Assembly: GCA_913062975.1 (NCBI GenBank)
Contig: CAJXZO010000010.1
Coordinates: 1 to 36,941 of the forward strand
DNA length: 36,941 nucleotides
Direction of reading: 5' to 3'
From: an uncultured Micrococcales bacterium
GTDB taxonomy: Bacteria > Actinomycetota > Actinomycetes > Actinomycetales > Microbacteriaceae
Part shown: piece after piece, positions 1 to 36,941 of the stretch
Numbering within the stretch: the stretch's first letter is position 1
Layout: every line of letters starts with the position of its first letter
The notes under the pieces: model-generated
What the model was told of the DNA's origin: nothing
What the model saw: the letters and a program-made list of their open reading frames with translations, nothing else
Databases searched by the model: none
Translations under genes and position numbers: made by a program

Positions 1-65
1 GAGGACTTGAACCTCCGACCTCTTCATTATCAGTGAAGCGCTCTAACCACCTGAGCTATAGGCCC
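1..65 (-). tRNA. tRNA-Ile (anticodon GAU), 3' end cut by window edge
   Basis: Read on the minus strand, the segment begins GGGCCTATAGCTCAG and has a D arm, an anticodon stem with the 7-nt loop CTGATAA (anticodon GAT), a variable loop and the start of the T arm (GGTTCAAGTCC). The 5' end at position 65 is set by the acceptor strand GGGCC. The last dozen or so bases (the rest of the T stem and the 3' acceptor strand) lie to the left of the window. It decodes AUC/AUU isoleucine codons. A tRNA-Ile downstream of gyrA is a common actinobacterial arrangement. Confidence 0.95.
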
Positions 66-81
66 GCAGAGCAACAGCACT

Positions 82-110
82 ACATTACCCGAAAAGCGAA
101 AGGCTGACAA
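82..110 (-). promoter_or_regulatory. Promoter for tRNA-Ile
   Basis: On the minus strand there is a -35 element TTGTCA (110-105), a 17-bp spacer and a -10 element TAATGT (87-82). This is close to the housekeeping sigma-70/SigA consensus with ideal spacing. The predicted start lies roughly 10 bp before the tRNA 5' end. The element sits in the gap between the DUF3566 gene and the tRNA, so the tRNA probably has its own promoter as well as any read-through from gyrA. Confidence 0.65.
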
Positions 111-117
111 ACCCCAA

Positions 118-513
118 TTAGTTATTGGTGAATGTTAGGCCGACCCCGCCGATCAATTTAGCAACCACGTTGAAAATACCGGCCCAAACAACAGTTAGTG
201 CTGTGTTCAGGAAAATATTGACCAGTGAGATTGTTGCTGCGGTGGACATGACGTTTTCTAAGGCAAATTCTTCGGTCAAAACAATCGGAGTCACCTCACC
301 AAAAACACTGGTTAGCAGGCCGTCGATTGAGGCGAAGAGGTTTACGCTATCCAGCACCATCCATAAAACATAAGCGGTCACCAGGGTTGCGATACCCAAT
401 GCGATGGAAGCTAAGAAGCCAAGCTTCAGCGCACTCCAAAGATCAATTGAGCGCAATCTCAGTCTTACCTGTTTGCGAGGTTCAGTAGGTGTGCGCTTTA
501 GAAAATTTGACAT
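118..513 (-). CDS. DUF3566 domain membrane protein (Rv0007-like, gyrA-linked)
   Basis: The product is 131 aa. A basic N-terminus (residues 1-25, many Arg/Lys) is followed by a hydrophobic segment at about 30-55, an extracytoplasmic-looking stretch, and a second hydrophobic segment at about 88-122. This layout and the position directly downstream of gyrA match the actinobacterial DUF3566 family, exemplified by Rv0007. No biochemical function is established for the family that I can state. The ATG follows a purine-rich AAGG site that overlaps the end of gyrA, with only a 9-bp gap, so it is probably co-transcribed with gyrB-gyrA. Family members often carry a long disordered N-terminal tail; this copy has almost none, in keeping with a reduced genome. 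Confidence 0.85.
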   Translation of the reverse strand: MSNFLKRTPTEPRKQVRLRLRSIDLWSALKLGFLASIALGIATLVTAYVLWMVLDSVNLFASIDGLLTSVFGEVTPIVLTEEFALENVMSTAATISLVNIFLNTALTVVWAGIFNVVAKLIGGVGLTFTNN

Positions 514-522
514 TGGAAAACC

Positions 523-2991
523 TTACTCCGAATCTAGGTGTCTTTCACTGTTTCGAGCAATGCTCAAAACCTGATCGTCATCTGCAAATCTAGCGAAAAC
601 AACTCCCAAGGTGTCTCTTCCCTTAGCTGGAACCTCACTAACACTGGATCTGACCACCTTGCCACTCTCCAACACTGCCAACACTTCATCGTCATCTCCA
701 ACGATCAGTGCTCCGGCTAGGTTTCCGCGTTGGTCGTTTAGCTTGGCAACCTTGATTCCAATGCCTCCGCGCTTTTGAACGCGGTAGTGCTGGGTGTGAG
801 TTCTCTTTGCATAACCACCCTGGGTGACAACAAACACATATCCTTCGGAGCCAATCACTTGAGCAGAAAGTAGCTCATCCTCATCCCGGAAGCTCATGCC
901 GATGACACCAGAAGTGTCTCGACCCATTGGTCTTAGTGATGAATTATCCGCTTTGAAGCAGATGCTCATTCCCTTTTTGGAAACCATCAGCACGAAGTCA
1001 TCTTCGCTAACCAGCATCGCGCTAATCAGTTCATCATCCTCACGAAGTTTGATGGCAATAATTCCACCTGTTCTTGCGGTGTCATAGGCATCCAGAGGTG
1101 TCTTTTTCACCAATCCACGCTTGGTTGCCAAAACCAGATATGGATACTGCTGGTAATCCTTGAGGTCGATTACTGCTGCAACTTCCTCATCAGGTTGCAT
1201 CGGAAGCAGGTTGGCTACGTGCTGACCCTTGGCATCTCTTGAGGTTTCTTGGATTTCATAGACCTTAGATCTATAAACCCGACCCTGGTTGGTGAAAAAC
1301 AGAAGCCAGTGATGAGTGGTGGTAACCATCAGTTTGCTGACAACGTCATCGGCTCTCAGATTTGCACCCTTAACACCTCTGCCTCCGCGGTGCTGTGCAC
1401 GATAATTGTCACTTCTGGTGCGCTTGATGTAGCCACCACGAGTCAATGAGACAACCATTTCCTCTTCTGGAATTAGGTCCTCGACTGAAACATCTGGGTC
1501 ATAGCCAGGAACGATTTCGGTTCTGCGCTCGTCACCGTATTTTTCGATGATCTCCACCAACTCATCGCGAACAATCTCACGCTGCTGGTTTTCATCGGCA
1601 ATGATTGCCTGGTATTCAGCAATCATTTTTTCTAACTCCGCTGCCTCGTCGATGATCTTCTGACGCTCAAGTGCTGCAAGTTGCCTCAGCTGCATGTTCA
1701 GAATTGCTCTTGCTTGTAATTCATCAATTTTCAGCATCTTGATCAGGCCATCTCTGGCATCCTCAACAGTTGCTGATTTGCGAATCAGTGCGATGACTTC
1801 ATCCAGTGCATCGAGGGCTTTTAGATAACCTCGGAGGATGTGGGCACGTTCTTCAGCCTTGCGAAGACGGAACTGGGTGCGACGAACAATAACTTCAATC
1901 TGGTGGGTTACCCAGTTGGTGATGAAACCATCCAGGCTCAGTATTCTTGGAACACCGTCAACCAGGGCCAACATGTTGGCTCCGAAGTTTTCCTGCAGCT
2001 GCGTGTATTTATAGAGGTTATTCAATACAACTCTTGCAACCGCGTCTTTTTTCAAAACAACAACTAGTCGCTGACCCGTTCTACCACTGGTCTCATCGCG
2101 GATGTCAGCAATGCCCGTGACTTTGCCTTCTTTAGCTAGCTCTGCAATTTTTAGCGCCAAGTTGTCAGGGTTTACCTGGTATGGAAGCTCGGTGACAACC
2201 AAGCAGGTCCTTCCTTGCAGTTCCTCAACTTCAACGACACCGCGCATGGTGATTGACCCACGACCGGTTCGGTAGGCATCTTCGATCCCCTTGCGACCAA
2301 GAATCTGTGCGCCGGTTGGGAAATCTGGGCCGGAGACAATCTTGATTAATTCCTCCGTGAGCGCTTCACCTTGGATGTCAGGGTTTTCGAGGTGGAAAGT
2401 TGCTGCCTTGGCAATCTCTGTCAGGTTATGAGGGGGAATGTTTGTTGCCATTCCAACAGCAATTCCAATGGAGCCATTAACCAGCAGGTTTGGAATTCTG
2501 GATGGAAGAACAGATGGTTCCTGGGTACGACCATCGTAGTTATCTTGGAAATCAACGGTTTCCTCGTCAATGTCTCTGACCATTTCCATCGATAACGGTG
2601 CCATCTTGCACTCGGTATACCTCGGTGCTGCGGCTGGGTCATTTCCGGGGGAGCCGAAGTTTCCCTGGCCTGCAACAAGCGGGTAGCGCATGTTCCAGTC
2701 TTGAACCAAACGAACCAAGGTGTCATAAATAGCGCTGTCGCCGTGAGGATGGAATTGACCCATGACGTCACCGACGACCCTGGAGCACTTGCTGAATTGC
2801 TTGTCCGGACGGTAGCCACCGTCGTACATCGCATACAAAACTCTGCGGTGAACCGGCTTTAGGCCGTCTCTGACATCGGGCAGTGCTCGCCCGACGATAA
2901 CGCTCATTGCATAGTCAAGGTAGCTTTTCTGCATTTCAAGTTGCAGATCAACCTGTTCTACATGGTCGTGTCCCTGTGTGATGTCTGTCAT
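523..2991 (-). CDS. gyrA: DNA gyrase subunit A
   Basis: This is the 822-aa breakage-reunion subunit of DNA gyrase, which with GyrB introduces negative supercoils using ATP. The N-terminal half has the winged-helix/tower domain with the catalytic tyrosine in APRYTECKM. The quinolone-determining stretch reads [10 protein letters not shown], so Ser and Asp occupy the positions linked to quinolone susceptibility in E. coli, unlike the natural Ala of M. tuberculosis. The C-terminal half is the six-bladed pinwheel, with a GyrA-box-like QHRGGRG and a second QKRGGIG. The ATG is preceded by AGGAGAGG, and the start lies 9 bp after the gyrB stop, so gyrB-gyrA is an operon. Length is normal for the family. 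Confidence 0.98.
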
Positions 2992-3000
2992 GAGCCTCTC

Positions 3001-4941
<1,941 letters not shown>

Positions 4942-5033
4942 TTAGCTCCTATGTTTTTAGCACCCGTGAAAAGCGATGAGTCATCGACTTAGATTCGGGG
5001 TTACTAACGTCCCTATCCTATCTCAGACTGGCA

Positions 5034-5057
5034 AAAACACCGAGACGATGGTGTTTT
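5034..5057 (-). terminator. Intrinsic terminator after dciA
   Basis: On the minus strand an 8-bp inverted repeat AAAACACC / GGTGTTTT with an 8-nt loop is followed by a T run (GGTGTTTTTG). It starts at the dciA stop codon (5058-5056). It should end the dnaA-side operon dnaN-recF-dciA before gyrB. The A/T flanks make it partly symmetrical. Confidence 0.7.
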
Positions 5058-5532
5058 ATCCATAAGTGTCTCTTGGACCACGTCCTGGAACGGATCTGGG
5101 CCCTTTGCGCCAATTAGGAGCCTGTGGTGGATGAAACTTTATTTCTGTTATCTCTAAATCCGGATAGCGAAGATTAATCTCGCTCAAAACCTGATGTGAC
5201 ATAAGTCTCATCTGGGTTGCCCAGGCTGTGGATGAACAATCAACATGCAATGTTAGATGTTCGATGTTGTTTGGTTTGCAAGCAGTCGCAACATCCGTCC
5301 CGACTATGTCCTGCCAAGAAACAAACAGTTCGGCCTGGGCTAGTTGATTAGTCCAGTCATATTGCCCAATTACCTCATCCAGGCTGTTGGAAAGTTTTAT
5401 TGGATCTCTATGGGGATCAAAGGGTTGGGAATTGCTTTTTGTTTTTTTTGACAGTTTCTTTTGATCATAAGAAACTCGGCCAGTGACTGATTTCAACATC
5501 AGTTGGTAAAAATCTTGTGCGTAATCACTCAA
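5056..5532 (-). CDS. dciA: DciA-family helicase-loading factor (DUF721)
   Basis: The product is 158 aa with the DUF721/DciA fold in its C-terminal two-thirds: SWQDIVGTDVATACKP, then HLTLHVDCSSTAWATQMRLMSHQVLSEIN split over adjacent strands and a helix. DciA is the ancestral bacterial loader or recruiter of the replicative helicase DnaB in lineages without DnaC or DnaI. The gene sits directly after recF, as in mycobacteria (Rv0004). The start is TTG at 5532, chosen because GGAGG lies 5 bp upstream and it overlaps the recF stop by 8 bp. The N-terminal 60 residues are basic and low-complexity. A KH-like fold and a disordered arm are known for the family but are not demonstrable here. Confidence 0.9.
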   Translation of the reverse strand: MSDYAQDFYQLMLKSVTGRVSYDQKKLSKKTKSNSQPFDPHRDPIKLSNSLDEVIGQYDWTNQLAQAELFVSWQDIVGTDVATACKPNNIEHLTLHVDCSSTAWATQMRLMSHQVLSEINLRYPDLEITEIKFHPPQAPNWRKGPRSVPGRGPRDTYG

Positions 5533-6631
5533 CCTGACCTCCTGAAATGCTGAATTTATTCATAGCTGATTCAATCGGAACATCCTGTTCTACGGCTGCA
5601 GTTATCAAAACCTGTTCATAACCTGTCACAAACGAGGTAAGGGCGTCTCTTCTTGTGGTGTCTAGAACACTAAAGACATCATCCAGTATCATTACTGGCT
5701 GACCAGTATCTGAAACTTCAGAAATAAGTTCGGCGCTAGCAATCTTCAGTGACAAGGCAAGCGACCACGCCTCTCCTTGGGATGCATGTTCTTTGGCGGT
5801 GAGGCCATTGAGAGTTATTAACACTTCATCCCTGTGCGGACCAACCAGTGTTACACCACGATCGAGCTCGTTCTGTCTTTGGGTTTCTATGGTTTGTTGT
5901 AGTGATTTTTTTAGATCATCAGCTGATTGCTGATAGTTGATCTCAAAATTATTTTGTTGTTGAATCAAAATCCTGTTTTCAGCGGATGATATTTCATCGT
6001 AATTTTTTTGGATAAGCGGCAGAAGCTTGGTTATCAGTTCCTCTCTTGCGGTAATTATCTTCACCGAAAGTTCAATTAGGTTTTCGTCCCACAATCCAAG
6101 AGTGGATAAATCAACGTTTGGTTTTCCCCTAGCTGATTTCAGTAATGTATTTCTTTGTTTCAATACTCGGTCGTAATCCTGCAAGGTTTTGTAATAAGCG
6201 GGTTTTAGTTGAATCTCCAGGTTGTTTAGAAAACTTCTTCTTGTTTGGGGATCGCGCCTAATTAGGTCTATATCTTCCGGACTAAAAATCACGGAGGTGA
6301 GCAGACCCAGTATTTCGGATGACCTTTTGACTATGTTTCCATTCAGACTAAATCTGTTGGCTGCATCTTTGTTAATCTCAACCCCCAAACGAAGTGCTTT
6401 TTGGTTGTTTTCAATAACGGTGCCGATTGAAGCTGTTGTTTTATCTGATGCGATTAGTGAACTATTGGGTGATCTGTGAGACGAGAGTGTTGAGCAGAAA
6501 CTAATTGCTTCGACAAGATTGGTTTTCCCCTGTCCGTTTTTGCCAAAAAATAAATTGATTCCTGGCTTCAGCTCAAGATCAAGCTGGTCATAATTTCTAT
6601 AACTAATTAGAGATAGGGAATTAACCCGCAT
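5525..6631 (-). CDS. recF: DNA replication/repair protein RecF
   Basis: This is a 368-aa SMC-like ATPase that helps RecR/RecO load RecA at gapped DNA. The Walker A motif is GKNGQGKTNLVEA near residue 30. The signature and Walker B regions follow, with HASQGEAWSLALSLKIA and PVMILDDVFSVLD. The ATG overlaps the dnaN stop as TAATG, indicating tight translational coupling. It sits in the canonical dnaA-dnaN-recF order. Length is normal. Confidence 0.96.
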   Translation of the reverse strand: MRVNSLSLISYRNYDQLDLELKPGINLFFGKNGQGKTNLVEAISFCSTLSSHRSPNSSLIASDKTTASIGTVIENNQKALRLGVEINKDAANRFSLNGNIVKRSSEILGLLTSVIFSPEDIDLIRRDPQTRRSFLNNLEIQLKPAYYKTLQDYDRVLKQRNTLLKSARGKPNVDLSTLGLWDENLIELSVKIITAREELITKLLPLIQKNYDEISSAENRILIQQQNNFEINYQQSADDLKKSLQQTIETQRQNELDRGVTLVGPHRDEVLITLNGLTAKEHASQGEAWSLALSLKIASAELISEVSDTGQPVMILDDVFSVLDTTRRDALTSFVTGYEQVLITAAVEQDVPIESAMNKFSISGGQVE

Positions 6632-7758
6632 TAGTTTTCATCAAGCAGGTTCGGCTGTAATAGATATTTGAACTCACCGGCCTTATCGCCCTTTTCCCTA
6701 AACAGAAGTGGGCCTGGCTTAGTTGGGTTTTGAGCGTTTTTGGTGAAACCAAAACTGACGTGATCAGTGGTCATCCCGCTTAGACCATCTAATACAAATT
6801 GCGGTTTCAGTGAGACACCAATTTCTTCGCCAATTAGTTCTACATTTACATCTTCACTGGCCTGGGCGGTTTCGGACGTAATTGATTTGATGGTCGCAGA
6901 TCCTTCACCGAAGTTGTAACGAATTGGGTTATCGCCATCAACAACTAGGGAGACCCTTTTTGTCGCTTCTTCAATCTCATCAACATTTGCAATTGCTTCG
7001 TGTTCAATGTTTTCGGGGAAGAGACTTAATACTGCTGGAAAACTACCCTTTAGAAGAACGGACGTAACGCTTTTATTGTTCGCTGAAAACGCAACCATCT
7101 GTCGTTCTTCTGTTTTTTCAATTGAAACAGCCAAAGATCCTTGATTAGAAAATGTCCTTGCTATCTCTTGCAGAGTTTTTGCTGGAATTAAGACTGAATC
7201 TGTGACGGTTGATTTCCAAGGGATTGATTTGACTGCAACCCTGTAACGGTCGGTTGCTACAAGATTTAGGGAATCGTTTTTTGATTCCAATAAAACGCCA
7301 GTTAGAACCGGAGTTACGTCTTCTTTTGATGCAGCATGGGCAACCTGAGTTACAGCTTGTGAAAAGACATGACCATCAACCTCACCACTTGTTTCTGGAA
7401 GTGTTGGTAAATCTGGATATTCAGAGGTGGGCATTGTCAAAAGATTGAATTTAGCTGAGGCGGAAGTGACATTCACTTTGTTATCAACTAGGTCAAAAGA
7501 AACTTGATCTTTAGGAAGTTTGTTGATGATCTCAGAGAGAAGCTTCCCTAAAACCAAAACCGTTCCTTCTGTCGAAACATTCGCCTTGACAGTTGATTTA
7601 GCCGATACCTCATAGTCAAAAACAGAGAGAGTTATTTCATTGTTTTTTGCCTCAATGAGCACACCGGAAAGTATTGGAAGAGAAGCCCTCTGTGGCAGCA
7701 GACGAACAACGAAGTTCACTGCTTCTGCAATAACGTCTCTATCAGCTTCGAATTTCAA
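6631..7758 (-). CDS. dnaN: DNA polymerase III sliding clamp (beta subunit)
   Basis: This is the 375-aa ring-forming processivity clamp, with three successive clamp domains: N-terminal residues to about 120, the middle to about 245, and a C-terminal domain ending in FKYLLQPNLL. The terminal segment resembles the usual YLLMPVR region but reads LLQPN. The start is TTG at 7758 with a GGGG-type site 6 bp upstream; no ATG gives a full N-terminal strand. It is separated from dnaA by the 346-bp oriC spacer and is followed by recF with a 1-bp overlap. Confidence 0.97.
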   Translation of the reverse strand: MKFEADRDVIAEAVNFVVRLLPQRASLPILSGVLIEAKNNEITLSVFDYEVSAKSTVKANVSTEGTVLVLGKLLSEIINKLPKDQVSFDLVDNKVNVTSASAKFNLLTMPTSEYPDLPTLPETSGEVDGHVFSQAVTQVAHAASKEDVTPVLTGVLLESKNDSLNLVATDRYRVAVKSIPWKSTVTDSVLIPAKTLQEIARTFSNQGSLAVSIEKTEERQMVAFSANNKSVTSVLLKGSFPAVLSLFPENIEHEAIANVDEIEEATKRVSLVVDGDNPIRYNFGEGSATIKSITSETAQASEDVNVELIGEEIGVSLKPQFVLDGLSGMTTDHVSFGFTKNAQNPTKPGPLLFREKGDKAGEFKYLLQPNLLDEN

Positions 7759-8104
7759 ATTTTCCCCTTGGATTTCAGAAATCTAATCTTGGCACATTTA
7801 TCTAAAAGTTGGCTTTTGTTTCTACTCACCTGGTTTTACACAGATCTAGATTGATATCAAAGTAGAAAATTTAACTTAATAAAAACAATAACCTTTGTTG
7901 AATGTGTTGATAACTTATAAGAAGCCAGTTTTTTCCTAATAACTACATTTTTGTAATTTGTTGAACTAGCTGTTGATAAAACTGGGGATAAGTTTAGGGC
8001 CTGTGGACAAATATATACTTATCAACAATTTTGGGTATTTTTTAGGGGTCATCTACACAATCAACATGGGTTATGCACAAGTTATCCACAGGATATTTAT
8101 AAAA
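7759..8104. other. oriC: oriC: DnaA-box cluster and AT-rich region between dnaN and dnaA
   Basis: The gap contains no gene. DnaA-box matches (consensus TTATCCACA or its complement) are TGTTGATAA at 7905-7913 and 7971-7979, TGGGGATAA 7983-7991, TGTGGACAA 8002-8010, TTATCAACA 8019-8027, TTATGCACA 8071-8079 and the perfect TTATCCACA 8082-8090. A very AT-rich stretch at about 7861-7900, plus T-rich DNA at 7928-7960, is a candidate DNA-unwinding element. The location between dnaA and dnaN is the classical actinobacterial origin. A further four boxes lie upstream of dnaA (9516-9600). Confidence 0.92.
7833..7860 (-). promoter_or_regulatory. Candidate promoter for dnaN
   Basis: On the minus strand TTGATA (7860-7855), a 16-bp spacer and TAAAAC (7838-7833) form a plausible SigA promoter about 75 bp before dnaN. 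The -35 element lies in the palindrome TTGATATCAA. The spacing is slightly short and the -10 element is imperfect, so this is tentative. Confidence 0.35.
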
Positions 8105-9496
8105 CTATTTAGCGGACTTTTCCACTCTGTCGATGATTTCTGATACCTGGTTATAGATATAACGTCTTTCCCGCATCATTTTGCTTATTTTTTTTGTGGC
8201 ATACATAACGGTTGTGTGATCCCTGTTCCCAAAAAGGTTTCCTATTTTGGGAAGAGATAGGTCAGTTTTTTCCCTGCATATGTGCATCGCTATCTGTCTA
8301 GCAAGTGCAATTGCCTGTTGCCTTCCAGATCCGAATATGTCATCAACACTTATTTTGTAGTAATCGGCTGTTGCATTAATAATGGCGATAGGGTCAACGG
8401 TGCCATCTAAACCTAGGGGAACAACATCTTTCAAGACTGTTTGAACCAGGTTTATGTCAATGGTTGACTTATTTAGGTTGGCATAGGCGGTGACACGGAT
8501 GAGTGTGCCTTCTAATTCCCTAATGTTTGAAGACACCCGTGCGGCCATGAATTCAATCACATCGTCTGGGATGTCAAAGTTTTCGTTTTCAGCTTTTTTC
8601 CTGAGAATTGCAACTCTTGTCTCAAACTCAGGAGCCTGAATGTCTGTTAGAAGTCCCCACTCAAACCTGGATAGCATTCTTTCTTCAAAACCGGTGAGTT
8701 GTTTGGGTGGGACATCTGATGTGACAACAACCTGTTTATTGTGCCCATGGAGACTGTTGAAGGTGTGAAAGAAAGCCTCCTGGGTTTGATCTTTTCCCTG
8801 CAGGAACTGAATATCGTCAATCAGCAGAATATCGATATCTCTGTAGTGAGCCTGGAACTCATTTGTTTGATTGTTCTGAATAGCACTAATAAAACTGTTA
8901 GTGAATTCTTCACTGGACACATACTGGACCTTCACTCTTGGGTATAAGTGTTTGGCGTAGTGGCCAATGGCATGCAGGAGGTGAGTTTTCCCCAAACCCG
9001 AAGCACCATAGATAAACAATGGGTTATACGCCTGGGCCGGCGCTTCGGCAACCGCGAAGGCAGCAGCGTGGGCAAACCTGTTGCTTCCTCCGGTGACGAA
9101 GTTTTCAAAACTGTATTTTGGGTTTAGACCAATTACATCTGACGTTTGAACTGGACCAGTCGCTGGATCAGCCTCAGATGCTTTTGCCTGCAACCAGTTT
9201 GGCTCCGACTCCTCAGGCAATTCTTTTTCAATGCTCGGGTTTATTACCACCGCAAAAGTGGACGGGCCGCCAAATTCAGCTAGCTCTTGGAGGGCATCCT
9301 GAATGGGTCCGTTCAGCTTGGTTTCGATCATTGATCTGGTTAAGTCGTTGGGAACTTCTAAATAGAGAGTCTCTCCAAGAATTCCTTTTGGTTCCGCAAG
9401 GGATATAAACCCAACCATCTGTGGTGTAATTCGTGGATCTGAGGAGATGCTGTTGACGAGCGAGTCCCAGATTGAACTCATTTGTTCGTCAGCCAT
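8105..9496 (-). CDS. dnaA: Chromosomal replication initiator DnaA
   Basis: This is the 463-aa AAA+ initiator that binds DnaA boxes and opens oriC. Domain I starts MADEQMSSIWDSLV. A short linker follows, then domain III with Walker A GASGLGKTH, Walker B ILLIDDIQFLQG and sensor motifs. Domain IV is a helix-turn-helix with the DnaA signature in GNRDHTTVMYATKKI. The open frame extends upstream to 9601, but the extra 35 residues run through DnaA boxes and are not DnaA-like. The ATG at 9496 is therefore chosen, with AGGGAC a few bases upstream. The linker domain II is short compared with high-GC actinobacteria. Confidence 0.97.
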   Translation of the reverse strand: MADEQMSSIWDSLVNSISSDPRITPQMVGFISLAEPKGILGETLYLEVPNDLTRSMIETKLNGPIQDALQELAEFGGPSTFAVVINPSIEKELPEESEPNWLQAKASEADPATGPVQTSDVIGLNPKYSFENFVTGGSNRFAHAAAFAVAEAPAQAYNPLFIYGASGLGKTHLLHAIGHYAKHLYPRVKVQYVSSEEFTNSFISAIQNNQTNEFQAHYRDIDILLIDDIQFLQGKDQTQEAFFHTFNSLHGHNKQVVVTSDVPPKQLTGFEERMLSRFEWGLLTDIQAPEFETRVAILRKKAENENFDIPDDVIEFMAARVSSNIRELEGTLIRVTAYANLNKSTIDINLVQTVLKDVVPLGLDGTVDPIAIINATADYYKISVDDIFGSGRQQAIALARQIAMHICREKTDLSLPKIGNLFGNRDHTTVMYATKKISKMMRERRYIYNQVSEIIDRVEKSAK

Positions 9497-9515
9497 TCTG
9501 TCCCTGTCATTAGAG

Positions 9516-9601
9516 TTATCCACAGTTTTCTGTCTAAAAAACTGATTTCTGTGTATAAGTATTACGTGATTGTGTATAACTTGGCTTACAGTTATCCCCA
9601 A
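9516..9601 (-). promoter_or_regulatory. dnaA upstream region: four DnaA boxes and candidate promoter
   Basis: Four boxes lie in the dnaA leader: TTATCCACA 9516-9524, TGTGTATAA 9550-9558 and 9571-9579, and TTATCCCCA 9592-9600. A candidate dnaA promoter on the minus strand is TTGGGG (9601-9596), a 17-bp spacer and TATACA (9578-9573), so boxes overlap both promoter elements. This fits DnaA autoregulation, a second half of a bipartite origin, or both. The box matches are direct observation; the promoter is tentative. Confidence 0.6.
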
Positions 9602-9712
9602 GCCATTGCGTCATTCAACAGCATCTTGGGATAAAAAATCAAATTATTTGGCGTGTCTTTCAACTTGATATAGAAGGTTCTGTGTTAGCAGCTGTGAAGT
9701 TCCACAATTTGA

Positions 9713-9742
9713 TTGACTTGGAATGTCGCTATGGCGTATGTT
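9713..9742 (+). promoter_or_regulatory. Promoter for the rpmH-rnpA operon
   Basis: TTGACT (9713-9718), an 18-bp spacer and TATGTT (9737-9742) form a good SigA-type promoter about 45 bp before rpmH, pointing away from dnaA. Apart from this promoter and a minus-strand leader for dnaA, I see nothing else in the non-coding stretch 9602-9788. Confidence 0.6.
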
Positions 9743-9788
9743 TAAGCGGTTGTTCCAAGGGCAGCAAAGTTTTTAGTGAGGATTTCAA

Positions 9789-9926
9789 GTGACTAAGCGA
9801 ACATATCAACCAAATAATCGCAAGCGTGCGAAGAACCATGGTTTCAGGGCGAGAATGCGGACCCGTGCCGGCCGTGCCATTTTGGCTGCTCGTCGTCGCA
9901 AGGGTCGCGGCGAACTCAGCGCATAA
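9789..9926 (+). CDS. rpmH: 50S ribosomal protein L34
   Basis: This is a 45-aa, extremely basic protein matching L34 along its whole length ([19 protein letters not shown], then [19 protein letters not shown]). It binds 23S rRNA. The start is GTG at 9789 with a GAGG site about 7 bp upstream; L34 normally starts with the TKRTYQP segment, which fixes the start. The gene heads the classical rpmH-rnpA-yidD-yidC order found opposite dnaA. Confidence 0.97.
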
Positions 9927-9933
9927 ATAGCTA

Positions 9934-10272
9934 ATGATTCCTCGCGCTAACCGCTTGCGCGATTCCAAAGAGTTTCGCCAGATTTCTAGATTTGGCAAAA
10001 AACACCGAACCCCTATTCTGACTATGTCTGCAGTATCTTCTTCTGATCCTCTCGGCAGATATGGCTTTGTTGTTCCCAAGAGAGTTGGGAACGCGGTTTA
10101 TAGAAACCTCATAAAACGAAGAATGCGTTCAGCTTGCCTGGAGCTTATGAATTCCAAACCCGGTTTGGATGTGGTTCTACGAGCAGAGAAAGCAGCCCTT
10201 GACCTTGCCTATTCAGATTTAGTTGCAGAGATATCCACTGGTCTAAATCAGATTAGGGAGAAGCTCAAGTGA
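9934..10272 (+). CDS. rnpA: Ribonuclease P protein component
   Basis: This is the 112-aa basic protein subunit of RNase P, which matures tRNA 5' ends together with the M1 RNA. The signature stretch is GNAVYRNLIKRRMR, the RNR-type motif. The N-terminus IPRANRLRDSKEFRQI is typical. The ATG lies 7 bp after the rpmH stop. The 3' end overlaps yidD by 4 bp (GTGA). Length is normal for actinobacteria. Confidence 0.95.
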   Translation: MIPRANRLRDSKEFRQISRFGKKHRTPILTMSAVSSSDPLGRYGFVVPKRVGNAVYRNLIKRRMRSACLELMNSKPGLDVVLRAEKAALDLAYSDLVAEISTGLNQIREKLK

Positions 10273-10568
10273 CAGGTTTGAAATTTATTGTCCTGATTCC
10301 TAGAAACATCATCGTTGCTTTTTTGCTTGTTTATAGAAAACTGATCAGTCCTTTATATGGAAATGTCTGCAGATATTACCCCTCGTGCTCGGCTTACGCC
10401 CTTGGAAGTTTTCAGCATTTAGGGGTGATTAGGGGATTTCCCGTCTCATCATGGAGAATACTCAGGTGTAATCCCTGGTCCGATGGCGGCATCGATGATT
10501 TCAAAACTGGACCAGGCTGGATTCAGGTAACTGAACTAGGATTTGTTATTCCAAGGAAAAAAGGGTAA
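10269..10568 (+). CDS. yidD: YidD membrane protein insertion efficiency factor
   Basis: The 99-aa product has the family core CRYYPSCSAYALGSF followed by RILRCNPWSDGGIDDF, with three cysteines. The N-terminus is an amphipathic or hydrophobic helix (IIVAFLLVYRKLISPLYG). YidD is thought to help YidC or Sec insert inner-membrane proteins. The GTG start overlaps the rnpA stop (GTGA), and yidC follows after 2 bp, so the genes are translationally coupled. Confidence 0.94.
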   Translation: MTGLKFIVLIPRNIIVAFLLVYRKLISPLYGNVCRYYPSCSAYALGSFQHLGVIRGFPVSSWRILRCNPWSDGGIDDFKTGPGWIQVTELGFVIPRKKG

Positions 10569-10570
10569 CC

Positions 10571-11527
10571 ATGCCAGATTTACTGTGGCCAATCAAATGG
10601 GTTATTGAACTCATACTTGTCGCGTTCCACTCTTTGTGGACATCGATTGGTTTCAATGCAGATGCTGGTTTGACCTGGGTTCTAACAGTCGTTGGCCTGG
10701 TGTTGGTTGTTAGAGCAGCCCTAATCCCGGTTTTTGTGAGGCAAATTAAGAGCCAGCGAAACATGATGTTGGTTCAGCCAGAACTGAAGAAACTTCAAAA
10801 TAAATACAAGGGAAAAAACGACCGTGACTCCCGAGAGAAGTTCGCGCGAGAGCAGATGGAGCTTTATAAGCGAACCGGTTCCAACCCCCTAAGTTCCTGT
10901 CTCCCACTTTTATTGCAGATGCCTATTTTCATGGGTCTGTTTTTCGTAATTAATGACGCCCAAAACAACAGGGGTGGAGTTGGCTTACTTAATACGGAGT
11001 TGGCCGAGTCATTCCGTGAAGCTAGTTTCCTAAGCGCAAAGCTGTCAGCCACTTTTATCTCAACCTTTGATGAAAGCTTTGATGGCGAATCAGTCTGGGC
11101 TGTGAGAATCTTGGCAGCCGTGATGGTGGTTTTGATGAGTGCTTCGCAGTTCATCACTCAGAAGCAAATCATGGCCAAAAACCAAAACCCTGACACTCAG
11201 AACAGCCAGTTCATGCAGACTCAAAAAATCCTTCTGTATGTGCTTCCATTCGTGTTCTTGATTTCTGGTGTCAGCTTCCCACTGGCACTTGTCACCTACT
11301 GGCTTTCATCAAACATTTGGACCATGGTCCAGCAGTTCATCGTTATTCGCAGTATGCCCACACCCGGCTCCATTGCTCACGCTGAGCGGCAGGCAAGACT
11401 TGCTAAGAAGGGCAAGCTAAAGACTGAGCAAGATCCAGAGGCAATTGAGGGAGCTCAAGAAGAGGAAAAGCCTTCCGGCCAAAGGCAGCAGCCTGTGAAC
11501 AGGTCCCGCAGAAAGAAGAAAAAATAA
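10571..11527 (+). CDS. yidC: YidC/Oxa1 membrane protein insertase
   Basis: The 318-aa polytopic protein has about five membrane segments: near residues 5-25, 32-55, 108-130, 172-195 and 219-255. A basic cytoplasmic loop (residues 57-95) lies between the second and third, and the third begins SCLPLLLQMPIFMGLFFVI. The tail is basic (SRRKKKK), as in other actinobacterial YidCs, and may contact ribosomes. It inserts and folds membrane proteins alone or with SecYEG. It sits between yidD and khpB in the canonical origin cluster and ends in a TAATG overlap with khpB. Confidence 0.95.
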   Translation: MPDLLWPIKWVIELILVAFHSLWTSIGFNADAGLTWVLTVVGLVLVVRAALIPVFVRQIKSQRNMMLVQPELKKLQNKYKGKNDRDSREKFAREQMELYKRTGSNPLSSCLPLLLQMPIFMGLFFVINDAQNNRGGVGLLNTELAESFREASFLSAKLSATFISTFDESFDGESVWAVRILAAVMVVLMSASQFITQKQIMAKNQNPDTQNSQFMQTQKILLYVLPFVFLISGVSFPLALVTYWLSSNIWTMVQQFIVIRSMPTPGSIAHAERQARLAKKGKLKTEQDPEAIEGAQEEEKPSGQRQQPVNRSRRKKKK

Positions 11528-11988
11528 TGGTAGAGATGGAACAAGAGGGCGAGTACGCCGCTGATTTCCTAGAAGAGTTTTTGGACGTCGCAGACATTGA
11601 TGGTGATTTAGACATTGCAGTGGTGAATGAACGCCCTCTGGTTACCATCACATCTGAACTAGCCAGCTCAAACCTCAAACTGCTCTCTGACCCAGAAACA
11701 GTCACGGCACTTCAAGAAGTGACCAGACTTGCTGTTCAGATGAAGACCTCAGAAATCTCGAGGGTCATTTTGGATGTTTCTGGGTCTAGGAAGAAAAGAG
11801 AAGAAGAGCTGGAGTTCTTGGTTGAAAAGACACTTCAGAAAATTGAGGAAACAGACAAAGACCAGCACCTGGAGCCAATGACCTCTTATGAGCGCAAGAT
11901 TGTTCACGATCTTGTTGCTGAGGCTGGCTACGTTTCTGAGTCTGAAGGTCAGGGCAAAGATCGCCACATTGTTGTAAAAAACAGCTAA
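11527..11988 (+). CDS. khpB: KH/R3H-domain RNA-binding protein KhpB (Jag)
   Basis: The product is 153 aa. An acidic N-terminal segment (residues 1-35) is followed by a KH domain at about 38-95 and an R3H domain at about 105-150, with YERKIVHDLVAEAGYVSES as its core. With KhpA it forms an RNA chaperone linked to cell division and envelope control in Gram-positives. The N-terminal Jag domain found in Firmicutes is absent, as is usual in actinobacteria. The start overlaps the yidC stop by 1 bp; the stop is followed by 1 bp and then a parS site. Confidence 0.93.
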   Translation: MVEMEQEGEYAADFLEEFLDVADIDGDLDIAVVNERPLVTITSELASSNLKLLSDPETVTALQEVTRLAVQMKTSEISRVILDVSGSRKKREEELEFLVEKTLQKIEETDKDQHLEPMTSYERKIVHDLVAEAGYVSESEGQGKDRHIVVKNS

Positions 11989-11989
11989 C

Positions 11990-12005
11990 TGTTTCACGTG
12001 AAACA
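11990..12005. promoter_or_regulatory. parS: parS centromere site 1
   Basis: The sequence is TGTTTCACGTGAAACA, a perfect 16-bp palindrome identical to the widely conserved chromosomal ParB-binding site. It fills the gap between the khpB stop (11986-11988) and the rsmG ATG (12007), leaving one spare base on each side. ParB (13663-14562) should nucleate and spread here. Confidence 0.97.
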
Positions 12006-12006
12006 T

Positions 12007-12630
12007 ATGTCTATTGAACCAGTTCCTGAAATAGCCAAAGAAATCTTTGAGGATAACCTAGAGACCGCGATTCTGTATGCGGATAAATTGGCAGCTGATT
12101 CGGACACCTTAGGTCTACTGGGTCCCCGCGAATTAGACAAGTTATGGTCAAGACACATTCTGAATTCTGCCGTTGTGGCAGAAAAACTCAATTCGGGGGA
12201 CAACGTTGCAGACATTGGCTCAGGTGCCGGTCTTCCTGGAATCCCAATGGCTATCGTCAGACCAGATTGCCGATTCACTCTGGTTGAGCCTATGGAACGA
12301 AGAAGTGATTGGCTAAAAGAGATAGCCAAGAATCTAGGGTTAGACAACATTAGGGTTTTTAGGGCAAGAGGAGAAGATCTTGATCCTCAGTTCAACGTCG
12401 TAACAGCGAGAGCTGTCGCATCACTTCCCAAGCTAATTAGATTTGCTGCCCCACCCCTTCTTCCGAGTGGAAAAATACTGGCCCTCAAAGGGGCAAAAGC
12501 TGAACAGGAAATAGAAGAGGCGAAGAAGTTAGTAAAAAAGTTCAAGCTGGAATCTTTTGAGGTAGTTTATGCGGGAGAGAACAGTTTGGAACAACCAACA
12601 AAACTTGTTGAGGTGAAGAAAATTGACTGA
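12007..12630 (+). CDS. rsmG: 16S rRNA (guanine527-N7)-methyltransferase RsmG
   Basis: The 207-aa SAM-dependent enzyme methylates G527 of 16S rRNA; loss in other bacteria gives low-level streptomycin resistance. The SAM-binding loop is VADIGSGAGLPGIPM, and the upstream helix LGPRELDKLWSRHILNS is a family hallmark. I start it at ATG 12007. The frame is open to a GTG at 11998, but that codon lies inside parS and adds only VKH. No Shine-Dalgarno sequence precedes the ATG, because parS occupies that place. It sits between khpB and parA as in most actinobacteria. Confidence 0.95.
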   Translation: MSIEPVPEIAKEIFEDNLETAILYADKLAADSDTLGLLGPRELDKLWSRHILNSAVVAEKLNSGDNVADIGSGAGLPGIPMAIVRPDCRFTLVEPMERRSDWLKEIAKNLGLDNIRVFRARGEDLDPQFNVVTARAVASLPKLIRFAAPPLLPSGKILALKGAKAEQEIEEAKKLVKKFKLESFEVVYAGENSLEQPTKLVEVKKID

Positions 12631-12793
12631 GATTCAGGCAGAGCAAACAGCGGTAACACCACCCACTGTTTATCAAAGCCTTGGCTACCCAATGGACAGG
12701 CAAGAGCAATCACCCAACGACACTGGTTGGAGAGGTTCTGGAAAAGAAGATTTGAACTTTGTTTCACGTGAAACATCAGGTGAAAATGACTGA
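12623..12793 (+). CDS. Candidate 56-aa small protein spanning parS site 2
   Basis: This open frame begins with TTG at 12623, 7 bp after a strong GAGGTG site (12610-12615). It overlaps the rsmG stop by 8 bp and ends with TGA at 12791-12793, overlapping the parA ATG by 8 bp. The predicted peptide is acidic and probably disordered (it contains GWRGSGKEDLNF). It reads parS in the frame VSRET, the same peptide that parS encodes inside the N-terminus of ParA in related actinobacteria. It may be a coupling leader, a detached ParA N-terminal arm, or chance. Start site, overlap and ribosome site are seen; function is unknown. Confidence 0.45.
   Translation: MTEIQAEQTAVTPPTVYQSLGYPMDRQEQSPNDTGWRGSGKEDLNFVSRETSGEND
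12760..12775. promoter_or_regulatory. parS: parS centromere site 2
   Basis: A second perfect TGTTTCACGTGAAACA lies 10 bp upstream of the parA ATG and 754 bp from site 1. Together they make a two-site parS cluster about 4-5 kb from oriC, adjacent to the genes for ParA and ParB. Confidence 0.97.
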
Positions 12794-13670
12794 GCAACCA
12801 CCTCTAGCAACGGAGATAACCACAAACCGGCAGCGCTTGAGACAAATTGAAGAAACTGAGCTAGCTCATCTATCCACACCACGAGTTTTTGCCGTGACCA
12901 ACCAAAAAGGCGGAGTTGGCAAAACAACCAGTGCTGTGAACATTGCTTCAGCCTTAGTCTCAAAAGGGATGCGCGTTTTGGTTGTTGATCTCGATCCACA
13001 AGGAAACGCCTCCACCGCATTGGGCGTTGAGCACCACGGAGATGTGTTTGGCACCTATGAAGTACTCCTCGGAGAAAAAGACATCGCAGAGGTGGTTGAA
13101 ACCTCTAGTTTCAGCGAAGATTTGTTGTGTTTGCCAGCAACTTTGAATCTAGCCGGCGCAGAGATTGAAATGGTTTCAGTTCCGTCGAGGGAGTATTTAC
13201 TGAAAAATGCCCTCACCAAGTTTTTTGAATCAACGGAGAAATCAGTTGATTATGTATTTATTGATTCACCGCCTTCTTTAGGTCTTCTAACAATCAATGC
13301 TTTTGTGGCAGCCGATGATGTCTTGCTACCTATCCAGTGTGAGTATTACGCCCTTGAGGGCCTAAGTCAGTTGATGAACAACATTCAAAGAATTAAGCAG
13401 AACCTAAATCCTGATCTAGACCTATCCAGCATTTTGTTGACTATGCATGATTCCAGAACCAACCTGAGCAACCAGGTTGTGGAAGAGGTTCGCAAACACT
13501 TCCCAGACCAGACCCTGATAACAATAATTCCGAGATCGGTGCGAATATCCGAGGCTCCCAGCTATTCTCAGACGATAATTTCTTATGACCCCCAAAGCAG
13601 CGGGGCAATTGCTTATTTAGAAGCTGCATTAGAAATTGCAGCCAGAGGGAAAGAGAAGGGACATGGTTGA
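12786..13670 (+). CDS. parA: Chromosome-partitioning ATPase ParA (Soj)
   Basis: The 294-aa Walker-type ATPase binds DNA nonspecifically and moves ParB-parS complexes. The deviant Walker A motif is KGGVGKTTSAVN in AVTNQKGGVGKTT; Walker A' is VVDLDPQGNAS, and the Walker B region is VDYVFIDSPPSLG. The ATG at 12786 is chosen because AGGTG lies about 5 bp upstream. The frame is open to a TTG at 12759 through parS, but that has no ribosome site. Relative to many actinobacterial ParAs it has a short N-terminal extension (about 37 residues before the ATPase core). It overlaps parB by 8 bp. Confidence 0.96.
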   Translation: MTEQPPLATEITTNRQRLRQIEETELAHLSTPRVFAVTNQKGGVGKTTSAVNIASALVSKGMRVLVVDLDPQGNASTALGVEHHGDVFGTYEVLLGEKDIAEVVETSSFSEDLLCLPATLNLAGAEIEMVSVPSREYLLKNALTKFFESTEKSVDYVFIDSPPSLGLLTINAFVAADDVLLPIQCEYYALEGLSQLMNNIQRIKQNLNPDLDLSSILLTMHDSRTNLSNQVVEEVRKHFPDQTLITIIPRSVRISEAPSYSQTIISYDPQSSGAIAYLEAALEIAARGKEKGHG

Positions 13671-14562
13671 AAAACGAGGAGGGTTAGGTAAAGGCATTGG
13701 TTCCCTAATCCCGGGTGGTGAAAAAGACGCCGTGGATGTGTTTTTCAATTCAGAGCAAAAATCACCACTGCTACCCGTTCCCGGTGCAGCGTTTGCAAAC
13801 ATTCCTGTTGAGAAAATAAGCCCCAACCCGCAGCAGCCAAGAGATGTTTTTGAACCAGAAGCGTTTGCTGAGCTAGTTCACTCCGTAAAAGAGTTCGGGG
13901 TTTTGCAACCAATCGTTGTTAGGCCGGTGGGTGATGGCTATCAGCTGATTATGGGTGAACGACGCTGGAGAGCCTCAAAAGAGGCAAACCTCAGCGATAT
14001 CCCAGCAATCATTCGCGAAACAACAGATGAAAACATGCTTCGCGATGCTTTATTGGAAAACCTTCACAGAAGTGATCTAAACCCTTTGGAAGAGGCAGCA
14101 GCCTATAAGCAACTGCTGGAAGACTTCGGCATCACCCAAGAACAGCTTGCAGAGAGACTTGGACGCAGTAGACCGCAAATAACAAACACCCTGAGGCTTA
14201 TGAAACTGCCTGTTTCTGTCCAGGAGAAGCTCGTTAGCGGTGTTCTAACATCTGGTCACGGAAGAGCGTTGGTTGCAATCGAAAACGAACAGCAATTGAT
14301 TGAGCTTGCCGACAAGGTAATCAAGCGTGGTTTGAGCGTTAGGGCTTTAGAAGAACTGATTGCGGTGACCAAAGTTAAGAAACCAAAAGCAACAGTTACC
14401 GCAGGTAGCACTGGTGGAGCACTAACTGAATTGGAAGAACGGCTAGAAGAGCGACTAAACACCAAGGTTTCAATCAAACTTGGAAAAAAACGAGGTCAGC
14501 TACTAGTCGATTTCGCAAACTTTGCAGATCTCAAACGAATCATTGACGAGATTGATAACTAA
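13663..14562 (+). CDS. parB: Chromosome-partitioning protein ParB (Spo0J)
   Basis: The 299-aa CTP-dependent clamp loads at parS. The N-terminus has the ParA-stimulating motif region RGGLGKGIGSLIPG. The ParB/Srx CTPase domain has ISPNPQQPRDVF and the GERRWRA box, then LLENLHRSDLNPLEEA. The parS-binding helix-turn-helix TQEQLAERLGRSRPQIT follows, with a C-terminal dimerisation domain. The ATG at 13663 overlaps the parA end; an upstream in-frame TTG at 13636 would add nine unsupported residues. Its last 23 bp overlap the convergent ligase gene. Confidence 0.96.
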   Translation: MVEKRGGLGKGIGSLIPGGEKDAVDVFFNSEQKSPLLPVPGAAFANIPVEKISPNPQQPRDVFEPEAFAELVHSVKEFGVLQPIVVRPVGDGYQLIMGERRWRASKEANLSDIPAIIRETTDENMLRDALLENLHRSDLNPLEEAAAYKQLLEDFGITQEQLAERLGRSRPQITNTLRLMKLPVSVQEKLVSGVLTSGHGRALVAIENEQQLIELADKVIKRGLSVRALEELIAVTKVKKPKATVTAGSTGGALTELEERLEERLNTKVSIKLGKKRGQLLVDFANFADLKRIIDEIDN

Positions 14563-15487
14563 TAGCTGATTCAGCTATGGCTTTATAAGCCTCCCCGAGC
14601 GAATAACCTGCAGCAACAAATGCCTGCGGGGAAAGAGAAGTTTCGGTGAGACCAGGAGAAACAGAGGCTTCTAAGAACCAGGGCTTGTTATTTTCATCAA
14701 CAACTAGGTCAACTCGGCCAAATACTCCCAGACCAAGCTCTCTATGGGCCTCTAAGGCCATGTCAGCTGCTGCTTGGGCTATGTTTCGGTCCAGCCTTGC
14801 TGGAGCGTAGAAAGTGGTCTCACCGGGGATATAACGCTCTTGATAACCAAAATTGCCACTCTCAGCCTCAATTTCCACCGCAGGAAGCGCTTTTAGTCCT
14901 TCCCCAGTGTCAATGATTGTGATTGCTAGCTCTGTTCCTTCAATAAATTGCTCAATGATTACCTCTTCGCCATAGGCATAGGCCTCAACCATCGATTTCC
15001 CTAAACCCTTTTGGTCATCAGAACGAGAAACTCCCTGGGCGGAACCCCCCTCGACGGGTTTGGTTATTAATGGAAAATGTAAGTTTTTGGAAACGAGTTC
15101 CAACACGGATTTGGCATTCAATTGTTTGAAGGTGTTTTTAGGAAGAGAGATCCAATCGGGGGTTGCCAGCCCAGTCTGAGCGATCTTGGCCTTGGCGGCA
15201 GCTTTGTTCCAGGTGTTTCTGGCATTACGGCTACCTGCTCCAACGAATGCAACCCCAAGCATTTCCAGAAGCCTTTGTACTGCCCCATCTTCACCTCCTG
15301 CACCGTGCAAAACAGACCACACCAAATCTGGCTTGGTGGTTGCTAGATAATCAATCAAAAGCTCATCTGGTTCCCTGATTTCAGATTCAATGCCAACCTC
15401 ACTCAGGTGATCGGCAAGCCTTCTTCCAGATTTGAGGGAGACATCGCGCTCAGGGGAGATTCCCCCGGCCAGAATTACAATTTTCAA
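14540..15487 (-). CDS. D-alanine--D-alanine ligase-like ATP-grasp protein
   Basis: The 315-aa protein has the Ddl fold: N-terminal ILAGGISPERDVSLKSG, VLHGAGGEDGAVQ, VGAGSRNARNTWNKAAAK, ATP-grasp lysine strand FPLITKPVEGGSAQGV and the metal-binding GRVDLVVDE. Ddl joins two D-Ala for peptidoglycan. In canonical Ddl the last metal motif is E-x-N before PG(M/F)T; here it reads EASVSPGLTETS, so the Asn ligand is Ser. It could be a working variant or a divergent paralog with another substrate, and the true Ddl may be elsewhere. It follows the aminotransferase by 3 bp. The match to the fold is strong; substrate is uncertain. Confidence 0.8.
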   Translation of the reverse strand: MKIVILAGGISPERDVSLKSGRRLADHLSEVGIESEIREPDELLIDYLATTKPDLVWSVLHGAGGEDGAVQRLLEMLGVAFVGAGSRNARNTWNKAAAKAKIAQTGLATPDWISLPKNTFKQLNAKSVLELVSKNLHFPLITKPVEGGSAQGVSRSDDQKGLGKSMVEAYAYGEEVIIEQFIEGTELAITIIDTGEGLKALPAVEIEAESGNFGYQERYIPGETTFYAPARLDRNIAQAAADMALEAHRELGLGVFGRVDLVVDENNKPWFLEASVSPGLTETSLSPQAFVAAGYSLGEAYKAIAESAISYQSRQ

Positions 15488-15490
15488 CTG

Positions 15491-16747
15491 TTACTCCGCA
15501 TCAAAAGTTTTGAGTAGGTCAATTTGATTATTGATAACCCCCGCCAACCTTTGAATGCCCAGAGAGACCCGCTCAACTGAAGGGTGACTGAAGCAGACTC
15601 GCAGATTGTTTTTGCCCATACCGTTTCCATAGAAAGCTGTCCCCGGGGTATAGGCCACCAATTCACTGACCGCTAGCGGAAGCATTGCCTTCGAATCAAC
15701 CCCCTCTGGCATTGTCACCCACAAAAAGAAACCACCCCTGGGTCTGGTTGTCTGGATGTCTGGAAGGTGTTTGTCGATGGCTTCAATTGCTGCATCACGC
15801 TTTTGTCGATAGATGTCTCTGTAGTCAGTTATCTGTTTCTTCCAGTCATTCACCGTTAGGTATTCACTGACCAACATCTGGCCAAACATTGCGGGTGACA
15901 GAATTGAAGATTCATTGGCAAGCGTCAGCTTTTCCCTAATTGCTGGTGGCGCTAAAACATAGCCAACCCGCAAGCCAGGGGAGAGAATCTTTGAGAAGCT
16001 TCCCAAATAAACAACATGCTGCTCACTCATGGAGCGCATGGCATCAGGCGGCACCTCATCGAAATAGAGCTGTCCGTAGGGGTTATCCTCAACGATTAGC
16101 ACACCCTCAGATTCACAAATCTTCAATATCTCTTCACGCCTGTGAGTGGGAATGGTGACACCACTGGGGTTTGCAAAGGTTGGCACCAAATACAAAAGTT
16201 TTACCTTTTTTCCCTGAGCCTTTAGCTCAGTGATGCTTTGCTGCAATGCCTCTGGGGATAAGCCATCGTTATCGGTGTGGACATGAGCCATATCGGCTTC
16301 TTTGTGGCGGAAAATTCCAACTGCGCCAACGTAGCTGGGGGATTCCAGCAAGACAACATCACCCGGGTCAATGAACAGATCTGCCAACAGGTCTAGCCCA
16401 TGCTGACTACCAGTGGTGACAATCAGATCTTCAGCACTACCCTGAATTCCCTCCAGGGCCATGATTTCCACAATCTGCTCCCGAAGCTTGGCATCACCCT
16501 GTCCGCCTCCATATTGCAAAGCCAAGTCTCTTCTGGTACTAACCAGTGAATCAAAGGCTTTGTTCAGACCCTCTGTTGGTAGTTCTGAGACATCGGGCAT
16601 TCCACCTGCCAGGCTAACCACCTCTGGGCGGGAGACAACAGCAAACAATGCCCTCACTTCACTGACACTCAGATTCGAGGCGCGACCAGCGTAAGCCGAC
16701 TTCCAATAATCGAAGTTGGTTATGCTTCCAGTGTTTGTCTCATTCAT
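15491..16747 (-). CDS. PLP-dependent aminotransferase, class I/II (2-aminoadipate/MocR-like)
   Basis: The 418-aa fold-type I enzyme has EVVSLAGGMPDVSELP, ALQYGGGQGDAKLREQI, the PLP-site VTTGSQHGLDLLADLF, LVPTFANPSGVTIP, EDNPYGQL and the Schiff-base lysine in YLGSFSKILSPGLRVGY. The motifs match aminotransferases related to LysN/2-aminoadipate transaminase and the catalytic part of MocR regulators, but there is no N-terminal DNA-binding domain. The substrate cannot be inferred. I start at ATG 16747; a TTG at 16756 would add three residues. It is probably co-transcribed with the ligase downstream (3-bp gap). Confidence 0.88.
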   Translation of the reverse strand: MNETNTGSITNFDYWKSAYAGRASNLSVSEVRALFAVVSRPEVVSLAGGMPDVSELPTEGLNKAFDSLVSTRRDLALQYGGGQGDAKLREQIVEIMALEGIQGSAEDLIVTTGSQHGLDLLADLFIDPGDVVLLESPSYVGAVGIFRHKEADMAHVHTDNDGLSPEALQQSITELKAQGKKVKLLYLVPTFANPSGVTIPTHRREEILKICESEGVLIVEDNPYGQLYFDEVPPDAMRSMSEQHVVYLGSFSKILSPGLRVGYVLAPPAIREKLTLANESSILSPAMFGQMLVSEYLTVNDWKKQITDYRDIYRQKRDAAIEAIDKHLPDIQTTRPRGGFFLWVTMPEGVDSKAMLPLAVSELVAYTPGTAFYGNGMGKNNLRVCFSHPSVERVSLGIQRLAGVINNQIDLLKTFDAE

Positions 16748-16783
16748 CTGGCTCAAAGCCTAATTGCTGGCACAGCTAAATGG

Positions 16784-17101
16784 CTATAGGTATTCTTTCA
16801 ATTCGCTTTCGATTGCAACCTTTGGTCTTGCACCAACCAGCTGCTTCACCATCTCACCGTCTTTGAAAACACCCAAAAGTGGAATGCCGGTGACGTTGTA
16901 TTTCATGGCCAGGTCTGGTTCGTGATCCACGTTTACCTTCACCACGTCTAACTTCCCGGCGTGATCCTCGCCCAGCTCGTCAACGATTGGTGAAACCATG
17001 CGACATGGCCCACACCACTCTGCCCAGAAATCAACTAGTACTGGAAGCGAGCTGTCCAAAACCTCTTTTTGGAAACCATCTGTAGTTACTTCTCTTGCCA
17101 T
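16784..17101 (-). CDS. trxA: Thioredoxin
   Basis: The 105-aa disulfide reductant has the active site WCGPC in FWAEWCGPCRMVSPIV and the cis-Pro loop VTGIPLLGVFKDGE. The position after the cis-Pro is Leu rather than the usual Thr, a mild variation. The ATG at 17101 follows GGAGAGAG; an in-frame TTG at 17113 was rejected because the site would then lie within the gene. It sits 15 bp after trxB, its reductase. Confidence 0.95.
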   Translation of the reverse strand: MAREVTTDGFQKEVLDSSLPVLVDFWAEWCGPCRMVSPIVDELGEDHAGKLDVVKVNVDHEPDLAMKYNVTGIPLLGVFKDGEMVKQLVGARPKVAIESELKEYL

Positions 17102-17116
17102 TTCTCTCTCCAAACT

Positions 17117-18040
17117 CTATTGGTGATCAGCTAGGTAGTGCTCCGCATCTAAAGCTGCAACACAACCACTACCGGCTGCAGTAATTGCCTGCCTGTAAGT
17201 CGGGTCGATTACATCTCCTGCTGCAAATACTCCTGGCAAATCAGTTTTTGAACTCCTACCATCAACTTTGATGAACTTATCTGTGTCTAACTCGATTTGA
17301 CCCTCGAATAATCCAGTTCTGGGGTCAGACCCTATGGCAATGAACAATCCCTGAATCTCCAGATTGGTCTTTTCACCCGTCTCGGTGTCATTCAGTGTGA
17401 CGGCTTCCAGCTTTCCCTCACCGTGCAGTTCAGCAATTTCGCTGTTCCAAACAAATTCAATCTTAGGGTTATCAAACGACCTCTGCTGCATAGTCTTCGA
17501 TGCTTTCAAGCTATCTCTGCGGTGAATCACAAAAACCTTGTCAGCAAACTTGGTCAGGAAGTTTGCCTCCTCCATGGCCGAGTCGCCACCACCTACAACT
17601 GCAATTGTTTTTTCCCTGAAAAAGAATCCATCACACGTCGCACACCAGCTAACACCGTGTCCAGAGAGCTCTTTTTCTTTGGGGAGCCCCAGCTCCCGAT
17701 AGGCAGCACCGGTTGAGATAATTACGGTTTTCGCCTCAATGGTTTCGCCACCTCCGGTTGTAATCACCTTGGTGTCACCCTTGAGGTTCACATCGGTGAC
17801 ATCGTCAAACATCACCTCGGTGCCAAATCTTTCGGCTTGTGCTTGAAAGTCAGCCATTAGGTCCGGGCCCATGGTGCCGGTTGGGAATCCTGGATAGTTT
17901 TCGACCTCGGTGGTTTTCATTAATTCACCACCCGGTTCAACGCTGGATGCTATCAACAGCGGTTTTAGATCCGCCCTAGCTGCATAGATGGCAGCTGTGT
18001 AGCCTGCTGGTCCAGAACCGATTATTACGACTTCGCGCAC
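17117..18040 (-). CDS. trxB: Thioredoxin reductase (NADPH)
   Basis: The 307-aa flavoprotein reduces thioredoxin with NADPH. The FAD-binding motif is VVIIGSGPAGYTAAIYAAR, the redox-active pair is WCATCDGFFF, the NADPH-binding motif is VVGGGDSAMEEANFL, and the C-terminal FAD motif is GVFAAGDVIDPTYRQAITAAG. The start is GTG at 18040 with GGAG about 8 bp upstream. The murJ-trxB-trxA order copies the mycobacterial terminus of the rsmG-par region, without the sigma factor and CwlM found there. Confidence 0.97.
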   Translation of the reverse strand: MREVVIIGSGPAGYTAAIYAARADLKPLLIASSVEPGGELMKTTEVENYPGFPTGTMGPDLMADFQAQAERFGTEVMFDDVTDVNLKGDTKVITTGGGETIEAKTVIISTGAAYRELGLPKEKELSGHGVSWCATCDGFFFREKTIAVVGGGDSAMEEANFLTKFADKVFVIHRRDSLKASKTMQQRSFDNPKIEFVWNSEIAELHGEGKLEAVTLNDTETGEKTNLEIQGLFIAIGSDPRTGLFEGQIELDTDKFIKVDGRSSKTDLPGVFAAGDVIDPTYRQAITAAGSGCVAALDAEHYLADHQ

Positions 18041-18097
18041 TCTTTATCTCCAATGCCTTGTGAGCTTATATAGATGTTTGTCTATGTATCAAACCAA

Positions 18098-19750
18098 TTA
18101 TCCTCGGTTTGAATTCCTTTGGGTTACTTCAACTAGAAACTTAGTAATAATCCCATGTTCTGGAAGCCTAAGCGCGCGAACTAGAAACAAAAAGCCGATA
18201 ACCATTCCTGCAGCAATCGCAACAGACCCCAAACCTGCGTTTAGTTGATTTGCCAAAACCCAACCAGAGATTGAAACCCCGCCCAATTGCTCAAAAATTA
18301 AGTAACCAATAACTCCGCTGATGGCTGCGGCAATCAAAGACCTAATAAGATTCAGCAACAAACCAGTCGGCTTGAAATCAATCTTGGATTTCATCAGCCA
18401 GCCCGCTAAGACCAGCTGAATCAAAACAGTGGTTGCGGTGACAAGCGAAAGCCCAACCACTAACCATTGTTTTTCCAAGACATTCAGCAGGGTGATGGCA
18501 GCGGCTATATGCAGACCGACCTGAACTGTTGTGAAAACAAAAGGTGTTTTTGTGTCCTCTAGGGCAAAGAAAGCCCTCTGCAGCATGTGCACCAAGCTAA
18601 ACGGCACCAGTCCAACCGCAAGGGCAATGATCACATAGGCAAGTGCCTCTGCCTGTTCAAACCCGGGTGAAAACACTCTTGCTAGCGGAAATGCCAGCAC
18701 AATCATGCCAGCAGTGGCGAGTGTCATGAAAATAACAATCAGCCTCAAGGCTTGTAGCAAATCAGCCTTCATGCTGGCAAGGTCTCCGTTGCTAGCAGAG
18801 GTGGAGATCCTTGTGTAATAGGCAGTTGCAACGCTGACGGTCACAATCGAGTGCGGGAGCATAAAAATCAACCAACCAATGGTTGCTGCCGCAACACTGG
18901 CAATCACGATTCCTTGGTCTCGAGCCTCAGCCGCACTTGATGCCACATTGATCTGAACGAGTGCTCCAATTTGGCTGATGAGCACCATTGCAAAAGACCA
19001 GGAAGCGGTTTTCAGTCCCGCACCAATTCCGTAGCCTTTGATTTTGAAGTTCAAAGAAAGCTTCAAACCAATCTTTTTCCAGAAGAACAGAAGAATTAGC
19101 GCCTGGGCTGCAACCCCAGCGGTGGCAGTTCCAGCAAGCACTGCAATCTGATCGGAACCCCAGCCAGTGATTGCTCGGGTTCCCTCGGGGTCAGCACCAA
19201 AAATCCAAATGAAAACACCAAGGCCGGAAATGGCCACCAAGTTGTTCAGGGCAGGTGCCCACATAAACGGCCCAAATTTAGACCTAGAGTTCAAGACCTC
19301 ACCAAAAACCGAATAAAGACCGTAGAAAAACAGTTGCGGGATAGTCCAGTAGGCGAAGGCTGTTGCCAGCGCAACCTGGGAATCACTCCAACCGGTTGTG
19401 TAAAGCCCAATCATCAAAGGGGATGCGATAGTGGCAATCAGACCAATTGCAAAAAACACAACCAATGCCAATGTTGCAAAGCGGTCAATGTAACCTCTAC
19501 CGTCATCCTTCATCTTTCGGGCTTTGACCAGCTGTGGAACCAAGATGGCGTTCAGCACACCACCCATGATTAGTGCATAAACGCTGTTTGGTAATTGGTT
19601 TGCAACCCCAAAAGCATCTGCTGCATCGGTTGTGACCCCAATTGCAAAAGCCAAAAGGATCGCTCTTATGAACCCTAAAAGCCTCGAAAAAATTGTTCCA
19701 CTGGCCATCCAAAAACTGGACCGGCCAATGCTTGGGACCAGATCAGTCAT
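18098..19750 (-). CDS. murJ: Lipid II flippase MurJ (MviN)
   Basis: The 550-aa polytopic protein of the MOP superfamily has about 14 membrane helices. It translocates lipid II across the cytoplasmic membrane for peptidoglycan synthesis. The N-terminus has the family motif SRLLGFIRAILLAFAIG, followed by GGVLNAILVPQLVKA. Unlike mycobacterial MviN it has no C-terminal pseudokinase or extracellular part; the chain ends after the last helix. The ATG overlaps the upstream DUF6049-like gene by 8 bp. It shares a unit with the NUDIX gene. Confidence 0.93.
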   Translation of the reverse strand: MTDLVPSIGRSSFWMASGTIFSRLLGFIRAILLAFAIGVTTDAADAFGVANQLPNSVYALIMGGVLNAILVPQLVKARKMKDDGRGYIDRFATLALVVFFAIGLIATIASPLMIGLYTTGWSDSQVALATAFAYWTIPQLFFYGLYSVFGEVLNSRSKFGPFMWAPALNNLVAISGLGVFIWIFGADPEGTRAITGWGSDQIAVLAGTATAGVAAQALILLFFWKKIGLKLSLNFKIKGYGIGAGLKTASWSFAMVLISQIGALVQINVASSAAEARDQGIVIASVAAATIGWLIFMLPHSIVTVSVATAYYTRISTSASNGDLASMKADLLQALRLIVIFMTLATAGMIVLAFPLARVFSPGFEQAEALAYVIIALAVGLVPFSLVHMLQRAFFALEDTKTPFVFTTVQVGLHIAAAITLLNVLEKQWLVVGLSLVTATTVLIQLVLAGWLMKSKIDFKPTGLLLNLIRSLIAAAISGVIGYLIFEQLGGVSISGWVLANQLNAGLGSVAIAAGMVIGFLFLVRALRLPEHGIITKFLVEVTQRNSNRG

Positions 19751-20252
19751 TCGATCGGCCCTTGATAGATGTCCTGATAATTCCTGCCACTAACAGGATT
19801 GACAAAAGCCCAATAAACACAGCCAGCAGAATGCCTTCGATGTCACTGTTTACATTCACAATCAATGTCTCTGGTCCAAAAATCCTTTGCCCGCTTGAGT
19901 CATTCAGCCAAACCAGAACTTCGACCTGACCATTGGCAACTGCCTTGACCGGAAGCTCTGCGTTTATTGCACTGCCTGCTGGAACACTGATTGAGGTCCT
20001 GGCGGGAACTTCCAGCTTTGCATTTGTTGACCTTGCCCCCAAGACCAGATCAGCTCTTTGGTCGGATTCGTTGACAACCGCCACTGGCAGATTGGAATCA
20101 ACAGACACCAAATTGATGGAACTTCCTGGAACAATCCGGATTTGGTTTGAAGCCTCAGCTGTGAAGTTCATGCTTGCCATTACGCTTGCAGGAACCGACA
20201 CGATGCTTGCAAAAATCAGCATTAGTGCCCAAAACCTGGTCTTTTTCGCCAT
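19743..20252 (-). CDS. Exported, C-terminally anchored protein, short DUF6049-like
   Basis: The 169-aa product has a signal peptide (residues 1-28, hydrophobic, ending near SVMASM), an extracytoplasmic beta-rich region (about 30-130) and one C-terminal helix (about 137-158) followed by a basic tail. The position between a NUDIX gene and murJ equals that of the large DUF6049 protein Rv3909 and its homologues, whose membrane-proximal part has a similar layout. If homologous, most of the N-terminal region is missing. Function is unknown; a cell-wall role is suggested only by context. It overlaps its neighbours by 1 and 8 bp. Confidence 0.65.
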   Translation of the reverse strand: MAKKTRFWALMLIFASIVSVPASVMASMNFTAEASNQIRIVPGSSINLVSVDSNLPVAVVNESDQRADLVLGARSTNAKLEVPARTSISVPAGSAINAELPVKAVANGQVEVLVWLNDSSGQRIFGPETLIVNVNSDIEGILLAVFIGLLSILLVAGIIRTSIKGRSND

Positions 20253-20695
20253 TACTCAATCATCTCCAGCGCAACCTGAGCCATCCTGCGCTCATTTTCA
20301 TGGGCCAACATGTCTTGCAAAGCAGCCAGATCTACCCACTTAGCATCAACAACTTCGCCCGCGGGGTCATTATTGGGATCGAGTTCCCCAGCAACTTGTT
20401 TCATCAAAAAATGATGAACAGTTTTTGAAATCCTTTTGTTTCCAACTTTGAAGCGATAACTAATGCTTCCGAGTCGCTTGATTATTTTGGCCTCAATGCC
20501 AGTTTCTTCAAACACTTCTCTGATTGCTGCTTGTTCCAATGTCTCGTTATTTTCAGGGTGTCCCTTGGGGATACACCAGTCAGTTCGGCCACCTCGGTTT
20601 TTATGAGCGATGAGTGCGACCTGGGATGGATTAGACATAGAAATCACCAAACCACCCGCGCTTACCTCGCGGACATTTTGGCGACCAAGTTTCAT
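20252..20695 (-). CDS. NUDIX hydrolase (MutT4-like)
   Basis: The 147-aa product has a complete Nudix box spanning GHPENNETLEQAAIREVFEE and ending TGIE, with the metal-binding RE..EE residues intact. Nudix enzymes cleave nucleoside diphosphates linked to another moiety; the exact substrate is not deducible. The gene is the positional equivalent of mycobacterial mutT4 (Rv3908), divergent from the CCA-adding enzyme gene. The downstream gene starts within its stop (TAATG). Confidence 0.9.
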   Translation of the reverse strand: MKLGRQNVREVSAGGLVISMSNPSQVALIAHKNRGGRTDWCIPKGHPENNETLEQAAIREVFEETGIEAKIIKRLGSISYRFKVGNKRISKTVHHFLMKQVAGELDPNNDPAGEVVDAKWVDLAALQDMLAHENERRMAQVALEMIE

Positions 20696-20748
20696 GCCCT
20701 AACTCTACTTCGCCAAAAATCTTCTCTGGCTATGGCAAGCTTGCTTGC

Positions 20749-22167
20749 ATGCAAAACGTTGCCGATGCACTGGCTAATTTAGAGAGCTCAACCTCCTCTC
20801 CACTTTTGACCAAACTCGGTGAAAAATTCCAGGCCGCTGGCTTTGAGCTAGCTTTGGTTGGTGGACCTGTTCGAGACGCCTTTCTTGGTCGCAAGGCACC
20901 AGATTTGGACTTCACAACAAACGCCCTTCCCGATCAAATCTTGGAGGTTTTGAAACCCTGGGCAACTAACACCTGGGATGTTGGGCGTGAATTTGGAACA
21001 ATTGCAGCAACCGTTGAGGGCGAACAGGTTGAAATCACCACTTATAGAGCTGACAGTTATGACAAAAAAACTCGAAAGCCGACGGTTGAATTTGGAACTG
21101 ATCTGGAAGCGGATCTGGTCCGCAGAGATTTTTCGGTGAACGCCATGGCATTGAGGCTCCCGGAGCGGGTGTTTGTTGATCCCCACGGTGGTCTGGAAAA
21201 TTTGTTGGCCGGCGTTTTGAAAACCCCAACTTCTCCCGAGGTTAGTTTCAGCGATGATCCACTGAGAATGATGCGGGCGTGCAGGTTTGCAGCTCAACTT
21301 GGGTTTGACATTGACCTTGACACCTTCCAGGCAATGGCTCAGATGGCTGATCGAATTGAGATTATCTCCCAGGAGCGAATCAGAGATGAACTTATAAGGC
21401 TCTTGCTATCAGACAAACCAAGGCTGGGGCTCACTGCCCTTGTTGATTCAGGTTTGGCTGATTTGGTGCTTCCAGAGCTGCCAGCACTGAAACTGGAGGC
21501 TGATGAGCATCACCACCACAAAGATGTCTATCAGCACACGCTTACTGTTTTAGAGCAGGCGATTGACTATGAGGTGGAGTATGGGCTGGAAAAAGATCTG
21601 ATTTCCAGAATGGCTGCGCTTTTGCATGACATCGGAAAACCCGCCACCAAAAAGTTAGAACCCAATGGAGCGGTGACTTTTTATCACCATGACATTGTTG
21701 GCTCCAAGCTTGCAAAGAAAAGACTTCGAGAGCTCAGGTTTGACAATGACACCATCAAGGCCGTGAGTCTCCTAATTGAGCTGCACCTAAGGTTTTTTGG
21801 CTACTCCGATCAGCAGTGGACAGACAGTGCTGTTCGAAGATACGTCAGAGACGCAGGGGAACAGCTCAAAAGACTGCATATCTTGACCCGCAGCGATGTC
21901 ACGACCCGAAACCGTCGCAAGGCAGAAAGACTTTCTTTTGCCTATGACGATTTGGAACAAAGAATCGCTGATATCAGTGAAAAAGAACAGCTAAATGCCA
22001 TGAGACCAGATCTGGATGGTCAACAGATTATGGAGATTTTGGACATCAAAGCTGGTCCCGAGGTCGGTAAGGCTTATAAATATTTATTGGAACTCAGAAT
22101 TGAAAATGGCCCATTGGGGCCAGATGAAGCCAAAAAACGCTTGCTCGAATGGTGGTCCAGTCGCTAG
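20749..22167 (+). CDS. cca: CCA tRNA nucleotidyltransferase
   Basis: The 472-aa class II nucleotidyltransferase adds or repairs the 3'-CCA of tRNA. The polymerase motif LVGGPVRDAFLGRKAPDLDF has the catalytic Asp52 and Asp54. VRRDFSVNAMAL and SFSDDPLRMMRACRFAAQLGF follow, then an HD domain with HHHHKDVYQHT and LLHDIGKPATKK. The actinobacterial relative is annotated pcnA in mycobacteria, but the motifs fit a CCA-adding enzyme rather than a poly(A) polymerase. A 53-bp divergent spacer separates it from the NUDIX gene. Confidence 0.93.
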   Translation: MQNVADALANLESSTSSPLLTKLGEKFQAAGFELALVGGPVRDAFLGRKAPDLDFTTNALPDQILEVLKPWATNTWDVGREFGTIAATVEGEQVEITTYRADSYDKKTRKPTVEFGTDLEADLVRRDFSVNAMALRLPERVFVDPHGGLENLLAGVLKTPTSPEVSFSDDPLRMMRACRFAAQLGFDIDLDTFQAMAQMADRIEIISQERIRDELIRLLLSDKPRLGLTALVDSGLADLVLPELPALKLEADEHHHHKDVYQHTLTVLEQAIDYEVEYGLEKDLISRMAALLHDIGKPATKKLEPNGAVTFYHHDIVGSKLAKKRLRELRFDNDTIKAVSLLIELHLRFFGYSDQQWTDSAVRRYVRDAGEQLKRLHILTRSDVTTRNRRKAERLSFAYDDLEQRIADISEKEQLNAMRPDLDGQQIMEILDIKAGPEVGKAYKYLLELRIENGPLGPDEAKKRLLEWWSSR

Positions 22168-22195
22168 GCTGTTGCGGTTGCCATAAGGCAATTAG

Positions 22196-22239
22196 CCCTC
22201 CTGTTGCAGAAACTCTGTAACCGCCAAGACCGAAGGAGG
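22196..22239 (+). promoter_or_regulatory. Candidate structured leader of the rpsF operon
   Basis: CCTCC at 22197-22201 is complementary to the rpsF ribosome site GGAGG at 22235-22239. Between them lies a hairpin, GTTGCAGA (22203-22210) pairing with TCTGTAAC (22214-22221), then an unpaired CCGCC stretch. A leader that hides the ribosome site and exposes a CCG element resembles the known S6:S18 autoregulatory leader of rpsF operons. The pairing is seen by eye only. Confidence 0.35.
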
Positions 22240-22251
22240 TGTGGGTTAGCT

Positions 22252-22617
22252 ATGCACAAATACGAAATGATGGTGATTTTCGATCCATCAACCGAAGACA
22301 AGCAAGTAACCCCCATATTGGACAAGAGTCTTGCTGTTATCACCAAAGCTGGTGGAACGGTTGACAACTTGGACGTTTGGGGCAAAAGAAAACTTGCTTA
22401 CCCAATCAACAAACACAACGAAGGTATCTACGTTGTTGTCAATGCACATTCAAATCCTGATGAGGTCAACGAGGTTGAGCGTCAGTTGAGGTTGAATGAG
22501 CAAATCATGCGCACCAAGATTCTTCGCTATGAAGACGCAGTGTTTAGCATCAACCCAATCGAGTACGAGCCAGAGAAGCAGTCCAAGAGACCGTCAAGAA
22601 AGTCAAAGGCTAACTAG
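22252..22617 (+). CDS. rpsF: 30S ribosomal protein S6
   Basis: The 121-aa protein begins MHKYEMMVIFDPSTED, the normal S6 start, and has VDNLDVWGKRKLAYPINKHNEGIY. The tail after residue 100 is basic. It binds S18 in the 30S platform. The ATG at 22252 has a strong AAGGAGGTG site about 11 bp upstream; an upstream in-frame ATG at 22204 is rejected because it would place this site inside the gene. It heads rpsF-ssb-rpsR-rplI. Confidence 0.96.
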   Translation: MHKYEMMVIFDPSTEDKQVTPILDKSLAVITKAGGTVDNLDVWGKRKLAYPINKHNEGIYVVVNAHSNPDEVNEVERQLRLNEQIMRTKILRYEDAVFSINPIEYEPEKQSKRPSRKSKAN

Positions 22618-22619
22618 TC

Positions 22620-23102
22620 ATGGCCGGCGAAGCGATTTTGACCGTAATCGGCAACCTAGCTGATGACCCAGAGCTGCGTTATACCCAAAACGGTATTGCT
22701 GTTTGCTCGGTAAGAGTCGGATCAACTCCTAGAACCATGAACCGTCAGAGCGGTGAGTGGGTTGATGGGGAAACAGTTTGGGTTCGCTGCACCGGATGGC
22801 GTGAACTAGCAGAAAACATGGCTCAGTCTTTGCAAAAAGGCGCACGGGTTGTGGTCAGTGGGAAGCTAAAGCCTGCCAGTGCCTATCAAACAGCACAGGG
22901 TGAAGCCAGAGCCTCACTAGAGCTAGACATCGATGAGATTGGACCCTCATTGAAATATGCAACCGCGGCAGTCACTCGCCGTGCTCGCGAAGGTGGTGGA
23001 CAGTCTGCCGCTGTTGAATCAAACCCCTGGAATGATTCACAGCCAGCAGCTGATAACTGGGCTAACCCAGCACAATCAGCAAGCGATGACACACCGTTTT
23101 AG
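22620..23102 (+). CDS. ssb: Single-stranded DNA-binding protein
   Basis: The 160-aa product has an N-terminal OB fold (about residues 4-110: TVIGNLADDPELRYTQNG, VWVRCTGWRELAENMAQSL, GARVVVSGKL). A flexible Gly/Ser/Asn/Pro-rich linker leads to the acidic protein-interaction tip DDTPF. The classical tip is DDIPF, so Thr replaces Ile. It protects ssDNA and recruits replication partners. The ATG lies 2 bp after rpsF. Confidence 0.96.
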   Translation: MAGEAILTVIGNLADDPELRYTQNGIAVCSVRVGSTPRTMNRQSGEWVDGETVWVRCTGWRELAENMAQSLQKGARVVVSGKLKPASAYQTAQGEARASLELDIDEIGPSLKYATAAVTRRAREGGGQSAAVESNPWNDSQPAADNWANPAQSASDDTPF

Positions 23103-23127
23103 AGATTTAGAACAGGAGAAATAAGAA

Positions 23128-23382
23128 ATGGCAGGAAAAGGCGCAGCCAAGCGTAAAGCAAGACTTAATAGCATGGCCAAACCAGCACCAATGAAATTGG
23201 TAAAGGTCGGCACAATCGATTACAAGGACGTTGCAACACTCAGGAAGTTTATTTCTGACAGGGGCAAGATCCGTGCACGTCGAATCACAGGAGTATCCGT
23301 TCAGGACCAGCGCAAGATCGCAAAGGCAGTTAAGAATGCACGCGAGATGGCCCTGCTCCCCTACTCAGGCGCCGGGCGCTAA
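23128..23382 (+). CDS. rpsR: 30S ribosomal protein S18, cysteine-free form
   Basis: The 84-aa protein has the S18 core [30 protein letters not shown] and [19 protein letters not shown]. The N-terminal segment before IDYKD, where zinc-type S18 carries cysteines, has none; this is the C-minus form. The ATG follows AACAGGAGAAATAAG, a good ribosome site. The gene lies in the usual place between ssb and rplI. Confidence 0.96.
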
Positions 23383-23393
23383 GGAGAAAGCAC

Positions 23394-23843
23394 ATGTCAA
23401 AGATTATTCTGACCAATGAGGTCTCCGGATTGGGAAGTGCTGGTGACGTCGTTGAAGTTAAAAACGGTTATGCCCGCAACTACCTAATCCCCAACGGCTA
23501 TGCAGTCACTTGGAGCAAGGGCGGTGAGCGCCAGGTCGAGCAGATCAAGGCAGCTCGTGAGTCACGCCACCTAGCGGACGTTGAAGCGGCACAGCAGTTG
23601 AAGGCCAAGCTTGAAGAGAACCCAATCAAGATTTCAATGAAGTCTGGTAAAGAGGGACGTCTATTTGGTGCTGTGAAGCACGCAGATGTTGCAAACGCAA
23701 TCGTTGCATCAGGCATCGGTGAGGTTGACAAGCGAAAGATTGAATTCTCAGCTGCAATCAAAAACCTGGGTGACCACGAAGCAACAGTTCGAATTGGAGA
23801 ATTGACCGCAAACCTGAAACTTCAGGTAGTCGACGCCAAGTAA
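23394..23843 (+). CDS. rplI: 50S ribosomal protein L9
   Basis: The 149-aa protein has an N-terminal rRNA-binding domain ([34 protein letters not shown]), a long charged connecting helix at about residues 40-75, and a C-terminal domain ([18 protein letters not shown]). The ATG is preceded by AAGGAGAAAGCAC. It is the last gene of the operon before a terminator. Confidence 0.97.
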
Positions 23844-23858
23844 CTTCTAGAACTAACC

Positions 23859-23890
23859 AACAGAGACAAGGATTCGTCCTTGTCTTTGTT
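23859..23890 (+). terminator. Terminator of the rpsF-ssb-rpsR-rplI operon
   Basis: A 14-bp stem (AACAGAGACAAGGA pairing with TCCTTGTCTTTGTT, with one G-U pair) encloses the tetraloop TTCG. It lies 15 bp after the rplI stop. The 3' arm is T-rich but no long U run follows. The inner stem of nine pairs is perfect. It is the strongest hairpin in the window that I recognise. Confidence 0.8.
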
Positions 23891-23925
23891 CGCTTAAGCA
23901 CATTATGGGTGGCTTAACCGAACAC

Positions 23926-24090
23926 TTATCCACAACTGTTAACCTTATGTTTAAGCTTTTGAATAAAGTTTCTTACATAGGGTTTTGCCCAGTATTTTAC
24001 TGGAAAAAAAGTTTTTATCCACAGGTTATCCACAGTTTATGAACAGAGATAGTAACAGTTATAAGGCGTGTTTCCACAGAGTTATCCACA
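23926..24090 (+). promoter_or_regulatory. Cluster of four perfect DnaA boxes upstream of dnaB
   Basis: TTATCCACA occurs exactly at 23926-23934, 24015-24023, 24026-24034 and 24082-24090, all in the same orientation. A weaker match, GTTTCCACA, lies at 24070-24078. This fills the 356-bp non-coding region between rplI (ends 23843) and the chosen dnaB start (24200). The surrounding DNA is AT-rich, with GCTTAA repeated at 23892-23897, 23913-23918 and, inverted, at 23951-23956. I see no confident -35/-10 promoter pair here. Confidence 0.85.
23989..24003. repeat. Inverted repeat CCAGTA-TTT-TACTGG between DnaA boxes
   Basis: A perfect 6-bp inverted repeat with a 3-bp centre, CCAGTATTTTACTGG, lies in the dnaB upstream region. 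It could be an operator or a small hairpin. No transcription factor is recognised. Confidence 0.45.
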
Positions 24091-24199
24091 GGCGACACGG
24101 ATTCGTTTTGCAAGATAAATGTCTCTACTGAAAGATATAAAGGAGTCCATCGAAGCAGATGGAAGATTGCGACGAAAAACTAACAGCGGAGGTCTATCT

Positions 24200-25540
24200 A
24201 TGAGCATGGTGGCACCGGCCGAATCGGGAGCTAGATCACTTCCCAATGATCTAAACGCAGAGATGGCGACACTTGGTGGCATGCTCATCAGCCAAGAGGC
24301 AGTAGCAGAGGTTTTTGAAGAGGTTCGCTCTCACGATTTCTACGCGCCGAAACACGAGTTCATTTTCAATGCGATCCTGACTCTTTTTGGAAAGGGCGAG
24401 CCTACAGACGTTATTGCAGTCACCGACGAGTTAGGCAAGACCGGCAATCTAATCAAAGCAGGAGGTGCAGATTACCTGCACACACTTGCCAGTTACGTTC
24501 CAACAGCTGCAAGCTCCAGCTACTATGCATCAATCGTCAGTGAAAAAGCCGTTCTGCGAAGGCTGATTGAGGCTGGCACCCGTATTGTTCAAAGTGGTTA
24601 TGACAGCCAGGGTGAGGTCAGCGAACTGGTTAACGATGCTCAGTCTGAGATTTTCAAGGTGGCATCAGATACCAATGGTGATGATTTTGTCGGCCTGAAC
24701 AACAGTATTGAGGATGCAATCCACGAGATGGAGCTCGCCCAAAACCGAGGGGGAGAGCTAACCGGAATTGCAACAGGCTTCACAGAGCTTGACCAAATGA
24801 CCCATGGGTTACATGAGGGGCAGTTAGTTATTCTGGCAGCTAGGCCAGCCATGGGTAAATCAACCCTTGCTTTGGACATCGCAAGGCATGCGGCAGTGGT
24901 GAAGAAACAAAGCACAATATTTTTCTCGCTTGAAATGGGCAGGGCAGAGATCGCCATGAGGCTTTTGAGTGCGGAGTCGTCAACCAGCCTGCAGTCAATG
25001 CGTAAGGGAATGTTGGCGGAGAAAGACTGGTCAAAAATTGCCGCCACTCGAGGCAAGATCAACGACGCACCTTTGTATATTGATGACAGCCCAAACATGA
25101 CCCTCGTTGAGATCAGGGCTAAGTGCAGAAGGCTTGCACAGCAAACAGATTTGAAGATGGTGGTAATTGACTACCTGCAGCTTTTGACCTCTGGCAAAAA
25201 GGTTGAATCAAGGCAGCAAGAGGTTTCTGAGTTCTCGAGGGCATTAAAGCTTTTGGCAAAGGAACTGGATGTCCCCGTTATTGCAATCTCACAGCTGAAC
25301 CGTCAAACCGAGCAGAGTAAAGACAAAAAGCCAGAGCTTTCGCACCTTCGAGAGAGTGGTTCCCTGGAGCAAGACGCGGATGTTGTGGTGCTTTTGCACC
25401 GAGAGGGAGTCTTTGAAAAAGACCACCCTCGTTCTGGTGAAGCAGATTTGATTCTTGCGAAGCAGAGAAATGGACCCACTGGAACTGTGGTTGTTGCTTT
25501 CCAGGGTCACTATTCACGTTTCATGAATATGCAAAGATAG
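24200..25540 (+). CDS. dnaB: Replicative DNA helicase DnaB
   Basis: The 446-aa hexameric 5'-3' helicase has an N-terminal DnaB domain (LPNDLNAEMATLGGMLISQEA) and a RecA-like C-terminal domain with Walker A ARPAMGKSTLALD, Walker B KMVVIDYLQLL, SQLNRQTEQSKDKKPELSHL and the arginine-finger region. There is no intein, unlike several actinobacterial DnaBs. The frame is open to an ATG at 24119, but that codon lacks a ribosome site. ATG 24200 has GGAGGT (24188-24193) 6 bp upstream, so I choose it. The chromosome should use DciA (5056-5532) for helicase loading. Confidence 0.95.
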   Translation: MSMVAPAESGARSLPNDLNAEMATLGGMLISQEAVAEVFEEVRSHDFYAPKHEFIFNAILTLFGKGEPTDVIAVTDELGKTGNLIKAGGADYLHTLASYVPTAASSSYYASIVSEKAVLRRLIEAGTRIVQSGYDSQGEVSELVNDAQSEIFKVASDTNGDDFVGLNNSIEDAIHEMELAQNRGGELTGIATGFTELDQMTHGLHEGQLVILAARPAMGKSTLALDIARHAAVVKKQSTIFFSLEMGRAEIAMRLLSAESSTSLQSMRKGMLAEKDWSKIAATRGKINDAPLYIDDSPNMTLVEIRAKCRRLAQQTDLKMVVIDYLQLLTSGKKVESRQQEVSEFSRALKLLAKELDVPVIAISQLNRQTEQSKDKKPELSHLRESGSLEQDADVVVLLHREGVFEKDHPRSGEADLILAKQRNGPTGTVVVAFQGHYSRFMNMQR

Positions 25541-25544
25541 TCGG

Positions 25545-26054
25545 ATGAAACTTACATCCGGCCTGAGGGCTGCACTCAGCCTTGCAATCGGATTTTTCAT
25601 CACCTTCTCTCAATTGCATTCGGCATCAATAGGGCTTGTTTCTTTGGGATTCTACGGAATCGGAATAGCGGTAATTACCCTGGCTGTCCACCTCGTGAAG
25701 CAGCGAGGCATTTCCACAATCGAGGCAATACCTTTTGCCGTGATTGCATTGACCATTGGTGTCTTTGCTTTGCTAGTTCCAGAGGGAGAGCAAACAGAAA
25801 TCGCAGGCTTTATTGCACTTGTCACCGCCTGGGGTCTTCTAAGTGGGGTTTTGGAGCTTTACGCTGCCCGAAAAGAAAAATTCTCAACCGGAATTGGTAG
25901 GGATTATCTAATCAGTGCTGTTTTCGCAATTTTGCTGGGAGCATTGTTCCTAATTGCGCCTCTAGACATTGTTTCAGCAGTTGGGTTTTTTGGAGCCTAT
26001 TTGGTCATCTCTGCGGTTCATCTGGGCATCTCTGCTCTAACTCCAGCAAAATAG
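25545..26054 (+). CDS. Six-helix membrane protein (DUF308/HdeD-like)
   Basis: The 169-aa protein is almost entirely hydrophobic, with about six membrane segments. A short loop near residue 53 (VKQRG) and a cytoplasmic-looking basic loop near residue 110 (AARKEKFSTG) separate them. The repeated three-helix arrangement recalls the HdeD/DUF308 family, but the match is by topology and composition only. It begins 4 bp after dnaB with a poor ribosome site, so it may be translated by coupling. Function is unknown. Confidence 0.75.
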   Translation: MKLTSGLRAALSLAIGFFITFSQLHSASIGLVSLGFYGIGIAVITLAVHLVKQRGISTIEAIPFAVIALTIGVFALLVPEGEQTEIAGFIALVTAWGLLSGVLELYAARKEKFSTGIGRDYLISAVFAILLGALFLIAPLDIVSAVGFFGAYLVISAVHLGISALTPAK

Positions 26055-26058
26055 AGAC

Positions 26059-26199
26059 ATGGCCAAATATCAGTGGAATCCATCCCCTGCTGTTCAGTAC
26101 ACATTCATCATCATCGGTGGAGCGTTAGTTGTAGGCATTGGTCTGTTTTTCGGAAGCGATTTCATTGCCGGACTGTTGGGTTCAGTGACGGGTAACTAG
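26059..26199 (+). CDS. Small single-pass membrane protein (46 aa)
   Basis: The ATG at 26059 lies 4 bp after the preceding stop and the TAG at 26197-26199 is 5 bp before the next ATG. The peptide starts MAKYQWNPSPAVQYTFIIIG, has one hydrophobic segment (about residues 14-33) and ends in a second weakly hydrophobic stretch (FIAGLLGSVTGN). The fit between neighbours and the membrane-like composition support a real gene. I do not recognise a family. Confidence 0.65.
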   Translation: MAKYQWNPSPAVQYTFIIIGGALVVGIGLFFGSDFIAGLLGSVTGN

Positions 26200-26204
26200 G
26201 GAAG

Positions 26205-26432
26205 ATGGCAAAGCGAATGAAACGTTTTCAATCAGCGAGGATTTACCTTGGCCTATCAGCCTTGACTGCAATTATCTCGGGTGCCATCATTTTCGTTTTA
26301 CTTCGCGACCCAATGGCGGGTCTCATTTCAGGAACTGTAATTTTTATTGTGACGGTGGTCGGATTGGCAACTCTGGACCTAGCAATCAAGGATGAACCAC
26401 CCCAGGATCCAAACAAACCCCGTCTGGATTAG
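26205..26432 (+). CDS. Small two-helix membrane protein (75 aa)
   Basis: A basic N-terminus (MAKRMKRFQSAR) is followed by two membrane segments (about residues 13-32 and 38-60) and an acidic, proline-rich tail ending DPNKPRLD. AGGGAAG directly precedes the ATG, so the second in-frame ATG (26217) is also possible. It is the third member of a likely unit with 25545 and 26059. The stop overlaps the convergent purB stop by 4 bp. No family is recognised. Confidence 0.75.
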   Translation: MAKRMKRFQSARIYLGLSALTAIISGAIIFVLLRDPMAGLISGTVIFIVTVVGLATLDLAIKDEPPQDPNKPRLD

Positions 26433-27814
26433 TCCAGTTCGGCTATTTTGCCGGCAAGACCCACATAGTTCTCGGGCTGCATCATCATTAGCCTGTCTTT
26501 AGCCTCTTGGGAGATATCGAGACCATTGATAAATGTCAGCAGGCTCTCCTGGTCGATGCCTTTTCCACGGGTTAGCTGTTTCAGCATTGCGTAGGGGTCA
26601 TCAATGTTTGACTTGCCCTCTGAGACTTCTGCTCTGATTACTGTCTGCACAGCCTCCGCCAAAACTTCCCATGCATCAATCAAATCCGCCCTAATGGCCA
26701 CCCGATCAACCTCCAGCTCATCCAAGCCACGGTTGATGTTGTCAATTGCGAGCAGGCTGTGACCAAAACCAACACCAATGTTTCGCTGAGCGGAGCTGTC
26801 GGTCAGATCTCTTTGAAGCCTGGAGGTGACAAGGGTTTGATTCAGCGAGTCAAGGATTGCATTAGAAATTTCAAAATTTGCCTCTGCATTTTCAAATCGG
26901 ATTGGGTTGATTTTATGGGGCATTGTTGATGAGCCAGTTGCGCCTTCAACTGGGGTTTGCTTGAAATAACCCAGGGAGATATAAAACCAAACATCTGTTG
27001 CCAGGTTGTGAAGGATGCGGTTTGAGTGAGCGATTGCTTGATAGAGCTCCGCTTGCCAGTCGTGTGGTTCAATCTGAGTGGTCGTTGAATTGAATTGAAG
27101 GCCCAGGCTTTCAACGAATTTTTGAGACTCGGCAATCCAGTCAACTTCCGGCTTGGCAGCAAGGTGAGCTGCGAATGTTCCAGTCGCACCAGAGAACTTA
27201 CCCAGGTAGTCCTGGTTTTCAATTCTGTTTAGCTGCCTTAGAAGTCTTTGTTCAAAAACTCTTAGTTCTTTGCCAAGGGTGGTTGGTGTTGCTGGTTGAC
27301 CATGAGTTCGAGAGAGCATTCCAAGTTCCGAGTTAGCTCTAGCCATTTTCAATAACTTTGCAGCAAGCTCTTGGGCTTTGGGAAGCCACACTTCCTCGAC
27401 TGCCGATTTGATGACCAATGCATAAGAAAGATTGTTGATGTCTTCACTTGTGCAGCTGAAGTGAATCAGTTCTGCCTTGTCGGTTAGGTCAAGTTTTTCC
27501 AGTTCATCCCTGATGAAATACTCAACTGCCTTCACATCATGCCTGGTTGTTTTTTCAATCTCGGCAATTTTGGCCTGAGAGTCAGAATCAAAGTTTTTAT
27601 AAGTGTCTCTGAGCTTTGCCTGATCTTGGCTACTAAAGGGCTCAACCTCGAAGTACTCACTGTCAGCTAGAAGGATGAGCCACTCAATTTCCACCTCTAC
27701 TCGGGCTCTGTTCAGTCCAGCTTCGCTGAAAAACTCGGCTAAGTCGGATACCTGCGATTGGTATCTGCCATCTAAAGGGCTAAGTGGTTGGGAATTTAGG
27801 TCACTCACCCTCAT
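26429..27814 (-). CDS. purB: Adenylosuccinate lyase
   Basis: The 461-aa fumarase/aspartase-superfamily enzyme cleaves SAICAR to AICAR and adenylosuccinate to AMP. The signature is SSTMPHKINPI, with SRTHGQPATPTTLGKE and TSEDINNLSYAL earlier. The N-terminal LSPLDGRYQ motif is typical of the long E. coli-like form. The ATG at 27814 is preceded by a weak AGGG site. The ends are convergent with the small membrane gene (26205-26432). Confidence 0.96.
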   Translation of the reverse strand: MRVSDLNSQPLSPLDGRYQSQVSDLAEFFSEAGLNRARVEVEIEWLILLADSEYFEVEPFSSQDQAKLRDTYKNFDSDSQAKIAEIEKTTRHDVKAVEYFIRDELEKLDLTDKAELIHFSCTSEDINNLSYALVIKSAVEEVWLPKAQELAAKLLKMARANSELGMLSRTHGQPATPTTLGKELRVFEQRLLRQLNRIENQDYLGKFSGATGTFAAHLAAKPEVDWIAESQKFVESLGLQFNSTTTQIEPHDWQAELYQAIAHSNRILHNLATDVWFYISLGYFKQTPVEGATGSSTMPHKINPIRFENAEANFEISNAILDSLNQTLVTSRLQRDLTDSSAQRNIGVGFGHSLLAIDNINRGLDELEVDRVAIRADLIDAWEVLAEAVQTVIRAEVSEGKSNIDDPYAMLKQLTRGKGIDQESLLTFINGLDISQEAKDRLMMMQPENYVGLAGKIAELD

Positions 27815-27895
27815 AATCTTGCCCTACTAAGCACTTTTCCACATAAACAACATTCAGTGTCATGGTGATTCGCGATTACTGCTTGGCTGTTTTTT

Positions 27896-28048
27896 GTGGA
27901 CAACAAAGAGAATTTATTGTGGGCTATTGAATGTCTGAACATAGCCATGCCCGATAAGGCCAGGTGGTCTGGGGATGCTCAAATGAGCTACGAGATTAGG
28001 TTGCAAGAGGTGATCTGGCAGCTTTATTCGGAGTTGCATGGACTCTGA
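27896..28048 (+). CDS. Candidate 50-aa WXG-like small protein upstream of the hydrolase
   Basis: An open frame from GTG 27896 to TGA 28046-28048 encodes two predicted helices joined by RWSGDAQ (Trp24-Ser25-Gly26), a W-x-G turn like that of WXG100 proteins, though half the usual length. It overlaps the hydrolase start by 11 bp. No clear ribosome site precedes the GTG; other starts are TTG 27917 and ATG 27947. The pattern is seen; the relation to WXG100 is inference and could be chance. Confidence 0.3.
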   Translation: MDNKENLLWAIECLNIAMPDKARWSGDAQMSYEIRLQEVIWQLYSELHGL

Positions 28049-29330
28049 TTTAGTTATCTATGGCGGGAATCCGAAGATTGTTGCTTCAAGAGACGAGATT
28101 GCTCGCTGCCAACACTGGATCAGGCAGTGTTTGATAGCACTGCATCAGGTTAAGACATCGATGGTCTGGCAGGAGACGGTGTTTGGCTTTGAGGTTCCAA
28201 ACCCGATTGCCTTTATCTCATTGAGAATGAAGCTTGACCAGATCACCGAGGTGTTAACAATGCTGGACAACCACCTTTATCTGGCATCAGAGGCTTATTT
28301 TTCCTCTGAGGTGCAGATGGCTCACCGCATTGAGCGGGAGTATTTATATGCTGCCAAGGAAATGCCTTGGGATCTGTTGTTATTTCCAATGCCCAGGCTT
28401 ATGTTTGCGGGTCACCCACATGCTCCGCTAACAGCAGCTCTGGCGGTGATAGGTCTAACCGCACCGCCATCAACCGCATCCGTTAGTGCGATGAGATCCG
28501 CCGCTTCATTAGCTCCCTACACCTGGAGCAAGCCAGCGTATCCTTTTGGCGGAGCTATCGGACATAAACCTGAAACCGTCACTGGATTACTTGCCCAGCT
28601 TCAAGGAAACCTTTACCTATTGGGGATTAAAAGCACACCTGCTGTGAAGGCCACCATGATTGCAAGGACCAAGACCTATGCGGCAGATTCCTTTTCTGGA
28701 CATATGAACAAACTAAGAGACAGCTATTTCAATCCAAGTTCTGCCATCCACATCGATGCCTTTAGAACAGAAAAAGGGAGGGATTTTGTGGTTTATGTTC
28801 CAGGAACACAGAGTAATCAACTATCTGGAGATAACCCCTTCAACATTTCTTCAAATATCTCGGCGATGACCTCAACAGAATTAGCGGCGAGTGAGCTGTC
28901 TGTTAGACAGGCTTTGTTTCAACTGGGAGCAGGAGAAAACGATCGAGTGATACTGGTTGGACACTCACAGGGAGGCATCATCAGTTCAAACATTGCAATT
29001 GATGACAATGACTATGAAGTTGCGGGACTAATCGGTGTTGGTGCCCCACTTGCCCACCAGAGTTTCGATGTTCCTGTAATTTCAATCGAGCACAGCAATG
29101 ACATAGTTCCAGCACTCAGCGGCAAGACAAACCCAATAACTGAAAATTGGGTTACCGTTCAAAATCATCCGGAGGCAGAGACCATAATCGAAGCTCACTC
29201 AATGAAGACATACATTGAAACCGCTGAGTTAATGGATTCATCAAAAGACGTTGGCCTCACCGAGGTTTATAAAAAGATGAATTTCCCCACAGGTGAGGGA
29301 ATTAGTTATAAATTCAAGCTCTCTGGTTAG
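28038..29330 (+). CDS. Alpha/beta hydrolase with helical N-terminal domain
   Basis: The 430-aa protein has an alpha/beta hydrolase core in its second half. The nucleophile elbow is VGHSQGG with Ser310, and the likely triad partners are Asp355 (HSNDIVPAL) and His387 (EAHSMKT). The N-terminal 100 residues look helical and begin VIYGGNPK, like the GG-D/N-P starts of actinobacterial WXG-type and ESX-linked proteins. A hydrophobic Ala/Pro-rich stretch lies at about 125-165. There is no classical signal peptide. ATG 28038 has CGGAG 4 bp upstream. The substrate is unknown; a lipase or esterase role or a secreted effector is possible. Confidence 0.75.
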   Translation: MDSDLVIYGGNPKIVASRDEIARCQHWIRQCLIALHQVKTSMVWQETVFGFEVPNPIAFISLRMKLDQITEVLTMLDNHLYLASEAYFSSEVQMAHRIEREYLYAAKEMPWDLLLFPMPRLMFAGHPHAPLTAALAVIGLTAPPSTASVSAMRSAASLAPYTWSKPAYPFGGAIGHKPETVTGLLAQLQGNLYLLGIKSTPAVKATMIARTKTYAADSFSGHMNKLRDSYFNPSSAIHIDAFRTEKGRDFVVYVPGTQSNQLSGDNPFNISSNISAMTSTELAASELSVRQALFQLGAGENDRVILVGHSQGGIISSNIAIDDNDYEVAGLIGVGAPLAHQSFDVPVISIEHSNDIVPALSGKTNPITENWVTVQNHPEAETIIEAHSMKTYIETAELMDSSKDVGLTEVYKKMNFPTGEGISYKFKLSG

Positions 29331-29752
29331 CGAACACCAATAAGTCTCAGCAGTGATCTTGCAAAAAAACCACTCAGTGAGATGACAATTGCACCCAAAA
29401 TCGCAAACCCAAGGGTGTCAATGGTGAGTCCCTCGGTTGTGAAGCCTTCGATTGCAAACACGTCTGCTCCGATTAGTGAGCTTAGATAGGCAACAAATAA
29501 AAGCAGTGCTCCATTGATGACAAAAGAAATCAACCCAAAGCTCAGGATGTAAAGCGGGAAGGCAATAATTTTGATGACTGTTCCCAACACACTGTTGACC
29601 AATCCAAAAATTGCCCCCACCACCAAATAACTTCCGATGGTTTCTAGCAAACCATCGCCACCATAGGGATTGAGGGTTATCTGCGGAATGAGTGAATTTG
29701 CCACCCATAGACCGAATGCGTTGGCAACAGTGGTAATTAGGAATCTCAACAT
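29327..29752 (-). CDS. YvlD / phage-holin-family-4-type membrane protein
   Basis: The 141-aa protein has four membrane segments: about residues 5-22, 40-62, 63-90 and 115-135. The stretch GAIFGLVNSVLGTVIKIIAFPLYILS matches the pattern of the YvlD / PF04020 family. The family function is poorly defined despite the holin-like name, and no lysis gene is nearby. It converges with the hydrolase (4-bp overlap) and is divergent from the E1alpha gene. Confidence 0.82.
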   Translation of the reverse strand: MLRFLITTVANAFGLWVANSLIPQITLNPYGGDGLLETIGSYLVVGAIFGLVNSVLGTVIKIIAFPLYILSFGLISFVINGALLLFVAYLSSLIGADVFAIEGFTTEGLTIDTLGFAILGAIVISLSGFFARSLLRLIGVR

Positions 29753-29789
29753 TCCAGAATTATTCCAGCATTCCTATACATTGGAGGGG

Positions 29790-30908
29790 ATGAACCAGCC
29801 AACGTCGGAACAAATGCTGCAACTTCTTGATCAAGAGGGCCAGTATGAGGTTCCTAGTAAATACTCTCAGTACGGGGAGATAATTGACCAACTTGGTGAA
29901 GCGGACTACAAAAAGTTCTACCGCGACATGGCTCGCATCAGAAGGTTTGATGAAGAGGCCACCGCCTTGCAAAGGCAAGGACAGTTGGGACTTTGGGTTC
30001 CAGCCATTGGTCAAGAGGGTGCTCAGATTGGTTCGGGTTACGCCGTTGGCAACAAAGACCACATCTTTCCAAGCTATCGAGAGCACGGGGTAGCGATCAC
30101 CCACGGGGTTGAGTTGATGTCAATTCTAAAAATGATGCGTGGGGTGAATCACGGTGGTTGGGATCCCAATGAAACCAGATTTCACCACTACGCGATTGTT
30201 CTAGCCAGCCAGGCCCTGCATGCAGCTGGGTATGCAATGGGTGTGAAATTTGATGGATTGGTTGGAACTGGCGACCCTGAAAACGATTTAGCGGTTATTA
30301 CCTACATCGGAGACGGTGCAACTGCCGAGGGTGATGTCAGTGAAGCTTTGTTGTTTGCAGCGGTAAATGAATCACCATTGATGTTTTTTGTTCAAAACAA
30401 CCAGTGGGCAATTAGCTCAAATGTTGAAACCACCACCAAGGTGCCACTGTTTACGCGTGGTTTGGGTTTTGGAGTTCCCGGCATTCGGATTGATGGCAAT
30501 GATGTTTTGGCCTCCTACGCCGCAACGAAATTACACATGGATGAGATCAGAACTGGCAAGGGGCCGTTTTTAATTGAGGCATTAACCTATCGAATTGGTG
30601 CCCACACAACCAGTGATGACCCAAGCAAATATCGTCAAAGCGAAGAAGTTGAGTTTTGGAAAGCAAAAGACCCGATTATTCGCTTTGAAAAGTTTTTGAG
30701 ACGCCAGGGCATCGGAGATGACTTTTTTGAGCAGGTGACCCAAGATGGTGAAGACCTTGCCAAAGAGATCAGAGAATCAACATTTGCACTCCCCGATCCA
30801 CCCATGGAAAACATTTTTGAAAATGTCTACACCGACCCACACCCCCTAGTTGATGCCCAAAGGCAGTGGTTGCAGGATTACGAAAGCTCATTGGAGGACA
30901 ATGAGTAA
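29790..30908 (+). CDS. 2-oxoacid dehydrogenase E1 component, alpha subunit
   Basis: The 372-aa thiamine diphosphate-dependent subunit decarboxylates a 2-oxoacid (pyruvate or a branched-chain 2-oxoacid). The TPP motif runs from GDGATAEGDVSEALLFA to QNNQWAIS, and FPSYREHGVAITHG lies earlier. The substrate cannot be fixed: relatives are annotated both pdhA and bkdA. ATG 29790 is preceded by GGAGGGG only 1-2 bp away. The frame is open to 29670, but that would overlap the divergent YvlD gene. A possible -10 TATACA is at 29775-29780. Its end overlaps E1beta by 8 bp. Confidence 0.93.
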   Translation: MNQPTSEQMLQLLDQEGQYEVPSKYSQYGEIIDQLGEADYKKFYRDMARIRRFDEEATALQRQGQLGLWVPAIGQEGAQIGSGYAVGNKDHIFPSYREHGVAITHGVELMSILKMMRGVNHGGWDPNETRFHHYAIVLASQALHAAGYAMGVKFDGLVGTGDPENDLAVITYIGDGATAEGDVSEALLFAAVNESPLMFFVQNNQWAISSNVETTTKVPLFTRGLGFGVPGIRIDGNDVLASYAATKLHMDEIRTGKGPFLIEALTYRIGAHTTSDDPSKYRQSEEVEFWKAKDPIIRFEKFLRRQGIGDDFFEQVTQDGEDLAKEIRESTFALPDPPMENIFENVYTDPHPLVDAQRQWLQDYESSLEDNE

Positions 30909-31884
30909 TTACACAGAACTTTCAATTGCTAAGGCTTTGAACAAAGGCATGGCCAAGGCCATGCAAAACAACCCCAAGGTAATCACTTTTGGTGAAGACA
31001 TTGCCCAACTCGGGGGAGTTTTTCGTGTCACCGAGGGTTTATTGGCCGAATTTGGCGAAAAAAGAGTTTTTAACACCCCAATTGCAGAGTCAGGAATTGT
31101 TGGAACGGCAATCGGGCTTGCAATGCGCGGTTATAAATCAGTGGTTGAGATTCAGTTTGATGGTTTTGTTTATCCAGCCTTCAACCAGATAACCTCACAG
31201 CTCGCTAAATTCACCTATCGCAGCGAGGGATCACTGTCGATGCCGGTGGTGATAAGGATTCCTTATGGTGGTGGCATTGGTGCAGTTGAACACCACAGTG
31301 AATCCCCCGAAGCTTATTTTGCTCACACTGCAGGACTCAGAGTCATGAGCCCTAGCAATCCAAATGACGCCTACTGGATGATGCAACAGGCCATTGAATC
31401 CAATGACCCAGTTATCTTTTTAGAACCAAAGAGACGCTATTGGCAAAAAGGTGCTGTCAACTTAGATCAGTCACCGCTTCCCATGCATTCGGCCAGAGTG
31501 CTTCTTGAGGGCAAGCAGGTGACGGTGATTGCCTATGGGCCGATGGTCACGACGGCTTTGCAGGCAGCTGAGATCGCTAAGGAAGAGGGGATCAGCATTG
31601 AGGTTGTAGATCTTAGATCAATATCCCCGATTGACATGAATACCGTTTTGGACTCTGTTCGCTCAACCAACAGAGTGGTTGTTGCGGCAGAGGCGCCAGC
31701 CTTTGTCTCAGTTGCAAGCGAGCTGGCTGCAGCTATCAGCGAGCAGGCTTTTTATCACCTAGAAGCACCAGTTCTCAGAGTCGGAAGCTTTGACACTCCC
31801 TATCCTCCTGCCAAACTGGAAGAGAGTTATCTGCCGGACGCTGATCGAATTTTGGACGCAGTTGACCGAGTATTGGCCTATTAG
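30901..31884 (+). CDS. 2-oxoacid dehydrogenase E1 component, beta subunit
   Basis: The 327-aa protein has the transketolase-like pyrimidine domain ([57 protein letters not shown]) and the C-terminal domain ([20 protein letters not shown]). It pairs with E1alpha to form an alpha2beta2 decarboxylase. ATG 30901 follows GGAGGACA, inside the end of E1alpha. E2 follows after 14 bp. Confidence 0.95.
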
Positions 31885-31898
31885 AGCGAGGAGCGATG

Positions 31899-33215
31899 AT
31901 GGCAAAGATCTCTAAGTTTCCCCTCCCCGATGTTGGCGAGGGCTTAACCGAGGCAGAGATAGTCAGTTGGCAGGTTGCCGAAGGTGATCAGGTGACGATC
32001 AATCAGGTGATTTGTGAAATTGAAACGGCAAAGAGTGTGGTGGAACTGCCATGCCCATTTGAGGGAACAGTTTCTGAGCTGTTGGTTCAGGTTGGCGAAA
32101 CCGTTGAGGTTGGTCAGCCAATCATTGCTGTTTCCGTTGCAGGGTCCGATCCCCCGGTCGCTGCTCCGATTGCTGATGTTGCAAATGCAGATAAACCAGC
32201 CGAGTCTCCTGCCAACCTGGTTGGTTACGGCGAGGGTGAACAAACTAAATCCAGAAGACGGAAATCTTCCGGCATGAGCTCATCAGCGGCGGCTGCGGCA
32301 GCTATTCCAGCAGCTGTTATCCCGACCAGTAACGTGATGGCGGCTAGCCAAGAGGCAAATGTGAGTGCCAAACCTCCCATTAGGAAGCTTGCGAAGGAAC
32401 TAAGTGTGGATTTATCCAATGTTGACCCAACCGGATTGCACGGTGAAGTGACTCGGGAGGATGTCATGCGGGCAGCCGACCAAGCGTCAGTTTTCAAAAA
32501 CATCTCAACCCCCGAAGCTCCAACTGACCGTGAAGAACGAATCCCAGTCAAGGGAGTCCGCAAAGCAATCGCGTCAGCCATGGTGGAGAGTGCTTTCACG
32601 GCTCCGCACGTGAGCATCTTTGTTGATGTCGATGCCACCAGGACCATGGAGTATGTAAAGAGGTTGAAAGCCTCCGCTGACTTTGCAGGGGTTAAGGTGA
32701 CCCCGCTGCTGATAATGGCAAAGGCGATTATCTGGGCGGTTCGTCGAAACCCAACTGTGAACTCAACTTGGACCGATGAAGAGATTATCGTGCACTATTT
32801 TGTGAACCTTGGCATTGCCGCTGCCACCCCAAGGGGCTTGATTGTTCCCAACATCAAAGATGCTGACAAGCTCAGCATGTTTGACTTGGCGGTTGCCATC
32901 GAGCAATTGGCAGCAACCGCTAGGGATGGAAAGACCCAGCCCGCTGAAACCCAAAACGGGACAATCACGATTACTAACATCGGTGTCTTTGGAGTCGACA
33001 CCGGAACCCCGATTTTGAATCCGGGTGAGGTCGGCATTGTTGCATTGGGTTCCATTCAGAAAAAGCCCTGGGTGGTTGATGATGAGATTGTGATCAGGCA
33101 GGTCACCACAATTGGTGCAACCTTTGACCACAGAGTAGTTGATGGGGATGTTGCCAGCAGGTTCTTGGCAGACGTTGCAAGCGTGATTCAGGAACCAGCA
33201 CTTCTCTTGGACTAA
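31899..33215 (+). CDS. Dihydrolipoamide acyltransferase (E2) of the 2-oxoacid dehydrogenase complex
   Basis: The 438-aa protein has one lipoyl domain with the modified lysine in [15 protein letters not shown]. An Ala/Pro linker leads to a peripheral-subunit-binding domain ([21 protein letters not shown]), followed by the catalytic CAT domain with the active-site His in [12 protein letters not shown]. It transfers the acyl group to CoA. Two adjacent ATGs exist (31896 and 31899); GAGGAG at 31888-31893 spaces better with the second. No E3 (dihydrolipoamide dehydrogenase) gene follows. Confidence 0.93.
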
Positions 33216-33220
33216 TGATA

Positions 33221-33249
33221 TTGACATTCATTATCATTAGTGTTAAGTT
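33221..33249 (+). promoter_or_regulatory. Promoter of the zinc operon, probably giving a leaderless mRNA
   Basis: TTGACA (33221-33226), a 17-bp spacer and a weak -10 TAAGTT (33244-33249) precede the znuA ATG at 33256 by 6 bp. No ribosome site is present upstream of the ATG. Together this suggests transcription starts at or near the start codon, a leaderless message as is common in actinobacteria. Confidence 0.5.
33222..33236. promoter_or_regulatory. Zur box overlapping the znuA promoter
   Basis: TGACATTCATTATCA is a 7-1-7 inverted repeat of the Fur-family type (ideal TGATAATnATTATCA) with two mismatched pairs. It overlaps the -35 element of znuA. Outer symmetry TAATGATA...TATCATTA extends it. 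With zinc transport genes directly downstream and zur last in the operon, this is the likely zinc-dependent repressor site. Confidence 0.75.
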
Positions 33250-33255
33250 TTCCCC

Positions 33256-34386
33256 ATGATTAGGAAAGCTTTAGCACTAACAGTTTCAGTCGGCTTTTTG
33301 ACTGCATGTTCCTCTGCCACACCAGAGGGTGATGGCACCGGTCCAATCAAGATTGCTGCGACAACTAATGTCTGGGGCTCAGTTGTTGAATTTATCGGTG
33401 GCGACATGGTTGAGGTGACCAACATTATCGACCAACCCAATATTGACCCACACAGCTACGAGCCTGCAGCCCGAGACCTCTTGGCGGTTCAGGACAGTGA
33501 AGTTGTATTGGTAAACGGTGGCGGATACGACTCGTTTATGGACGGCCTTATTGGTCAGGTGGATGGTGAACTGCTTGTCCTCAGAGCGGTCGAGGGTGAA
33601 GGAGATCACGATCACGGTGATCATGACCACGCCCACGAAGACGGTGAGGAACACGACCACGCCGAGGGTGAAGAGCACGCCCACGAAGACGGTGAGGAAC
33701 ACGACCACGCTGAGGGCGAAGAGCACACCCACGAGGACGGTGAGGAACACGACCACGCTGAGGGCGAAGAGCACACCCACGAGGACGGTGAGGAACACCA
33801 CCACGCTGAGGGGGAAGGGCACACCCACGCCCACGATGGAAACGAGCATGTTTGGTATGACTTCCACGTGGTCGAGGAGGTAGCAGATCAGGTGTTGATG
33901 ACTTTGACTCAGCTCAGGCCAGATTCAGCTGGCCAGTTCCAGGCAAACCATGAAACCTTTGTTGAGGAACTAGAGGTTCAGGAGCTTCGCCTGGAGGCGC
34001 TGCGTGAAAGAGCACTTGGTTACGGTGTCTTTTCCCTCACTCCACTGGCTTCAATCATGATTGAAGAGGCTGGCTTGGATGAGTATGCACCGAGTGAGCT
34101 GTTGGAGGCCGTTGAAGAGGAGCGCGACATCCCTCCATCAGCTTTGGCTGACGCTGAAGAGGTTTTCAAAAACCCAGATGTGTTGATGATCATCACCAAC
34201 GACCAGGTCACTGACACTCAAATGCAGTCCATTGCAGACATGGGGGCTGATTCTGGATTGCCGGTGGTTGGACTCAGTGAGTTGATTCCCAACGAGGAGT
34301 GGGACTATCTTGACTGGATGGCAAACAATCTAGATGTTTTGCAATCCACTGTCTTTGAGTTACTTCCTGAACAGATTGTGAATTGA
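33256..34386 (+). CDS. znuA: Zinc ABC transporter substrate-binding lipoprotein
   Basis: The 376-aa protein has a lipoprotein signal (residues 1-18, lipobox LTAC with Cys18). The cluster A-I binding fold includes ATTNVWGSVVEFIGG, NIDPHSYEP (metal His), VNGGGYDSFMD and NEHVWYDFH (metal His). A histidine-rich loop at residues 116-199 contains four 16-residue repeats (residues 126-189). The third conserved His of E. coli-type ZnuA (HDAFGYF region) is absent: YGVFSLTPLAS stands there, as seems usual for actinobacterial relatives. It captures Zn2+ outside the membrane for ZnuBC. The operon is predicted to be Zur-repressed. Confidence 0.93.
   Translation: MIRKALALTVSVGFLTACSSATPEGDGTGPIKIAATTNVWGSVVEFIGGDMVEVTNIIDQPNIDPHSYEPAARDLLAVQDSEVVLVNGGGYDSFMDGLIGQVDGELLVLRAVEGEGDHDHGDHDHAHEDGEEHDHAEGEEHAHEDGEEHDHAEGEEHTHEDGEEHDHAEGEEHTHEDGEEHHHAEGEGHTHAHDGNEHVWYDFHVVEEVADQVLMTLTQLRPDSAGQFQANHETFVEELEVQELRLEALRERALGYGVFSLTPLASIMIEEAGLDEYAPSELLEAVEEERDIPPSALADAEEVFKNPDVLMIITNDQVTDTQMQSIADMGADSGLPVVGLSELIPNEEWDYLDWMANNLDVLQSTVFELLPEQIVN
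33631..33822 (+). repeat. Four tandem 48-bp repeats encoding the His-rich loop of ZnuA
   Basis: Four head-to-tail 48-bp units lie at 33631-33678, 33679-33726, 33727-33774 and 33775-33822. Adjacent units differ by 2, 2 and 3 bases. Each encodes 16 residues of the type AHEDGEEHDHAEGEEH. Frame is kept because 48 is a multiple of three, so unit gain or loss would not break the gene. The four units encode 17 His in total. Confidence 0.97.
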
Positions 34387-35156
34387 CACTCCTAGAAATA
34401 ACCGACGCATCGCTGAGCTTTGGCCCCAGGAAAATCTGGGACAAGCTCAGCTTTGCTGTTGAAAGAGGAGAGTTCATTGCCCTGATTGGAGCGAATGGAA
34501 CGGGCAAGTCAACCCTGCTGAAAGCAATCATCGGTGTTCAGCATTTGGACTCAGGAAAGGTTGACCTGGAAGAGGGTGCAAGCCTTAGTTACATCCCACA
34601 ACACCGAACCGAAGACAGTTCAACACCTTTGAAGGTAAAAGACCTGGTCCGATTGGGACTTGATGGCCATAAGCCAGGATTGCCCCTGCCAACCCCAGCG
34701 GCCAAGGAAAAAGTCATGGCAGCACTGAAAAGTGTGCAGGCGTTGGATTTAGCAAATGAGTCAGTTGGCAACCTCAGCGGTGGGGAGATGCAGCGAGTTC
34801 GAGTCGCGCAGGCCATGATTGGCTCTCCTGATTTGATTTTGGCCGATGAGCCACTGAGCAACTTAGATCTGAATCAGCAGCTGGCAGTTAGTGATTTATT
34901 TGAGTTGCAACGCAAGCAGACAGAGGCAGCAGTTTTGTTTGTTACTCACGATGTGAACCCAATCATTGACTATGTTGACAAGGTTTTGTATTTGGCACCG
35001 GGTGGTTATCGCATGGGAACCACTGATGAGGTCATGCAGTCAGATGTTTTGAGTGAGCTTTATGGAGCAGACATTGACGTGGTGAGAAACCAGGGAAGAA
35101 TCGTTGTAATTGGAACCCACGACCACGCCCACCACCCCGGTGAGGATTGGGTCTAG
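34383..35156 (+). CDS. znuC: Zinc ABC transporter ATP-binding protein
   Basis: The 257-aa ABC ATPase has Walker A GANGTGKSTLLKA, signature LSGGEMQRVRVAQAM, Walker B DLILADEPLSNLD and the switch histidine FVTHDVN. It powers ZnuB. The C-terminus is unusual in being rich in His (GTHDHAHHPGEDWV). The start is TTG at 34383, overlapping the znuA stop (TTGA); no better codon is in frame nearby. Confidence 0.93.
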   Translation: MTLLEITDASLSFGPRKIWDKLSFAVERGEFIALIGANGTGKSTLLKAIIGVQHLDSGKVDLEEGASLSYIPQHRTEDSSTPLKVKDLVRLGLDGHKPGLPLPTPAAKEKVMAALKSVQALDLANESVGNLSGGEMQRVRVAQAMIGSPDLILADEPLSNLDLNQQLAVSDLFELQRKQTEAAVLFVTHDVNPIIDYVDKVLYLAPGGYRMGTTDEVMQSDVLSELYGADIDVVRNQGRIVVIGTHDHAHHPGEDWV

Positions 35157-36004
35157 TGCCAACTCTTTTTGACTTCAGTGACTATGACCGACTAATTCCG
35201 TTGGTCACTAACTCTCTAATTGCTGGAGCGCTACTTGCGCTGGTCGGTGGTCTGATTGGTGTTTTTGTCATCACCAGACAGCTGGCATTTGCCGTTCACG
35301 GAGTTAGCGAGTTGAGCTTTGCTGGTGCCGCAATCTTTCTCCTGTTTGGCTTGGATGTTGTGCTGGGTTCAATTGTTGGCTCGATAACCGCAGCTGTCAT
35401 CATTGGAACCCTTGGGGCTCGGGTGCAGGAGAGAAACTCGCTGGTGGCGGTGCTGATGCCTTTTGGACTGGGGATTGGCATTTTGGCACTGTCGCTCTAT
35501 CCAGGCAGGGCTGCAAACAAATTTGGGTTGCTAACGGGTCAAATTGTCACAGTTGATGACCCGCAGGTGACTTGGCTAATCGCAATCTCAGTCAGCGTGC
35601 TGATTGCTATTGCTCTGTTCTGGAGACCATTGGTGTTTGCATCTCTAGATAGCTCGGTTGCTGTTGCCAGAGGTGTGAAGGTGGATCTCATTGGCTGGCT
35701 TTTCATGATTTTGCTGGGTTTAGTTGTTGCAGCAGCGGTGCAAATCATTGGAGCCTTACTGGTGCTTAGCTTGCTGGTCACCCCAGCTGCAGCTGCCCTT
35801 AGGCTTTCTTCCTCACAGTTCTGGGTTCCGGTTATGTCAATTGGCATTGCCATGATCAGTGTTGTCGGTGGGATTTTATTAGCCCTCGGAGGAGGGCTAC
35901 CAATTAGTCCCTATGTAACAACCATCTCGTTTTTGTTTTATTTGGTAGCCAGGGTTCTAACCAGCAAAAGATTTGGAATAATTGGGGTTGGAGGGCGCAA
36001 ATGA
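35156..36004 (+). CDS. znuB: Zinc ABC transporter permease
   Basis: The 282-aa ABC-3 family permease has about eight membrane segments and the conserved GGLIGVFVITRQLAFAVHGV and SELSFAGAAIF near the N-terminus. It forms the channel for Zn2+. I start at GTG 35156, which overlaps the znuC stop; an in-frame TTG at 35147 would sit too close to GAGGA. The stop overlaps the zur ATG by 4 bp. Confidence 0.93.
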   Translation: MPTLFDFSDYDRLIPLVTNSLIAGALLALVGGLIGVFVITRQLAFAVHGVSELSFAGAAIFLLFGLDVVLGSIVGSITAAVIIGTLGARVQERNSLVAVLMPFGLGIGILALSLYPGRAANKFGLLTGQIVTVDDPQVTWLIAISVSVLIAIALFWRPLVFASLDSSVAVARGVKVDLIGWLFMILLGLVVAAAVQIIGALLVLSLLVTPAAAALRLSSSQFWVPVMSIGIAMISVVGGILLALGGGLPISPYVTTISFLFYLVARVLTSKRFGIIGVGGRK

Positions 36005-36393
36005 CTGAACGTCGATCAACCTGGCAAAAAGCAGCCGTGAAGGATGCTTTGACCAAAGCCGATGTGTTCATCTCGGCACAGGATTTGCACAAGCACCTAT
36101 CTGGGGAAAATCAAAAAGTTGGTCTCACCACCGTTTATCGTGCACTGGCTGAGCTTGCCGACACCGGAGAGGCCGATTCGCTCACCACGGCAGATGGCGA
36201 GATGCGCTACAGAGTCTGTCACTCACCCCAACATCACCATCATTTGAGCTGTCGGAATTGTGGGAAAGCAGTAGAAGTTAAGTTCGCTGCGACTGAGGGT
36301 TGGGCTGAAAGATTGGCCAGTGAGCATGGCTTTAGCGATGTCACGCATTCAATTGAGATTTTTGGTGTGTGTGCTGCCTGTGCAGAAAACTAG
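36001..36393 (+). CDS. zur: Zinc uptake regulator (Fur family)
   Basis: The 130-aa Fur-family repressor has a winged helix (residues about 1-80: ALTKADVFISAQDLHKHL, VGLTTVYRALAELADTGE), then HHHHLSCRNCGK and CAACAEN, giving the two CxxC pairs of the structural zinc site. It presumably represses znuACB-zur when zinc is sufficient, via the box at 33222. Assignment to Zur rather than Fur rests on the operon. The ATG overlaps the znuB stop. Confidence 0.93.
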   Translation: MTERRSTWQKAAVKDALTKADVFISAQDLHKHLSGENQKVGLTTVYRALAELADTGEADSLTTADGEMRYRVCHSPQHHHHLSCRNCGKAVEVKFAATEGWAERLASEHGFSDVTHSIEIFGVCAACAEN

Positions 36394-36400
36394 ATGGGGC

Positions 36401-36430
36401 TTGATTTAACCCACACTCACCTCCTAAACT
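36401..36430 (+). promoter_or_regulatory. Promoter of the rpmB-rpmG-rpsN operon
   Basis: TTGATT (36401-36406), an 18-bp spacer and TAAACT (36425-36430) form a reasonable SigA promoter. The start would lie near 36437, leaving a leader of about 70 nt before rpmB. I see no Zur-type inverted repeat here. Confidence 0.5.
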
Positions 36431-36443
36431 TACAGGGTTGAGT

Positions 36444-36492
36444 GGGCAAGAGCCCGACAATCCAATCGAATAACGGATTCATCAGCTTGCCC
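36444..36492 (+). promoter_or_regulatory. Candidate structured leader of rpmB with alternative pairings
   Basis: GGGCAAG (36444-36450) can pair with CTTGCCC (36486-36492), with AATCC/GGATT (36459-36463 / 36475-36479) nested inside. Alternatively GGGC (36444-36447) pairs locally with GCCC (36452-36455). The 3' arm ends just before the ribosome site GGAGG (36497-36501). Regulation is inference. Confidence 0.35.
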
Positions 36493-36505
36493 GCAAGGAG
36501 GAAAA

Positions 36506-36742
36506 ATGGCTGCATATTGCCAGGTCACTGAGAAAAGGCCTCAGTTTGGTAACAACGTTTCGCACGCTCAGAACAAGACCAAACGTCGCTTCACCCCCAA
36601 TATCCAGAAAAAGACCTATTACGTGCCTTCCATGAAGCGCAACGTAACCCTGAACCTATCGACTCGTGGCATCAAGGTAATTGACGCTCGTGGCATCGAA
36701 AAGGTCGTTGGTGAGCTAATCGCTCGCGGAGAGAAGATTTAG
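36506..36742 (+). CDS. rpmB: 50S ribosomal protein L28, without CxxC zinc motifs
   Basis: The 78-aa protein has [55 protein letters not shown]: a full-length L28. Only one cysteine (Cys5) is present, so the zinc ribbon of C-plus L28 is absent. GGAGG lies 4-5 bp before the ATG. It is followed after 2 bp by rpmG. Confidence 0.96.
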
Positions 36743-36744
36743 TA

Positions 36745-36912
36745 ATGGCTAAAGAAAAAGACATACGTCCAATCATCAAGATGAAGTCCACCGCGGGCAC
36801 CGGCTTCACCTATGTAACCAAAAAGAACCGTCGTAATGACCCAGACCGCATGGTGCTTAGGAAATATGACCCAGTGGTTCGCAAGCACGTTGAATTTCGC
36901 GAGGAGCGCTAA
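36745..36912 (+). CDS. rpmG: 50S ribosomal protein L33, cysteine-free form
   Basis: The 55-aa product contains [39 protein letters not shown] and ends HVEFREER: L33 without any cysteine, the C-minus form. The ATG follows rpmB by 2 bp, and the stop TAA abuts the next ATG. Confidence 0.95.
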
Positions 36913-36941
36913 ATGGCTAAGAAATCAAAGATTGCTCGTAA
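36913..36941 (+). CDS. rpsN: 30S ribosomal protein S14 (start only, cut by window edge)
   Basis: Only the first 9-10 codons are present, MAKKSKIAR. This start, directly after rpmG with no gap, matches the long cysteine-free S14 of actinobacteria rather than the short zinc type. The rpmB-rpmG-rpsN order is a known actinobacterial cluster. The rest lies outside the window. Confidence 0.75.

Follow-up and report, generated by a model that had tools for sequence, protein, structure and literature searches.

Replication initiation requires both an initiator and a helicase, and to our knowledge little is known about how the supplies of the two are matched in bacteria. The window analyzed here, a stretch of 36,941 nucleotides from an uncultured Micrococcales bacterium, raises this question because four exact DnaA boxes stand in one orientation in front of dnaB, the gene for the replicative DNA helicase. 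What is such an array doing there? We consider it quite probable that DnaA binds this stretch and controls the dnaB promoter from upstream, most likely as an activator. The site would probably tie helicase supply to the replication initiator. The source assembly has 1,136,117 bases in 32 contigs and is 79% complete.

DnaA Boxes in the Spacer between rplI and dnaB

The spacer occupies positions 23844–24199. Its 5' neighbour is rplI (ribosomal protein L9; 23394–23843, + strand), an open reading frame that matches TIGR00158 above the cut-off, and it is followed by dnaB (24200–25540, + strand), which matches TIGR00665 above the cut-off. The start of dnaB is probably the ATG at 24200, rather than that of a longer open reading frame from 24119, because a Shine-Dalgarno sequence, GGAGG, is found at 24188–24192. 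No viral relative of dnaB was confirmed in viral_contigs for the query used.

The array covers 165 bp (23926–24090). It comprises four exact copies of TTATCCACA, all on the + strand and 110–274 nt 5' of the dnaB start. Box 1 (23926–23934) is outlying and is retained in the genus-mate, boxes 2 and 3 (24015–24023 and 24026–24034) form an exact double box with a 2-bp gap, and box 4 (24082–24090) is promoter-proximal. Two degenerate boxes run in the same direction. One of them, TTATGAACA at 24037–24045, is the third step of an 11-bp series and reads TTTTCCACA in the genus-mate; the other, GTTTCCACA at 24070–24078, lies 3 bp ahead of box 4. The original prediction had described four exact co-directional boxes in this spacer, two of them only 2 bp apart, in AT-rich DNA with GCTTAA repeats and an inverted repeat, and all of this was found. 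It had also claimed more exact boxes here than in the oriC spacer, which is correct, since the dnaA–dnaN spacer (7759–8104) has one exact box (8082–8090) and six one-mismatch boxes of mixed orientation.

The best inverted repeat (23859–23890, with 14-nt arms that are 93% complementary) lies upstream of all the boxes and stops short of box 1. It is probably the terminator of rplI on the + strand; a consensus terminator scan called it terminator-like on the − strand only.

We counted six exact TTATCCACA sites in the window against 0.27 expected, and none of 100 shuffles reached six. The whole assembly contains 18 exact sites, four of them in the 165-bp stretch, compared with 11 for the reversed control motif; 18 sites per 1.14 Mb correspond by arithmetic to about 0.003 exact boxes per 165 bp. 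Thus, the array of four boxes is real and greatly exceeds the chance expectation. In the 79% complete assembly, TTATCCACA-N2-TTATCCACA at 24015–24034 is the sole exact double box. Double boxes of the E. coli type (same direction, 2- or 3-bp gap) are represented in the dnaB spacer by this exact copy and three weaker ones, among them the pairs that start at 24026 and 24070, each with two mismatches, via TTATGAACA and GTTTCCACA.

Conservation in Close Relatives

For the close relatives, the best 30 loci from a search of 40 genomes were used, the window's own locus included, with 500 nt upstream of each dnaB. In the genus-mate, whose DnaB is 92% identical, the boxes are found at the same positions. 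Boxes lie within 500 nt of dnaB in 27 of the 30 loci, and an exact box is present in 21. These loci hold 124 boxes against five occurrences of the reversed motif, and the orientation along the direction of dnaB prevails by 103 to 21. The boxes occur in GC-rich relatives too. Conservation among close relatives had been proposed as a check on the original prediction; indeed, the genus-mate and the majority of the family members have the boxes.

An alignment of the window with the genus-mate and a third genome (G015) showed invariant columns to be most frequent in the boxes (80%, 43/54, where two of the six boxes were chosen after the relatives were known), followed by the promoter block (56%, 15/27) and the remainder (31%, 85/276).

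Distribution in the Class and Outside

We searched 148 genomes of the class and obtained loci from 139 of them. As G166 gave two, the sample has 140 loci from 33 families, each with 1 kb upstream. The genomes left out were G000 and G069, together with G043, G108 and G170 (these three with weak or unlisted matches) and G104, G130, G057 and G150 (partial match or close to a contig end). The pooled set of 170 loci counts G029 twice and also contains the locus of the window. Outside the class, 40 of 73 genomes, hand-picked to spread families, were examined with 700 nt upstream.

At least three boxes precede dnaB in 103 of the 140 class loci, whereas the reversed control motif reaches this number in one of 140. 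Within 1 kb, the class loci have 497 boxes against 61 control sites (exact matches, 145 against 9), and the boxes are oriented 382:115 along the direction of dnaB. No box was found at four of the 140 loci, and in ten of the 33 families no locus has at least three. In the pooled loci, the boxes cluster 100–600 nt upstream of the dnaB reference point and fall to about the control level farther out. Outside the class, at least three boxes were found in 3 of 40 genomes, with 26 boxes in total against six for the control. On these counts, the array before dnaB seems to be characteristic of the class and uncommon elsewhere. The rplI gene was detected within 1.5 kb of dnaB in 49 of the 140 class loci, so this neighbourhood is established for those loci only.

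Helical Phasing of the Array

In the window, the start-to-start steps of the array are 89, 11, 11, 33 and 12 bp, which are near whole helical turns. The box centres lie at about −62, −74, −107, −118, −129 and −218 relative to a predicted +1, which was placed seven bases past TATAAA at 24136–24141, itself a putative −10.

The same spacing recurs in the pooled loci, where same-direction pairs are frequent at 11 bp (n = 27) and 12 bp (n = 45), and again at 21–24, 32–33, 43–45, 53–57 and 64–67 bp, with few pairs in between. Over all loci of the class, a period of 10.9 bp fitted best (352 pairs). With a single random locus from each of the 33 families (200 draws), the phase score averaged 0.72 and never fell below 0.63; when the positions were jittered by as much as 6 bp, it averaged 0.16 and reached 0.35 at most.

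Double boxes with a gap of 2–3 bp and at most three mismatches were present near dnaB in 110 of the 140 class loci, compared with 0/140 farther upstream. The controls gave 2/140 for the reversed motif and 3/140 for gaps of 6–7 bp. At the same threshold, double boxes were found in 5 of 40 genomes outside the class and in 3 of 12 loci of family f38. A genome-wide count with at most one mismatch yielded 53 double boxes in 30 genomes (about 89 Mb). By coordinate reading, 16 genomes have 17 of these 53 in the 500 bp upstream of dnaB (6/16 in one part of the count and 11/37 in the other); the control patterns gave 0 and 2. Three more are in the dnaA–dnaN region of G000, G012 and G015. Twenty genomes contain 12 exact TTATCCACA pairs with a spacing of at most 30 bp; five of these are at dnaB, two just past dnaA and five elsewhere.

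The Candidate Promoter and a PafBC-Type Element

The RecA-NDp/PafBC consensus is given as tTGTCRgtg-8 nt-TannnT (PMC5656591). Alignment with relatives places a probable dnaB promoter element of the window, a degenerate counterpart of this type, at 24119–24143 (+ strand), with TATAAA (24136–24141, + strand) as its likely −10. The window copy, ATGTCTCTACTGAAAGATATAAA, has four mismatches, so the consensus is not reached. It has the top + strand profile score in the spacer, yet 41 of 73,834 window positions score higher. A sigma-70 scan of 23300–24400 returned no + strand promoter.

In the pooled set, an element with at most one mismatch was found in 34 of 170 loci, against 0/170 on the other strand and 0/170 in shuffles (one mononucleotide shuffle per locus). 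With at most two mismatches the numbers were 78, 4 and 9, and the element has at least three mismatches in 92 loci. Many class members, L005 and L006 included, have a good element between the boxes and dnaB. Around such elements, 122 boxes lie upstream and one downstream, in 450 nt scanned, the downstream part being shorter. In other classes, 2 of 40 genomes had an element with at most one mismatch.

WYL proteins gave no match in the window's assembly, which is 79% complete; the genus-mate has two WYL matches about 0.9 kb apart. Because the element is good in many relatives and degenerate here, and in view of these WYL findings, control of dnaB by DNA damage is likely in many relatives and doubtful in the window's lineage. 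Induction of dnaB by mitomycin C in M. tuberculosis is described as partly PafBC-dependent, with a putative SOS box also indicated (PMC8151990). The available main text of four PafBC papers (PMC11804915, PMC6789036, PMC5656591 and PMC8223512) does not mention dnaB.

We tentatively propose, while holding it somewhat less likely to be right than wrong, that dnaB has a two-input promoter in much of the class. The phased ladder of DnaA boxes would report free initiator, and the downstream PafBC-type element would report single-stranded DNA at damaged forks; in the window's lineage, the damage input would be decaying and the DnaA input retained. If this were true, helicase supply would rise for either initiation or fork restart. 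In the titles and abstracts of the papers that literature searches brought up, the DnaA and PafBC inputs are nowhere described together at dnaB, which is weak evidence of absence.

Probable Control of dnaB by DnaA and Alternative Explanations

The boxes are conserved, co-directional and helically phased, and they stand before the likely promoter. DnaA would bind them in this organism, transcription would start near the predicted +1, and control would probably be by activation rather than repression. DnaA would occupy the co-directional boxes as a cooperative array, with the double box (24015–24034) plus its degenerate third step and the proximal pair (24070–24090) as units and box 1 as an outlying member. 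All boxes would face about the same side of the helix, and the bound DnaA would act on RNA polymerase at the promoter around 24119–24143, which lacks a good −35. With DnaA as an activator, the most likely case, dnaB transcription would track the available DnaA. The original prediction had suggested such a coupling of helicase expression to DnaA, and this is well supported by conservation in the class, the position before the promoter and mycobacterial DnaA binding at the homologous place.

The activating reading is the simplest because the boxes lie upstream of the promoter and on one helix face, and because, in M. tuberculosis, dnaB is expressed less when DnaA binds more weakly. The direction of control, most likely activation, is taken by analogy from one DnaA mutant in another species. 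DnaA could instead repress dnaB from these boxes and so limit the helicase when DnaA is in excess. The evidence for binding would be identical, and autorepression by DnaA at its own promoter is established in other bacteria, as cited in PMC7738170. We nevertheless regard repression as unlikely, since the boxes around good promoter elements are almost all upstream (122 against 1, the downstream part of the 450 nt being shorter) and the weaker-binding DnaA mutant has lower, not higher, dnaB expression (PMC7738170). A cluster that mainly titrates or resets DnaA and so times initiation, its place at dnaB being secondary, might be suspected from the sole exact double box of the assembly and from the distance to dnaA, which at 16 kb means that the cluster is copied early. 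But the dnaA–dnaB distance varies from 16 to 58 kb over eight genomes with boxes, which speaks against a locus set by how far it lies from oriC; the boxes remain no more than about 600 nt from the start of dnaB, and they preserve an orientation and a helical phase that plain titration would not require. This explanation is very unlikely, and the reactivating, DARS-like locus that had been suggested received no positive support, as the cluster tracks dnaB. Any strong cluster would incidentally titrate some DnaA, and this one may do so as well.

The suggestion of a secondary unwinding site also gained no positive support, and we give a second origin only a slight chance. The least stable 60-bp stretch of the dnaB spacer (from 24004) ranks in the window's top 0.3% for instability, GC skew becomes positive near 21 kb, and TAGTAA at 24050–24055, which adjoins the array and is kept in the genus-mate, resembles DnaA-trio bases (consensus in PMC6669920). 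The lowest stability in the window, however, is that of the dnaA–dnaN spacer, and the trio-like bases are absent in L005 and L006 and so are not retained beyond the genus, which makes a second origin unlikely. The genes also switch strand near 21 kb, to which the turn of the skew is attributed, so the skew decides nothing about an origin. Finally, both the spacer and the box are AT-rich, and this might be thought to create boxes by chance or base composition. That explanation is hardly credible, and it was rejected on the shuffles, the reversed-motif controls, the conservation and the boxes of GC-rich relatives.

Comparison with Known Systems

An element of this kind is already known from mycobacteria. 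In M. tuberculosis, the region upstream of dnaB was among the five top regions bound by DnaA in vitro, and the homologous regions of M. smegmatis were DnaA-bound by ChIP-seq (PMC7738170). The same source describes the DnaA variant I282T of M. tuberculosis, which binds more weakly upstream of dnaB and uniquely under-expresses dnaB. The M. tuberculosis site (Rv0057 region) and its M. smegmatis homologue are, like ours, DnaA-box regions before dnaB in an actinobacterium. DnaA binding was measured there and is predicted for the window; the window has four exact TTATCCACA boxes in one direction, directly between rplI and dnaB, and a conserved ladder is not described for the mycobacterial site in the available part of PMC7738170. 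To this the present analysis adds conservation across the class, a ladder in helical phase and the association with a damage-type promoter. In mycobacterial PafBC/RecA-NDp promoters (PMC5656591), the element corresponds to the TTGTCRGTG-N8-TA that many relatives have between the boxes and dnaB, while the window copy has four mismatches and its 79% complete assembly no WYL match.

Pairs of boxes 2 or 3 bp apart are preferred by E. coli DnaA according to PMC11317965. These double boxes share the direction and the gap with those of the window; they are shown there at other genes, whereas the double box of the window belongs to a longer array before dnaB.

The datA and DARS loci of E. coli are non-coding clusters of DnaA boxes outside oriC, and they are defined by a change in the nucleotide state of DnaA and by IHF/Fis-type sites. 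The window array is likewise a non-coding cluster outside oriC. Unlike datA and DARS, it is linked to dnaB and not to a set distance from oriC, and its boxes are all co-directional. In Caulobacter crescentus, DnaA reportedly binds upstream of dnaB (work of Hottes in 2005); this is a distant lineage, and the likeness, by description only, is that of DnaA upstream of dnaB. In B. subtilis the replicative helicase gene is dnaC. Caulobacter is named in PMC7738170 as a precedent for DnaA at dnaB. The whole-genome DnaA-binding paper on B. subtilis (PMC4447404) has no occurrence of dnaC or rplI, the available part of a Streptomyces paper (PMC5448010) makes no mention of a box cluster at dnaB, and the dnaB promoter in PMC6478999 serves only as an expression tool.

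The presence of the ladder before dnaB in most of the class, and its rarity in the sampled sister classes, suggests a feed-forward link, one that is open to experiment in common laboratory actinobacteria. Such a link would extend the finding of DnaA binding in mycobacteria to a general rule, with an architecture that is defined.

Variation of the Array and Other DnaA Boxes

The geometry of the array is not uniform, because the proximal box is inverted in several families. In family f32 (L034–L044, L047, L095) and in f31 members among L089–L162, an exact or near-exact proximal box runs in the opposite direction and sits 14–15 bp past a forward box. Family f37, with small genomes (L052, L056, L058, L063, L064, L078–L080), has the variant boxes TTATGCACA, TTATCCACC, TTACCCACA and TTATCCCCA, which retain a 12-bp series; DnaA recognition may be different in this family.

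The close relatives' loci without boxes are 3 of 30 (L027, L029 and L032). The genome of L032 (G017, 0.9 Mb) has no DnaA boxes before dnaB and no WYL protein, and its dnaB and dnaA are 77 kb apart; a joint loss of the boxes and the WYL proteins is possible. The dnaB spacers of L007, L015, L019, L072, L097, L154 and L165, from several families, share the palindrome TTGTGCACAA, which reads as a one-mismatch box on either strand.

Elsewhere in the window, the boxes of the dnaA–dnaN spacer (7905–8090) include pairs with 2- and 3-bp gaps, as oriC would predict. At the upstream end of dnaA (9516–9600), an exact DnaA box is accompanied by three with one mismatch, and this is probably the dnaA promoter and autoregulation site.
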